A stretch of 47,841 bases of DNA, from contig JANLHZ010000301.1 in assembly GCA_024653775.1 (NCBI GenBank), forward strand, positions 1 through 47,841, in the 5' to 3' direction. The notes under the pieces were generated by a model that was not told the origin of the DNA, ran no database searches, and saw nothing but the letters and a program-made list of their open reading frames with translations. The translations under genes and the position numbers were made by a program. Source of the stretch: Planctomycetota bacterium (GTDB lineage Bacteria; Planctomycetota; UBA8742; JACQVU01; JANLHZ01). Below, piece by piece: positions 1 to 47,841 of the stretch. How positions within the stretch are numbered: the first letter of the stretch is position 1; every line of letters begins with the position of its first letter.

Positions 1-452
1 CTTTTGCGTCCATGTTGCGTTGATTTTCAAAAAAGATGAGCTTGATGAATTTGATGTAAGATAATGTTTTCGCAATTCGCATCGAATTTCTAAGTTAGAT
101 ACCCAATTTAAATGCTATTTAAGTGCAATTAGTTGATATACGTAATATTATTGCGGGGCGTTCGGTAAACCACCTCTCAGGCGCTTACCTATTCTCCGGA
201 AGTCACATTTTTGCGCTGAATTACTTCTCGGACGGCGCGAAAGTGCCTGGGCGTTCCGATTCGACGTGCATCACCGATACCGACACTGTCTCGATCATTT
301 TCGAAGATTGAGGCGATCCCCGTTACACGTCTCAATGCGTTCAGCGCTTATCGTGCCGAATACTATTGGCCGGAAACTACATGTGCCGGGCACTCCGAAA
401 GTGATCGGCACCAGCCACCCGCCCCGTTTGCAACTGGGACGGCTGCGCTACA
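1..452. other. Left-edge region without a convincing gene
   Basis: The first half is AT-rich and the second half GC-rich. A GTG-started frame at 123-311 (62 codons) and another frame through 307-470 read as protein-like fragments, but there is no ribosome binding site, no recognisable family and a frame change between them. They could be remnants of a decayed gene. I see no RNA gene here. Confidence 0.35.
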
Positions 453-484
453 ACAAAAAAGACGGGGAGCCGTGAAGCTCCCCG
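453..484 (-). terminator. Intrinsic terminator of nrdJ
   Basis: On the minus strand an 8-bp perfect stem (positions 477-484 pairing with 463-470, arms CGGGGAGC/GCTCCCCG) with a 6-nt loop is followed directly by a T-run (complement of the A-run at 455-460). It lies about 40 bp after the nrdJ stop codon on the same strand, the expected place for a rho-independent terminator. Confidence 0.85.
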
Positions 485-524
485 CCTGCCCCAAATTACT
501 CTCCGGCAATGCGGAAAGGTTCGC

Positions 525-2978
525 TCAGCACTTCGTGTAGCCGCAGCTCACGCACTTCTGGCAGTTCTCCTGGAACATCAGGACGCCGCCGCAACCCTCT
601 TCCGGGCAGCGGATTTTGTAGACGTCGGTCGTGCGCTTCTCGCCCGCGATGCCGTGGCCTTCGAGACGGACCTCTTCCGCGGTGTCCTCGAAGACCTTCT
701 CGTCGAGTTCGCCGAGGAGGATCGCCTTGAGGCCGTATTTGTTCTTCACGCGCAGGTACTTGGAGATCGCCTTGGCGAGTCCGTCCGCTAGGCTCATCAC
801 CCTGCCTTCGCGGCCAAGCACGCTGAGGCTCGATCCGATGCCTTCAAGCTGCTTTTCGACCAGCTCGATGCTTCCGTTGCAACGAAGGAACAGCGAGACC
901 ATCCGGCAGATCGCTTCGAGGTCGCAGCTCGCGACGTCTCCGCCTTTTCCGAGCTGAGCGAACACTTCGCGCTCTCTGCCAGATTTCGGCTCGACGCTGA
1001 TCTTGACGTGCATCTTCCCGTGCGGCGTGATCTGCTTGATCGACACGCACACGCTGATGTCGGGCATCGGGATCGGCTTGATCACGTCGGGAAGGAGGTT
1101 CGGATTCGCCGGCGCCTTCGCCGCGATGTCGAGGTGGGTTTTACCCGCGCTCTTTCCTCCCGACATGGGCTGGTTCCCGCGGCAGCCGTCGCGATAGACG
1201 GTGATTCCCTTGCATCCGAGGTCGTAGGCGAGGTTGTACGCCTCCTCGACTTCCTTCGTGGTCGCCTCGAAGTGGAAGTTCGTGGTCTTCGAGATGCTCG
1301 AGTCGTTGTGGTCCTGGAACGCGGCCTGCATCCGGACGTGCCACTCTGGCGCGATGTCGTGGGCGCATCGGAACACCTGCTTCACGTCTTCCGGAATCTC
1401 GTCGAACTTCTGGAGGCTGATCTCGTTCAGGATCTTCTCCATCAGTTCTTCGGAGTAGAAGCCGCGTTTGATCGCGATCTGCTTGAAGATCGGATTGACT
1501 TCGAGGAGCTTCTCGCCGTTCAGGACGTTCCGCTGGAAGACGACGCTGAACGCCGGCTCGATGCCGCTCGTGCAGCCCGCGATGATGCTTATCGTGCCGG
1601 TGGGCGCGATTGTCGTCGTAGCGGCGTTTCGCATCGGGCGCTCATACTTCGTGTCCCAGATGGAGCCTTCCCAGTTCGGAAAGCTACCGCGTTCGCGGGC
1701 GAGATCGTGGGACGCGTCGTGCGCCTCGTCGTTCAGGAACTTCGCGAGTTTCCGTCCGAACTCCACGCCCTCGTGGCTGTCGTACTTGATGCCGAGCCTG
1801 AAGAGCGCGTCCGCGAATCCCATTATCCCGAGGCCGATCTTGCGGTTGCCGAGGCACATCTTCTCGATTTCTGGAAGCGGATAGCGATTGGCGTCGACCA
1901 CGTTGTCGAGGTATCGGGTCGAAATGTGGATCGTCTCGCGGAGAGAGTCCCAGTTCATCCGCGGCTCGCCGGCGATGTTCTCCACGAACAGCGCGACGTT
2001 GATGCTTCCGAGGTTACAGGCCTCGTACGGAAGCAGAGGCTGCTCGCCGCAGGGATTCGTCGCCTCGATCGGACCGACGTGCGGCGTAGGATTGTGCTGA
2101 TTGACGCGATCGATGAAGATCAGCCCCGGCTCTCCGGTTCTGTGCGCGTGCTGGACGATTAGATCCCACAGTTCGCCGACCTTCCAGTAGCGCTCCTTCT
2201 CCGGAGTCTTCTCGGTTACGCCCTCCTTTTTCAGCGGGAAGCTCTGCTTGGTGCGCGGGTTCGTTACGAAGTGCCAGTTGCCCGGATCCTCGCGCAGACG
2301 CTCCATGAAGCTGTCGGTGACGCTGATCGAAATGTTGTAGTTCGTAAGGGAGACGAGGTCGTCCTTCACAGTGATGAACTTCAGAACGTCCGGATGATCG
2401 ATGCGCATCATCCCCATATTCGCGCCGCGACGGAATGCGCCCTGCTGGATGCTCTGGGTCGCTTCGCTGAAGACCTTTATGAAGCTGAGCGGGCCGGAAG
2501 TGCGTCCACCAGAACTTTTGACGATGTCTCCCTCCGGGCGCAGCCGGCTGAAATCGAACCCGGTGCCGCCGCCGGCCTTCTGGATCAGCGCGGTGTGTTT
2601 GATGCTGTCGAAAATACCGTTGATCGAATCTTCGACCGGAAGCACGAAGCACGCGCTCAGCATCCCCATCGAGCGACCCGCGTTCATAAGCGTCGGGCTG
2701 TTCGGCATGAATCTGCCGCTCGCCATCAGGTTGTAGAACTTGTTGGTCATGTCCTGAACGAAGGTGGGATGAACGCCTTCATAAAACTGTTCCGCCTCGC
2801 CGACGATGCGAGCGACGCGCATAAACAGCTCCTTAGGCGTCTCGACCACATCGCCTTGGTCGTCCTTCGCGAGATAGCGCTTCTCGAGGACGCAAAGCGT
2901 GTTCGGACCAAGCTCCATAAGCTCATCCTGCGGTGTGACGGTTTGTACTTCTACAGACTTGTCCATTCTTGTCACCAT
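525..2978 (-). CDS. nrdJ: Class II (adenosylcobalamin-dependent) ribonucleotide reductase
   Basis: It reduces ribonucleotides to deoxyribonucleotides in the cytoplasm using a cobalamin-generated thiyl radical, so it works with or without oxygen. The 817-residue protein has the family hallmarks: the NPCGEQ motif with the predicted thiyl Cys310, and the predicted redox pair Cys110 and Cys321 (the Cys310-Cys321 spacing of 11 matches the family). Glycine-rich substrate-loop motifs (KAGGGTGFDFS, APTGTISIIAGCTSGIEP) are also present. The last 27 residues form a Cys-rich zinc-ribbon-like tail (CPEEGC...CQKCVSCGYTKC) typical of NrdJ. The first ATG is preferred: AGGAGAG lies 9 nt upstream. A second ATG four codons later is less well placed. 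It is monocistronic, ends in a clear terminator and is divergent from purM. No NrdR-box or cobalamin riboswitch was recognised upstream. Confidence 0.97.
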   Translation of the reverse strand: MVTRMDKSVEVQTVTPQDELMELGPNTLCVLEKRYLAKDDQGDVVETPKELFMRVARIVGEAEQFYEGVHPTFVQDMTNKFYNLMASGRFMPNSPTLMNAGRSMGMLSACFVLPVEDSINGIFDSIKHTALIQKAGGGTGFDFSRLRPEGDIVKSSGGRTSGPLSFIKVFSEATQSIQQGAFRRGANMGMMRIDHPDVLKFITVKDDLVSLTNYNISISVTDSFMERLREDPGNWHFVTNPRTKQSFPLKKEGVTEKTPEKERYWKVGELWDLIVQHAHRTGEPGLIFIDRVNQHNPTPHVGPIEATNPCGEQPLLPYEACNLGSINVALFVENIAGEPRMNWDSLRETIHISTRYLDNVVDANRYPLPEIEKMCLGNRKIGLGIMGFADALFRLGIKYDSHEGVEFGRKLAKFLNDEAHDASHDLARERGSFPNWEGSIWDTKYERPMRNAATTTIAPTGTISIIAGCTSGIEPAFSVVFQRNVLNGEKLLEVNPIFKQIAIKRGFYSEELMEKILNEISLQKFDEIPEDVKQVFRCAHDIAPEWHVRMQAAFQDHNDSSISKTTNFHFEATTKEVEEAYNLAYDLGCKGITVYRDGCRGNQPMSGGKSAGKTHLDIAAKAPANPNLLPDVIKPIPMPDISVCVSIKQITPHGKMHVKISVEPKSGREREVFAQLGKGGDVASCDLEAICRMVSLFLRCNGSIELVEKQLEGIGSSLSVLGREGRVMSLADGLAKAISKYLRVKNKYGLKAILLGELDEKVFEDTAEEVRLEGHGIAGEKRTTDVYKIRCPEEGCGGVLMFQENCQKCVSCGYTKC

Positions 2979-3643
2979 AGATATTTACTCTCCTGCTGTA
3001 ACAAATTATTTGCCCCAAACTGATCGAATTCAAACTACAGCACCATCTGGCGACTAATGCTGTAGAAAGATAGACTGATAGTGATTTTTTACGATTGGTT
3101 GGTAACTAACGTGCGGATGTAGGTGGCCACCACATTCCGTAGTATGTTAATATCCTTTTTGAGTGCTCCACCACACAAGATATGGTGGTAAAGATAGTTC
3201 TAAAATTTACCGGGTTTTGTTACAAGCTAAAAATCCTACTTTTTTTCAAAATCCGTAACTCGATGGGCCGCAGTGGTTTACAGCATCTGCTTTCGATTCG
3301 ACCAATTTCCGCTTAAGTTTTAGTGAAAGAGTTTCACCGCTTTTCCACAACTAGGCATATTTGTCCATTTGTCGTCGCCATGTAATCTTGAAGCCGCTGA
3401 AGTCCTTGGTGGACATGGATTTGTGGACTTCCGCCTGACGGGGTATTCTGTCCCGAAAATGTGCAATTTCGGTTTTGACGCAACCGTTTCTAATTAACAA
3501 GACTAACAGTACTATTTCGTCGGATCAACCGTGGACGCGCGGGTTTTCAGATTCCGCGGAGTGAATTCTGAGTTTCGTCGGTGTTGTTTGACGCCATTCG
3601 AGGTGATAAACCTTAAGAAAATGCAAGTTCATTCGAGGCACAT
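2979..3643. other. Divergent nrdJ-purM intergenic region (665 bp)
   Basis: An AT-rich stretch with no credible ORF. It holds several short dyads: the 3035-3065 inverted repeat described separately, the 10-bp palindrome GGTGGCCACC at 3122-3131, CCACCA/TGGTGG arms at 3168-3173 and 3183-3188, and GAAGTCC/GGACTTC arms at 3399-3405 and 3425-3431. It should contain the promoters of both genes, but I could not place either with confidence. Confidence 0.5.
3035..3065. promoter_or_regulatory. Inverted repeat upstream of nrdJ, possible operator
   Basis: Perfect 8-bp arms CTACAGCA (3035-3042) and TGCTGTAG (3058-3065) flank a 15-bp centre. A third partial copy (TGCTGTAA, 2994-3001) sits next to the nrdJ ribosome binding site. 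The placement about 60-90 bp before the nrdJ start suits a regulator site, but it does not resemble the known NrdR box and the protein that would bind it is unknown. Confidence 0.35.
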
Positions 3644-4747
3644 TTGGCGCAAGACAAAAACAAATTCGTCACGTACAGCGATTCCGGCGTGAATATCGAC
3701 GAGGGTAACGCTTCCGCGGATTCGTATCTCGCTCTGATCGCGAAGGCGAGGACGAAGCGCGTAATCGACAATCCGGACGGTTTCGGCGGACTGTTCATGC
3801 TAGATTACGAGCAGCCCGTGTTCAAAAAGAAGTATCGTAAGCCCGTGCTTGTCGCGGGGACCGACGGAGTCGGGACGAAGCTTCGGGTCGCGTTCCTGAC
3901 GGGCAAACACGACACCGTGGGAATCGATCTCGTCGCGATGAGCGTCAACGACATTCTGACCCAGGGCGCGGAACCGCTGTTCTTTCTCGACTACTTCGCC
4001 ACGAGTAAACTTCGGAAGGATCAGGCCGTGGCGGTCGTGCGTGGGGTGGCTGCGGGATGCAGAATGGCCGACTGCGCGCTTCTGGGCGGCGAAACGGCGG
4101 AGCTTCCGGGTTTCTATCACGACGACGAATACGACCTCGCGGGGTTCGCTGTGGGGGTGGTCGAGAAGCACAAGATCATCGACGGAAAGGCCGTGTGCGC
4201 GGGGGACAAAATCATCGGTCTCGCTGCGAGCGGCCTGCACTCGAACGGCTTCAGTCTCGCGCGGAGAGTGCTGCTCGATGACGCGAAACTTTCGCTGGAC
4301 GAAACGCCGGAGTTTCTTGACTGCGCACTCGCGGAGGAGCTTCTGAAACCGACCGCGATCTACGTGAAACCAGTGCTGTCGATTCTTTCGAACTACCGAA
4401 GGAAGCGTCCTGTGCACGGGATGGCGCACATAACGGGAGGCGGCATCGTCGAAAACCTTCCGCGGGTGATCCCGAAGGGACTCGGCGCGTCGATTCGACG
4501 GGGCGAAGCGGAGGACAACTCGGGCGCTTCGTGGCAGGTGCCGGGGATTTTCAGGCTCATCCAGAAACTCGGGCCGGTGGAACGGGAGGAGATGTTCCGC
4601 GTTTTCAATATGGGCCTCGGATTCATGCTGGTGGTTTCGCCGCATTTCGCGGACGCGATTCTCGGCCACCTGAAAAAACTGAAGGTCAAGGCGTGGATCG
4701 TCGGCGAGATCCGCGAAGGTATCGAAGGCGTTATGTTCGAAGCGTGA
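3644..4747 (+). CDS. purM: Phosphoribosylformylglycinamidine cyclo-ligase (AIR synthetase)
   Basis: PurM makes aminoimidazole ribonucleotide from formylglycinamidine ribonucleotide with ATP, the fifth step of purine synthesis in the cytoplasm. The 367-residue length is close to the usual ~345. Family motifs are clear: YSDSGVNIDEGNA near the N-terminus, the phosphate/ATP-binding GTDGVGTKLRVAF at about residues 73-85, GGETAELPGFY in the middle and HITGGGIVENLPR in the C-terminal half. The start is TTG with GAGG 5 nt upstream. The only nearby ATG (3621) is in another frame. The gene is monocistronic and lies apart from other pur genes. Confidence 0.95.
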   Translation: MAQDKNKFVTYSDSGVNIDEGNASADSYLALIAKARTKRVIDNPDGFGGLFMLDYEQPVFKKKYRKPVLVAGTDGVGTKLRVAFLTGKHDTVGIDLVAMSVNDILTQGAEPLFFLDYFATSKLRKDQAVAVVRGVAAGCRMADCALLGGETAELPGFYHDDEYDLAGFAVGVVEKHKIIDGKAVCAGDKIIGLAASGLHSNGFSLARRVLLDDAKLSLDETPEFLDCALAEELLKPTAIYVKPVLSILSNYRRKRPVHGMAHITGGGIVENLPRVIPKGLGASIRRGEAEDNSGASWQVPGIFRLIQKLGPVEREEMFRVFNMGLGFMLVVSPHFADAILGHLKKLKVKAWIVGEIREGIEGVMFEA

Positions 4748-4794
4748 GAGGGGAATCTAGATTCTATATTTCAGAATGCAGATTTCAGATTTTA

Positions 4795-4818
4795 GTTCGC
4801 GCTCGAAGCTACAAACAT
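4795..4818 (-). repeat. REP-like unit, dispersed copy
   Basis: Read on the minus strand this is ATGTTTGTAGCTTCGA followed by GCGCGAAC. It matches the arm of the repeats beside the transposase at 16057-16077 (ATGTTTGTAGCTTCGA then CGCGAAC) with one extra base. It shows that the transposase-linked repeat is dispersed in the genome. Confidence 0.6.
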
Positions 4819-4877
4819 TTCACATCTGACGGGGTTAACTTTATCGATACCCCGATTGTGAAAAAATCTGATGAATC

Positions 4878-4926
4878 GTGGCACGGGCACCCTGCCCGTG
4901 GAACATCGGTGGGACGCCGATGCCAC
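4878..4926. repeat. Paired covarying hairpin element (GTGGCA family)
   Basis: Outer arms GTGGCA (4878-4883) and TGCCAC (4921-4926) enclose two hairpins. The first has perfect arms CACGGGCA (4882-4889) and TGCCCGTG (4893-4900) around a CCC loop. The second has arms CATCGG (4904-4909) and CCGATG (4917-4922). Read from either strand, each half starts with GTGGCA and then a hairpin, so the element is two units in inverted orientation. The second copy of this architecture is at 27707-27756. Confidence 0.75.
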
Positions 4927-5137
4927 ATTAAAAATCTGTGTTCATCGGTGTTAATCTGTGGACAAAAAATGAATCCGCGAGCCGGAGACGGCTGAGCGGA
5001 GCGAAGCCAATTCCGCGTAATCTGCGGATGTTTCGCTTTTCTTTCGGCTCACTGGGGGCAGCGCGGTGGCGAATTCTTAATTCCGTGAATCTCGTGTTGC
5101 ATGCAACGCTGGAGCCTTTATCATCGTCATCATGATA

Positions 5138-5319
5138 AGGAGTCTGAAACTAATAAGTGATACATCTCGCATCTCATCTTCACGCCATCTTCGCTTCGCA
5201 CTCAGTCGCCAAATCCTCGACGGAACTATTGCTACGACTCCGGTTTGGCTTCCTCGTGCAAAACGAATCTGACGCAAATCTGAGCGCGATTTTGTACAAC
5301 TTATTAGTTTCAGACTCCT
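5138..5319. repeat. 182-bp element with 21-bp perfect terminal inverted repeats
   Basis: AGGAGTCTGAAACTAATAAG plus T (5138-5158) is repeated as an exact reverse complement at 5299-5319, enclosing about 140 bp without an ORF. It has the size and architecture of a non-autonomous (MITE-like) element. A target-site duplication is not evident. A further hairpin (TTATCAT/ATGATAA, 5118-5138) abuts its left end. It ends 43 bp before the alpha-2-macroglobulin start, so it may carry or disrupt that promoter. Confidence 0.65.
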
Positions 5320-5362
5320 AAGCGCTTGGTTTTAATGCGCGCACGTCGCGCTGGAGACGCAA

Positions 5363-8300
5363 ATGAACAACGAACATTTCGAGAACGCCATTCACGATTA
5401 TATCGCCGGGAAGGTCGATGACAGCGCGCTGTCTGCGATCGCATCCGATCCGGAAGTATTGTCGGACCCGGAACTTCTGGAGCTTCTGAACGCGGCTCCG
5501 AAACTCCGGCAGGCGTTCGCGGAAGGTCGGCTGGCCTTCCCGCTTACCACGGAGACGAAAAAGATGATTATGAAAGAAATCACGAGTCACGAATCACGAA
5601 TTACGAATGATGAAAAGCCAAAGATCGAAGAGGAGACCCGGGCGCAGGAAGTTTCAAAAATCGGAAATCGGAAATCGAGAATCGGTCGTCCGCCGCGGAA
5701 CCCGCTCGCGTGGATGGCGCCGCTCGCGGCGAGTCTCATAATCTGCCTCGGGATGCTGACGTTCTTCACGGACTTCCTGAAGTCCCCGAATCGGGACGAG
5801 AAGTTCTCGGAGGATATTTCGCTTAACGGCGCGATGACTATGGAAGCGGAGGAACGCGCAGTCTCCATCGCCACCGTGAAACTGCCCGAGTCCGGGGTGC
5901 AGCTTACGAGCGTCTTCGCGCACGACACGTTCCACGCGGGAAGCAAGGCGGGGATGCGCGTGATGGTCGAGGTTGCGGAAAGCGTTGCGAAATCGGTTCC
6001 ACTCCCCGGCGCGGCGGTTAGGATTCTGCTCCAGACTCCGGAGGCGGTGGCGAATCCGCATTCGCAGATGTCGGGAGCGCGAGCAGTCGAAAGCCAGACC
6101 GAAAGTCAGGGTGTGCGGGAGATGAGTCCTCCGGCGGTAGTCAATGTCCCAGGCGGTGGACTTCCACGAAACCAGCCCACCGCGCCGGAGCAGAACCCCG
6201 TGGCGAACGCGGACGCGGTGCCTTCCTCGAACGAAAGCGAGGCGCACAACTACGCGAATTCGAATCTCTCTCCGCAGAGTGGCGTTTACTCGCTTCGGAA
6301 TCCGGGACTCGTGTTCGAAGGCTTAACCGACGCGAACGGCACCGTTAACGCGATCTTCGACGTACCGCTCGCGCAGCTCGGAGCGTATCAGCTCACCGTG
6401 ATCACGTCGTCGCGCTACGGTTCCGAGATGAACGAGCAGAACATTTTCGTCGTCAAGGACGCGAAGCTGATGCTCACGACGGATAAGCCCCTGTACCAGC
6501 CAGGGCAGACGATGCACTTCCGCGGGCTGGCGCTTTCCCCCGCGACGCTTCGCCCGGTGTCGGGCGCAGAACTCACTTTCGAGGTTCGCGACTCCGAGCA
6601 GAACATCGTTTTCCGGAGAAAACAGATTACCAGCGACTTCGGCGTCGTGAGCGCGTCGTTCCGCCTCGCGGAGGAAGTGAACGAAGGACCGTATTCGGTT
6701 CAGGTTCAGAGCGCGGACAATGAGGACCTGAGCGCGGGCAAGACCGTCCGCGTGGAAAGGTACACGCTCCCGCCGTTCGGGGTGACGCTCGACATCGGCA
6801 GGGTTCGGGACTTCCGTCCGGGCGAAACGGTAAGCGGCTCGCTTTCGAGCGTTTATCGATTCGGGCAGAAGGTGAAGAACGCGGACGTTATCGTCGAAGC
6901 GATTCTCGCGGGGGATTCTGTCGCGCAGTTCCACGGAACGACCGACGAAAGCGGCGACTGCAAGTTCGAGTTGCTGATTCCGGACGACTCGCACACCACC
7001 GACGCGCGGCTCGAAGCGGCTTCGAACAGACTCGTTCTCAGCGCGAAAGTTACAGACGAAACCGACCACGAGGAAGGCGCGTCGCAAAGTCTTACGCTCT
7101 CGCGGGAACCGCTCAAGGTCGGCGTGCTCATCGACGGCGGTACTCTCACCGCGGACGTGACGAACGTGCTGTACGTGGTCGTCCAGACTCCGGGCGGCGC
7201 GCCCGCGCGGGACAAGATCGTGAAGGTGACGCTGCCTTTCGTGGGCGAAATCATCGCGAACACGAAACAGAGCGGCATCGCGGAAGTGCCGTTTTTTGCG
7301 GACTCCGCTAAACTCACCGACCAGGGCGGCGGGAACTTCGAGGTGCCCGTCAGGATCGAGGTCACGGACCAGACCGGCGCGAAAGTCCGGCACGAGGAAA
7401 GCTTCCGCGCGAAGAAGATTTCGGCGGGCGCGCTCGTCATCAGACCGTCGCAGGGAGTGCTCCTGGGCGGCGAGTCGCTGACGCTTTCGCTGCAATCGAC
7501 GATGAAGGATTGCGTCGCGTACATCGACCTCCTGAAGGGCGAACAGGTCGTGCAAAGCACCTCCGCGCGGATCATGGCAGGCGAAGCGAAGATCAGCATC
7601 CAGCCGAGGCCGGACGTGCTTGGAACTATCGTCGTCCACGCGTACGCGCTGAACCAGGAAGGCGACGTCCTTTCCGACACGCGGGTCGTCTACGTCCAGG
7701 CGCAGAACAACCTTCAGGTCGAGCTTAGCGCGGATCAGGAGGATTCCTACCAGCCAGGCGAGATCGCGAACTTCGGAGTCAGCGTCCGCGCGTATGACGG
7801 CTCACCAGTGCAGGCCGCGCTCGGGATAATAATGGTCGATACCGCGGTCTTCATGCGTGGCGGCACCGAAATCCGCCCCGGTATCGAAGAAATCTACTTC
7901 TCGCTCGTGAAGGAACTTTTCGAGCGCGACGAGAACGCCGGAAAAACCGCGCCGAACGTGTCCATAGACGAGCTCGCGCTCCGCAGGGAAGCGCTCGAAG
8001 ACGCGGAGCAGCTCGCGGCAAGGGTGCTCCTTTCCGAAGCGAAGCCCGCGGTCGCGTTCGATAATCAGATCAGCGGAATGATAAGAAAGCAGCGAAGCGT
8101 CTACTACGCGATGGAGAACGTCTACTGTTCGATGGTGACGAATTTCTGCGCGACCAGCAGTACGGTGAATATAGTTTCCGGGACGGTTACGCTCGACTCC
8201 GAGCTGATCGACAATATGATCGCTTCGAACGCGCTCACCGCGGATGCCGCGACGGACGCGTTCGGCCACCGGATGTCCGCCCTGGACCTCGCGCACGTTC

Positions 8301-11300
8301 CGCTGTTCTCCGCGAACCTGATCGCGATGGCGACGACGAACGCGAGACTCGCGACTATCGCGGACGCCGCGACGAAGTATTATGGCAAGCACTCCGCGGA
8401 ACTGCTGAATTCCGAGACGCGGCAGGTCGAACTTCCCGCGAACTTCCTCGCGCTGTTAGACGAGTCCAGCGACGGTATCGACTCTGAGACTCTGAAGGAC
8501 GCGTGGGGCAAGCCGTTCGAACTCTGGAAGCCGGATTCATTCACGCCGGGCGTGGATTTCCTGGGCCTCGGAATGTGGGAACTTCGCAGCGCGGGTCCGG
8601 ACGGGATGACGGGCACCTCCGACGACGTCACCCGCGCGAACGTCCAGTACCTCACTTTCGCGCCAAGGAGAAGCGACATCTTCCTCTATCGCGCAAGTCG
8701 CGCGGAAGCCCGCAACCGCGGCGCTCCGGACCTCGCCTCGCTAAATCTCACGCAGGTCATCGAGCGCCTTAAAAGCCTCGACCAGTCCGCCCTCGACGAG
8801 CTTCAGACCCTCGGCCTTGCAGAGATTTATCCCGGAATCCAGAAAGCCTTCGTCACCGCGAACGCGCTCAGACGAAACTATCGCAGGCCGGAGCTTCGCG
8901 GCGGTGAGCGTTTCGAAAACGAACCCGTGGAGGACGAAGGCGCCGTCTGGGGCGCGGACGATTTAGACAGGCGCGCGGACGGCGCGCCACGTCCCGGTAG
9001 AGCGGGCGGCATAGGCGGCGGCGGAGCGATGCCGCCAGTCGCGAACGCTCCAGGAGGAGAAATGCCGGAGGAGGAGAGGTTGCGCGGATTTCTCGAAGAC
9101 GCCGAAGCGACGGGCGACGAGCAGGAGCAAGGCTCCCACTCTGGAGGTTTGCTGCTCACGGGGCAGAACGCGCCGCAGAGGGTTCGCGTCCGCGACTACT
9201 TCCCCGAGACTCTGCTTTTCGAGCCGAATCTGATCACCGACGAAAACGGCATGGCGAACTTCACGGTGCCGCTCGCGGACAGCATCACGACGTGGGAACT
9301 GATGATCACCGCGAACGCGCGCAGCGGAGGTCTCGGGAGCGCTCACGAGCGAGTAGTCGTGTTCCAGGATTTCTTCTGCGAGCCGGACCTTCCGGTGGCG
9401 CTGACGCGGAATGACGTCATAAACCTCCGCGTGATCGTCAGCGTGAACCAGCAGGCCCCGGTGGCGCAGACGGTGCACCTGAAACTCCATCAGGCGCCAT
9501 GGTTCGAACTAGTCGATGACAGCGCAGAGAAGGACGTCCGACTCGATCTCGGCGCGGGATTCTCGCGGAGCGTTGTCGATTTCAGGATTCGCGCGCTCCG
9601 CGTCGGCGAGCACGACGTCACCATCGAAGCCCACGGCGCGAACTACGCCGACGCGGTGCGGCAGAAGGTCCGCGTCGATCCAGGCGGCGATATGATCGTA
9701 ACGAGCGTCAGCGGGACTCTTGGCGAAAATTTCAGCACAGTGATCGACGTTCCCGAAAACGCGATCGAAGGAAGCGAACGCGTAATCGCGAGATTCTATC
9801 CCGGAGTGCTGAGCCAGGTTATCGAGGGCGCGGAAGGTCTGCTCCGCCAGCCCGGAGGATGCTTCGAGCAGACGTCGTCGAGCACGTATCCGAACATTCT
9901 GGTGCTCGATTACCTCCGCACGACTGAGCAGGAATCGCCGGACATCGAGAAGCGCGCGCTCGATTATATCGGCGCGGGGTATCAGCGCCTTCTGTCATTC
10001 GAGGTAGATGGACGCTCGGGAGGATTCAGTTGGTTTGGAGAAGCCCCCGCGAACAAAATCCTCACCGCGTACGGACTGCACGAGTTCGCGGATATGGCGA
10101 AGGTCTACGACGCAGTCGATCCGGACCTGATTCGAAGGGTCCAGAACTTCCTCGCGTCAGAGCAAAGCGAGGACGGAAGCTGGTCTCCGGACCAGAGCTA
10201 CCTCCACAGCGAGAACTGGCAGAAAATCCAGAACTCGAACCTTCTCGTCACCGCGTACGTGATGCGCTCGCTGATCGCGTCCGGTTACGCAAACGAGGCG
10301 GTCATGCGGAAGGGGTTCACGTATTTGGAGGATCATCTCGACGAGGTCGACAACGCCTACACCCGCGGCTTCGTTCTCGACGTCGCGGTGAACGCGCAGC
10401 GCAGGGGACTTCCCGTGGACGCGCTCGTCCGCACCGTCAACGGCAGCGCGAAATCCGAAGGCGAACTGCGGTACTTCGATCCGGAAATGCCGACCGCGAC
10501 TTTCGCCCATGGAAACTCCGCGTCGATCGAAACCACCGCGATGAACGTGCTAGGACTCGCGAAAGCGAGATCGAACCGCGCGTTCAGCCGCGAAGTGTAT
10601 CAAGGCGCGCTCGACTGGCTCGTCTCGAAGCGCGATCCCTCCGGCGGCTTCGGCGGGACGATGGCCACGGTTCTGACGTTCAAGGCGCTGCTCGCGGGGC
10701 TTGAGTCTTCGAGCCGGGACGCCAGCGCGCGAATCACCGTTTCCCTTGGCGAAGCGCGTCAAAGCTTCCGGCTGAACGCGGACAACTACGACATGATGCA
10801 CCAGGTGCTTTTCATGCCGGAGGACGTCGAGCACGCGGGTAATAACCTTCGCATCGAGATGGTCGGAACCGCGAAGCCCGCGTATCAGATAGTCACGCGG
10901 TACGCGATTCCGGCGCGCAATCAGACGAACCCGCTCGACATCGACGTCGAATACGGGAAGGACGAACTCGCGCCGGGCGAGACGACCACGGTCCGCGTTC
11001 TCGCGAGGAACGTGCAGGAAAGGTACTCGCACATGGTCATGCTCGATGTCCCGGTGGCGCCGGGATTCGAGGTCTTGGGCGAACCATTCGAAGCGCTCGT
11101 AACGAGCGGGAAGATCACGAGATTCGAAAACCAGGGCGATCGTTACGTGCTCTACACCGAGGGCCTTCCCGCGGGCGGGAGCTTCGAGTTCGAATTCGAG
11201 GTCGTCGCGCGGATTCCCGCGGAAATCCAGACGCCAATGGCGAGGGTCTGGGAATACTACAATCCCGAGGTCGAAGGATTCTCGGAACTCCGGAAACTCG

Positions 11301-11314
11301 TGATCCGGAATTAG
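5363..11314 (+). CDS. Giant bacterial alpha-2-macroglobulin, membrane anchored
   Basis: Bacterial alpha-2-macroglobulins trap attacking proteases at the cell envelope through a reactive thioester. The 1983-residue protein has a ~110-residue cytosolic N-terminus resembling anti-sigma-type leaders, one TM helix (about 114-135), an MG2-like domain beginning TTDKPLYQPGQTMHFRG (about 372), an acidic/Gly-rich bait-like linker (about 1173-1245) and the YFPETLLF/DSITTWEL signature (from 1279). The thioester motif CFEQ (Cys1500 to Gln1503) is followed by the alpha-helical thioester domain and a C-terminal receptor-binding-like domain. ATG follows GGAG by 6 nt. Two oddities: residues about 71-112 are encoded by degenerate direct-repeat words, and about 990-1090 resemble a type II pseudopilin globular domain. 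It has no PBP1C partner next door, unlike many proteobacterial loci. Confidence 0.93.
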   Translation: MNNEHFENAIHDYIAGKVDDSALSAIASDPEVLSDPELLELLNAAPKLRQAFAEGRLAFPLTTETKKMIMKEITSHESRITNDEKPKIEEETRAQEVSKIGNRKSRIGRPPRNPLAWMAPLAASLIICLGMLTFFTDFLKSPNRDEKFSEDISLNGAMTMEAEERAVSIATVKLPESGVQLTSVFAHDTFHAGSKAGMRVMVEVAESVAKSVPLPGAAVRILLQTPEAVANPHSQMSGARAVESQTESQGVREMSPPAVVNVPGGGLPRNQPTAPEQNPVANADAVPSSNESEAHNYANSNLSPQSGVYSLRNPGLVFEGLTDANGTVNAIFDVPLAQLGAYQLTVITSSRYGSEMNEQNIFVVKDAKLMLTTDKPLYQPGQTMHFRGLALSPATLRPVSGAELTFEVRDSEQNIVFRRKQITSDFGVVSASFRLAEEVNEGPYSVQVQSADNEDLSAGKTVRVERYTLPPFGVTLDIGRVRDFRPGETVSGSLSSVYRFGQKVKNADVIVEAILAGDSVAQFHGTTDESGDCKFELLIPDDSHTTDARLEAASNRLVLSAKVTDETDHEEGASQSLTLSREPLKVGVLIDGGTLTADVTNVLYVVVQTPGGAPARDKIVKVTLPFVGEIIANTKQSGIAEVPFFADSAKLTDQGGGNFEVPVRIEVTDQTGAKVRHEESFRAKKISAGALVIRPSQGVLLGGESLTLSLQSTMKDCVAYIDLLKGEQVVQSTSARIMAGEAKISIQPRPDVLGTIVVHAYALNQEGDVLSDTRVVYVQAQNNLQVELSADQEDSYQPGEIANFGVSVRAYDGSPVQAALGIIMVDTAVFMRGGTEIRPGIEEIYFSLVKELFERDENAGKTAPNVSIDELALRREALEDAEQLAARVLLSEAKPAVAFDNQISGMIRKQRSVYYAMENVYCSMVTNFCATSSTVNIVSGTVTLDSELIDNMIASNALTADAATDAFGHRMSALDLAHVPLFSANLIAMATTNARLATIADAATKYYGKHSAELLNSETRQVELPANFLALLDESSDGIDSETLKDAWGKPFELWKPDSFTPGVDFLGLGMWELRSAGPDGMTGTSDDVTRANVQYLTFAPRRSDIFLYRASRAEARNRGAPDLASLNLTQVIERLKSLDQSALDELQTLGLAEIYPGIQKAFVTANALRRNYRRPELRGGERFENEPVEDEGAVWGADDLDRRADGAPRPGRAGGIGGGGAMPPVANAPGGEMPEEERLRGFLEDAEATGDEQEQGSHSGGLLLTGQNAPQRVRVRDYFPETLLFEPNLITDENGMANFTVPLADSITTWELMITANARSGGLGSAHERVVVFQDFFCEPDLPVALTRNDVINLRVIVSVNQQAPVAQTVHLKLHQAPWFELVDDSAEKDVRLDLGAGFSRSVVDFRIRALRVGEHDVTIEAHGANYADAVRQKVRVDPGGDMIVTSVSGTLGENFSTVIDVPENAIEGSERVIARFYPGVLSQVIEGAEGLLRQPGGCFEQTSSSTYPNILVLDYLRTTEQESPDIEKRALDYIGAGYQRLLSFEVDGRSGGFSWFGEAPANKILTAYGLHEFADMAKVYDAVDPDLIRRVQNFLASEQSEDGSWSPDQSYLHSENWQKIQNSNLLVTAYVMRSLIASGYANEAVMRKGFTYLEDHLDEVDNAYTRGFVLDVAVNAQRRGLPVDALVRTVNGSAKSEGELRYFDPEMPTATFAHGNSASIETTAMNVLGLAKARSNRAFSREVYQGALDWLVSKRDPSGGFGGTMATVLTFKALLAGLESSSRDASARITVSLGEARQSFRLNADNYDMMHQVLFMPEDVEHAGNNLRIEMVGTAKPAYQIVTRYAIPARNQTNPLDIDVEYGKDELAPGETTTVRVLARNVQERYSHMVMLDVPVAPGFEVLGEPFEALVTSGKITRFENQGDRYVLYTEGLPAGGSFEFEFEVVARIPAEIQTPMARVWEYYNPEVEGFSELRKLVIRN

Positions 11315-11702
11315 TCCCTTATCAACGAAAACATCAGCAAAACGAGACGATTTTCTTTGCTTCCTCAGCGCGGAGGCGCAGAGAACGCGGAGACTCGCGG
11401 AGAATAGAAATTCAAATTTGCCGACCCCGCAAAGCGCTCTCGATCGCCCGGTAAACAGTGTTACAAGTTCTCTGCGCACTCCACGACTCCGCGCTTAAGA
11501 ATTTTGATTCAGGCTGCGCTTGGCTGTGCGAATCTGTGGACCAACATGTGAATCTGCGAAATCGGCGTAATCTGCGGATAGATTTTGGTTCAGGCTGCTT
11601 GGCAATGATCTTTAAAGTCCTATCCGCGCTTTTTTGCCAGCATGCAACGTTTGCCGGGTCTCCGTCGTCATTAGTGCAATCACGAAAACAGAAGGAGACC
11701 AT
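11315..11702. repeat. Repeat-rich gap between the macroglobulin and SIMPL genes
   Basis: No gene is seen. It contains an inverted pair built from AGCGCGGAG...GCGCAGAGAAC (11367-11386 and, reversed, 11467-11495). It also contains a cluster of AATCTGTGGAC / CGTAATCTGCGGAT words (11528-11580) that matches the cluster at 4929-5035. TTCAGGCTGC occurs twice (11508 and 11591 regions). The SIMPL gene promoter probably lies in the last 100 bp but could not be fixed. Confidence 0.6.
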
Positions 11703-12626
11703 ATGAAACGCTTGAATCTATCTGCTCTGATACTTTTCTGCCTTATTCCTACCGCGGGGTGTTATCAGGGCGAATCGCCTCCGATAACGATCAACTTGCC
11801 CGAGACGAAAAAGGAAGACGAGAACGAAAACCAGCCCCGCCGGGTTTACTACAACGAGTTTCAAGCCGGCTCGCGGACGTTCTCGATGTACGCCGACGCG
11901 CAGGTGAATATTACTCCGGACGAGGTTCTTATCGATCTCGGAATTGCGAACGACAGCCTCGACATCGACATCGCCACATCGAAGAACGATGAAGTACTCG
12001 AGAAGCTTCTCGGTCTGCTGGATGAACTTCAAATTCCGCGGTCCTCCGCGACTACGAACTACCTGATGGTCGAACCGCGCTCCACCTGGGAGGTAATCAA
12101 CCGTCGAAACACACCCGTGTTTCTCGGATATTTCGTCAGAAGGAACGTGACGATAGTCCTTCGCGACGTCACAAAGTTCGACTCGCTTCTCAAGGGAGCG
12201 ATCAAGCTGGGAATAAACAACGTTCACAACATCGAGTTCCGAACAACGCAGCTCAGGAAACTTCGGGATGAGGCGAGAACAATGGCTCTCGTAGCAGTAC
12301 GCGACAAGGCGAAACTCTTCACGGAGGCTCTCGGATGCACCCTCGGCGACGTGGTTTCGATTCGCGAAGACAGTTACCGCTTCAACTCGCCTTATTTCTC
12401 CTGGGATCCATGGAACAACAACAGCGGTTTCTATTCTTCCAGCGGCGGAAGCGGAAGCAGAGGTATGCCGTCTCAGAACTCGGGGACCTATGTAAGCTCC
12501 AGCACTCCGCCGGACTCCTCGACGACCCTTGCGCCGGGGCTTTTCTCGGTGAGCGTCGGCGTGACTGTTTCCTTCCTATTCAGGAACGCCGGCTCTGAAG
12601 AAGAAATATCTCCCGCGACGGATTGA
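11703..12626 (+). CDS. SIMPL-domain (DUF541) lipoprotein
   Basis: A 307-residue exported lipoprotein. It starts with a Lys/Arg n-region, a hydrophobic core and the lipobox PTAGC (Cys at about residue 20), followed by an acidic linker. From about residue 55 to the C-terminus it matches the SIMPL/BP26-OMP28 pattern: a 'form a periplasmic oligomer' domain with predicted alternating strands, the AxLxLGIxN-type segment (VLIDLGIANDSLD) and a second half DEARTMALVAVRDKAKLFTEALGC characteristic of the family. AAGGAG lies 6 nt before the chosen ATG, so longer upstream frames are unlikely. SIMPL proteins form ring-like oligomers in the periplasm. Their exact role is unclear. A Ser/Gly-rich loop (SSSGGSGSRG) is inserted near the C-terminus. 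Confidence 0.85.
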   Translation: MKRLNLSALILFCLIPTAGCYQGESPPITINLPETKKEDENENQPRRVYYNEFQAGSRTFSMYADAQVNITPDEVLIDLGIANDSLDIDIATSKNDEVLEKLLGLLDELQIPRSSATTNYLMVEPRSTWEVINRRNTPVFLGYFVRRNVTIVLRDVTKFDSLLKGAIKLGINNVHNIEFRTTQLRKLRDEARTMALVAVRDKAKLFTEALGCTLGDVVSIREDSYRFNSPYFSWDPWNNNSGFYSSSGGSGSRGMPSQNSGTYVSSSTPPDSSTTLAPGLFSVSVGVTVSFLFRNAGSEEEISPATD

Positions 12627-12648
12627 AGGTCCGGGTCCGGAGAATAAT

Positions 12649-12690
12649 TTTCCCGGGGCGGAAGTATTTTCTTCCATGCTTTCCGGGAAA
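12649..12690 (+). terminator. Stable hairpin after the SIMPL gene, possible terminator
   Basis: Perfect 8-bp arms TTTCCCGG (12649-12656) and CCGGGAAA (12683-12690) enclose a second stem GGAAG/CTTCC with loop TATTTT. It begins 23 nt after the stop. No T-run follows, so it could be an mRNA-stabilising structure rather than a terminator. Confidence 0.35.
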
Positions 12691-12780
12691 GGCCTGGAAT
12701 CGCCCGTTTCGATAGTCTGTCGCTATGGCACGGCATTTGATAAATGAAATCCACACCTTTCTATTTTCATCGGTGCGGAT

Positions 12781-13095
12781 ATGGATACTGTCGAAGTCAG
12801 CAATCTCGTAAAGGTCGAATCTGCGACCAAGTCGAACCAGCGTTTCCGCCGGACGTTCTATGTTCCGTCCGAGGAGAACGATGCCGCCCAGGAGGAATTC
12901 TCCGGAGGCCGAGGCGACGTCGATAAGGGCGCGACCATCGTAACGCTTTACACCTACCGTCCGGGACCGATACCTCCCGTGAACGGCGCGGTCGATCTGT
13001 ACGAGACGCTTTCCCCAGCGCTGAGCGCCCACCGCACGACGGTCGGGATCGCGCCGGATACGAGGATCGGCACGCTTTTCCAGGGCGTGATCTGA
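12781..13095 (+). CDS. Small hypothetical protein, 104 residues
   Basis: Not recognised. The frame has strongly GC-rich third positions like the neighbouring genuine genes and reads as a mixed alpha/beta sequence with an acidic middle (SEENDAAQEEF), a Pro-rich YRPGPIPP turn and no signal peptide, Cys or TM segment. No in-frame upstream start exists because a stop lies at 12745. The ribosome binding site is poor. A 177-codon frame on the other strand (12580-13113) is Arg-rich and looks like a shadow. The nearest genes are unrelated, so nothing can be said about function. Confidence 0.55.
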   Translation: MDTVEVSNLVKVESATKSNQRFRRTFYVPSEENDAAQEEFSGGRGDVDKGATIVTLYTYRPGPIPPVNGAVDLYETLSPALSAHRTTVGIAPDTRIGTLFQGVI

Positions 13096-13175
13096 AAGCC
13101 CGCTAACTCGCACAATATTTTGTTGCGCGCGGGATTTTATTGCGCGCGGACGAGATTCGCTGTTTTCATGAAGCC

Positions 13176-13234
13176 ATGAGCGATACTATCGTCTACACGC
13201 ACTCGGAGAAGATAAAGGAAAAGCTCGCGCGCCT
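13176..13234 (+). pseudogene. uvrC: Duplicated 5' end of uvrC (truncated copy)
   Basis: These 59 bp, starting at ATG 13176, are identical to the first 59 bp of uvrC (14146-14204) except one base (C at 13202, T at 14172). Similarity extends weakly upstream (10 of 15 bases, 13161-13175). After 13234 the copy runs into foreign sequence and would stop after about 38 codons. It is probably the original uvrC start, cut off by the insertion of the two genes that follow. Confidence 0.85.
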
Positions 13235-13236
13235 CC

Positions 13237-13653
13237 TCAGGAATCATCTTCAGAACTCAGGCCTGTTTCCGGCGAGATTTCCCCAATGCTTGTTGGAGTA
13301 ACGACAACGATTGTTTGCTTGGGCTTGCCTTTGATTTTAAGGATGAGTTTCTTGAGTTCGCCGCGTGTTCGGTACCAAGCGATCCCAAAAATTACGGCGA
13401 ATGATAGTCCGACACATCCCAGCAAATAGTTTAGGAATAAAGCTAAAGTCCACCTGAAGTCTGTCGTGGAGGTGCTGCTGATTGCGTTTATCAAAGTGGG
13501 CACACCAACGCCGAAAGACGTAATACAGACATCCTTCCACAGATTAGCTCCAGCATTCTCAATTTGATTCAATTCATCTTCCGAGGCCGCAAAATCAATG
13601 CGATCTGGATCGTAGTGAATATACTGTTTCGCTGAATTTGTTGAGATTTCCAC
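13237..13653 (-). CDS. Two-TM small membrane protein of the inserted gene pair
   Basis: A 138-residue protein with no recognised family. The N-terminal 40 residues are polar with a predicted helix (EDELNQIENAG) and are followed by two hydrophobic segments (about 41-59 and 68-93), a basic stretch (TRGELKKLILKIKGKPK) and an acidic C-terminal tail. It starts at GTG, 6 nt after the stop of the zinc-ribbon gene, so translation is probably coupled. Its stop codon lies exactly at the left edge of the inserted segment. Codon use is AT-rich compared with neighbours, which suggests transfer. Small two-TM proteins of this general plan are common in accessory DNA. No function is proposed beyond membrane location. 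Confidence 0.75.
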   Translation of the reverse strand: MEISTNSAKQYIHYDPDRIDFAASEDELNQIENAGANLWKDVCITSFGVGVPTLINAISSTSTTDFRWTLALFLNYLLGCVGLSFAVIFGIAWYRTRGELKKLILKIKGKPKQTIVVVTPTSIGEISPETGLSSEDDS

Positions 13654-13659
13654 GCTGCG

Positions 13660-13914
13660 TCAGTCAACCGAATCCGATTCAATAGTGCCGACCGAAAAAA
13701 GGCGGATGTTACCACAATTGTTGCACACCATGGCAAAACAACGTGCTTGTCCAATTGTCGCCCGAATGAAGGCATCGCTATTAGTTACATTTAGCGATAC
13801 TTCCTGGTCAAAAACCGCCCAGTTGTTTTTGCCACAACATTCACACTTGAAGTTTACATTCCTCTTCGCGAGAGTTTCGAGAAGTTGATCTCTCTTGCTT
13901 TTTGTTGTAGGCAC
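13660..13914 (-). CDS. Small zinc-ribbon protein of the inserted gene pair
   Basis: An 84-residue soluble protein. Two CxxC knuckles (Cys24/Cys27 in CECCGKNNW and Cys64/Cys67 in CNNCGNIRLFS) form a treble-clef or zinc-ribbon-like metal site around a short beta-rich middle. The N-terminus is a basic helix (TTKSKRDQLLETLAKR). The GTG start is supported by a strong GGAGG 5 nt upstream. It is first in a two-gene operon with the two-TM protein, and the pair makes up nearly all the coding capacity of the segment inserted between the two uvrC 5' copies. A pairing of a small zinc ribbon with a small membrane protein suggests a compact accessory module. The function is unknown. Confidence 0.8.
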   Translation of the reverse strand: MPTTKSKRDQLLETLAKRNVNFKCECCGKNNWAVFDQEVSLNVTNSDAFIRATIGQARCFAMVCNNCGNIRLFSVGTIESDSVD

Positions 13915-14145
13915 TTTACCTCCGAGGTTTACGAACGAGATTTGACTGAATCTCTTCTCCGCTAATTTCTATCGCTATCTTCCAAAGTATAGCTTAGAAC
14001 ATAAGAAGTGCAAAGAAAACTTCGATGCTGTCGTGGCGAAGGTATTGCCTGTCATTTCTTTTCGCATATCGAAATAGCGCTCCAAAGTTCAGAGCGGCGG
14101 AATATTACATTGTACGTCGCCATCCGATTCTGCTCTCATAAAAAA
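13915..14145. other. Right part of the inserted segment, new uvrC upstream region
   Basis: AT-rich and without a credible gene. It separates the divergent zinc-ribbon gene from the functional uvrC start and must supply the present uvrC promoter, since the original upstream region is now about 970 bp away. I looked for integron attC-type core sites and terminal inverted repeats and found none. Confidence 0.5.
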
Positions 14146-16041
14146 ATGAGCGATACTATCGTCTACACGCATTCGGAGAAGATAAAGGAAAAGCTCGCGC
14201 GCCTTCCGAAGGAACCCGGCGTGTACCTCCTCAAGGACGGCAAGGGAGACACTATCTACGTCGGGAAGGCGACTTCGCTCGCAAGCCGCGTCCGGCAATA
14301 CTTCGTCGGCTTCAGCGATTCGAGGCCTAGCATACCGTACCTGCGCGCGCAGACGGAAGATATTGACTGGATCGTCACGAAAAACGAGTTCGACGCGCTG
14401 ATCCTCGAAAATAACCTCATAAAGAAGGAAAAGCCGAAGTACAACGTTCGCCTGCGCGACGACAAGACCTACATTTCGCTGAAGCTCACCGTGAACCACC
14501 CGTTCCCGCGAATCCACGAGGAACGCGACTACAAACCCGACGGCTCGATGTACTTCGGGCCGTACTCGTCCGCGACCGCGCTTCGCGATACGCTCCGCAC
14601 CATCGGCGGGATTTTCAAACTGCGCCGGTGCAGCGACCACGAGCTGGAAACGACCGAGAAGCCTTGCCTTTACTACCACATAGGCGCTTGCAGCGCGCCC
14701 TGCGTCGGCTACGTCGATCAGGCGGAGTACGCGCGGCAAGTCGATTCCGTGGTGCTGTTCCTGCAGGGGAAGGACAAGAAGCTCGTCGACGATCTGAAGG
14801 CGCGGATGCGCGAAGCCGCGAGGAACCTGCGCTTCGAGGAGGCGAGCAGGTATCGCGATCAGATCACCGCGGTGGAGCGCACCGTCAGCGAGCAGAAAGT
14901 CGTCGCGCGGAAATACGTCGATTTCGACGCGGTCGGCTTCTTCCGGCTGTCGGACGTGACAGAGTTCAGCATCATCAGCGTGCGCAAGGGAGTTCTCGCG
15001 GGCGCCTTCGACTTCACCATCCAGAACCCGCTGTCGGAGGAGGACGTCGCGAGCCAGTTCATCCAGCAGTATTACGAGCGCGGCGCGTACGTCCCTCCTG
15101 AGATCGTCGTGCCGTGGGAGCTCGAAGATAAAAGCATCATCGAGACGTGGCTGATGCAGCGCAGGAAAGCGCAGCTTACGAGCGGGCAGAAACGGCTCAA
15201 GGTCGCGCTCGTCGTCCCCACCCGGGGCGAGCGCAAGAAGATGCTCGAACTCGCCTTCGAGAACGCGAAGGAAAGCCTTAGAAAGAAGAACGACAGGAAG
15301 CTCCAGAACGAAAAACTGCTCGAGAGTCTACGCAGCGCGCTATACCTGTCTGCGCTTCCGGAGCGGATCGAATGCTTCGACATTTCGCATTTCCAGGGTA
15401 GCGCGACTGTCGGAAGTATGGTCGTATTCGAAGGCGCGCAGCCCGCGAAGAAGGAATACCGGATGTACTCTATCAAAAGCCACGACACGAACGACGACTT
15501 CGCGAGCATGGAGGAAGTGCTAACGCGCAGGCTCGAGCGCGGCATCCGCGAGGAAAACCTCCCCGACCTCATAATCATCGACGGCGGCAAAGGCCAGCTC
15601 TCGCGGGTGCAGAGCGTTTTCGAACGCCTCGGCGTACAGGCGTACAAGGACGTGGGACTCATCAGCCTCGCAAAAAGCCGTCTGCGGACGAAGAAGGGCG
15701 TGTCGCTTCGCACCGACGAGCGCGTCTATAAACCGGATCGCGCCTTGCCGATTGTCCTCGGTCAGAGCAGCGCGGAACTGCTGCTTATCGCGCGCATCCG
15801 CGACGAGGCGCACCGATTCGCGATCACGTATCACAGAAAGAAGCGCAAGAACATCGTCTTCGAAACCGGCCTCGAAGGCATCCCCGGCCTCGGCGAGAAA
15901 CGAAGAAAGGTCCTGCTCGACAAATACGCTACGCTCGACAAAATCAAGGCGCTTTCTCTCGGTGAACTCGAATCCATAGACGGCATCCCGAAGACCCTCG
16001 CGAAGACGATTTTCGAGCACCTGCGCAGTGATGCCGATTAG
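14146..16041 (+). CDS. uvrC: Excinuclease ABC subunit C
   Basis: UvrC makes both incisions around bulky DNA lesions in nucleotide excision repair with UvrA/UvrB. The 631-residue protein is full length. It has the N-terminal GIY-YIG nuclease (GVYLLKD at 25-31, IYVGKA at 37-42), the UvrB-interacting UVR motif (about residues 205-235, NLRFEEASRYRDQI), the RNase-H-like second nuclease (ERIECFDISHFQG, DLIIIDGGKGQL) and a C-terminal tandem helix-hairpin-helix (GIPGLGEKRRKVL...SIDGIPKTLAKTI). ATG 14146 is chosen because it begins the duplicated 59-bp segment and matches the family N-terminus. It lacks a Shine-Dalgarno sequence, as does the upstream copy. An in-frame extension to 14008 is inside the inserted DNA and is not expected to be translated. 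Confidence 0.96.
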   Translation: MSDTIVYTHSEKIKEKLARLPKEPGVYLLKDGKGDTIYVGKATSLASRVRQYFVGFSDSRPSIPYLRAQTEDIDWIVTKNEFDALILENNLIKKEKPKYNVRLRDDKTYISLKLTVNHPFPRIHEERDYKPDGSMYFGPYSSATALRDTLRTIGGIFKLRRCSDHELETTEKPCLYYHIGACSAPCVGYVDQAEYARQVDSVVLFLQGKDKKLVDDLKARMREAARNLRFEEASRYRDQITAVERTVSEQKVVARKYVDFDAVGFFRLSDVTEFSIISVRKGVLAGAFDFTIQNPLSEEDVASQFIQQYYERGAYVPPEIVVPWELEDKSIIETWLMQRRKAQLTSGQKRLKVALVVPTRGERKKMLELAFENAKESLRKKNDRKLQNEKLLESLRSALYLSALPERIECFDISHFQGSATVGSMVVFEGAQPAKKEYRMYSIKSHDTNDDFASMEEVLTRRLERGIREENLPDLIIIDGGKGQLSRVQSVFERLGVQAYKDVGLISLAKSRLRTKKGVSLRTDERVYKPDRALPIVLGQSSAELLLIARIRDEAHRFAITYHRKKRKNIVFETGLEGIPGLGEKRRKVLLDKYATLDKIKALSLGELESIDGIPKTLAKTIFEHLRSDAD

Positions 16042-16115
16042 CCGCGTAGCGGCGGGATGTTTGTAGCTTCGACGCGAACTCCGCGTGAGCCGCGTAGCGG
16101 CGGGATGTTTGTAGC
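16041..16115 (-). repeat. Two REP-like units, downstream side of the transposase
   Basis: A 27-bp sequence (GCCGCGTAGCGGCGGGATGT then TTGTAGC) occurs twice, at 16041-16067 and 16089-16115, with a 48-bp period. Each contains a GCCGC-GTA-GCGGC hairpin. The intervening CTTCGACGCGAACTCCGCG links to the copies at 4795 and 16652. The first unit begins in the last base of the uvrC stop codon. Confidence 0.75.
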
Positions 16116-16123
16116 AGGAACAG

Positions 16124-16585
16124 CTATTCAAAAAACTCGAACAAATATTCTCTGTTAAACTCAACTCCGAATTTTTCAAGCATCTCGAGATACTCTTCTT
16201 TGAATGTCTTTTTTCGATGATGTTCTTCCTGGTTGAGCACATATTTCGACACGTTATCTATATGGCTGCGAGAATAAGAAAATGCGCCGTACCCGGATTG
16301 CCACGAGAACTTGCCGTAGAACCATCTTTTTTCGTTTATGAATCTGGATGTATTCGCTTTTACATCTCGAACGAGGTCCGAAATCGATTGCGCCGGGTTA
16401 AGACCAACGAATAAATACATGTGGTCGGTGGCGCATCCGACCGCGAGCATTTTGTGATCGTGGTTTTGGACGATGCCTGTGATGAACTTTTGAATCTCTT
16501 CGTGGTTTGTTTTTTGAAGAAGATGCTGACGTTCCGCGACTGCGAAGACGATGTGAATGTATAGCTGGGTGTATGTGTTCGCCAT
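16124..16585 (-). CDS. IS200/IS605-type single-domain transposase, RAYT-like
   Basis: A 153-residue Y1-type HUH transposase that would act on single-stranded DNA. The fold signature is clear: TQLYIHIVFAVAER strand at the start, DHMYLFVGLNP at 54-64, and NVSKYVLNQEEHH containing the likely catalytic Tyr115. The usual H-x-H metal motif is H55-M-Y57 here, so the second His is replaced by Tyr and activity may be lost. ATG 16585 gives the normal family length, although the frame is open to 16609. It is flanked on both sides by REP-like hairpin repeats in opposite orientation, the arrangement seen for REP-associated transposases, and no tnpB is present. Confidence 0.9.
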   Translation of the reverse strand: MANTYTQLYIHIVFAVAERQHLLQKTNHEEIQKFITGIVQNHDHKMLAVGCATDHMYLFVGLNPAQSISDLVRDVKANTSRFINEKRWFYGKFSWQSGYGAFSYSRSHIDNVSKYVLNQEEHHRKKTFKEEYLEMLEKFGVEFNREYLFEFFE

Positions 16586-16651
16586 GGCTTGAAACATAGG
16601 AAAAAACATACCGCCCCGATGTGGTTTGTGTGGAGGATTTATTTTGTTTTT

Positions 16652-16693
16652 CTACAAACATATCACCCCTCCGGGGTTCCTGCGGAGTTCGCG
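16652..16693 (+). repeat. REP-like unit, upstream side of the transposase
   Basis: CTACAAACAT, then a CCCC-TCC-GGGG hairpin, then TGCGGAGTTCGCG. This is the same architecture as the units at 16041-16115 read on the other strand (CTACAAACAT, CCGC-hairpin, CGCGGAGTTCGCG). The sequence of the hairpin differs but pairing is kept. Orientation is opposite to the downstream units, so the transposase sits between inverted REP-like copies. Confidence 0.65.
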
Positions 16694-16784
16694 CACAAAC
16701 TGCCCGCTAAGCGAAGTTCCTCGCGCTCCCCGCTTGACACAACAGGACGAGACAGTCAGAGTCGTTCCACCAGAGGAGATGCAA

Positions 16785-19244
16785 ATGACGATCAGATTTA
16801 CGTTACAAGCTTTCGCGGCGATCTTGTTCGCGACGCAAGGCGCGTTCGCGCAGGACGACGTTCGCACGAAGGTGCTCGATTCCCCGTTTTTCAGGGAGTT
16901 CCTTCCGGAGGCGACGCTTTCGAGTCTCTACAATTACGCCACCGGAACCGCGCAGCCGGATCGCGGAACCCTCGGCGGACTCGGCGTCGGAAACGGCGTA
17001 GTCTTCGGACTCCAGGGGTACAAACGACCGTTCCGGCTGCTCCACAACCTCTGCGGTCCCGGCTACGACAAGGAGGACGGTTTCTTTCCGGACGTCGTTC
17101 TCGGTCCGACGCAGCTTGCGGAAGAAGAAGGATTGTTTCGAATCAAAGGCACCGCCGTCAACGTGACATACGAAAAGACCGGAGCCGGGACGCTTCGCAC
17201 GATCACGTTCGCGCAGATAGACTCCGAGCACCTTTCGCGGGCGTACGTCCCGATAAATTACATCTATCAGCTTTTCGTGGTTGAAGGCGTTTCATCGGCT
17301 GAGGAAGCCGAAGCGCTTGCCGTCTTCGATATCGATCCGAGCGAGCCGCTGGAACCGGGAATGCGCGCAGAGGTAACCGGCAGGTCGCTGTCCGTCACGA
17401 GGTCGGCCTTCGAAGAGCGCGGCCTCCGCGGCGAAAGGTTTTATTGCGCGGCGGCGGTGTTCGAATTCGAATCCGAAAACTCTCCGATGGGAGTCCGCGG
17501 AAGATCCGGAGTCGAGTGGGCGATACTCTCGATGCAAGCAGTTGTCAGAAGCTGGCGCGAATTGCTATCGGGGCTGAGTGTAGTCGAGACCCCGGACGAA
17601 CGCTGGAACGACTTCTTCGACGCTACTAACGTGCTCATCAAGGTCCAGCAGAGCGCGCAGGGTGCGACATGTCCGATGCACCGCTACGGCGGGACGTGGA
17701 CCCGCGACATCACGGGGCCGGTGTACTATCTGACCCGCGCAGGAGATTACGAGTCCGCGCGCGCGATGATCGACTATTACTACAAAAACGCCCTCCAGCG
17801 AGGGGGTATCGCAAACGCGAATAATGCGTCGATCATTTTTCCGGAGGTAATGCCCGAAGTGGATTTCCTTTCCCGCGATACTTTCACCGGACGACTCTCA
17901 GCGGAGGGTCCGAGCTACATTCCGCTGCAGTACGAGCGCTACGTTCGTTTTTCCGGAGATCGTTCGATCCTGGAAGGCAGGGAGGGGTTTCTCGAGCACG
18001 CGCTGATGAAGCAGCAGATCGACGAGGACGGACTCCAGCCGTGGTCCGGGGACGAGACGTTTCGCGACATCCTGCGCGCGAATCTAAGTCTGGGCCTGAA
18101 TTACAAACTCGAGGACGAGACCCTGTCGTCGAACTCGTCGCTTCTCTACCTCGCGTCTTCGATCGCGCTGAACGATCTCGATCCGGAGCGCTGGCGTCTT
18201 GACGACCGCGGCTCCGACAAAACCGAGTTCCAACTCCGATTCGAAAAGGTTCTCGATGGAATGAGGTTCTACAGAAGCGAACTTCCGCTTGCGAGCTATG
18301 TTCGAAAGGACGATCGTTCTCGTGGCAAAGCATTCGAGGACGCTGGCCTGCAACTCGTGTGGCCGCTCGCTCGCGAGGACGCGCGGATTCCATTCGCGCG
18401 GGAAGAATACGCGAAACTCGTGGATGCGCTGTTTCACGAAGACGGAACCGTCCGCACTACGCCGCGGACGAGGCCGTTCATACCGATGCTCCGCGGCGAC
18501 CTCAGCGAAGGACTCGTCACCGGGATGAACCCCGGCTACGCGCTCTCGTCCCTTTGCAGCGTCGGCGATCCCCGCGCGAAGGAGGCGTTCGAGTCCATCC
18601 GCAAATTCGTATCCCCCACGGGGGAGCTGGGCGAAGCGCATCTCGCGTCGGGCGGAAGCGCGTTCCATCCGGTGTACGATTCCCGCGGTCAGACGGGCGA
18701 TCTCGCCGCCAGGTATCGTCCGTGGGAGGGTGGCATAGTCGCAGATGCGGCGCTTCAATATCTCTCCGGAATAAACCACGAGGAGGATTTTATCGTCTGG
18801 CGGCCCGCGCTTCCTAATATCTGGGAGGCGCTGAAGATCGCGCCGCTGAAGGTGTTCACCCGCGATGGCGAGGCGGAACTACAAGTCCTAGCGTACGTGA
18901 CGGAATCCACCGCGCAGTCGGACGCACGCAGCGCCGGCGAGCGCACCCAGTGGCTCGAACTGCGCTGTATGAAAGGCGTCGTTCCAGTGCTTCTCGAAGC
19001 GGACACGTCGTGGCCTTCGAAGTTCATCGTAAACGAAATCTGCGAAACCGGCTGCGTCACGAATCCGACCCTCGGCGTGCCAACAACTCTCATAACCCGC
19101 GGCGGCTCCGGCTTCCACTATCAGCTCCGCAAAAGCGAGCAGGTCATCGTGCTCGATGAAGGCGAAGCGATCCGGCTCTACCGTTCCGCGTCATCCGCGC
19201 CTTCAGGGAGTCGGGACGACGCTGACGACGGGGAGGATTTCTAG
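16785..19244 (+). CDS. Secreted (alpha/alpha)6-barrel glycosidase-like protein
   Basis: An 819-residue exported protein with a Sec signal peptide (MTIRFTLQ...GAFAQ, cut near residue 21). The first ~270 residues look beta-rich. The middle (about 280-650) resembles six-hairpin glycosidases: YGGTWTRDITGPVYYL near 302, PLQYERYVRFSGD and GLQPWSGDETF near 415 are typical helix-loop motifs with acidic residues suited to glycoside cleavage. The family number and substrate cannot be given from sequence alone. A C-terminal beta domain and a Ser/Asp-rich tail (SGSRDDADDGEDF) follow. The ATG at 16785 has AGAGGAG 6 nt upstream. The longer frame to 16626 would translate a REP-like repeat and lacks a signal peptide at its start, so it is rejected. 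Confidence 0.7.
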   Translation: MTIRFTLQAFAAILFATQGAFAQDDVRTKVLDSPFFREFLPEATLSSLYNYATGTAQPDRGTLGGLGVGNGVVFGLQGYKRPFRLLHNLCGPGYDKEDGFFPDVVLGPTQLAEEEGLFRIKGTAVNVTYEKTGAGTLRTITFAQIDSEHLSRAYVPINYIYQLFVVEGVSSAEEAEALAVFDIDPSEPLEPGMRAEVTGRSLSVTRSAFEERGLRGERFYCAAAVFEFESENSPMGVRGRSGVEWAILSMQAVVRSWRELLSGLSVVETPDERWNDFFDATNVLIKVQQSAQGATCPMHRYGGTWTRDITGPVYYLTRAGDYESARAMIDYYYKNALQRGGIANANNASIIFPEVMPEVDFLSRDTFTGRLSAEGPSYIPLQYERYVRFSGDRSILEGREGFLEHALMKQQIDEDGLQPWSGDETFRDILRANLSLGLNYKLEDETLSSNSSLLYLASSIALNDLDPERWRLDDRGSDKTEFQLRFEKVLDGMRFYRSELPLASYVRKDDRSRGKAFEDAGLQLVWPLAREDARIPFAREEYAKLVDALFHEDGTVRTTPRTRPFIPMLRGDLSEGLVTGMNPGYALSSLCSVGDPRAKEAFESIRKFVSPTGELGEAHLASGGSAFHPVYDSRGQTGDLAARYRPWEGGIVADAALQYLSGINHEEDFIVWRPALPNIWEALKIAPLKVFTRDGEAELQVLAYVTESTAQSDARSAGERTQWLELRCMKGVVPVLLEADTSWPSKFIVNEICETGCVTNPTLGVPTTLITRGGSGFHYQLRKSEQVIVLDEGEAIRLYRSASSAPSGSRDDADDGEDF

Positions 19245-19284
19245 CCGCGGAGGTCGCGTCAGGAATCGCTTGCGTGGCGCATAA

Positions 19285-19581
19285 CTATTCGTCTTCCGGA
19301 CTCTGGGACGCGCGTCGTCCGCCGGAAAAAATGTAGCCCACGGCCATCAACAGCCCCGCGAGTATTACGCCTATCGATGCTATCGCTAAAAGGAACTCGA
19401 CGTCCGAGTAGACCGCCTCGACAACTTTGGCGTCGTCACGGGGGTTCAGGACCGTCTTTCGCCCGAAAAGATCCATCCGGTTCGCTGCGTAGATCAGGCC
19501 GCCCGTTAGAGCCACGAGCATGAAAATGCAGCCCGCGCCTAGCGCGACGTTTCTGGTTCTTCCGTGGTCCGATTCAGCCAT
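19285..19581 (-). CDS. Small two-TM membrane protein
   Basis: A 98-residue protein with two hydrophobic segments (VALGAGCIFMLVALTGGLIYA and FLLAIASIGVILAGLLMAVGYIF) joined by a polar loop. It was not assigned to a family. ATG 19581 lies 2 nt after the stop of the upstream 844-residue gene. An alternative TTG at 19587 would overlap that stop. Either way translation is coupled, so the two proteins probably act together in the membrane. Confidence 0.7.
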   Translation of the reverse strand: MAESDHGRTRNVALGAGCIFMLVALTGGLIYAANRMDLFGRKTVLNPRDDAKVVEAVYSDVEFLLAIASIGVILAGLLMAVGYIFSGGRRASQSPEDE

Positions 19582-19583
19582 AT

Positions 19584-22118
19584 TCAAAAGTTGATCAGCA
19601 CGCGGTACACGTTGATCGTATCGACGTTCAACGGTCCGGAATCGAGAGTTTCGAGACTTTCCCTGTGCCTGGGCTGGATCGCGATCAGGACGAGATCCCG
19701 GTGCGGACTAAACATCCGGACGCGGGTTCTGTCGAGAAGGAGGTCGCTCGCACGGACGACTTCGAGCTTCGACGCCGAAAATTGCCTGCCGTAGCCGTAA
19801 TCGCGGTACGTGCCGAAGAAGTTCGAGTTCATCAGCCCGAACAGTTCCGGCCTCGTGTACCCGATGCAGAACGAAAGCAGGCCTCGTCCCTGGGACGCGG
19901 ACATCATACTCGACTCGACGTATCGTGGCGGGGTGTAGTCGTTCCAGTTCTGGGTCTGGCCGGTTCTGATTTCGGCAAGCGTAATCTCCTTTGTTCCGAG
20001 GGCTTCGACGCCGTCGAAACTGCGGTTGTAGCCGTTCCTGTGGACGAAAAACAGTTCCGGGAAATCGTACTCGGTATTGTTTTTGACGTTCACTACAGGT
20101 TGGCCGCGCTCGTCCTCGATCAGCTTCACTTCGATCGGAGGCGTTCTTATCTCGTGGCTCCTGATCTCGTAAGTCAGTGTCGTCGCGGCAAGGGACGGCA
20201 CGCTCACGCTTTCGTCTGTAATCCTGGTTTCGCCCCACCTCACCTCGGCCCGGACCATTCTTTCGTACTGTCCGTAGCTGCTTGTGAACCATGGCCAGTC
20301 GTCGCAGGTCGTGACGCTTTGCGTGCCTTCGGGCAGCTTGATTTCGATCTCTTCGGACCTTTCGCCGAACGCAGAGATGAACGACGTCTCGCGGATGTAG
20401 CTCGAGTCCGCGAGGGAATCGACGAAATTCAGCCGCGCAAGCTCGGGAGGGCTGGTCGCGAGTCCGGAGTACGAAATCAGAACGAACGCGGAGAACCCGA
20501 TCACCCATACCGGGAAAAGGAAGAACGCTATCTTTTTGAGTTTGAAAAGTCTTCGCACGATGTAATCGATCGGCCCCACCGCGAGAAGGTAAAGCACGAA
20601 CCAGATCGAGAACGTCACCAAAGGCGGTCCCTCCGCCTTGAACCTTTCGAGCGATCCCGAGATCGATGGCGCGTTCACGTTGTTCAGACTTCCCGTGTCG
20701 CGACCGTCCTCCCAGTCCATTCCCCAGTCGTCGTATGAGACGCCGGAAGGAACCTTTTTGCTCGCGTGCCGATAACCGTTCTTCACTTCGAAAAGCGCCT
20801 GCCAGAATGCGCTCCATTCGGACGAAAACGGGTTCTCCGTCTCGAACGGCGAGAACGCGACGAACGTCACCATCCCGAGTCCGACGGGGACGTCGTAGGT
20901 GAGCTTGAATCCGTCAACATGGAAATCCCCCGATGCCGGCATGAAGTAAAGGGAATGATCTACGTCCGCCATGACCTTGTTCCAGTCGAGCTGCTGCCCG
21001 CCGCGCCCCTCGGCTTCGAGGTCTTTCAGAATCTTCAGATAATCGATCCTCCGCCAGTCCGCGGGAGAGCGTGGGAACTGATCCGCGCTAGCAGCGTCCT
21101 CCCGCGATCGACCCGGATTTTGGTTTCGCAATGGCTCCATCCCCATATCGGAAGAACTGCTTTGACTCGCTGCTTCCGCGCTGAGTTCGAAGCGCTCCCG
21201 CATCGCGCTGAAAAGATCGGGAGCGATTTTCTGATCCACGAACTCGTACGCCATCACCGCGCCGAACGTGTTCCACGCCTTGGTGTCTATCTCGAACGCG
21301 TGGAAAAGGTAGTCGGAGAATTTTTCCGCCGGGATTACTGCCCGCGCGTTAGGATCGAGATTCCTGAAAATCGAGTTATCGATTCCGAGCGAAGAGAAGA
21401 AGTTCGTCTGTAGGCCTGAGATCTTTCCTCCGAGCGGAACGACGAGATGTCCGCCGAGAGAAATCCAGTTCGTCAAAGCCTTTCGACGGACGTCGCTGTC
21501 GAGGGAATCCGGGTCCGCGTCGGGCCAGACGATCATATCGAGCGCGCTCATCATAGAAGCGGTCTCGGTAATCGACGCCGGCGGCATGACGAGCGCCGGA
21601 AGCGGATTCTCCATCGTCATCCCCGGCAGATACCCGCTGATATGCGGCGAAATTACCGCGATCAGCCCGAGAGTCGACGCAGGTTTCAGTTTGTGCGCGT
21701 CGAGCGGGTCGCGGACGTCCGCGAAAACCAGAAGGTCCGAGAGAAGTTGCTCTTCGGTCTTCGGGTCGCGGATAATAACCTGTACGAGTTGCTCCCGCGC
21801 GTCTTCCATAAGATACACCGGGAACTGGACCGACTTCTCCTCTTTGCCGAGAATGGTGATCGGCCTTTGCTGGATTTCGTCCGGGAGTCCTTTTCTGGTG
21901 ATCCGAAGTTCGACGAGGAAGCTGTTCGCGCCAGAGTCGGTCTTTCCCGCGATCATGATCGTCACCGGCATCGTCTTGAACACCCGGATGTGCCCGAGTA
22001 TCCCCATTTCAGCGGAAACCTCGAACTTGTCGGACTTGTAGATCGACTTGATTTCCGCAAAGACCGAAGGCGCGATTATCAGAAAGATCGACGCAATGAA
22101 AATGAATGCTCTGCTCAT
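19584..22118 (-). CDS. Large exported membrane protein with GATase-like fold
   Basis: An 844-residue protein with a signal peptide (cut near AFA/EI at about 22), a beta-sandwich-like N-terminal region, and a Rossmann/glutamine-amidotransferase-like segment at about 145-240 (VSPHISGYLPG, DMIVWPDADPDSL, ALTNWISLGGHLVVP). Two TM helices lie at about 498-550 (FSIWFVLYLLAVGPIDYI, FLFPVWVIGFSAFVLI), followed by a C-terminal beta-rich domain. The pattern of a type-1 GATase-like domain plus a TM pair and extracytoplasmic strands recalls envelope proteins in operons with aerotolerance-type genes, but no such genes are here. The catalytic triad of true amidotransferases is not seen, so an enzymatic role is unlikely. 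It forms an operon with the small two-TM gene downstream. Confidence 0.75.
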   Translation of the reverse strand: MSRAFIFIASIFLIIAPSVFAEIKSIYKSDKFEVSAEMGILGHIRVFKTMPVTIMIAGKTDSGANSFLVELRITRKGLPDEIQQRPITILGKEEKSVQFPVYLMEDAREQLVQVIIRDPKTEEQLLSDLLVFADVRDPLDAHKLKPASTLGLIAVISPHISGYLPGMTMENPLPALVMPPASITETASMMSALDMIVWPDADPDSLDSDVRRKALTNWISLGGHLVVPLGGKISGLQTNFFSSLGIDNSIFRNLDPNARAVIPAEKFSDYLFHAFEIDTKAWNTFGAVMAYEFVDQKIAPDLFSAMRERFELSAEAASQSSSSDMGMEPLRNQNPGRSREDAASADQFPRSPADWRRIDYLKILKDLEAEGRGGQQLDWNKVMADVDHSLYFMPASGDFHVDGFKLTYDVPVGLGMVTFVAFSPFETENPFSSEWSAFWQALFEVKNGYRHASKKVPSGVSYDDWGMDWEDGRDTGSLNNVNAPSISGSLERFKAEGPPLVTFSIWFVLYLLAVGPIDYIVRRLFKLKKIAFFLFPVWVIGFSAFVLISYSGLATSPPELARLNFVDSLADSSYIRETSFISAFGERSEEIEIKLPEGTQSVTTCDDWPWFTSSYGQYERMVRAEVRWGETRITDESVSVPSLAATTLTYEIRSHEIRTPPIEVKLIEDERGQPVVNVKNNTEYDFPELFFVHRNGYNRSFDGVEALGTKEITLAEIRTGQTQNWNDYTPPRYVESSMMSASQGRGLLSFCIGYTRPELFGLMNSNFFGTYRDYGYGRQFSASKLEVVRASDLLLDRTRVRMFSPHRDLVLIAIQPRHRESLETLDSGPLNVDTINVYRVLINF

Positions 22119-22637
22119 AATTTCTCAAAAATTCTCGGAGTCCCGCGGAACCTTGATGATCTGGTAATACGCGGTAATTTTAAATCATTCAACGAATATG
22201 TCGCGTGGATTGTTTCAGATCTAAAGATTTTCCGTGTTGGTTAGGTAATTCACGTATTCTGCCATCCCCGCAGGATCAGTTCGCCATCTTGAATTTAATT
22301 CCTTTGCGCCTTCGCACCTTTGCATCTTTGCGCGAAATATTTTTCGAAACCGGAGATTATGGGATCGTTTCGCGCAAAGACGCCAAGGTACGAAGGCGCA
22401 AAGGAATTAAATTCAAGATGGCAAACTGATCCTGCGGAGATGGCAGAATACGTGAATTACCGAACCAACAACATTATAGCTAAAAAACCGGAGGATGTTG
22501 CGTCCTTTAGTTTTCGGAGTGTCGTTTAACGCTGACGAAGAGGATGAATTAAAAGAAACACTTGTCTGCGCGAGGGCATCGCGGATAATGTTTGGTGCTT
22601 GTAAAAGACGTCCATTCCTGCCGGAATTTCCAGATAG
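22119..22637. other. Divergent region before bamA holding a large inverted repeat
   Basis: No gene is seen in these 519 bp between divergent envelope genes. The centre is filled by the 236-bp inverted-repeat element at 22235-22470. The remaining 167 bp before bamA have no clear sigma70 promoter that I could place. Confidence 0.6.
22235..22470. repeat. 236-bp inverted repeat with 103-bp arms
   Basis: The left arm 22235-22337 and right arm 22368-22470 are the same length and match as reverse complements at 97 of 103 positions, with a 30-bp spacer. The arms include CTTTGCGCC/TTTGCGCGAAA words. It would form a very long hairpin in single-stranded DNA or RNA. It resembles a MITE or a head-to-head duplication of a dispersed repeat. 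No ORF is inside it. Confidence 0.9.
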
Positions 22638-25625
22638 ATGCGATGTTCGCCAACATTTTTCACGGTTGTCATTCTGACGATCGCAGCAGCCCTGATTTTC
22701 GCGCCGGGCGCTCGCTCCGAGGAGAACGAAAATCCGGACGAAAATGAGGAACCCGCGGGCAACGAGACGGATGAATCCGAGGCGCAGGAAGACCTCAGCC
22801 CGCTCCAGCGCGTTCTCGGCGTCGAGACGGTGACGAACATTATTCCGCTTTACGACGGGTTCATCAAAACGCCGATCGAAAGCGCGCTGTTCTATTCTAC
22901 CATCGAAACCCAGATCGGGGAGAAATTCAGCTTCGAGAAGACCACCCGCGACATCGAAAACCTGGACCGCCTCGGATTGTTTCTTCCGAGCACGGAGGAG
23001 GAAAAGTATTCGGTGGACGACGAAGAAGGCCTGACCCTTGTTTTCGCCAAGCTTCAGGAAATGGCGAGGCGCGGGATCGCGGAGGACAAATGGCTGAAAC
23101 TCGAAAGCTGGCGGGACATTCGTTTCGCGGCTGAACTTCGTGATCGCGCGGACGAGATCGAAAACGGCGTCGTCCTTGTCTACACGCTTTCGATCGCGCC
23201 CGCGGTGTCGGACGTGATTTTCGAAGGCAACCACGTCTTCGACGAGGTAGAGCTGGAAAACATGACCGGAAGGTCGCTTTCGAGATACCTGAACCGCGCG
23301 ACGTTCGAACACATAGCGATGGCGATAACCCGCGAGTACGTGAAGAAGGGTTACGCGTTCGCCTCCGTGACTAACCCGTGGACGAGGCCCGATGAACTAC
23401 TTCGCGAAATCGAGCCGGGTTTGCTCGAGGTCACGATCCGGATTTACGAGGGACCGAGAATCGAGTACGAGAACGTGACGTACAGCACGGACGGTCTCCC
23501 GCGCGATCCCCTCGACGCCGCGGACTGGATGGCGGGAGACGTACCGGAGGGCGTGCCCGAGCCGGACGGCGGATTCGAGCAGCGGTTCGAGGCGCACCGC
23601 ATCGTGCGGGAGTTCTTCGAGCAGCCGAGTCTTTCGAGAAAGATATTCCGCTGGCTTTATCGGAAGGTTACAGGCACGGTTCCGTACAAGACGGATATCG
23701 ACGACTTCGGGGCCGCGACGAACCTCGGGTTTCGCTGGTATTCGCGGGAAGAACTCGATATGTACTCGGTCAGCGAGGACATGGAAGTATGCAAGAACAT
23801 CCTCGTCAGGAACGGCTGGCTCGACGCGGAAGTCAAGGTCGTCGACGTCGAGTTTTCAGACGACGGCGAGACCGCGACCGTACACGTCCGGGCCTTTCCG
23901 GGTCAGCGGTATACGATCGACAGCATCGTCGTCAACGCGATAGGCACCGGATACGACATCGAGGTCGTTCGCGACATCCTCGGACTTGGTGAGGACGAGA
24001 CCATCTCGGACTTCATCAGCCTGAAGCCGGGGGATTTCGCGAGGCTCGGAGTGCTCGAAGGCGACGGCGGAATCGTTACCGGCGAAATCGGCGCGATCCA
24101 CGACGCCTTCCTTCAGGCGGGGTACTACTACTCGAAGGTCGAGCTTCATCACCGCCTGCCGGAGACCCGCGAGGACGACGAAACGAGGTTCGCGCCGAAG
24201 ACCGTAATAGAAATCGAGATCGAGCAGGGCGAGCCGACCACCGTTGGAAACATCACCATCGAGGGAAACACCAGGACGCAGGAGGACATTATCCGCCGGT
24301 GGGTTTCGGTTTATCCGGGCGAGAGCTTCAACTTCATCGAGTGGCAGCGCAACACCCAGAATCGCATCCGCTACAGCGAATACTTCCGGAAGGAGGAGAT
24401 CGAGTTCACGCCCAGCCCGCGGGAGGACGACCGCAAGGTGGTCGATCTCCGGATAGGCGTAGTCGAGGGCGATACGGGGAAGATTCTCGCCGGAGGGACG
24501 TTCAGCAGCGTCGACAGCTTCGCCGCGAATCTGAGCGTCGAATTCCGAAACTTCGACATATTCGACTTCCCGCGGACCGACAGCGTCCCCCACTTCTTCT
24601 CCGACCTCTTTTCGAACAACGCGTTCCGCGGCGGCGGGCAGATCCTTCGCTTCAAACTCCAGCCCGGACTCAGGACGAGTCTGTACTCGATTTCGTTCTC
24701 AGACCCGTACTTCCTCGAAAGGGATCTGACCTTCGATATGTCGGTGTACAAACGCTTCGACAAAACTTCCCCGATCGCGGACGAAGAGTCGCTCGGATTC
24801 AGCGTCGGACTAGGCAAGTACTGGACGTTCGGCCTGCTCGAGGATTTCTTCGTCAACGGAACGTACAGCTATCAGGTCATAGGCGTTAAGAACACTCCGG
24901 CGTTTGCGCCGCCGGTGATAAAGAGCCTCGAAGGCAATACGCGGGAGAGCGCGTTCACGTTCACCTACGGCCTCGATAAGCGCGACAACCCCTACTCCCC
25001 GATCGAAGGATTCCACGCAGAAATCGTGAACCGCGTCGCCGGAGGCTATCTCGGGTCGGACCTCGAATACTGGATGATCGAGCCGAAGATGAGCTACTAC
25101 TATCCGATCGTCAGTTTCACACCTACAAGGAACATCGTCGGAAGCATTCTGACTACGGCCGGATGGATGGACGCGTACAACACGAAGACGACTCTCGTTC
25201 AGGTCACGGATGAAAATGGAAACGTAACCACAGTGAAACGCGTCGAGAACGATGTCCCGTACTTCAAGAAGTTCTACGTGGGCGAATACGGCTCGCTCCG
25301 CGGTTTCGATTATCGCGGCATCGGACCTCGCGACGACGGCTACGCCACCGGCGGCAAGTTCAAAACCACCGCGAGCGCGGAAATCAATTTTCCGCTCGCG
25401 ACGAACCTGCTTCACGTTGTTACCTTCTACGATGTCGCATCACTGTCAGAGACTTCCGCCAAGTTCGAATGGGGGGACTACCGAAGCGCCTACGGCTTCG
25501 GATTCAGGTTCTACATCCCCGTGTTCGGGCCGTACCCGCTCGCGCTCGATTTCGCCCGCGCAATCCGGAAGAAGGATCAGGACGACCTTCAGCACATCCA
25601 CTTCAATCTCGGGTTCCTGTTCTGA
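22638..25625 (+). CDS. bamA: BamA/Omp85-family outer-membrane protein assembly factor
   Basis: BamA inserts beta-barrel proteins into the outer membrane. This 995-residue version has a signal peptide (cut near ARS at about 30), an acidic Glu/Asn-rich linker, then several POTRA-like beta-alpha domains (about 185-250, 400-480 and 523-595, the last with VGNITIEGNTRTQEDIIRRW). A 16-strand type barrel begins at about 610. The lid-loop motif appears as GSLRGFDYRGIGPRD, close to the family's VRGF/Y(R/K) signature. The protein ends in Phe as barrel proteins do. It is longer than the usual ~800 residues because of the N-terminal extension. The start ATG has no strong ribosome binding site. Neighbours are not skp or lpx genes. 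It could be a second Omp85 paralogue, but features fit BamA best. Confidence 0.88.
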   Translation: MRCSPTFFTVVILTIAAALIFAPGARSEENENPDENEEPAGNETDESEAQEDLSPLQRVLGVETVTNIIPLYDGFIKTPIESALFYSTIETQIGEKFSFEKTTRDIENLDRLGLFLPSTEEEKYSVDDEEGLTLVFAKLQEMARRGIAEDKWLKLESWRDIRFAAELRDRADEIENGVVLVYTLSIAPAVSDVIFEGNHVFDEVELENMTGRSLSRYLNRATFEHIAMAITREYVKKGYAFASVTNPWTRPDELLREIEPGLLEVTIRIYEGPRIEYENVTYSTDGLPRDPLDAADWMAGDVPEGVPEPDGGFEQRFEAHRIVREFFEQPSLSRKIFRWLYRKVTGTVPYKTDIDDFGAATNLGFRWYSREELDMYSVSEDMEVCKNILVRNGWLDAEVKVVDVEFSDDGETATVHVRAFPGQRYTIDSIVVNAIGTGYDIEVVRDILGLGEDETISDFISLKPGDFARLGVLEGDGGIVTGEIGAIHDAFLQAGYYYSKVELHHRLPETREDDETRFAPKTVIEIEIEQGEPTTVGNITIEGNTRTQEDIIRRWVSVYPGESFNFIEWQRNTQNRIRYSEYFRKEEIEFTPSPREDDRKVVDLRIGVVEGDTGKILAGGTFSSVDSFAANLSVEFRNFDIFDFPRTDSVPHFFSDLFSNNAFRGGGQILRFKLQPGLRTSLYSISFSDPYFLERDLTFDMSVYKRFDKTSPIADEESLGFSVGLGKYWTFGLLEDFFVNGTYSYQVIGVKNTPAFAPPVIKSLEGNTRESAFTFTYGLDKRDNPYSPIEGFHAEIVNRVAGGYLGSDLEYWMIEPKMSYYYPIVSFTPTRNIVGSILTTAGWMDAYNTKTTLVQVTDENGNVTTVKRVENDVPYFKKFYVGEYGSLRGFDYRGIGPRDDGYATGGKFKTTASAEINFPLATNLLHVVTFYDVASLSETSAKFEWGDYRSAYGFGFRFYIPVFGPYPLALDFARAIRKKDQDDLQHIHFNLGFLF

Positions 25626-25634
25626 TATCAGAAG

Positions 25635-27641
25635 TCAGAAGTCTTCGTCCAGGTCTTCCCTTGTCATATTGACCTCGCCCGAATCTATATCCAAAACATA
25701 GTCGCCTTCGTTCGAGAAGAACGTTACGCGCGGCACGCCGTACTTGTGGAGCACGCGGGGATTATCGATGCGACCGAAATCGTGAAGAGTCAGTTCCTCG
25801 CCCTCAACGGTGGGTATTCCCGACCACGACGCGGAGAGTCCGCCGAAGATTGCGCCCTGATCCGAATATTCGAGCGGGGTTGAAACAACTGATGAAACGA
25901 ACTCGTCAAAACTGTCTCCAGTCCCCTGACCTCCGTCCCCTACTTTCAGAATCCACACGTTAGATTTGCCGTCCGAACGCAGCGTCGGATGCCCGTCCTG
26001 GTCCGGGACCTCTGAAAGTCCGTTCTTCGCTGTGATCGCGATGAACCCGTCGTCCTTCCGCGCGAAAACCCAGCCGTCCTGCTCGCGGACTTCATCGAAC
26101 TCGTCCCGCGGGAACCACGCGTGCGTGTACTCGAGCGGCGCGGGTTCCGCAAGCAGTCCGAACCGCGCGATCTCGAACACCGCGATCAGCGTCGGGCCGT
26201 CCTGAACTATCCGCGGGAACGTGTGCCCGCCGACCCACTCGTTCGGCTCCGGAAGCGCCTCGTTCTTCGCGGCGGGATGAGTGACGAACACCAGCGCGTC
26301 CGGACCGAGACACGCCTCCATAAGATGATGCTGGAGGCCGTATTCTCCCTTGCGGTAGTCCACCGCGCTCGAAAGCTGCGCGTTCCGCGTCCGCCAGGTG
26401 ATCTTGTTCACCTCTGTCATATATGGACGCACAGCGGGCGAGCGGTTCACCATCACGTTCCGTAGAACCGCGGGAAAACGATCGACAAGCCGGAGCGCCG
26501 CTTCAAAAGGCTTGAACTCCGCGTACCGCCAGAGTCGGTTGTTATTTATCAGCGCGCTCGACTGATCCATAACAAGAGGATGCGCAGTCGCGCCGAGGGA
26601 CCAGTAAAGCACCGTGTTTTCCGGATCTGCCGGATCGAAACCAAGCTCCGCGCCTTTTTCGACCACAATCGAATGCCGTTCGCGGCTGACGAACGGCTCC
26701 GGCTCGTCATCGTGCAGCGCGAGCACGGCTTCGTGCGGACGATAATTCTCCGCGATCATCAGGAACGTCTCAGCCGCGTTTCCAACTCCGCCGCGCCAGC
26801 CGGTGCCATAGAGCAGCCAGTGAATGTTCGAGTTCGACTCGCCGCGGTGGGACTGAACTCTGTCCGGATATGAACGACCATGGCTCGTCGCAAGCAGCCC
26901 GTGGAACGAATCCGACGCCATATCCGCAAGCATGACGTCCGTCATCCGCGCAGCGCGTGCGCGCAGCTCCTCGTCCGGCGCAAGGTCCGCGACGTTTATA
27001 ATTCCAGCGAGCTGCAGAGGAAAGTACACGTTCGAATCCCACTCCGCGTGACCGAACCGGCTGCGGAAGTCGATCCACTTCTCGATGCGCTTTCGACCGC
27101 GCGCTTTATGCCACGCGCCGGTTTGTCCAGTCGCGGAGAAGACGTGGTCCGGCATCAGACTTCCAGCAATGTATTCCGACGAACAGAAAAGGATATCGTG
27201 GTTTTCGGTCCAGAAGATCATCATGTCGTCGCCAGGATCGTGGGCGTCGTAGCGGAAACCGCTGAGCGCGTCCTCGACTTCGGCCCGGAACTCCGGGGAC
27301 ATCACGTCAGCGAACTGCGCGAGCAGACGAACTACGCCGCACGCGCGAAAATCCGCGCAGTCCGGTCTCGCGCGAAGTTCGTCAAGCGCCACCCTGATTG
27401 AATCTTCGTCGAAAGAGGTCAAAACCGGCTGTCCGCTGTCCTCTGCCCTCTGTTCACTGAAAACCCGCGCCATCACCCGCATCAGATCGCCGCTCTTGGC
27501 CGCCGCGGCATCGATAAGAGCCTCCCGGCGCGTGTCGTAACTTCCCTCCGGACGCTGGTACCAGGAATTCCATCGAATTTCCCCGGCTGAGATTTCCGAA
27601 ATAAGCATCGAAATGACCAATAAAAATAGAATATATCGCAT
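25635..27641 (-). CDS. Secreted protein of unknown function, all-alpha toroid-like
   Basis: A 668-residue protein with a Sec signal peptide (MRYILFLLVISM...SAG). The core (about 150-330) has a run of helix-rich motifs, MIFWTENHDILFCSSEY, FRSRFGHAEWDSNVYFPL and ATSHGRSYPDR, that I have seen in hypothetical proteins of several phyla and that suggest an (alpha/alpha) toroid such as in polysaccharide lyases or glycosidases. The C-terminal half is beta-rich. Conserved His, Glu and Tyr in WTENH and HGRSY may be catalytic, but no reaction can be assigned. A longer frame to 27770 only translates the hairpin repeat at 27676-27790, so the ATG at 27641 in front of the signal peptide is chosen. It is convergent with bamA, with 9 bp between stops. 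Confidence 0.75.
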   Translation of the reverse strand: MRYILFLLVISMLISEISAGEIRWNSWYQRPEGSYDTRREALIDAAAAKSGDLMRVMARVFSEQRAEDSGQPVLTSFDEDSIRVALDELRARPDCADFRACGVVRLLAQFADVMSPEFRAEVEDALSGFRYDAHDPGDDMMIFWTENHDILFCSSEYIAGSLMPDHVFSATGQTGAWHKARGRKRIEKWIDFRSRFGHAEWDSNVYFPLQLAGIINVADLAPDEELRARAARMTDVMLADMASDSFHGLLATSHGRSYPDRVQSHRGESNSNIHWLLYGTGWRGGVGNAAETFLMIAENYRPHEAVLALHDDEPEPFVSRERHSIVVEKGAELGFDPADPENTVLYWSLGATAHPLVMDQSSALINNNRLWRYAEFKPFEAALRLVDRFPAVLRNVMVNRSPAVRPYMTEVNKITWRTRNAQLSSAVDYRKGEYGLQHHLMEACLGPDALVFVTHPAAKNEALPEPNEWVGGHTFPRIVQDGPTLIAVFEIARFGLLAEPAPLEYTHAWFPRDEFDEVREQDGWVFARKDDGFIAITAKNGLSEVPDQDGHPTLRSDGKSNVWILKVGDGGQGTGDSFDEFVSSVVSTPLEYSDQGAIFGGLSASWSGIPTVEGEELTLHDFGRIDNPRVLHKYGVPRVTFFSNEGDYVLDIDSGEVNMTREDLDEDF

Positions 27642-27675
27642 AATGGGCGGCTTTCGTAATCGACCATCGACAAGA

Positions 27676-27790
27676 GCATGAATTTCGTGAGCGTTCGGTG
27701 AAACACGTGGCACGGACGTCTCGTCCGTGTTTTCACGGTCAGGATGACCGTGCCACGCAACGTTGTTCACCGAACATTCACTGAATTTCG
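27676..27790. repeat. Paired covarying hairpin element with inverted flanks
   Basis: The core 27707-27756 has outer arms GTGGCA/TGCCAC and two hairpins: CGGACG-TCT-CGTCCG and, on the other strand, CGGTCA-TCC-TGACCG. Around it GTTCGGTGAA (27693-27702) and TTCACCGAAC (27766-27775) form further inverted arms, and weaker symmetry continues to about 27680 and 27790. The same paired architecture with different stem sequences occurs at 4878-4926. Confidence 0.75.
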
Positions 27791-27837
27791 ATCATTTATC
27801 CAAAAAAAGCGCCGTCGTCCGCATGGTTTACAGAAAA

Positions 27838-27898
27838 TTAATTTGTTCTTAACTTTTTAGGCTGTGCTGACTTAATGTTTTGTTAATCTGTTCTTAAC
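27838..27898 (+). promoter_or_regulatory. Direct repeats upstream of the protease gene
   Basis: TTAATTTGTTCTTAAC (27838-27853) and TTAATCTGTTCTTAAC (27883-27898) match at 15 of 16 positions with a 45-bp offset, ending 29 bp before the start codon. Tandem sites about four helical turns apart suggest a regulator or repeated promoter elements. The factor is unknown. Confidence 0.4.
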
Positions 27899-27927
27899 GT
27901 AAGCTGGTTGGAGCGTGGAGCCATCCG

Positions 27928-30900
27928 ATGAATAGACAGATTTGGGATCGCCCTGCGAATGGCAGGTCTACGTGGTTGTTTTTCGCCTTTGCGCTGATAC
28001 TCATATCTTTTGGAGTAATCGCGGAGAAATTTTCCAGCAGCGACTCCGAGCGAGTCGAAAACGACGGTAAGTTCATCGCTCTCGACAATATAGTCCAGAC
28101 TGCCGGAGAGAAAAGATATGACGTCGACCGCGCTTTCGGAGCAACGTTCGCAGACGGACAGATAGTTGTCTGGTTCAGATCGGACGCTCCAGCGGATGCA
28201 CTCGAAGTCCTTACCGCCGCCGAAAACTGCGAGGCGGTTGCGACGATTCCGGAGCTTCGAGTCGCGCTGCTCGATTACTCCCGGAAGATAGACGTGATCG
28301 CGACTTCCGAAAGACTTCTCCGCCACCCGTACCTTCTGGGTGCGGAACCGAATTTCGCATATTCGATTCCCGGCGCAAGCGAATCCGAAAGCGTGCAAAG
28401 GACTTCGAAATCCGGGGCATCGAAACCCGAAGAAAGCTGGGTCGCCTTCGCCCTCGGACTCGCTCCGGCGCACAAAATCAGCCGCGGGTCTATGGACGTG
28501 AAGATCGCCGTCATCGACACGGGGGTGACTAAGCAGCGTGGATTCGCAAGGGAGCTGCTTCCGGGATACGATTTCGTGCGCGAAGAGAACGATGCCTCCG
28601 ACGAAAACGGCCACGGAACGCGAATCGCGTCGCTGATTCTATCGGACGACGGAGACGAAGTCGTGGGAGTTGCGCCAGAATGCGGCGTGATCCCCGTGCG
28701 CGTCTTCGGCAAAACCGGCGTCGGGACGAATTTCGATCTTCTTCGCGGGCTTCTCTTCGCGCGGGACTCGGGCGCGAACGTCGTGAACCTGAGCTTCGCG
28801 TCGCGGGACAAATCGAACATTCTCGAAAGCGTCTGCGATTCGCTTCTCGCGGAAAACGTCACCCTCGTCGGAGCGATCGGAAACGATGGACTCACGAAAG
28901 TCCCGACGTACCCCGCGTGTTTCGAAAGCGTCATCGCGATCGGCGCCATCGACGAGAACTTCGAGACGTATAAACTCGGGAACATCCATCCGAAAATCAT
29001 CGCGAGCGCGCCGGGAGTCGACGTCCCCGTTACAGGTCTGTATGGCGAAGTCGCGCGCGACACTGGCACTTCCGTTGCGGCGGGAATCGCAAGCGCGGTG
29101 GTCGCGCTAGTCAGGTCGAAAAATCCGGGAATGTCGACGAACGCCGCGATCGCGCAGATGCTGAAAGGAATCTTCGACACTGGCGAACCGGGAAGAGATT
29201 ACGCCACCGGATTCGGCGCGATCTCCGCATCCGGAGCGCTTTCCACCGCGGCATTCAGCTTCCACGACGTTGCGATCCGGAGCGCGCGTATCGAGGATTC
29301 GTTCCTTTCTCTCGGGCAGGGAAGCGTTTACGCAATCGACGTCGAAAACGCGGGAACGTTCGCGGAAACGAACATCCGCGTCACCGCGCGAAACGTTTTC
29401 GGAAGAATCGTGCTCGATAAAACCATCGAGACCCTGCGTGCGGGCGAGGTCGAGCGCGTCGAAGTTCCGATGGAGATTCTGGACTGCCTGCCGGTGTTCA
29501 CTGGCCGCGATCACACTACGAACTGGGGCAACGCGCTCTCCGTCAGCGTGACGAAACTTCCGGACGAACTCCGCTACGACAACAACGAGCGCGGCATCAC
29601 CTTCCTGCGGGAGTTCGACGAGCTTGAAACTTCCGGAACCGTCTACCGCATCTGCCACGCGAATTCGCTGAACAAGGATATGTGGTCCGACGCGCCCTGG
29701 CGGGTCGAGGACGATCAGACCGCGATTCCGTTCTCCGTGACGCTGAAGGACTGCGGCGACGACGAACTCGATCAGCTTCGAAGCATCAGAATCAAAGACA
29801 TCACGGGCGGCGCGAGCAACGTGATTTTCGATCTGAGCTTCAACGCGGAACGCATCGGCGACAACGCGCAGGAAAAGGAGTACTGGATTTTCGAGACGAA
29901 AGAAGCGTTCGGCGCGGCTTCGCTTGCCAGCGGCACGCCGCTCACCGCGGCAAACCTCGGCTACAGCGTAGGCACCGACATAGATTTCGAGATAAGGGTG
30001 ACTAGCCGCGACAATCTCGCGTCGACCCTCGGATACGACGAGCATTACACGAAGCACGTGCGCGTCCACATCGGCGACGAAAAGCTCCCTCTGTGGAACG
30101 ACTGGTACTACGTCGATACGCACTTCCACACTATGTACACGAACAACATCGCCGAATGGGGCGGGTCGCCTTTCACGGCGAGCGCCGCGGCGCGGGCGAT
30201 CGGGATGCACTTCCTCTGCATGACGGACCATAGCTGCGATCTCGACGAGCTGAGCGACGGTCAGATTTCGTATCGCACCGACATTTACGAGTACACAGAA
30301 TGGACCGGAGGCCAGGCGGTAACGACCATTCAGGATAACCGCACCATCGGCGCAGGCACGACCTGGGACGCGCTCGGCTACGAAGAGACGATGCACTCCG
30401 ACGCGGCCTTCCAGGTAGTCAGAAACACGGAATTGAACGCCGGGAGTCTCGACCCGTCGCTGAAAGACAAGACGATTCACATGCTCGTTTTTGGCAGCCC
30501 GTACATTAACAGTCCGAAGTCGGGAATGCAGGTTGCGGGGGTATCCTTCGACGGTCCCGCGTCTCCCAATCTTTCAAATGCGCTTTCGCTGATCCCGGCG
30601 CCCGGGTTCAGTTACGCGGCGCACCCGAAGGATATGCTAAGCTCGATGGTCAACGGCGGGACGTGGACGAGCTCGGACGTCGCCGCGGGCATAGCGGCTG
30701 AGGTATTCCGCGGTTTCCAGGGCTTCAACGAGCGCGTTACGTTCAAAAGCTCCAACCAGGACAACCCGTGGGCGGATTTCGACTCTGGGAATACGCCGGG
30801 AACGTATCCGAACGCGCTTTATAACGAGGTCCGTCACTGGGACGAGAACGTCAGCGCGCAGATGTCGAACCTTGTCGGAGGCGTGCCGCGCAAACTGAGG

Positions 30901-32763
30901 TTCATCGCCGGGTCGGACGCGCACGGCGATTACAACTTCGGCGCCGACCTCACTTCGAGCGGCAGCGAAGACGCGGACGACAACGCGCTTTCGAAGGCTC
31001 GGACGCTTGTTTACATTCCGGACCCGCAGAGCCAGTGGGATGAATCGAACCTGCCGCCGAAAATCGAGATGTATCGCGCGCTTCGCGAAGGCGTGGCGGT
31101 AGCGACCGACGGCCCACTCGTACGGATGGAGATCGACAACGGGCGCGGGCAGATCGCGCAGATGGCGGGGAACACCGTCGTCGTCCGTGGCGACGGCGCG
31201 ACGATCGCGATCGACTATCTGAACTCTCTCGAGTGGGGATCCGTAACGAACGTCGATCTGTACCGCGGCGACGTCGCTACCGGAAACTCACCGCTGCTGC
31301 TTTCGAGCTGGATGGGCGGGCAAGTCACGTCGAACGCGGGCAGCTTCAGCGGAGTGAACATGGATACTTTCCAGACAAGCACCGCTCTGAGCCTTCTTCC
31401 CTCCATCGACGGCTGGGTCTACTACCGCGCGCACATTCAGACGCAGAACTCCCGCGGCCTCGCCCATAACGGCTACTCGAACCCGATCTGGGTCTACGTC
31501 GGAACTCCGGGAATCACGCCGACCGTGACGAGCGTGAACCCGCAGAGCGTGCTGAACGATCAAGCCCGGACCATCACGCTTACAGGGACCGCGCTCGATC
31601 TCACGCAGGCGGTCACCGTTAAAAACGGCGCGCACCTCTACACCTGCACGAACCTCCAGATCGCGTCGGCGACGTCGATAAGCGTCGACATTCCCGCAGG
31701 CATGTATCCGGGCACAGGTTATCAGTTCAGCGTCGCCACTCCGACCGGGACGAGCATGACTTCTCCGGCTCTGACGGTTGTCGAGCCGCTGCCGACGGTG
31801 ACGTCGGTGAGTCCGTCCCTCGCGAGCGATTCGTCGAACACCTTCGTCACGATCACGGGCACGAGTTTCATCGGAACGACGGGCGCCCGGCTCTCGGACG
31901 GCGCCTCGACCGCGCTTTCGAACGTCGTCATCGTGAGCGACACCGAAGTTCAGGCCATCGTTCCCGCGGGCGTCATACCAGGGACCTACAACGTGCTCGT
32001 AACGAACTCCACCGGATCGAGCGCGGCTGTGACGCAGACAATTCAAATCGTCAGCGCTCCGGTTACTACGAGCGTCTCGCCTTCCTCCGGACGAAACACC
32101 AGCGCGATCTCCGTGACGATTTCGGGCAGTGGATTCAGCGGCGCGACAGGCGCAAGTCTGGGCGGCATGAACGGCGTGGCGCTTACGAATTTCGTGGTGG
32201 TCAGCGATAGTCAGATCAGCGCGAATGTGCCGTCAGGCCTCGCGGCGGGGAGCTACAAACTCTTCGTTGCGTCGGGCGCGATAGAGAGCACGGGATCGAT
32301 AAGCTTCGTCACGAACGACGGAGTCATCGCGGACGCGGGTCCGGATCAGGACGTGCAGACGGGCACGGTGACGCTGAACGGATCGACGTCGCGGGACCCC
32401 GCGGGCGGGACGATAACGAGTTACCTGTGGACGCAGGTCTCCGGACCTTCGACGAGCCTTGTCGGCGCGTCGATCGCCATGCCCACATTCGAGGCGACCA
32501 GCGCGGGGACGTACGTATTCTCGCTGGTCGTAACCGCGGGAAGCGATACGTCCGCGCCGGACCAGGTCATCGTCACCGTGACCGCTTCGGGGGCGACTCC
32601 TCCGATTCCGGCGGCGGTTCCGGTGGCTGCGATCTCCGGCTCCGGTTCGGGCGGCTGCGGGATGACAAGCGCTCGCTCCGGGAATTCGAATCCGCTCGAA
32701 ACGCTCGGAATGCTGCTTCCGCTCTTCGCGGTACTCGGCTTCGTTTTCGCAAACCGGCGCTGA
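27928..32763 (+). CDS. Subtilisin-like protease fused to a PHP domain, surface anchored
   Basis: A 1611-residue exported multidomain protein. An N-terminal hydrophobic segment (about 11-32) serves as signal or anchor. An S8 peptidase follows with the complete triad Asp197 (AVIDTGV), His229 (NGHGT) and Ser382 (GTSVAAG) plus oxyanion Asn319. After beta linkers, about 720-1010 is a PHP-type metal-dependent domain: His732/His734 (VDTHFHTMY), Asp767/His768 (MTDHS), His899 (YAAHPKD) and Asp997/His999 (AGSDAHGD). Three IPT/TIG Ig-like repeats start near 1194, 1285 and 1376, then a PKD-like domain (1464-1555). The tail has SGGCGM (Cys1577), a hydrophobic helix and NRR, resembling cysteine-type C-terminal sorting signals. 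GTGGAG lies 7 nt before ATG. Confidence 0.92.
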   Translation: MNRQIWDRPANGRSTWLFFAFALILISFGVIAEKFSSSDSERVENDGKFIALDNIVQTAGEKRYDVDRAFGATFADGQIVVWFRSDAPADALEVLTAAENCEAVATIPELRVALLDYSRKIDVIATSERLLRHPYLLGAEPNFAYSIPGASESESVQRTSKSGASKPEESWVAFALGLAPAHKISRGSMDVKIAVIDTGVTKQRGFARELLPGYDFVREENDASDENGHGTRIASLILSDDGDEVVGVAPECGVIPVRVFGKTGVGTNFDLLRGLLFARDSGANVVNLSFASRDKSNILESVCDSLLAENVTLVGAIGNDGLTKVPTYPACFESVIAIGAIDENFETYKLGNIHPKIIASAPGVDVPVTGLYGEVARDTGTSVAAGIASAVVALVRSKNPGMSTNAAIAQMLKGIFDTGEPGRDYATGFGAISASGALSTAAFSFHDVAIRSARIEDSFLSLGQGSVYAIDVENAGTFAETNIRVTARNVFGRIVLDKTIETLRAGEVERVEVPMEILDCLPVFTGRDHTTNWGNALSVSVTKLPDELRYDNNERGITFLREFDELETSGTVYRICHANSLNKDMWSDAPWRVEDDQTAIPFSVTLKDCGDDELDQLRSIRIKDITGGASNVIFDLSFNAERIGDNAQEKEYWIFETKEAFGAASLASGTPLTAANLGYSVGTDIDFEIRVTSRDNLASTLGYDEHYTKHVRVHIGDEKLPLWNDWYYVDTHFHTMYTNNIAEWGGSPFTASAAARAIGMHFLCMTDHSCDLDELSDGQISYRTDIYEYTEWTGGQAVTTIQDNRTIGAGTTWDALGYEETMHSDAAFQVVRNTELNAGSLDPSLKDKTIHMLVFGSPYINSPKSGMQVAGVSFDGPASPNLSNALSLIPAPGFSYAAHPKDMLSSMVNGGTWTSSDVAAGIAAEVFRGFQGFNERVTFKSSNQDNPWADFDSGNTPGTYPNALYNEVRHWDENVSAQMSNLVGGVPRKLRFIAGSDAHGDYNFGADLTSSGSEDADDNALSKARTLVYIPDPQSQWDESNLPPKIEMYRALREGVAVATDGPLVRMEIDNGRGQIAQMAGNTVVVRGDGATIAIDYLNSLEWGSVTNVDLYRGDVATGNSPLLLSSWMGGQVTSNAGSFSGVNMDTFQTSTALSLLPSIDGWVYYRAHIQTQNSRGLAHNGYSNPIWVYVGTPGITPTVTSVNPQSVLNDQARTITLTGTALDLTQAVTVKNGAHLYTCTNLQIASATSISVDIPAGMYPGTGYQFSVATPTGTSMTSPALTVVEPLPTVTSVSPSLASDSSNTFVTITGTSFIGTTGARLSDGASTALSNVVIVSDTEVQAIVPAGVIPGTYNVLVTNSTGSSAAVTQTIQIVSAPVTTSVSPSSGRNTSAISVTISGSGFSGATGASLGGMNGVALTNFVVVSDSQISANVPSGLAAGSYKLFVASGAIESTGSISFVTNDGVIADAGPDQDVQTGTVTLNGSTSRDPAGGTITSYLWTQVSGPSTSLVGASIAMPTFEATSAGTYVFSLVVTAGSDTSAPDQVIVTVTASGATPPIPAAVPVAAISGSGSGGCGMTSARSGNSNPLETLGMLLPLFAVLGFVFANRR

Positions 32764-32813
32764 GAATTACTCTCGCGGAGTGCGGTTGTGCTGGGCGTTG
32801 GGGGATTTTTTCG

Positions 32814-32850
32814 ACTCCCTACTCCCTACTCCCTACTCCCTACTCCCTAC
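32814..32850. repeat. 7-bp microsatellite (ACTCCCT)
   Basis: Five perfect tandem copies of ACTCCCT plus two bases, lying between convergent genes and ending one base before the stop codon of the reverse transcriptase gene. Copy number may vary between strains. Confidence 0.9.
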
Positions 32851-32851
32851 T

Positions 32852-34096
32852 TCAATGCGGATACAGATCGAGTTGCATCTTCTTCTTGTTACCGATGAAT
32901 TCGAGATCGTGGGCCGCGAGGTATTCGCAGTAGGGAACGTATATCTTTCGCGGGAGGTCTCCGTAAACCATCGAGACGAACGCGACCATGGACTGAATCT
33001 CGCGCTTCTTTTCCTGCGCGAGTTCGTCCTTCGGAATCTTAGCCGCGTTGTGCAGCGCGGCACGATACACGTCGAGCTTCGCGCGGGGAATGCGTACCAT
33101 CCCCTTCTCCAGTATGAGACCAGTGACCTCCAGCGTGTCGCCCGCGCTTTTGCGAAGATAGCTCACCTTCTCCGGATTGACTCTGAACCCGGATTTTGCG
33201 ATGACCTTCTGGATTTTCTGCCGGAGGTCTTCTGGAATCTCGAAAGGCGACGAAATAGTGAGATCGTCGGCGTAGCGCGTATACCTGAGCTTCAGATCGA
33301 AACCGGAAAGCAGCGCGTAGATGTGTTTGTCCATCTTGATACACGCAACGTTGAGAAGCCAGCCCGAACACGGACCGCCCTGCGGAAGGCAGCCGTTCAG
33401 GGTAACGAGGTGAATGAGCACGCGAATGACGTCGTCGAGGACGTGATACGGGACGTACTCGCCGAGCCGACGCATTGGAGTTTTGAGGTAGCGCACGAGG
33501 CTGTGCTTGACGCGGATCGCCTTCACGCTCGGGAACGCGTCCTTCAGGTCGAGGTTCAGCATCTCGCTTGCGCTTTCGAGGTGGTACTTCGCGCCCGTGA
33601 CGATGCTCCGCGCCGGCATGAATCCGTGGCACGCGTTCGATACTGGAATATGGTACAGAAGTCGATCCAGAATCCGTCGCTGCACGAGTTTCAGTTCCTC
33701 GCAGGGAGAATCGATGTTCCGGAACTTCCCGGTGTCGCCCTTTGGAATCTGCCAGGAGTCGTACGCGCTTCCAGTTTCGAGCTTCATCAGGCTCATTTCG
33801 ATGGCGAGTGGATCGACGTCGAGCCAGTTCGCAAGGAATTCGATCGCTCGCTGCTTGTGCGGAATATTGAAATTCGAAGGATAGAACGGCTCGCTTTGCT
33901 CCTCGCCTTTCACGCGCCGTCGTTTCGAGTCCGCGAGAGGATTCGAATCCGGAATAGCGCTACCGCCATCCGCGAGCGCCGCGACGATGAGAATCGCGGA
34001 ACATTTCGGGCACCGAAGACGGGTTCCGGGCACGTTCGAACCTTCGAACACCATGGAACACGACGGGCAGACTACTTGAAATTTTTTGTGGGTCAT
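32852..34096 (-). CDS. Retron-type reverse transcriptase with N-terminal zinc ribbon
   Basis: A 414-residue RNA-directed DNA polymerase. Residues 10-32 hold a CPSC...CPKC zinc ribbon and about 72-400 the RT. Fingers motifs are QIPKGDTGKFRNI and CHGFMPARSIVTGAKYH (compare the NAxxH region of retron RTs). Motif A is LDLKDAFPS (Asp183), motif B is LPQGGPCSG (237-245), the active site is YTRYADD (275-278) and GFRVNPEK follows. The EVTGL (Val324-Gly326) matches the VTG triplet of retron RTs, and there is no group II intron maturase or endonuclease domain. The ATG is only 2 nt after the T-run of the upstream RNA terminator and has no ribosome binding site. A retron effector is not obvious: the gene is convergent with the protease and follows a structured RNA. 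Confidence 0.92.
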   Translation of the reverse strand: MTHKKFQVVCPSCSMVFEGSNVPGTRLRCPKCSAILIVAALADGGSAIPDSNPLADSKRRRVKGEEQSEPFYPSNFNIPHKQRAIEFLANWLDVDPLAIEMSLMKLETGSAYDSWQIPKGDTGKFRNIDSPCEELKLVQRRILDRLLYHIPVSNACHGFMPARSIVTGAKYHLESASEMLNLDLKDAFPSVKAIRVKHSLVRYLKTPMRRLGEYVPYHVLDDVIRVLIHLVTLNGCLPQGGPCSGWLLNVACIKMDKHIYALLSGFDLKLRYTRYADDLTISSPFEIPEDLRQKIQKVIAKSGFRVNPEKVSYLRKSAGDTLEVTGLILEKGMVRIPRAKLDVYRAALHNAAKIPKDELAQEKKREIQSMVAFVSMVYGDLPRKIYVPYCEYLAAHDLEFIGNKKKMQLDLYPH

Positions 34097-34098
34097 TG

Positions 34099-34132
34099 AA
34101 AAAATGCGCTGGTCGGGGCAGCCCCTTCCAGC
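34099..34132 (-). terminator. Intrinsic terminator between structured RNA and RT gene
   Basis: On the minus strand GCTGG (34132-34128) pairs with CCAGC (34112-34108), with an inner GGGG/CCCC stem, followed by a T-run (complement of the A-run 34099-34104). It lies immediately before the RT ATG, so it ends the small RNA or attenuates transcription into RT. Confidence 0.75.
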
Positions 34133-34463
34133 CCTGAGAGAGAACTCGTTACTGCGCGCTTTCCGTGGACCCCGCCCGATGAGAGTCCCTGATCGAGTAG
34201 TAGACGGACAAGGCCACGCTGAGGCTGTACAGCCCCGAACGTTCGCCCTATCCTCGATGGTCTGCTACCCGAACCGTCCTGGGGCCGCCTGCGCCGTGCA
34301 ATGGCGGCGTCAGGCTACGTCCCCACAGGCGCGGGGCGGATCGCTCCGAGAAAACCTTTCTCCTCACCGTGCGCTGCGCACGGATCATAAGAGACTCCAA
34401 TCTGTAAAAGATCAGTACCAGAATAGCCTGGTTAGGTGGCCAGTTGCGCTCTCCCTGATTGAT
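34099..34463 (-). ncRNA. Structured non-coding RNA, about 365 nt, candidate retron msr-msd or novel RNA
   Basis: The interval between a sigma70-like promoter and an intrinsic terminator, on the same strand as the RT gene directly downstream. It is GC-rich with many stable stems: CCGTGCG/CGCACGG with a 3-nt loop (34367-34383), GAGAAA/TTTCTC (34348-34362), a 10-bp stem with one bulge (34287-34296 with 34305-34315), and the palindrome GGCTGTACAGCC (34223-34234). A long-range stem pairs GTAGCAGAC with GTCTACTAC (8 of 9 pairs). The 5' segment GAGAGCGCAACT can pair with AGTTCTCTCTC near the 3' end, as a retron a1/a2 stem would. I could not match RNase P, tmRNA, 6S or SRP signatures. The plus-strand ORF spanning it (34086-34505) looks spurious. 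Confidence 0.6.
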
Positions 34464-34469
34464 GATTAC

Positions 34470-34497
34470 AGAATAATCGCGCGCGCGGGAATGTCAA
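34470..34497 (-). promoter_or_regulatory. Sigma70-like promoter of the structured RNA
   Basis: On the minus strand TTGACA (34497-34492) is followed after 16 nt by TATTCT (34475-34470). The -35 box is a perfect consensus and the -10 matches 4 of 6. A start near 34463 is expected. It lies just after the stop codon of the upstream 811-residue gene. Confidence 0.65.
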
Positions 34498-34510
34498 CGC
34501 CGTAAAGTTG

Positions 34511-36946
34511 TTATTCAACCATCTTCCATGTTCCGCCGGTTTTAAGCGCGAGCGCTTCCATCAGACGGATTTTGTGTCGACCGCCGTTGTCCCGATCGGC
34601 AATCATTTGCCTACCCTGACCGCCGACTTCAATCACGTTGATCTCGACGTCGTAAAGTTCAGCCCAGTCTGTAACGTGTTTATAGATTATTTCCACGTCG
34701 GTGATACTTCCGCCGTCCAAGTCGCCATTTGTTACGAGATAGATCGTATCCGGGACGCTTTCGAAATCCATTGCGACCGCGTCGTGGAACGCAGGCGCTC
34801 CAAAGCGATGTCCGGATGAATAGTAATGGAAAATCGTATCGAGCGCTTCGAAAAGCGCTGACTGGTCAGTACTTTCGCTAACCGATCGCATCCAACCAAA
34901 CAAATCCAAACGCGTAGCGGCGACGTTTCTTTTCATCAAGGTGCCCGGAAATGGAAAGTGCTGTTCATCGTCGAAGAACACGCACCCTATGAGGGAATTT
35001 CCATCCATGTTCCTGATAGCGCTGATCGTCTCACGTTTAGCTTCAGACAAATACGAGATTTCTGGAAGATTGTTTGAGCTAATCGGGTCTGTTTCTCGAG
35101 GTCGAAGTCGCTCGCTCCTGGAAAAGGAAGAATCGATAGCAAAAACCGCCGCGGTCGAGGCTACGGGAATGCCGAAAAAAGTTGGAAGCCCTACAATGTC
35201 TATTTCAGGAGCCGGTTCGTCGGCGCGAACGTATTTTTCACTTTGAATAGAATCGAAATTTATCGCGAGCCAATCACCCCAAAGCTCGATCTGCGGATAA
35301 AATGTTTGACCCGTCAGTTTCCAAAGTCGTTTTTCGAATTCGAAGAGCATTCTACCTGTTTGATTTTTCATTACTTCTATTATTTTCGGAATCGACGACA
35401 CCGAGCCCATTGCAACCAATCCGTCCAGCGCAGCCATACGCACCTGGCGGCTATTCGTCCCGAACATAACTCCTTCGATCTCCGAAATCGAAGCCGAACT
35501 GCCAATCCTGGCGAGAGCGCGCAACACTCCAGTCCTCACCCTCGGATCGATAACGCCTAACATCCGACGCAGATTCGCCACTGCGTCTCGATGGATCATC
35601 CAACCGTGATGTTCAATCGCGTCAAGAACTGCGATCAGCACGTCAACCGAAGATGAACCTAGCGCCTCTCCGGAAAGATACCTTATAGCGACTTCATCCG
35701 TGAATTCTTTCATCGCTTCTGCGGCTCGGATTTTGATCAGGTCCTTTCTCGCACAATCATTATGAAGACTTCTCAATTCCATCAGTCTTTCCTGCGTTTC
35801 TTCGTAGGAGGAATTCCATCGCATTTCCATCTGCAAACGTTCCAGTGCTTCGATCCCCGATTCCTCGTTGGATTTTGAAATCGGGATATCTCCGCTCACA
35901 ACGTCCATTAACTTCAGAATCGATTCCAGACTGTTGACGCGAACCGCAATACCGATTGCGCATAGATAGCCTGGGACAGTGTGCTTCATCCAGTGCCTGT
36001 TGAAATCGAGATCCCAGGTTTCGAGGGTAAAAGGCACTATAATTTCTTCATCCGCGATCTCTTCCCAATGCCCTACGTCATCCCAACCCGGCACGAATCG
36101 CTCGCTCGCTCGTAATGCGAAGTTGGAAGATATTTCCGATTCAGCGCCATATTGTGGCAAAGAATCGTCGATCATGACTTCGGTTCCGATGTCGCTATCT
36201 TCATAAGCCAACTTTTCGTCGGCGCCTTGATTCGCCCCAACGGTTGCGTTCCGATCCGACCGAATTTCATCGACTATTCCGTACACGTTCCAGATGAGAA
36301 AAAGGGACGCGAGACCCGCGATGCTGCCTAGCACAATCAGCGTTACGAGGCCTCCGCGGAGCGCGCGTTTCACCGGCGTGGGCGGCGCAACGATTTCGAT
36401 CACTCGAATCGCGGGCTGCTCTGAAATCGCCATAGGCAATCTGGCGCTCGCATTCGCCCGCGATCGCATCGGGGCGCTCGGATCGAGCACCTCCACGTCC
36501 GTCACGATGACAAGGTTCTGCGTCGAAGTGGAACTGCTCTCATTCTCAGGGATATTCGATAGTACGCTTTCGATGTATCGCGCGTCGTTCTCCTTAAGAA
36601 AACCGCGTTCGACCGCGACGTCGCGAATCCTTCTTATCTGGCTCCACTCATCGAAGCTGGTGCGCTGTATTTCCGCGCACTCGAGCGCTTCAGCGGACGT
36701 CATCAGTTTCGCAGCAACTGCCGCTTCCGCGAAACGCTGACAATCCCGCAGCATTCGAAGATAGCTCTGCTGGTGGAGAATCCGCTTTATGCCGGCTCGT
36801 TCGAGCGCGCCCTTATCCACTAGAATTCGTCCGAGTGGCGATCCAAGGCTTGATTTCTGCGCTCTGAGGGCGTCGTCACGCGCTCCGCTCGAAATAAGCC
36901 CGAGCGCGATGGCAACTTCGCCGAAGAGGGTTTCGCTTTGCTTCAC
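34511..36946 (-). CDS. GspE-N-like/HEAT/VWA membrane protein
   Basis: An 811-residue protein starting at GTG, with AAGGA 5 nt upstream. The N-terminus (about 1-125) contains GspE-N-like helical modules (LFGEVAIALGLIS...LGRILVDKGAL, AVAAKLMTSAEALECAEIQ, DVAVERGFLKENDARYI). After a Ser/Ala-rich linker comes one TM helix (about 205-230), then an extracytoplasmic part with HEAT-type repeats (about 410-540: ALARIGSSASISEIEGVMFG, ALDGLVAMGSVSSIPKIIEVM) and a C-terminal von Willebrand A-like domain with the MIDAS-type DSSFS (AVFAIDSSFS) and YLVTNGDLDGG. It probably senses or scaffolds proteins across the membrane. Codon use is less GC-rich than in nuoM next door. The same N-terminal module occurs in the protein at 39200. 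Confidence 0.75.
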   Translation of the reverse strand: MKQSETLFGEVAIALGLISSGARDDALRAQKSSLGSPLGRILVDKGALERAGIKRILHQQSYLRMLRDCQRFAEAAVAAKLMTSAEALECAEIQRTSFDEWSQIRRIRDVAVERGFLKENDARYIESVLSNIPENESSSTSTQNLVIVTDVEVLDPSAPMRSRANASARLPMAISEQPAIRVIEIVAPPTPVKRALRGGLVTLIVLGSIAGLASLFLIWNVYGIVDEIRSDRNATVGANQGADEKLAYEDSDIGTEVMIDDSLPQYGAESEISSNFALRASERFVPGWDDVGHWEEIADEEIIVPFTLETWDLDFNRHWMKHTVPGYLCAIGIAVRVNSLESILKLMDVVSGDIPISKSNEESGIEALERLQMEMRWNSSYEETQERLMELRSLHNDCARKDLIKIRAAEAMKEFTDEVAIRYLSGEALGSSSVDVLIAVLDAIEHHGWMIHRDAVANLRRMLGVIDPRVRTGVLRALARIGSSASISEIEGVMFGTNSRQVRMAALDGLVAMGSVSSIPKIIEVMKNQTGRMLFEFEKRLWKLTGQTFYPQIELWGDWLAINFDSIQSEKYVRADEPAPEIDIVGLPTFFGIPVASTAAVFAIDSSFSRSERLRPRETDPISSNNLPEISYLSEAKRETISAIRNMDGNSLIGCVFFDDEQHFPFPGTLMKRNVAATRLDLFGWMRSVSESTDQSALFEALDTIFHYYSSGHRFGAPAFHDAVAMDFESVPDTIYLVTNGDLDGGSITDVEIIYKHVTDWAELYDVEINVIEVGGQGRQMIADRDNGGRHKIRLMEALALKTGGTWKMVE

Positions 36947-37074
36947 GGGATTCCTTGCGATCAGGAAAATATCGGGCGTCAGAGGAAGTATAACCCGGAG
37001 CGGATTTCGAACAAGGCATTTCTTCGCTCGGCACGAAACACGGGATCCCGTAAAGAGTTTCGCGGGTAAAAGGC

Positions 37075-38889
37075 TTACGGCGCGGCCTGCGCAACCGTGG
37101 TCAGCGCGCCCTCAGGTATCAATCCGTGAAAGAACCCGGTGAACTCGGTGACGGTGCTGTCCATCACCTCGATTATAGGCGAAGGATACACTCCGAGGAA
37201 AATTATCACGAGCGCGAGCGGAACCAGCGTGAACGTCTCCCGCGGAGTCAAGTCCGTGAGGCCGAGGTAGTTCTGGTTCAGCGGTCCGAAGAAGATGCGC
37301 TGCATCATCCAAAGCAGATACGCCGCGGTGAGGATCACGCCGAGAACGGAGATCACCGTAAGCGTCTGGAACGTCACCGCTCCCGCCATAAACTGCGGCG
37401 CGGTCGACAGGTGCGCTCCGGACGAAAAACTGCCGAGGAAAACGAGAACCTCGCTGACAAAGCCCGAAAGTCCCGGAAGGCCCATACTCGCGAACAACGC
37501 GATTGTCATGATGGTTGTGTACGTGGGCATAACTTTCGCGATTCCGCCGAAGCCGCCGATCTGACGATGGTGCGCGCGATCGTAGATCACGCCGACCAGA
37601 AGGAACATCATCGCCGTGCTCGTCCCGTGGTTGAACTGTTGCAACGCGCCGCCCAAGACTCCCATGTGCGTACAGGCCGCGAGTCCGAGCAGGCAGAAAC
37701 CCATGTGGCTGACGCTCGAATACGCGACGAGTTTCTTCATATCGCTCTGCGCCATCGCGCACATCGCGCCATAGATGATGTTGATCACCGCGATTATCGC
37801 TATCGGGATCGCCATTGAAATCGCCGCTTCAGGGAAGATCGGGTAGCTGACGCGGAGGAACGCGTACGTCCCCATCTTCAGCAGCAGGCCCGCGAGGATG
37901 ACGCTGATCGCGGTCGGCGCCTCGACGTGCGCCCACGGAAGCCAAGTATGGAACGGGAACAGCGGCACCTTGATCGCGAACCCGATGAAAAGCAGGATGA
38001 ACAACAGTTGCCCTAGCGTAGGAGTCCAGCCGAGTATCGGATATAGTCCGCTCTGGTAGCTCTTTGCGATTGCGCGGTACTGCACGAGGTCGAAGGTTGC
38101 GTGCGCGCGGATGAACTGCGCGCCCTGGTCTGTGACCCCGAGGTTTTCGCGTTCGGATTCATCGAGGTCTGCGAGCGCAAAAAATTTCGCCACGCCTGTG
38201 TTTTCGTCTGTGACGTACGATCCCTGGCGGAATATAGCTTTGCCGTGGGCGGAATAGACCGTGCCTTCTTCGATGCGATCGACCTGCACGGGCGCATCGT
38301 CGCTCGCGAAGAACATGATAAGCAGCGCGACGAGCATCAGAACGCTGCCCGCCATCGTGTACAGGAAGAACTTGATCGCCGCGTAAACTCTCTTCGGCCC
38401 GCCCCAGATTCCGATGAGGAAGTACATAGGAAGCAGCATCACTTCCCAGAAAACGAAGAACAGGAAGAAATCGAGGCTGACGAACACGCCGTTCATTCCG
38501 GTGATTAGCAGCAGCATCAGCGCGAAGTAGCCTTTAACCTGTTTGTCGATCCCCCACGACGCGATTACGCTTACGAAGCTCACCAGCCCTGAAAGCAGCA
38601 CCAGAGGCACGCTGAATCCGTCGACGCCGAGGTGGTATTTGATGCCGAATTTGGGAATCCAGTTGTAGCTTTCCTCGAAGTAGATCCCCGCGGGCGAACC
38701 GGCCTTGTAGAACGTCCACACGATGATGACGCTGACGCAAAGCGACGCGAACGACGCCGCGGCGGCGATGCTTTTCACTATATCGCTGTTTCGAGAGTCC
38801 TTATTTGGAAGGAGGAGTATGAACAGCATCCCGAGTACCGGGATAAAGGTGAAAAGCGAAAGCAGGAATGACGAGTTGAAATCGAACAT
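37075..38889 (-). CDS. nuoM: NADH-quinone oxidoreductase subunit M
   Basis: An antiporter-like proton-pumping subunit of respiratory complex I in the inner membrane. The 604-residue protein is polytopic and keeps the key residues: Glu149 (FWEVMLLP), Lys307 in GFAIKVPLFPFHTWLPWAH with His314/His321, and KKLVAYSSVSHMG. It is longer than the usual ~500 because of a polar loop of about 70 residues (197-265, SDDAPVQVDRIEEG...GAQFIRAHAT) between TM helices. The gene is alone: nuoL and nuoN are not adjacent on either side, and the upstream neighbour is divergent. A TATTAT -10-like box lies about 70 bp before the start (38955-38960). No good ribosome binding site is seen. Confidence 0.95.
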   Translation of the reverse strand: MFDFNSSFLLSLFTFIPVLGMLFILLLPNKDSRNSDIVKSIAAAASFASLCVSVIIVWTFYKAGSPAGIYFEESYNWIPKFGIKYHLGVDGFSVPLVLLSGLVSFVSVIASWGIDKQVKGYFALMLLLITGMNGVFVSLDFFLFFVFWEVMLLPMYFLIGIWGGPKRVYAAIKFFLYTMAGSVLMLVALLIMFFASDDAPVQVDRIEEGTVYSAHGKAIFRQGSYVTDENTGVAKFFALADLDESERENLGVTDQGAQFIRAHATFDLVQYRAIAKSYQSGLYPILGWTPTLGQLLFILLFIGFAIKVPLFPFHTWLPWAHVEAPTAISVILAGLLLKMGTYAFLRVSYPIFPEAAISMAIPIAIIAVINIIYGAMCAMAQSDMKKLVAYSSVSHMGFCLLGLAACTHMGVLGGALQQFNHGTSTAMMFLLVGVIYDRAHHRQIGGFGGIAKVMPTYTTIMTIALFASMGLPGLSGFVSEVLVFLGSFSSGAHLSTAPQFMAGAVTFQTLTVISVLGVILTAAYLLWMMQRIFFGPLNQNYLGLTDLTPRETFTLVPLALVIIFLGVYPSPIIEVMDSTVTEFTGFFHGLIPEGALTTVAQAAP

Positions 38890-39058
38890 TGTTGGTTACT
38901 TGTAGTGGTTGATGCTTGTGGCTAGTTCCGGATGTGATTTGCTCGGATGACAACATAATAAACATCGCGGAAAGCGAATAACCATCCGCGCGACAATTTT
39001 TTATGATCTTCCAGCCGAACACCCGCAGCTACCTACTAAGCAACTAACGTAGGCACTT

Positions 39059-39111
39059 GGGACCGCGGTCGTCTATGTCCGCAAAAGCCGTCAAACGTCT
39101 CGTTTGACGGC
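39059..39111. repeat. Covarying hairpin units (GGGACC/GTCAAACG type)
   Basis: The second hairpin is perfect: GCCGTCAAACG (39087-39097), loop TCT, CGTTTGACGGC (39101-39111). It is preceded by a degenerate GCGG-tCG-TCTAT-G-tCCGC unit after TGGGACCGCGG, the same lead sequence as the unit at 43213. The triloop TCT is shared with the unit at 27707, although the stems differ. Confidence 0.65.
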
Positions 39112-39138
39112 TCCGAATTATCGATGTCGCTTGCTTGA

Positions 39139-39158
39139 GATAGTTTCTAACAACTATC
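39139..39158. promoter_or_regulatory. Inverted repeat, possible operator
   Basis: GATAGTT (39139-39145) and AACTATC (39152-39158) with a 6-nt centre, about 40 bp before the start of the 511-residue gene. It could bind a dimeric regulator. There is no independent support. Confidence 0.3.
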
Positions 39159-39199
39159 CACTAACAACAATCTTGACATTTAGACCGTAAAACGAAACC

Positions 39200-40735
39200 A
39201 TGGCCGCGATGGACTACGATACCGAAATGTTCGCGAAAATCGCAATCCGCAACGGGCTGATCTCCCAGGCCGCGCTTGTGGCGACGATCGACGTCATCGA
39301 ACGCGACGGCGGGGAGATAGCGGAAATCTGCGTTTCCCGCGGGTACTTGTCCCGTCAGGACGCGAAAGACATCGAACGAAGGAAATGGGAGGCGCGAATC
39401 CGCGACGAAGGACTTCTTTACGAGAAGGTCATCAAAAAGAACGGTTACTCGAGCGACGAACAGATCGAGCACGCGAAACGAACCCAGCAGAAGCTGTTCG
39501 CCCACCGGAAGGAAAGCACGCCATCGCTTTCGGAAATCCTGAAAGCGCAGGGGGCGATCACGAAGGAGCAGAAAACGAAGGTGGACGCACTCGTGACCAA
39601 ACTGTTCGAGAAGGCCCAGAAAGGCGAACTCGGGAAGGAAAGCTTCATCAGCGAGCTTCGAAAAACGGTCGAAAGCACTAGAAAAAGCGGCCCCGGCAAG
39701 AAAGTGATGGATTTCGACTTCGGGCATACTCCGCAGAACGTCAGGCCGCCCGGCGATACGAAACCGGGGTCCGCAGGAAGAAGCCCACGCGCCCACGCGA
39801 ATCCGAACGAGGAACCTGTCAGCCCCGAGCCGAAGGCGGTTTCTTCCACTGTTCCCGCAAAAAGCGACGGCGGAATCCCGATAGACACCGAGCCTTTAGA
39901 CGAGGAGGAGAACCCCTGCGCAATCTCCGCGATACTTATCGACGGAAGGCCTTCGTTCCTGCCGTCGACGTCGGAGGCGGATTTCTTCGGCTTCGAATCG
40001 AACGAATTCGACATTTCGGACCTGATGGAAGGCCGGGGGGTCGATGTTGGCGACATTCAGCGCGGCGAGTCGCGGAGAATGGCGCCGAAAAGAAACCAGC
40101 ATCACGATGACGACGAGGAGGGCATCGAGAGCATCGAGCCGATCAGAGAAATAAAGGCGAGACCGGCGCCAAAGCTCGGGGCGGAACCCGTAGTTCGGGG
40201 CCACGGCGTTCGCGAAGACGACGAAAACATCGCGTTCGACGAGACGATCGTCGATCAGAGACTTCTCCACGAGGACGAGGACGACGAGGAAAGCGAAGAC
40301 GAGGATTTTTCCACGGAACAGCTTGAGGTCGCGGACGATGAAGACCTGGATGAAATGTTCGACGACGAAGATGACGCGCAGGACGACGTCGCATATAAGG
40401 AAACGGTCCGCGTGGGCGATTACACACAGCCTAAGTCCCGGAAGGTGCTCAAAAAATCAGAGCGTGGCGGCCCCGGTGGAAAGAAGCGCGACCAGAGGGG
40501 AATCACCAGCAAGATCGCCGGGAAGGAGGATTTCGATCCGGAGCTTGACGATCTGTTCGAGGACGATCCGGGCACGAGGAAGACCCTGGACGTGAAAAAC
40601 AGATTCAAGTCGAAGGGTGGGCTTTCGAAGAAGTCAGACAAATCAGGCGGGTCGTCCGGCAAGATGGGGAAGAAGTCCTCCCAGGCGAAAGGAATTTCCA
40701 GCGGCAAATTCGGCAAGAAGAAAAAGAAACGATAA
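39200..40735 (+). CDS. GspE-N-like helical protein with acidic/basic disordered tail
   Basis: A 511-residue protein. Residues 5-140 carry GspE-N-like helical repeats (FAKIAIRNGLISQAALVATID, IAEICVSRGYLSRQDAKDIE, LSEILKAQGAITKEQKTKVDAL), as in many cytoplasmic regulators and secretion ATPases. The rest is low complexity: a Pro/Gly linker, a very acidic stretch (EDEDDEESEDEDF, about 355-380) and a Lys/Gly/Ser-rich basic end (KKKKKR). There is no TM or signal peptide, so it is cytosolic, and the charged tail may bind nucleic acid or partner proteins. A second ATG three codons later is equally possible because no ribosome binding site discriminates. It probably forms an operon with the gene 3 nt downstream. 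Confidence 0.75.
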   Translation: MAAMDYDTEMFAKIAIRNGLISQAALVATIDVIERDGGEIAEICVSRGYLSRQDAKDIERRKWEARIRDEGLLYEKVIKKNGYSSDEQIEHAKRTQQKLFAHRKESTPSLSEILKAQGAITKEQKTKVDALVTKLFEKAQKGELGKESFISELRKTVESTRKSGPGKKVMDFDFGHTPQNVRPPGDTKPGSAGRSPRAHANPNEEPVSPEPKAVSSTVPAKSDGGIPIDTEPLDEEENPCAISAILIDGRPSFLPSTSEADFFGFESNEFDISDLMEGRGVDVGDIQRGESRRMAPKRNQHHDDDEEGIESIEPIREIKARPAPKLGAEPVVRGHGVREDDENIAFDETIVDQRLLHEDEDDEESEDEDFSTEQLEVADDEDLDEMFDDEDDAQDDVAYKETVRVGDYTQPKSRKVLKKSERGGPGGKKRDQRGITSKIAGKEDFDPELDDLFEDDPGTRKTLDVKNRFKSKGGLSKKSDKSGGSSGKMGKKSSQAKGISSGKFGKKKKKR

Positions 40736-40738
40736 CGA

Positions 40739-41335
40739 ATGCGGGAGAAAACGAAAAAGCGAAACTGGGGGCCGTTCGTATTAGCGTCGATACTGTGCGC
40801 GATACTTTGGATCGCTACCGTCTGGACGCGCTCGTATCTTAAGATCGAAGCGGAGCATGGATCGTATGATTCCGTCTCCTGCCATCTCGAATTCGTCGCA
40901 TCGGTCGACCTTCTCGAAAGGCACTCTGAAGACGAATTCGGCAGACACTTTCTTGACGCGAGCATCGGTCCCGCGCACCCGGAACTGTACGAAGCGACGC
41001 AGACCGTGGATAACACGGATTTCGTGTACGAGGGTAGAAAACTGATAGAGACTACGTGCAGGTTCGAAAACGTCAACCCGCACAGAGCAGATAGAAACGC
41101 ATACTTCGATTCGAATCCGTATTACACGTGGGGAGGAAGAGAGTATTTGAGAGTAAGGGCGAATTACGACGAAACGACGATAAACCTCTACATTCCGAAG
41201 TCCGCGTTCGCCTACGACGAAAGCTCGCGGGAGCTAACCTTCCACGGAACCCTCGAACTTCGCGACGGCGCAAAACCGCGGTGGCTCAACATCAACGGAG
41301 AGGAAATCGAGATCGTGACGAACGAGGGAGAATAG
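40739..41335 (+). CDS. Single-pass membrane protein of unknown function
   Basis: A 198-residue protein with a basic N-terminus (MREKTKKRNW), one TM helix (GPFVLASILCAILWIATVW) and a ~170-residue extracytoplasmic domain rich in beta-type residues (VNTDFVYEGRK-like strands, YYTWGGREYLRVRANY). It was not recognised. The ATG lies 3 nt after the stop of the helical-repeat protein, so the two are translationally linked. The last base of its stop codon is the first base of the 40-bp tandem repeat. Confidence 0.7.
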   Translation: MREKTKKRNWGPFVLASILCAILWIATVWTRSYLKIEAEHGSYDSVSCHLEFVASVDLLERHSEDEFGRHFLDASIGPAHPELYEATQTVDNTDFVYEGRKLIETTCRFENVNPHRADRNAYFDSNPYYTWGGREYLRVRANYDETTINLYIPKSAFAYDESSRELTFHGTLELRDGAKPRWLNINGEEIEIVTNEGE

Positions 41336-41464
41336 AGATTTCAGCCACGCGCCCGATAGGGCGTCAAGGTTATCGAGATTTCAGCCACGCGCCCGATAGG
41401 GCGCCAAGGTTATCGAGATTTCAGCCACGCGCCCGATAGGGCGTCAAGGTTATCGAGATTTCAG
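41335..41464. repeat. 40-bp tandem repeat, 3.25 copies
   Basis: Units at 41335-41374, 41375-41414 and 41415-41454 are identical except one C/T change in the second, followed by the first 10 bp of a fourth. Each contains a small CGCCC-GATA-GGGCG hairpin. There are no spacers and no cas genes, so this is a minisatellite or REP-type array rather than CRISPR. Confidence 0.92.
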
Positions 41465-41571
41465 ATTGCAGATTGAACTTCTGCATTCTAACTTCCGACT
41501 TCTGCATTTTCTCACCATTCACTACCGGCAACTATTCCCTCGATCCTCGATCCTAATTTTCCGCCTACTGC
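41465..41571. repeat. Degenerate word cluster (CAGATTGCAG / CGATCCTCGATCC)
   Basis: Short degenerate repeats such as TTCTGCATT (twice) and TCGATCC (twice) continue from the tandem array to the stop of the next gene. They belong to the same type of intergenic word clusters as 4765-4797. Confidence 0.45.
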
Positions 41572-42657
41572 TCAGAACAGGTAGCTGAAACTCAGCACGC
41601 CCACCACCTTCGGCGCGGACTCCGTAAGCCCGGCGCTGACGCCGAGATCGACGGTGTAGCTCGATCCTACGAACCTCACACCCGAAGTGACGGTAAGCGC
41701 GTGCTCCTGATCTTCCGCAAGCCTCCGGTACGCGCGGCTGAATCCCTCGAACTGTAGCGGAAACACCACCGTCGGCGTGCGCCTCGACCACGGAACCGCC
41801 ATCCCGAATCCGTACACGAATATCGGCTTGGCGTCGTAATCCATGTTCGCGATCCGAATATCGCTGGCGAAAGAATATCCCCCCATCGCGTGAAGCGCGC
41901 CCCAGCCGTACTGCATTGTGCCGTTCAGGGTCGCGGAAGCGCCCCAAGTCCCTGCGGCGGTGTATTTTCGCGGGTTTCCAAGCTGACGCTGGGCAGTCGT
42001 TATCAACGCAAGCCCGCTGCCCTTCGTCCCGTAAGACAGAAACCAGTACTTGAAACTCAGCCTCATCTCCGACGGAGCGAACCACACTTTCTCAGTCAGT
42101 TCCGTCTGCGGCTGCTTGAACTTGTTTTCAAGGATCGTGTCCGCTCCGCTCGGGCGGGAGATCGCAAACACGGACAAACGCATCTCGAAGTAATCCAGCA
42201 TGCCGTAGCGCATTCTGGCGTAGCTCTTCGCGACCATGTTGTCGAAATCGGCCTTGAAACCGTCGAACTGGACCTCCTCGTCCTCGAATGCGAACTCGGT
42301 GCCAAGACGGAACTGATAGCGCTGCTTTTTGACGGTGACGACGCTTTCGAACTCCGGAACCAGCGTCAGGCTGTCGATTCCCTTCGTGTGCGTGACTTCG
42401 AACGGAGCCAGGGCAAGATGGTCGATGCGTTTGAACTGATCCCGCGCGAGATAATCCGATGGAGCGCCGAAACCCGTCATACCCTGGGCGTCCTCGTCCA
42501 TCATCACCGGCTTCGGTGCGGCGAGTCGCCAGGTCGGCCTTCCGTACCTGTGACCGAAAGAGGATTCCCCGTCGGACGGAATTCCCTGCGAAAACGCGGA
42601 CGCCGCGAACGCGAAGACGAGAAGGGTCGCGATGAGCGAAAATTTGATGTTCGTCAT
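41572..42657 (-). CDS. Outer-membrane beta-barrel protein
   Basis: A 361-residue exported protein. It has a signal peptide (MTNIKFSL...SAFSQ, cut near residue 24) and then a run of alternating strands rich in Tyr, Phe and Gly (YQFRLGTEFAFEDEEVQFDGF, MRLSFKYWFLSYGTKGSGLAL, VDLGVSAGLTESAP). It ends in LSFSYLF, with the aromatic terminal residue needed for BAM-dependent insertion. It may be a porin or a channel. No substrate is suggested. It sits at the 3' end of the minus-strand cluster but has its own promoter-like element at 42703-42711 and 183 bp separation from the gene before it. Confidence 0.75.
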   Translation of the reverse strand: MTNIKFSLIATLLVFAFAASAFSQGIPSDGESSFGHRYGRPTWRLAAPKPVMMDEDAQGMTGFGAPSDYLARDQFKRIDHLALAPFEVTHTKGIDSLTLVPEFESVVTVKKQRYQFRLGTEFAFEDEEVQFDGFKADFDNMVAKSYARMRYGMLDYFEMRLSVFAISRPSGADTILENKFKQPQTELTEKVWFAPSEMRLSFKYWFLSYGTKGSGLALITTAQRQLGNPRKYTAAGTWGASATLNGTMQYGWGALHAMGGYSFASDIRIANMDYDAKPIFVYGFGMAVPWSRRTPTVVFPLQFEGFSRAYRRLAEDQEHALTVTSGVRFVGSSYTVDLGVSAGLTESAPKVVGVLSFSYLF

Positions 42658-42702
42658 TTTGAGTCTGGAATGTGTCGGTATCGAAACGTGATATGCAGGC
42701 GG

Positions 42703-42711
42703 ATTCTAACA
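42703..42711 (-). promoter_or_regulatory. Extended -10 element before the barrel gene
   Basis: On the minus strand TGTTAGAAT (TG-n-TAGAAT) lies about 45 bp before the ATG. A matching -35 is not clear, which is tolerated in extended -10 promoters. Confidence 0.4.
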
Positions 42712-42840
42712 TACCGTCCGCGCTCTCCTGGAACCAGAAATCAGAAATTAGAAACCGGAGCGCAACGCCTGATCAAAACCTGATCCGCCGCTTCTACCTT
42801 CTCGCAAGCTGCTGGAGCACCTGCGTCTCCTGGCGAGACT

Positions 42841-43146
42841 TCAAACTCCCACAACCTCCGCAGCGGTGCTCACCGTGAGCGTGGCGGTGTAATCGGCCTG
42901 CTGAGGCAGAACGACCTGCACATAACGCACGTCCTGCAGAAATCCGAGATTCAGACGAATCGCGCCCGCAATCGTCACAGGAGGGTTGCTGTCGAACTGG
43001 AGGTATCCGAATGGACTCAGCAGCGGCGCGGGCGGCACTCCGTTATACATTACTTCGAACTGAAGCGTGGTCCCGCGGATATACACGTTCGTATTGACGG
43101 GTCCCTTGGATAGATCGAACATGAATTGTCTCAGATTCGCAGCCAT
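42841..43146 (-). CDS. Small beta-rich protein with N-terminal RxFxFDLS tag (paralogue 1)
   Basis: A 101-residue protein. It begins MAANLRQFMFDLSKGPV and continues as a beta-rich domain with FEV, YLQFDSNPPVTIAGAIRLNLGF and VRYVQVVLPQ. These elements align throughout with the 98-residue protein at 43274, so the two are paralogues of a family I do not recognise. There is no signal peptide or TM helix. AAGGAG lies 6 nt before the ATG. Directly after its stop another frame reads a short peptide (ending LQQLARR) that is too short to call. Confidence 0.75.
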   Translation of the reverse strand: MAANLRQFMFDLSKGPVNTNVYIRGTTLQFEVMYNGVPPAPLLSPFGYLQFDSNPPVTIAGAIRLNLGFLQDVRYVQVVLPQQADYTATLTVSTAAEVVGV

Positions 43147-43166
43147 GATTTTCTCCTTGATTTAAT

Positions 43167-43273
43167 TCTCCCTCCGGGAGAAGGTGCCCGAAGGACGGAT
43201 GAGGGCTATTCCTGGGACCGCGGACGTCCCCGTCCGCGTTTAATTCCAATTATTAATTCTTAATTATTAATTG
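43167..43273. repeat. Intergenic repeats: CTCCCTCCGGGAG unit, hairpin unit and TTAATT words
   Basis: 43167-43206 is a CTCCC-TCC-GGGAG hairpin followed by GGTGCCCGAAGG and GGATGAGGGCT, a sequence type common between genes in many bacteria. 43213-43238 is a covarying hairpin unit (GCGGACG-TCCC-CGTCCGC) led by TGGGACC. 43239-43273 is a set of ATTAATTCTTAATT words. Confidence 0.6.
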
Positions 43274-43570
43274 TTAATTTAATGGCGCGGAGACTTCCGA
43301 AAGATTCGAAATCGTTATCCCCGCTCCCCACCCCGCAGCTTGCGGCAGCACGATATGAATCCACCTGACCTTTTTCACGAACCCGATATTCAACTTGAAT
43401 GCGCCATCGATCCTCGTTGGTGAATTGCTATCGACCTGAATGTATCCCCCCGATGGAAACGGCCCCCCTCCTCCGACCTCGAAAACGATGTTATTCGCAT
43501 CCACGTAGAACTGCGAGCTCACCGCTCCCTGGGATAAATCGAAAAAGAAGTTTCGAATGGATTCAGGCAT
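43274..43570 (-). CDS. Small beta-rich protein with N-terminal RxFxFDLS tag (paralogue 2)
   Basis: A 98-residue paralogue of the 42841 protein: MPESIRNFFFDLSQGAV, then FEVGGG, GYIQVDSNSPTRIDGAFKL and VRWIHIVLPQAAGW. The shared pattern GY-x-Q-x-DSN-x-P and VR-x(4)-VLPQ suggests one compact domain with conserved ligand or subunit contacts. Its ATG lies 3 nt after the stop of the LRR lipoprotein gene, and its GAG ribosome site lies inside that gene, so the two are co-translated. Function is unknown. Confidence 0.78.
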   Translation of the reverse strand: MPESIRNFFFDLSQGAVSSQFYVDANNIVFEVGGGGPFPSGGYIQVDSNSPTRIDGAFKLNIGFVKKVRWIHIVLPQAAGWGAGITISNLSEVSAPLN

Positions 43571-43573
43571 TCT

Positions 43574-44434
43574 TTACTCTCGCCTGATTTCATTAGACAG
43601 ACGACGGCCAAATTCTAACAGTTCCTCATACGTCCCAAATGAAATAAGCAGATCGGAATTATTCTCCAGAAGCATTTGCCTGAGTTGATCCTTCGTAGAT
43701 GCTGAAACAGAAGTATTTAAGAATAGATATTTCAGTTCCTTAAGCAATGCTATGGGAGAGTAATCCACATTTTCCAAAGCGCTACCAGAAATGTCCAGTG
43801 TTTCAAGTTTTGCCAGTTTAACTATGTCCAAAATCGATTGCGATGAAATATTTTTACAACCTATACTCAACGACTCCAAGTTTGATATGGTTGAAATAAT
43901 CTTAATTGCTTCGCCGTCGATGGAGAAAACATCATCGCCATCACCATCACAAGCGCGCAGCCTTAAAGAGCGCAATGTTTTATTATCCTTCAAACACGCG
44001 ATACCCTCATTCGATATCTTCCCGATTTCATATAGCAAATGGAGATCATCGAGCTTCGGCAGTTTCGCTATCACTTCCAGGCCACTATCACCTATAAATG
44101 ATCCAGTTATAGTTATGGATTTCAAGTTTTGTAGCTTAGCCAGAGACGAATATACTGAATCGTTCAATGCAGCATTTGAAAAATTGTCCGTAACGGTAAA
44201 ATTTTCAAGGTGCTTCAGTTCGGAAAGGAAATGGGCATTGTTCTGCGCCAGAAGTCTGCCCGGCTCAGTATCGTATTCAGAGAGAGAAAGGAAGAATTTA
44301 GTATCATCTTCTTGGAGAATTTTCTCAATACGCCAGACTTGCAGTTGTTTTTCCAAATCGCTCGGTTCGCTACAAGACGCGAATAGAGGCGCAATGAAAA
44401 TCAGCAAAAGAATATTTTGAATAAAAAATTTCAT
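43574..44434 (-). CDS. Leucine-rich-repeat lipoprotein
   Basis: A 286-residue exported lipoprotein. The signal has the lipobox LFASC (Cys about residue 21). From about 85 to 255 it has five or six LRR units of about 24 residues, for example LKSITITGSFIGDSGLEVIA, LRSLRLRACDGDGDDVFSID and LETLDISGSALENVDYS, that would form a curved binding solenoid. The codons are AT-rich. It lies between two of the FDLS-tag genes and overlaps their translation signals, suggesting one operon. Its partner is likely another protein or glycan at the cell surface. Confidence 0.8.
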   Translation of the reverse strand: MKFFIQNILLLIFIAPLFASCSEPSDLEKQLQVWRIEKILQEDDTKFFLSLSEYDTEPGRLLAQNNAHFLSELKHLENFTVTDNFSNAALNDSVYSSLAKLQNLKSITITGSFIGDSGLEVIAKLPKLDDLHLLYEIGKISNEGIACLKDNKTLRSLRLRACDGDGDDVFSIDGEAIKIISTISNLESLSIGCKNISSQSILDIVKLAKLETLDISGSALENVDYSPIALLKELKYLFLNTSVSASTKDQLRQMLLENNSDLLISFGTYEELLEFGRRLSNEIRRE

Positions 44435-44465
44435 AGCTCACCATTAACGATTGACTCTATAGTGC

Positions 44466-44750
44466 TTACTTGGTACGTCCTGTTTTGAGGAACGCTACCA
44501 TAAAAGTGTAAATTGCCGTGCGCTCCGATGGAGATACGTTTTGTGGACCTGCGGCATCTAATAGTTCGGTGGCCGCTCCTTCCGCTTGGGTAGATTTAGT
44601 TGTATCCTGATACTTATTTGCGATTCGATTAAGCTCGTCGTTGCCAACGCCAAGTTTAAAAAGCAAGTTCAAAAACTGCAACTTGGCTAACGTCGTTGCT
44701 CCTGGAGGTTTTGACAGGTCAAAAAAGAAGTTTCGGATTGTGGAGGACAT
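44466..44750 (-). CDS. Small helical protein with N-terminal RxFxFDLS tag
   Basis: A 94-residue protein. It begins MSSTIRNFFFDLSKPPGATT, almost the same as the tag of the 43274 protein. The rest is helical, not beta: LLFKLGVGNDELNRIANKYQ and SERTAIYTFMVAFLKTGRTK. The same N-terminal 12 residues therefore sit on two unrelated folds, which points to a targeting or docking tag. There is no clear ribosome binding site. It follows the secreted 303-residue gene by 17 nt. Confidence 0.75.
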   Translation of the reverse strand: MSSTIRNFFFDLSKPPGATTLAKLQFLNLLFKLGVGNDELNRIANKYQDTTKSTQAEGAATELLDAAGPQNVSPSERTAIYTFMVAFLKTGRTK

Positions 44751-44767
44751 AATTCAACGAAGCTCTA

Positions 44768-45679
44768 TTATGTGATTCTATTCGACCAGAGTTCACGCCA
44801 GCGGAAAGTAACCGATTCTCCTTCTCGATACTCGAGAATAACAATCATTACAATTTTTATCAATAACGCGCCACTCTTTATATTCTGCGGGCAAACCGGA
44901 ACTTTAAGAATATATATATCGTCGAGGATAATTGGCACGCAGGTACGTTTGCCGTCGTTTCTTCTGCTTAGATGCAACTCTTCATTGAATACATCATATG
45001 CTTCGTCAAACCGCTGCCCAGCCCTGCTTTGATTTGCTAAAGAGACATTAAAAATCGGCGCGTCATCAGAATCTGCTGAATCGTTTCTAATAAGCCAGAA
45101 TAAGTCACATTCCATTGATCGTGGGTACCTGCCATTGAGATGATATTTTTCAGATAAAAATAAAAAGTCATACTTGTGAATTAACGTTTCATAACAAGGT
45201 TTGCCTGTGTTGGAAGACGTACCTTCAGCGTCAAGTACGAATTTATGAACTGAACTAAATGAATCCTTACCAGTTTCAGGGTCTATGCACATAATGATAT
45301 CAGCGCAGTCGAAAGGCGCGTCGATACCTTGATCTCCTCGTGGAGGGGGTTCATTCATATAAACTGGATAACCAGGGCTTACAGGACGATAGTTTCTAGA
45401 TATTATATTTCTTGTTCGGAGAGAATCTTCTCGCGACCACTCTCTGCCAAAAGTATATCCAGATGCCCTATAATCTCTGAGGAACAGTGTTGCAATTAAA
45501 GATGAATGGGTTTCCGATTTTGGGTCGTAAAATAAACTGGCGCGCTCGTCTTCAATCAAACTGGGATTTTCATTTAAGAAAGGATCGTCTTCTGCTCGTA
45601 TATGCCCCGAAAAAAATAAACATGTAAATAATAGTAGCGCGAAAACAACAAAAAATATGGAATTGCGAAGAGTATGCAT
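44768..45679 (-). CDS. Exported protein of unknown function
   Basis: A 303-residue protein with a signal peptide (hydrophobic core VFALLLFTCLFFSG, cut near RAEDD). The mature part has no recognised domain. It has mixed alpha/beta content, six or more Cys (ADIIMCID, GKPCYET, SMECDLFW, KRTCVPI, VPVCPQN) that could form disulfides, and a Trp/Tyr-rich middle. The genes are AT-rich and tightly packed, suggesting cluster membership with the tag proteins and the Gly-rich protein. Confidence 0.7.
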   Translation of the reverse strand: MHTLRNSIFFVVFALLLFTCLFFSGHIRAEDDPFLNENPSLIEDERASLFYDPKSETHSSLIATLFLRDYRASGYTFGREWSREDSLRTRNIISRNYRPVSPGYPVYMNEPPPRGDQGIDAPFDCADIIMCIDPETGKDSFSSVHKFVLDAEGTSSNTGKPCYETLIHKYDFLFLSEKYHLNGRYPRSMECDLFWLIRNDSADSDDAPIFNVSLANQSRAGQRFDEAYDVFNEELHLSRRNDGKRTCVPIILDDIYILKVPVCPQNIKSGALLIKIVMIVILEYREGESVTFRWRELWSNRIT

Positions 45680-45723
45680 AATTAATTTCTAAACTATATT
45701 ACACTTCAAAATTATCACTTGTA

Positions 45724-47706
45724 CTATCTTACCTGCCAGAAACCAGAATTTCCACCTACTCCTGCTGCGCCCGAACGCCTGGTCTGACCGGCATTTTCCG
45801 GCGTAGTCCCTACTGGAGATTGAGGATCCCCAGGAAATTGATCCGATCCTGTATTTTCGTCGTTTATAGGTTGTCCAGCATTGCGATTAGGATCATCTCT
45901 ACTGAAAGTTCTTCTGATTGCCCCACCACCGTCGCTACCTGGCGGCGCTCCACGGGTGTGTAGCGGGTAGACGCTATCTATTCGATTTAGCTTCCCACCT
46001 CTATCTCGCGCCCATCCAACGCCAGATTTTCCTCCTTCTCCGCCTATGCCTGCGCCTCCGCCTTTTCCACCCGCACCAGTTTGTATGACAAAATAATTTG
46101 AGGGGTTGTCAAATAGTGAAGCCGAAATTACAACACTTCCTCCCCATCCACCTCGTCCGCCCCAACCACCTTCGCCGCCCTGTCCTCCTAGTCCGCCAAG
46201 GGAGGTTGCGCCATTGACTAGACCATCAAATCCTATAGGATTTCCTGCGCCTCCGAGACCAACGTTGCCAGACATTCCGCCAGCGCCGCCAAAACCGCCA
46301 TTTCCTCCTCCCCCCCCTCTTCCCGCATCTCCGCCAACGAGCAAAAAGAAACAATTATTAGCAGACCCGGAGATTGAAATTATTCCTCCCCTGCCAGCAT
46401 CTCCTCCATTACCTCCATCCCACGCGCTTCCACCGTTACCTCCATTGCCTGGAGCACCGCCGTTACCACCTGCACACAAGAATTGATTATTTAATGCGTC
46501 GAAGTCGGCAACTCCACCATTACCGCCATCACCACCATTTCCTCCACTTCCACCGTTACCCCCATTAGCTCCGAATCCACCGTTTCCACCATTGCCACCG
46601 ATAAGAATATATACACAATTATCTTCCTTAGCTTCTATATTAAGATCACCTCCATCTTCACCTGCTTTGCCTTCAAAATTAATATCCATTAAAAACGTTT
46701 GATCCTGCGATGCCTCTTCACCTTGCATTCCATCTTCACCATTTTCAGGAAGACCAACTCCGCAGCCACCTACGCCATTTACACCAGAAAAACCATTAAT
46801 GGCATCAGGTCTAGAATCCATAAATCTTCCCGGATCCCCATCTTTTCCATCTGCTTTTTTAAATACATTAACACACACAACTTTTCCATTGACTCGTATC
46901 GGCAACTTAATTGCCAGAGATTGCGGGTAAGATCGAAGCAGGGTGATAACCTCAGAAATCGAATCCGTTTTTCCTCCTTTTCCATTTAATTTTGTTTTTA
47001 CACTGCTCTCGGTAATAGACGGCTCCCCACGACTGTTTAGTAACAAGTTGTTTCTTAGTAACCCGAATAGTTCCGCAATGAACCTGGTATTAAAATCTTC
47101 TCGACGCAAATCTCCAATTTTAATTGGCATGATATCCAACGATGAAATCTCAGGTAAAGCTCTCTGCCTGAATTCCTGAAGATCATCTTCTAGTCTCAAC
47201 AATTGCGAGTCTCGATCAATTGGTCTCATCACTTCTTGTGATGATCTCCGAGTACGATCCGGTAGAGCAGTCGCCTTTGCCTCTCTTTCATCGACATTTA
47301 CTTTGTCAAGACCATTTTCTCGGATCTGCAAATTTCGGTCAGTTGAACTCCGCGATGTTAGCTCATTTTCGTTGCTTAATTCATTTTCACGCCATGGAGA
47401 GCGTCGGGATTGTTCGGCTTTAGTAACAAACGGCAAATGGTATTCAGCAATATTGTTATCGTTTTTTAATACGTTATTTTTTTCGCGGCATTCGCAATTA
47501 CTATTGTTTGGAATCAAGCCGAGCTTGCGGCGGCGTTCCATAAGCCAGTTGTAGGAATCTTCGAGGTTGCTTATAGGCCTCGTAATATCGAGCGAGCCGT
47601 TTGACGATGACCTTTCCGACTCCATACGCGCTTTTTCCTCCGCCGCGTGAAGTCTGCGCTGCTCCATGAGCCAGTTATAAGAATCTTCGAGGTTGTTTCC
47701 TGGCAT
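45724..47706 (-). CDS. Gly-Asn-rich (PGRS-like) protein with duplicated N-terminal motif
   Basis: A 660-residue protein. The N-terminus has a 15-residue motif ([15 protein letters not shown]) at residue 4 and again at residue 47 ([15 protein letters not shown]), then a charged spacer. A globular-looking middle (about 180-290) is followed by a long Gly-Gly-Asn repeat region (about 290-590, [17 protein letters not shown] pattern) like mycobacterial PE-PGRS or other beta-helix/collagen-like surface proteins, and a Ser/Pro-rich end. There is no signal peptide, so export would need another route, perhaps signalled by the N-terminal motif. There is no ribosome binding site. The A+T content is high outside the Gly repeat. 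Confidence 0.8.
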
Positions 47707-47754
47707 TTTTATTCCATTTTTATTAAAATATCATTTGAAGTCGCGAAGGGCAAA

Positions 47755-47841
47755 TTACGTCAGGTACATTATTGACTGGAACGAAACATTCCCGGTGTCG
47801 TCCGTGGTTCCAGACACGTCTACGCCATTATTGAGAGTGAT
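47755..47841 (-). CDS. Partial gene, C-terminal 28 residues
   Basis: The frame enters from the right edge on the minus strand and stops at 47755-47757 (TAA). The visible residues (TLNNGVDVSGTTDDTG then VSFQSIMYLT) read as beta strands typical of small repeat or Ig-like domains. It ends 48 bp before the Gly-rich gene and may be the preceding gene of the same operon. Too little remains to name it. Confidence 0.5.
   Translation of the reverse strand: MTLNNGVDVSGTTDDTGNVSFQSIMYLT

Follow-up and report, generated by a model that had tools for sequence, protein, structure and literature searches.

A zinc-ribbon gene cassette at uvrC lies between two copies of the uvrC start, a scar with siblings at unrelated genes of the same Planctomycetota genome

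A cassette carrying a pair of accessory genes sits at the start of uvrC in a Planctomycetota genome, between two copies of the uvrC 5' end. This arrangement is that of 'insertion with long target duplication', which is known for R-M genes, with an unclassified gene pair as the cargo here. We suggest that the 'target duplication' is most plausibly a donor gene end imported together with its cargo, and not a duplication by a staggered cut. The donor uvrC end and the cassette probably entered by one-sided homologous recombination, which would need no element-borne recombinase. The locus lies in the window, the whole 47,841-nt stretch of contig JANLHZ010000301.1 that was analysed, and comprises the following features.

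13097..13175, plus strand: presumed native uvrC leader, left of truncated copy A; its last 22 nt weakly resemble the leader of copy B
13176..13234, plus strand: truncated copy A of the uvrC 5' end, ATG to +59; the frame continues into the insert and then meets a stop
13235..14145, no strand: inserted cassette between the uvrC copies, 911 bp, G+C 0.44
13237..13653, minus strand: gene for a 138-aa small membrane protein; no Pfam or PADLOC match, NCBIfam only far below cut-off
13660..13914, minus strand: first gene of the pair, for an 84-aa zinc-ribbon protein (CxxC ... CxxC); no Pfam, NCBIfam or PADLOC family above cut-off
13915..14145, no strand: 231-bp spacer from the pair to uvrC; fold unremarkable (z -1.3), no Rfam family
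14130..14145, plus strand: leader of copy B, presumed donor-derived; 10/16 match to the leader of copy A
14146..14204, plus strand: copy B of the uvrC 5' end, with which the intact gene begins
14146..16041, plus strand: intact uvrC with GIY-YIG, UVR, UvrC RNase H and HHH domains

As the preliminary description had it, the initial 59 bp of uvrC are present twice, at 13176-13234 and at 14146-14204, with one mismatch (58/59 identical). A direct-repeat search paired 13160-13234 with 14130-14204 (75 nt, 91% identity), and gapped alignment of the copies reaches about 85-91 columns with degenerate edges. Similarity of the flanks beyond the uvrC repeat is weak (shuffle p 0.024 on the left, 0.066 on the right). 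BLAST aligns the copies over 85 columns at 88% with an E-value of 3e-23, which excludes a repeat arising by chance. The mismatch is a C/T difference at offset 26 from the ATG and leaves His9 unchanged; a single synonymous difference (p 0.22) is too little to discriminate between the readings. Perfect identity extends over 32 nt at most, making a short-k assembly bubble unlikely.

The account of the roughly 910 bp between the repeats as an antisense gene pair plus spacer was also accurate. The two genes are the only credible ones in the cassette, both antisense to uvrC, and G+C across the full window is 0.56, above that of the cassette. The cassette was described as ending exactly at the stop codon of the membrane-protein gene; a gap of 2 nt separates this stop and the truncated uvrC copy. 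The name 'two-TM' given to this gene fits most relatives, which score two TM segments by hydropathy, but the 138-aa protein here has one clear segment. Elsewhere, the zinc-ribbon/two-TM pair is found on tiny mobilizable plasmids. The reported local lack of a recombinase and terminal inverted repeats held under inspection of genes and repeats. Neither of the two cassette genes qualifies as a recombinase, the repeat search returned no inverted repeat joining both cassette ends, and no attC-like imperfect palindrome, as in integron cassettes, was visible in repeats, fold or Rfam. Rfam matches across the full window numbered zero, and the insert showed neither a transposase gene nor a short target-site duplication. 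Comparison of the zinc ribbon with plasmids, phages and viral contigs gave no useful result, nor did a scan of phages with a second zinc ribbon.

Scars of the same kind recur in this genome. A survey of 77 stretches (1,116,060 bp; 1.12 Mb, 21% of the genome) yielded 15 filtered direct-repeat matches. In nine of these a duplicated gene end brackets a cassette, and the other six fall inside repetitive ORFs; after the filter, events were called by eye. The nine events of this genome and one in a relative (L133) make ten in all. The scars lie at unrelated genes, at 5' as well as 3' ends, and their repeats measure 53-284 bp. Among the cassettes are Type II R-M systems (L126 and L206), BrnT with a BrnA-like partner (L076) and HEC-02A/B (L207). 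None of the ten inserts showed a recombinase gene. As judged by eye, the outer repeat border is no more than 4 nt away from a start or stop codon in 7/10 events. L076 and L126 resemble repeated events at one gene. The BrnT family match at L076 starts inside the cassette, the contig of L126 is without an intact copy, and L113 crosses a gene-gene boundary.

Other repeats were not accepted as events. The upstream repeat of L077 occurs in 12 places and the L141 repeat in three; L084, L079, L080, L081 and L105 hold dispersed or palindromic repeats. Repeats at L094, L204, L208 and L210 lie within repetitive ORFs, those at L120 are near-tandem between small ORFs, and L093, L099, L125 and L215 contain long paralogous stretches (~72-76%). 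In control genomes, a short match linked two different coding regions (L152) and a repeat lay within one ORF (L163).

Across 12 coding segments of the ten events, 74 synonymous and 32 non-synonymous codon differences separate the copies, against 27.4 synonymous differences (sd 4.5) expected under decay. Codon position 3 takes 85/126 changes. These counts omit the end of the L211 repeat past a 1-nt indel and the non-coding part of L076; at L083, the copies show no synonymous and two non-synonymous differences. In aggregate, the copies appear to behave as diverged alleles and not as a fresh duplication.

The one event with close relatives is L133 in the relative G017, where the creatininase 5' end is duplicated and mrr lies between the copies. 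All five congeners of this genome have an empty site without mrr (5/5). The sister genome G008 is colinear with L133 from 1.5 kb upstream into the gene (86.8%). Over nt 1-60, G008 sides with the truncated copy at 14/16 differing sites; of the 11 such sites in nt 61-230, G008 shares 7 with the intact copy and 2 with the truncated one. The switch in polarity (Fisher p 0.002) gives the repeat a hybrid structure with a crossover point. By this comparison, the truncated copy is native and the start of the intact copy foreign, and the scar is a recombination hybrid that points to DNA of another lineage and not to an enzyme of a mobile element. Part of the truncated copy looks decayed, with changes at residues conserved in 5/5 congeners, so that linear and circular versions of the mechanism are inseparable here.

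The preliminary description allowed that all relatives might share the uvrC arrangement and suggested looking for the pair beside other duplicated gene starts. The pair is present at 0/29 uvrC loci examined in relatives, all of them distant (39 genomes matched, own included). Other loci with the pair were compared. L034, a second diverged copy of the pair in this genome, is flanked by argC and an enoyl-CoA hydratase gene; no gene start is duplicated there, and the copy adjoins a MITE-like element of 137 bp whose inverted ends are 23 bp long. Around L066, the repeats are all of a low-complexity palindromic kind. L061 and L064 carry gene-end fragments that we take to be urocanase-like; they were left uncounted, L064 being arranged differently in the comparison with G017.

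We suggest the following route to the uvrC scar. The accessory pair of zinc ribbon and small membrane protein would arrive adjoining a donor copy of the uvrC 5' end, and a homologous crossover within uvrC would link donor and recipient. At its opposite end, the donor DNA would be joined non-homologously to the resident uvrC at +59. The product would consist, in order, of the native leader, the cut-off native uvrC start, the cassette, and an intact uvrC with donor leader and start. The source might be a linear fragment with one homologous end, amounting to homology-facilitated illegitimate recombination, or a circle with the cassette and a truncated gene end, integrated by a single crossover. 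Because the uvrC copies differ once and close relatives are lacking, the mechanism at uvrC is proposed by analogy, and the event would have arisen like its siblings. We infer uptake by transformation; the genome encodes ComEC and two DprA-family genes. Several points weigh against this route. At four of five stop-facing junctions, the truncated copy is no more than 7 nt away from the last stop codon of the cassette, which is tighter than a random join predicts. The L083 counts and the decayed look of part of the truncated L133 copy also count against it, and a site-specific crossover would leave a hybrid too.

Foreign DNA at the uvrC start bringing a replacement start is supported, as previously described. 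The accompanying reading as element-type integration is supported in part, given the foreign insert and its new start; the same scar also occurs at unrelated genes, in inserts without a visible recombinase gene, and at L133 it is a recombination hybrid. In the form of a recombinase-less site-specific (CIME-like) element, the 59-bp repeat would represent attL/attR and an integrase would act in trans from elsewhere in the genome. Such an element would supply a replacement gene start, and hybrid copies would be expected. The suggested search for trans-acting integrases yielded four tyrosine-recombinase and two resolvase-type matches in the genome; the inserts showed no recombinase gene (0/10). 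About ten target sites with such variable repeats would require many specificities, and a 1,045-bp query covering the cassette neighbourhood matches a single place in the genome, with no second use of the candidate att sequence. We regard a CIME-like element as unlikely.

A true target-site duplication, with a staggered break of ~60-90 nt filled in around the insert and subsequent drift of the cut-off copy, is what 'long target duplication' means literally, and the uvrC copies are indeed nearly identical. Such fill-in seems highly improbable against differences that are mostly synonymous over ten events, borders at start or stop codons in most of them, and a genome in which Ku was not found; it is contradicted at L133, where the start of the intact copy is foreign. 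An assembly or scaffolding artefact in a mixed population, with one strain ending within uvrC and a second starting with the cassette, finds some support in a genome split over 331 contigs. A bad two-strain join would give synonymous divergence, with one border at a gene end and the other arbitrary. The short exact identity of the uvrC copies speaks against this, and several other events are 85-88% identical, probably too diverged for cross-mapping of reads. No cassette gene is visibly cut at a junction in the nine events tabulated, and L133 sits on a 2.45-Mb contig, its genome being assembled into about six. An artefact is quite improbable.

The term long target duplication has left open by what route accessory modules that lack a transposase or integrase become established at core genes. 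Scars like that at uvrC can be scored in single genomes (gene-end repeat, synonymous divergence) and among congeners (polarity, crossover point), which makes one-sided recombination testable across genomes. The scar at uvrC also draws attention to the zinc-ribbon/two-TM pair as a candidate defence or addiction module, and we infer a selfish or defence-type role for it. More tentatively, long target duplications in general might be donor gene ends, and small modules (R-M, toxin-antitoxin, HEC-02, the zinc-ribbon/two-TM pair) could use this route to spread along core-gene ends, perhaps aided by a process that trims the cassettes flush to the last stop.

SXT-type ICEs replace the start of prfC on integration at its 5' end. 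The uvrC insertion resembles SXT-type ICEs and CIMEs in its position at a gene start and its replacement start, but has no integrase, no conjugation genes and, with its siblings, many different target genes. Insertion with long target duplication (Nobusato et al. 2000, Furuta et al. 2010, as cited in PMC3874152, PMC3031569, PMC1643837 and PMC4978471) shares, as outlined in these citing articles, accessory genes, a long and variable direct repeat of resident sequence (order of 100 bp), the lack of transposase and terminal inverted repeats, and R-M genes, which are among this genome's cargo. In contrast, the uvrC cargo is not R-M, the zinc-ribbon/TM pair having no PADLOC match, whereas the siblings L126 and L206 carry R-M systems and L133 carries mrr. 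The copies here also appear to be diverged alleles, with repeat borders mostly at gene ends.

Homology-facilitated illegitimate recombination and single-crossover duplication (PMC3240628, PMC2884548) pair one homologous with one non-homologous side, as proposed here, and in E. coli experiments produced partial gene duplication beside the insert. In PMC3240628, 56/60 Lac- clones carried a partial lacZ duplication, attributed to a single crossover and spanning 109-950 bp in 14 sequenced clones; the same anatomy as the uvrC scar was thereby made in the laboratory. Those were transformation and conjugation experiments, whereas our reading derives from genome anatomy in a lineage known from contigs only. 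The effector-immunity arrays of the Vibrio cholerae T6SS (PMC5361080) accrete modules at one locus, which is explained by homology at one end and illegitimate joining at the other, much as L076 and L126 show apparent repeated events at one gene. The arrays keep old immunity genes, whereas the scars described here keep truncated resident gene ends.

The preliminary description holds: uvrC begins with 59 bp that are present twice, at 13176-13234 and 14146-14204, and the two copies differ by a single mismatch. This mismatch is synonymous. Also confirmed were the two antisense genes and the spacer between the copies; this DNA measures 911 bp at 44% G+C. The gene for the membrane protein stops 2 nt short of the truncated copy. 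With gaps allowed, the repeat covers about 85-91 alignment columns; its edges are degenerate on either side and have weak support (p 0.024 and 0.066).

Components of the 911-bp insert in the window
Zinc-ribbon protein, 84 aa, antisense to uvrC
Small membrane protein, 138 aa, antisense to uvrC
Spacer, 231 bp

The fold check found no notable fold in the spacer, and Rfam gave zero matches across the whole window. An IS200-like (Y1) transposase gene lies 3' of uvrC; a duplicated 28-bp repeat and a 42-bp inverted repeat (79%) flank this gene (16040-16115 and 16124-16693). The window also holds a palindrome-like inverted repeat of ~240 nt, self-complementary at 85% (22235-22470), and a 40-nt unit present three times head-to-tail (41332-41464).

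The same scar recurs in the source genome. The sample comprised 77 stretches including the window (1,116,060 of 5,417,346 bases), and repeats were retained if at least 40 nt aligned at 80% identity or more, at least 150 bp apart, in at most three places of the sample and with no inverted self-match. Fifteen matches passed. Nine are gene-end duplications around other genes, and six are internal to long, repetitive ORFs: L094 and L204 have one each, L208 and L210 have two.

Gene-end duplications in the sampled stretches (duplicated end; enclosed genes)
Window: uvrC 5' end; zinc-ribbon/membrane protein pair
L076: xerC-like 5' end; BrnT and BrnA-like
L083: TGT-domain gene 5' end; subtilase and 221-aa protein, antisense like the window cassette
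L113: end of a 323-aa gene plus start of the following gene
L124: carboxylase 3' end; ParA-like and 238-aa protein
L126: 3' end of a gene without assigned identity; Vsr, Type II REase, C5 methylase
L206: alaS 3' end; control protein, Type II REase, methylase
L207: glgC 3' end; HEC-02A and HEC-02B
L211: minus-strand gene 3' end; endonuclease/phosphatase-like and 172-aa protein

For the window, L076, L083, L113, L124 and L126, G+C ranges from 0.42 to 0.53 in the insert and from 0.51 to 0.57 over the stretch as a whole; the inserts of L206, L207 and L211 have 0.47-0.48. In L076 (2594-4641), two different BrnT/BrnA-like pairs stand in tandem 5' of the xerC-like gene with a cut-off xerC start between them, giving the appearance of one event following another at a single gene. 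Other repeats were also seen in the sample. Self-complementary elements (67-68%) of equal 182-nt span (window 5138-5319, L080 6265-6446, L089 1228-1409) may belong to a single dispersed family of palindromes in this genome. A DUF262-like gene (PADLOC HEC-05 match) and a sucD-like gene in L077 (5574-8091) share a similar 105-bp upstream stretch, present at further places of the sample.

Removing the window and five stretches picked for the second pair or recombinase matches leaves seven events in 1,004,635 bp. The same procedure was applied to 60 stretches (1.2 Mb) from five relatives (G017 and G042, 400 kb each; G009, 180 kb; G006, 120 kb; G043, 100 kb). Four matches passed and one is an event, the creatininase locus L133 of G017. 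The others are a short match linking two different coding regions (L152), a repeat confined to one ORF (L163) and a repeat present in three places (L141). Gene-end duplications seem enriched in the source genome, with 7 of 8 events there (p 0.026, G043 left out), in a small sample.

The outer border of the repeat, judged by eye, lies within 4 nt of the target gene's start or stop codon in 7 of the 10 events (window, L083, L133, L124, L126, L207 and L211) and ~20 nt off in L206, and the repeat extends into the neighbouring gene in L076 and L113. The inner border has no fixed position. In nine events (L113 left out) no cassette gene shows a visible cut where it meets the truncated copy; in L076 the BrnT frame continues into the fragment, and the BrnT family match starts inside the cassette. 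Stop codons facing the truncated copy lie at distances of 2, 0, -2, 7 and 53 nt. In L124, L207, L211 and the window (13237), the final stop codon of the cassette either overlaps the truncated gene end or is at most 7 nt away from it.

The creatininase locus provides a natural experiment. Here, a cut-off 5' end of creatininase, 229 bp long, precedes mrr, and the intact gene follows it. All five congeners searched carry creatininase without adjoining mrr, and the congener G008 is colinear on both sides, at 86.8% over the 1.5 kb to the left of the cut-off copy and at 91.4% over the 1.4 kb to the right of the gene. This establishes that the insertion is real and that the left flank, including the cut-off copy, is the resident locus. 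At the 16 sites that differ in nt 1-60, G008 has the base of the cut-off copy 14 times and that of the intact copy twice; at the 11 in nt 61-230, it sides with the intact copy 7 times and with the cut-off copy twice (Fisher p 0.002). The intact gene therefore begins with foreign sequence, and the switch falls in the stretch from about nt 55 to 88, in which both copies are identical. Fill-in duplication as the origin of the repeat cannot produce a foreign start followed by a switch. Some later changes in the cut-off copy affect residues conserved in all five congeners and look like decay, which fits a linear donor; the donor may instead have been circular.

Across twelve coding segments of the ten events, copies differ at 74 synonymous and 32 non-synonymous codons, against 27.4 (sd 4.5) synonymous expected under free drift of one copy, and codon position 3 holds 85 of 126 changes. 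The excess persists after removing L124, L076 or L133. No internal stop codons were seen in the compared segments, and the truncated copy of L211 has one 1-nt indel. L083 shows the opposite trend (0 synonymous, 2 non-synonymous), L206 (6:5) and L207 (2:2) are near even, and the window adds a single difference. Most of the divergence thus arose in separate lineages in which each copy was still a functional gene.

For uvrC itself, the protein scan of genome contigs recovered distant relatives only. A match was found in 39 of 60 genomes, and was absent at E 1e-60 from the nearest genome compared, which belongs to another family of the same order. The pair and the window's neighbouring genes were absent from all 29 other uvrC loci excised and searched, all from distant relatives.

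The pair, in which a zinc ribbon carrying two CxxC-type motifs adjoins a small membrane protein, represents a scattered family whose genes overlap or abut in most loci. Of 392 genomes searched in the phylum, 21 matched a three-sequence profile (E 0.001), many with a zinc ribbon that lacks a visible partner. The source genome has a second, diverged pair, adjoined by a 137-bp MITE-like element with 23-bp inverted ends (L034, 814-950; similar sequence in L079, by eye). Pairs formed by relatives of the second zinc ribbon are carried by a 2.7-kb mobilizable plasmid found in E. coli and Salmonella (15 matching records, with the annotation read for one region), and a more distant pair by a 4.6-kb Klebsiella plasmid. 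The plasmid pairs in L195 and L196 are annotated as hypothetical proteins. Neither window protein scored above cut-off in Pfam, NCBIfam or PADLOC. Among the 10 cassettes, 5 are recognisable as R-M, Mrr, BrnT or HEC-02 modules; on this basis it is a reasonable guess that the pair is a candidate defence or addiction module.

The source genome encodes ComEC and two DprA-family proteins and gave no match for Ku. This makes transformation a possible route of uptake, and classical end joining a less plausible process. In conjugation experiments, partial lacZ duplications were described in 56 of 60 Lac- clones (109-950 bp in 14 sequenced) and attributed to a single crossover with a molecule missing part of the homology (PMC3240628); as described there, their anatomy equals that of the gene-end duplications here. 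Passages on other loci invoke one-end homology with illegitimate joining (PMC5361080, PMC2884548), and one on Arabidopsis a circle-and-crossover model for flanking repeats (PMC2869330). In a limited literature search, none of nineteen papers using the phrase 'long target duplication' also used 'homology-facilitated', though others may. 'Insertion with long target duplication' is reported for R-M genes in Helicobacter (PMC3031569, PMC1643837, PMC3874152, PMC4978471, PMC3154945), and the creatininase comparison offers a mechanism for it. As far as those accounts describe it, the anatomy of the window is the same and thus already known from R-M genes, whereas its cargo is an uncharacterised pair.

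What the first reader, a model, noticed from the sequence alone, without database searches (positions are those of the whole stretch)
34099..34463. Undescribed structured RNA with own promoter and terminator directly upstream of a retron-type RT
A minus-strand interval of about 365 nt is bounded by TTGACA-16 nt-TATTCT and an intrinsic terminator, is dense in stable stems and has no credible ORF. It sits where a retron msr-msd RNA would be, just before the RT gene and on the same strand. It is longer than most retron RNAs and I could not match it to RNase P, tmRNA, 6S or SRP RNA. It is either an unusual retron RNA or a new stable RNA.
Basis: partly seen in the sequence, partly recalled or inferred. 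Interest (0 to 1): 0.8.

Follow-up and report, generated by a model that had tools for sequence, protein, structure and literature searches.

The report
Effector-less retron with unusual template RNA
The stretch encodes the template RNA of an undescribed kind of retron (a bacterial reverse transcriptase that should turn part of a small RNA into single-stranded DNA); it recurs with its enzyme in several planctomycete lineages with no toxin gene beside it, and relatives have extra template RNAs scattered through their genomes.

Summary
It lies just before a 414-aa retron reverse transcriptase (RT; 32852-34096).

It is the msr-msd RNA of a retron. The same RNA lies upstream of eight ~50%-identical RTs. 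A covariance model built from five other loci finds the window RNA (E=5e-6). On ten RNAs 97% of pair cells hold and 18 of 25 pairs covary. The a1/a2 ends match specifically to their own partners (0 of 5000 permutations). In 392 genomes of the phylum Planctomycetota, RNA and RT occur in the same seven, besides the window's own. Rfam does not know it.

It differs from described retrons: a zinc-ribbon N-terminus on the RT, a TGGC rather than TAGC-like priming site, an own transcription unit, and no effector gene. In one class the order is RNA-RT-rpsO-pnp in all five species that have it, which suggests vertical inheritance. Uabimicrobium amorphum has two further solo RNAs. A myxococcote with a double RT has at least nine dispersed templates with unrelated msd parts.

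No msDNA or transcript was measured; function is unknown. New variant of a known kind.

The parts
34470..34497 (-). Promoter: TTGACA (34497-34492), 16-nt spacer, TATTCT (34475-34470)
   Evidence: comparable TTGACA promoters at G044, G055, G068, G104
34099..34463 (-). Retron msr-msd RNA transcription unit (5' and 3' ends inferred from promoter and terminator)
34441..34453 (-). a1 strand (GAGAGCGCAACTG) of the terminal a1/a2 helix
34440..34440 (-). Predicted priming (branch) guanosine in TG[G]C directly after a1
   Evidence: by analogy with NAGC in known retrons (PMC6868368); TGGC in 11 of 11 zinc-ribbon-type RNAs; not tested
34417..34432 (-). msr hairpin H1, ACCAG/CTGGT
   Evidence: 38 of 39 cells paired, all 5 pairs with two-sided changes
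34397..34415 (-). Extra msr hairpin (CTGATCT/AGATTGG), also present in G025 and G055 but absent from the Uabimicrobium-class RNAs
34359..34394 (-). msr outer stem (TCTC 34394-34391 with GAGA 34362-34359) holding hairpin H3 (CCGTGCG 34383-34377 / CGCACGG 34373-34367)
   Evidence: outer stem 32 of 32 and H3 56 of 56 cells paired, 7 of 11 pairs with two-sided changes
34349..34359 (-). Conserved AAAGGTTTTCT, predicted msr/msd junction; AGG can pair with the conserved CCT at 34436-34434
   Evidence: CCU/AGG pairs invariant in 10 of 10
34155..34358 (-). Predicted msd template (about 195-204 nt), sequence not conserved between loci; ends in conserved GCG next to a2
34142..34154 (-). a2 strand (CAGTAACGAGTTC), complementary to a1 with internal loops
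34099..34132 (-). Intrinsic terminator: two-part G+C stem, then T6; ends 3 nt before the RT start codon
   Evidence: sequence; strong terminators after a2 at G025, Uabimicrobium (three copies), G104
32852..34096 (-). Retron RT, 414 aa: NACHGF (NAxxH), YADD, EVTGL (VTG)
   Evidence: AlphaFold model pLDDT 84, best 18 PDB matches all retron RTs
34001..34069 (-). N-terminal zinc ribbon of the RT: CxxC (Cys10, Cys13) and CxxC (Cys29, Cys32)
   Evidence: Cys invariant in 8 of 8 orthologues; four strands at residues 6-37 in the model

Best explanation
The RNA is the msr-msd template of a retron. It is transcribed from its own promoter and ends at its own terminator. The 5' and 3' ends (a1/a2) pair, and a three-hairpin msr domain is bound by the zinc-ribbon RT encoded next to it. 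The RT would start from the 2'-OH of the G in TG[G]C (34440), copy leftwards from the GCG beside a2, and stop near AAAGGTTTTCT, leaving an msDNA of about 200 nt joined to the msr. Shown here: the RNA anatomy, covariation, and the RNA-RT linkage by position and by co-occurrence. Inferred from known retrons: binding, priming, the extent of copying. No effector gene is linked, so the role is probably a cellular one, or defence with an effector encoded elsewhere.
For: Same RNA upstream of the RT at eight other loci, plus a divergent one at G082. A model without the window sequence finds the window RNA, E=5.3e-6 in 214 kb. Covariation: 97.2% of 246 cells paired, 18 of 25 pairs changed on both sides, 0 of 500 shuffles; slid structures 30-52%. 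Own a1/a2 pairs -9.0 kcal/mol against -5.1 for swapped ones, 0 of 5000 permutations. RNA found in 7 of 392 Planctomycetota genomes, all among those with the RT; the window genome has exactly one copy. RT motifs, PADLOC, PDB sequence and fold matches are all retron RTs.
Against: No transcript or msDNA has been measured. The priming tetranucleotide is TGGC, not the TAGC, CAGC, GAGC, CAGA or ACGC of characterised retrons (PMC6868368). In the window the perfect part of a1/a2 is only 4 bp, then internal loops. The terminator sits between RNA and RT, whereas retron RNA and RT are usually described as one transcript (PMC8867640). No effector is adjacent.
Confidence: 0.93

Rival explanations
1. A cis-acting leader (attenuator or riboswitch) that regulates the RT gene through the terminator, with no role as template.
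For: It lies directly upstream of the RT start and ends in a terminator that abuts the start codon.
Against: Solo copies with a1/a2 and terminator exist far from any RT in Uabimicrobium amorphum and in a myxococcote. Pairing of the far ends and a variable 200-nt middle fit msr-msd, not a leader.
Confidence: 0.04
2. An independent stable small RNA that merely sits next to the RT.
For: It has its own promoter and terminator, and solo copies exist.
Against: It is absent from the hundreds of genomes of the phylum without this RT and is always upstream of the RT on the same strand.
Confidence: 0.02
3. The template RNA of another RT class (DRT/UG, DGR or group II intron) rather than a retron.
For: Several DRT systems also have a neighbouring structured RNA (PMC12039810, from its abstract).
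Against: The RT has the retron-specific NAxxH and VTG motifs; the 18 best PDB fold matches are retrons, DRT and DGR come lower; a1/a2 next to a conserved G is retron anatomy. No Rfam intron match.
Confidence: 0.03

Closest known systems
Retrons Mx162 / Sa163 of myxobacteria
   Same: Long msd (162 nt in Mx162, about 200 nt here), RT with N-terminal extension, evidence of vertical inheritance (PMC6868368).
   Different: Here the extension is a zinc ribbon and the priming site is TGGC, not CAGC. Own promoter and terminator for the RNA, and solo RNAs. I had no Mx162 RNA sequence to compare.
PADLOC retron type XIII RT (RT_XIII)
   Same: Best or second-best RT profile (195-204 bits over the RT core) for the window RT and two orthologues.
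   Different: Margins to types II-A and III-A are small, and at Uabimicrobium III-A scores higher. No PADLOC retron effector model matched the neighbours tested. I cannot place it in a described type.
Retron Eco2 (Ec67), Ec86, Eco7 solved complexes
   Same: RT fold and retron motifs.
   Different: Those RTs are 310-596 aa and, from general knowledge, lack this zinc ribbon and act with a linked or fused effector.
Repeated msDNA-like sequences in Nannocystis exedens (Lampson and Rice 1997, cited in PMC6868368)
   Same: Several msDNA-like copies in one genome.
   Different: The copies found here keep the msr and their own a1/a2 but have unrelated msd parts, so they are not copies of one msDNA.

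Membership tests
Retron | RT with retron motifs NAxxH (region X), YADD and VTG (region Y) | tested here: met
   NACHGF, YADD, EVTGL, conserved in the orthologues
Retron | RT groups with retron RTs by profile and fold | tested here: met
Retron | Structured ncRNA upstream of the RT on the same strand | tested here: met
Retron | a1/a2 complementary ends of the RNA | tested here: met
   specific pairing in 12 RNAs, 0 of 5000 permutations as good
Retron | Priming G in NAGC-like tetranucleotide directly after a1 | tested here: inconclusive
   a conserved TGGC is there (11 of 11), a variant not listed in PMC6868368
Retron | 2',5'-branched msDNA is made | not testable with these tools
   needs wet work
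Defence retron (three-part system) | Linked or fused effector gene | tested here: not met
   neighbours differ between loci or are rpsO and pnp; no retron effector model among those scanned. Some described retrons also lack an evident effector (PMC8867640), so this does not speak against 'retron'
Retron type XIII | RT clearly closest to type XIII, with its accessory genes | tested here: not met
   small margins, no accessory gene found; reference paper not held
Rfam families (RNase P, tmRNA, 6S, SRP, msr, group II intron) | Score above gathering cutoff | tested here: not met

The most novel reading that the evidence does not exclude
This is a vertically inherited, effector-free branch of retrons in which one RT serves several unlinked template RNAs. 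Each template has its own promoter, a1/a2 and terminator and a different msd, so one enzyme would make a set of different single-stranded DNAs for a cellular task rather than for abortive defence. In the Uabimicrobium class the RT gene is fixed in front of rpsO-pnp. In a Myxococcota genome with a tandem double RT at least nine templates with msd parts of roughly 400-550 nt are dispersed.
Probability: 0.35. Interest if true: 0.85.

Novelty: new variant of a known kind. Interest (0 to 1): 0.68.

Why it matters
Retrons are mostly seen as three-part phage-defence units with one RNA, one RT and one toxin. Here the RT and its RNA persist without a linked toxin, stay at one chromosomal place across a class of bacteria, and in some genomes the RNA multiplies without the RT. 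That makes the old question of what myxobacterial-type retrons do testable in a cultured organism (Uabimicrobium amorphum). It also gives a new RNA family with a covariance model, a new RT with a zinc ribbon, and possibly long single-stranded DNA templates of use in genome editing.

Tried and rejected
Rfam RAGATH-10 hit: chance, 20.2 bits against 41.2, not repeated at any homologous locus. Upstream 811-aa HEAT-repeat protein as effector: it belongs to a paralogous family of this lineage with 7 matches in the own genome and many in relatives without the RT. Plain MAFFT alignment of all RNAs: wrong register in H1 for some sequences, replaced by hand counts and a structure model. A single-protein scan of genome contigs found nothing; the alignment scan did. 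Viral contigs: no relative of the RT. No plasmid record covers 80% of the RT. RNA in front of the Myxococcota double-RT genes: none found with R2. Empty-site test at pnp in G087 (no RT, no RNA): pnp located, flank not compared. An RNA search through the whole phylum Myxococcota was not possible with the handles at hand. Mestre et al. 2020 and the FEMS review are not held, so the type was not settled. The a2 positions of the M3003 copies were chosen with the help of pairing, so their permutation test (4 of 5000) is partly circular.

Full report
Check of the observation. The minus-strand interval 34463-34099 is as described. The promoter TTGACA-16-TATTCT is at 34497-34470, and a two-part G+C stem with six T ends at 34099, three bases before the RT start codon. 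It folds better than all 100 shuffles (z = -3.5) and has no ORF of 60 aa on its strand. Rfam has no match at gathering score in the whole window; RAGATH-10 at half its cutoff is chance.

The neighbour. The gene at 32852-34096 (-) encodes a 414-aa RT with NACHGF (NAxxH), YADD and EVTGL (VTG). PADLOC hits are all retron RTs, best RT_XIII at 195 bits with small margins. Sequence and fold comparison with the PDB lists retron RTs first (Ec86, Ec67; ranks 1-18 in Foldseek). The first 40 residues form a predicted zinc ribbon with four cysteines that are invariant in eight orthologues.

Relatives. Orthologues of about 50% identity, zinc ribbon included, occur in seven further Planctomycetota genomes and in a MAG labelled Fraserbacteria (OFTM103). 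The window RT sits in this clade with support 99/98. Upstream of every one lies the same RNA. In G136 it is split over two contigs that overlap by 99 bases. The shared anatomy is: a1; GGC; nCCTA; hairpin H1; an outer stem with a U-rich element and hairpin H3; (A)AAGGTTTnCT; a variable middle of 170-220 nt (longer in one solo copy); GCG; a2; usually a recognisable terminator.

Tests of the RNA. A model built from five RNAs, without the window, finds the window RNA at exactly 34451-34349 with E = 5.3e-6, and G025 and G055 as well. On ten RNAs aligned to that model 97.2% of 246 cells pair, 18 of 25 pairs change on both sides, no shuffle of 500 reaches this, and sliding the partners drops pairing to 30-52%. 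That alignment is fitted to the structure. A hand count agrees: 171 of 175 cells, 15 of 22 pairs with two-sided change; its strands were also chosen by eye. The far ends a1 and a2 are specific to each other: mean -9.0 kcal/mol for own pairs, -5.1 for swapped pairs, 0 of 5000 permutations.

Link between RNA and RT. Among 392 Planctomycetota genomes seven have the RNA. They are seven of the nine that have the RT at E <= 1e-40. The other two are the window's own genome, where the fast filter missed the RNA and the fuller model finds exactly one copy, and G082, a divergent system with two adjacent RTs whose RNA scores 24.9 bits upstream of them. In the class that holds Uabimicrobium amorphum, five of six species have RT and RNA, and the sixth has neither.

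How it most likely works. By analogy with retrons, whose priming G follows a1 within TAGC-like sequences (PMC6868368), priming is expected at G34440 in TGGC, copying from the GCG at 34157-34155 and stopping near 34359-34349. That gives about 200 nt of DNA. These steps are inferred; no molecule was measured.

What is unusual. First, the RNA has its own promoter and terminator, and in the window the RT must be expressed by read-through or another start; usual descriptions have one transcript (PMC8867640). Second, no effector: neighbours differ between loci, the 811-aa neighbour in the window is a lineage paralogue, and neighbours scanned with PADLOC gave no retron effector (the hits to ClpC-like and subtilase-like proteins are housekeeping look-alikes). 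Third, in all five species of that class with the RT, and in OFTM103, the order is RNA-RT-rpsO-pnp. RT and PNPase trees both set OFTM103 and Uabimicrobium apart from the other four, though PNPase supports are moderate. This suggests vertical inheritance there. The window, G025 and G055 genomes have pnp elsewhere.

Solo templates. Uabimicrobium amorphum has two more copies of the RNA with promoter-like sequence, a1/a2 and terminator but no RT nearby. The Myxococcota genome M3003 (locus L054) codes for a 719-aa protein with two fused retron-type RT domains and holds eleven matches to the model. Nine inspected copies share the msr but have msd parts without mutual similarity and no RT within about 1.5 kb. 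In seven an ACGC-TAC element 490-650 nt downstream can pair with that copy's own a1. These would be templates several times longer than known ones; the choice of a2 there used pairing, so this part is provisional.

Verdict. A retron by every sequence test available, in a form not found in Rfam or in the papers I could search (the main classification papers are not held). New variant of a known kind. Most worth testing is whether one RT makes several different msDNAs.

Noticed in passing
L045, L046, L047, L050, L051, L057: Conserved gene order retron RT - rpsO - pnp in six genomes, including Candidatus Uabimicrobium amorphum.
   Followed up: yes
L068:1501-1880 and L069 (minus strand): Two solo msr-msd RNAs in Uabimicrobium amorphum with promoter-like sequence, a1/a2 and terminator but no RT nearby.
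   Followed up: partly
L082-L091 (genome of L054, Myxococcota M3003): At least nine dispersed copies of a related msr, each with an unrelated msd of roughly 400-550 nt; the genome has a tandem double RT.
   Followed up: partly
L052:4846-7008, L053, L054:5194-7350, L055:780-2930, L056:4855-7005: Proteins of about 720 aa made of two fused retron-type RT domains (Myxococcota).
   Followed up: partly
L059:489-4316: Protein kinase domain fused to two RT domains in one protein of at least 1276 aa; runs off the contig end.
   Followed up: no
L044 (G082), minus strand 3835-3550: Divergent version of the RNA (a1 AGCAG / a2 CTGCT, terminator) upstream of two adjacent RT genes without zinc ribbon.
   Followed up: partly
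window 32813-32850: Short tandem repeat of the heptamer GGGAGTA directly after the RT stop codon.
   Followed up: no
window 34511-36946 (-): 811-aa HEAT-repeat protein of a paralogous family expanded in this genome.
   Followed up: partly
window 27928-32763 (+): 1611-aa subtilase with IPT/TIG and PKD domains and a C-terminal GCG...hydrophobic...RR sorting-like tail.
   Followed up: no
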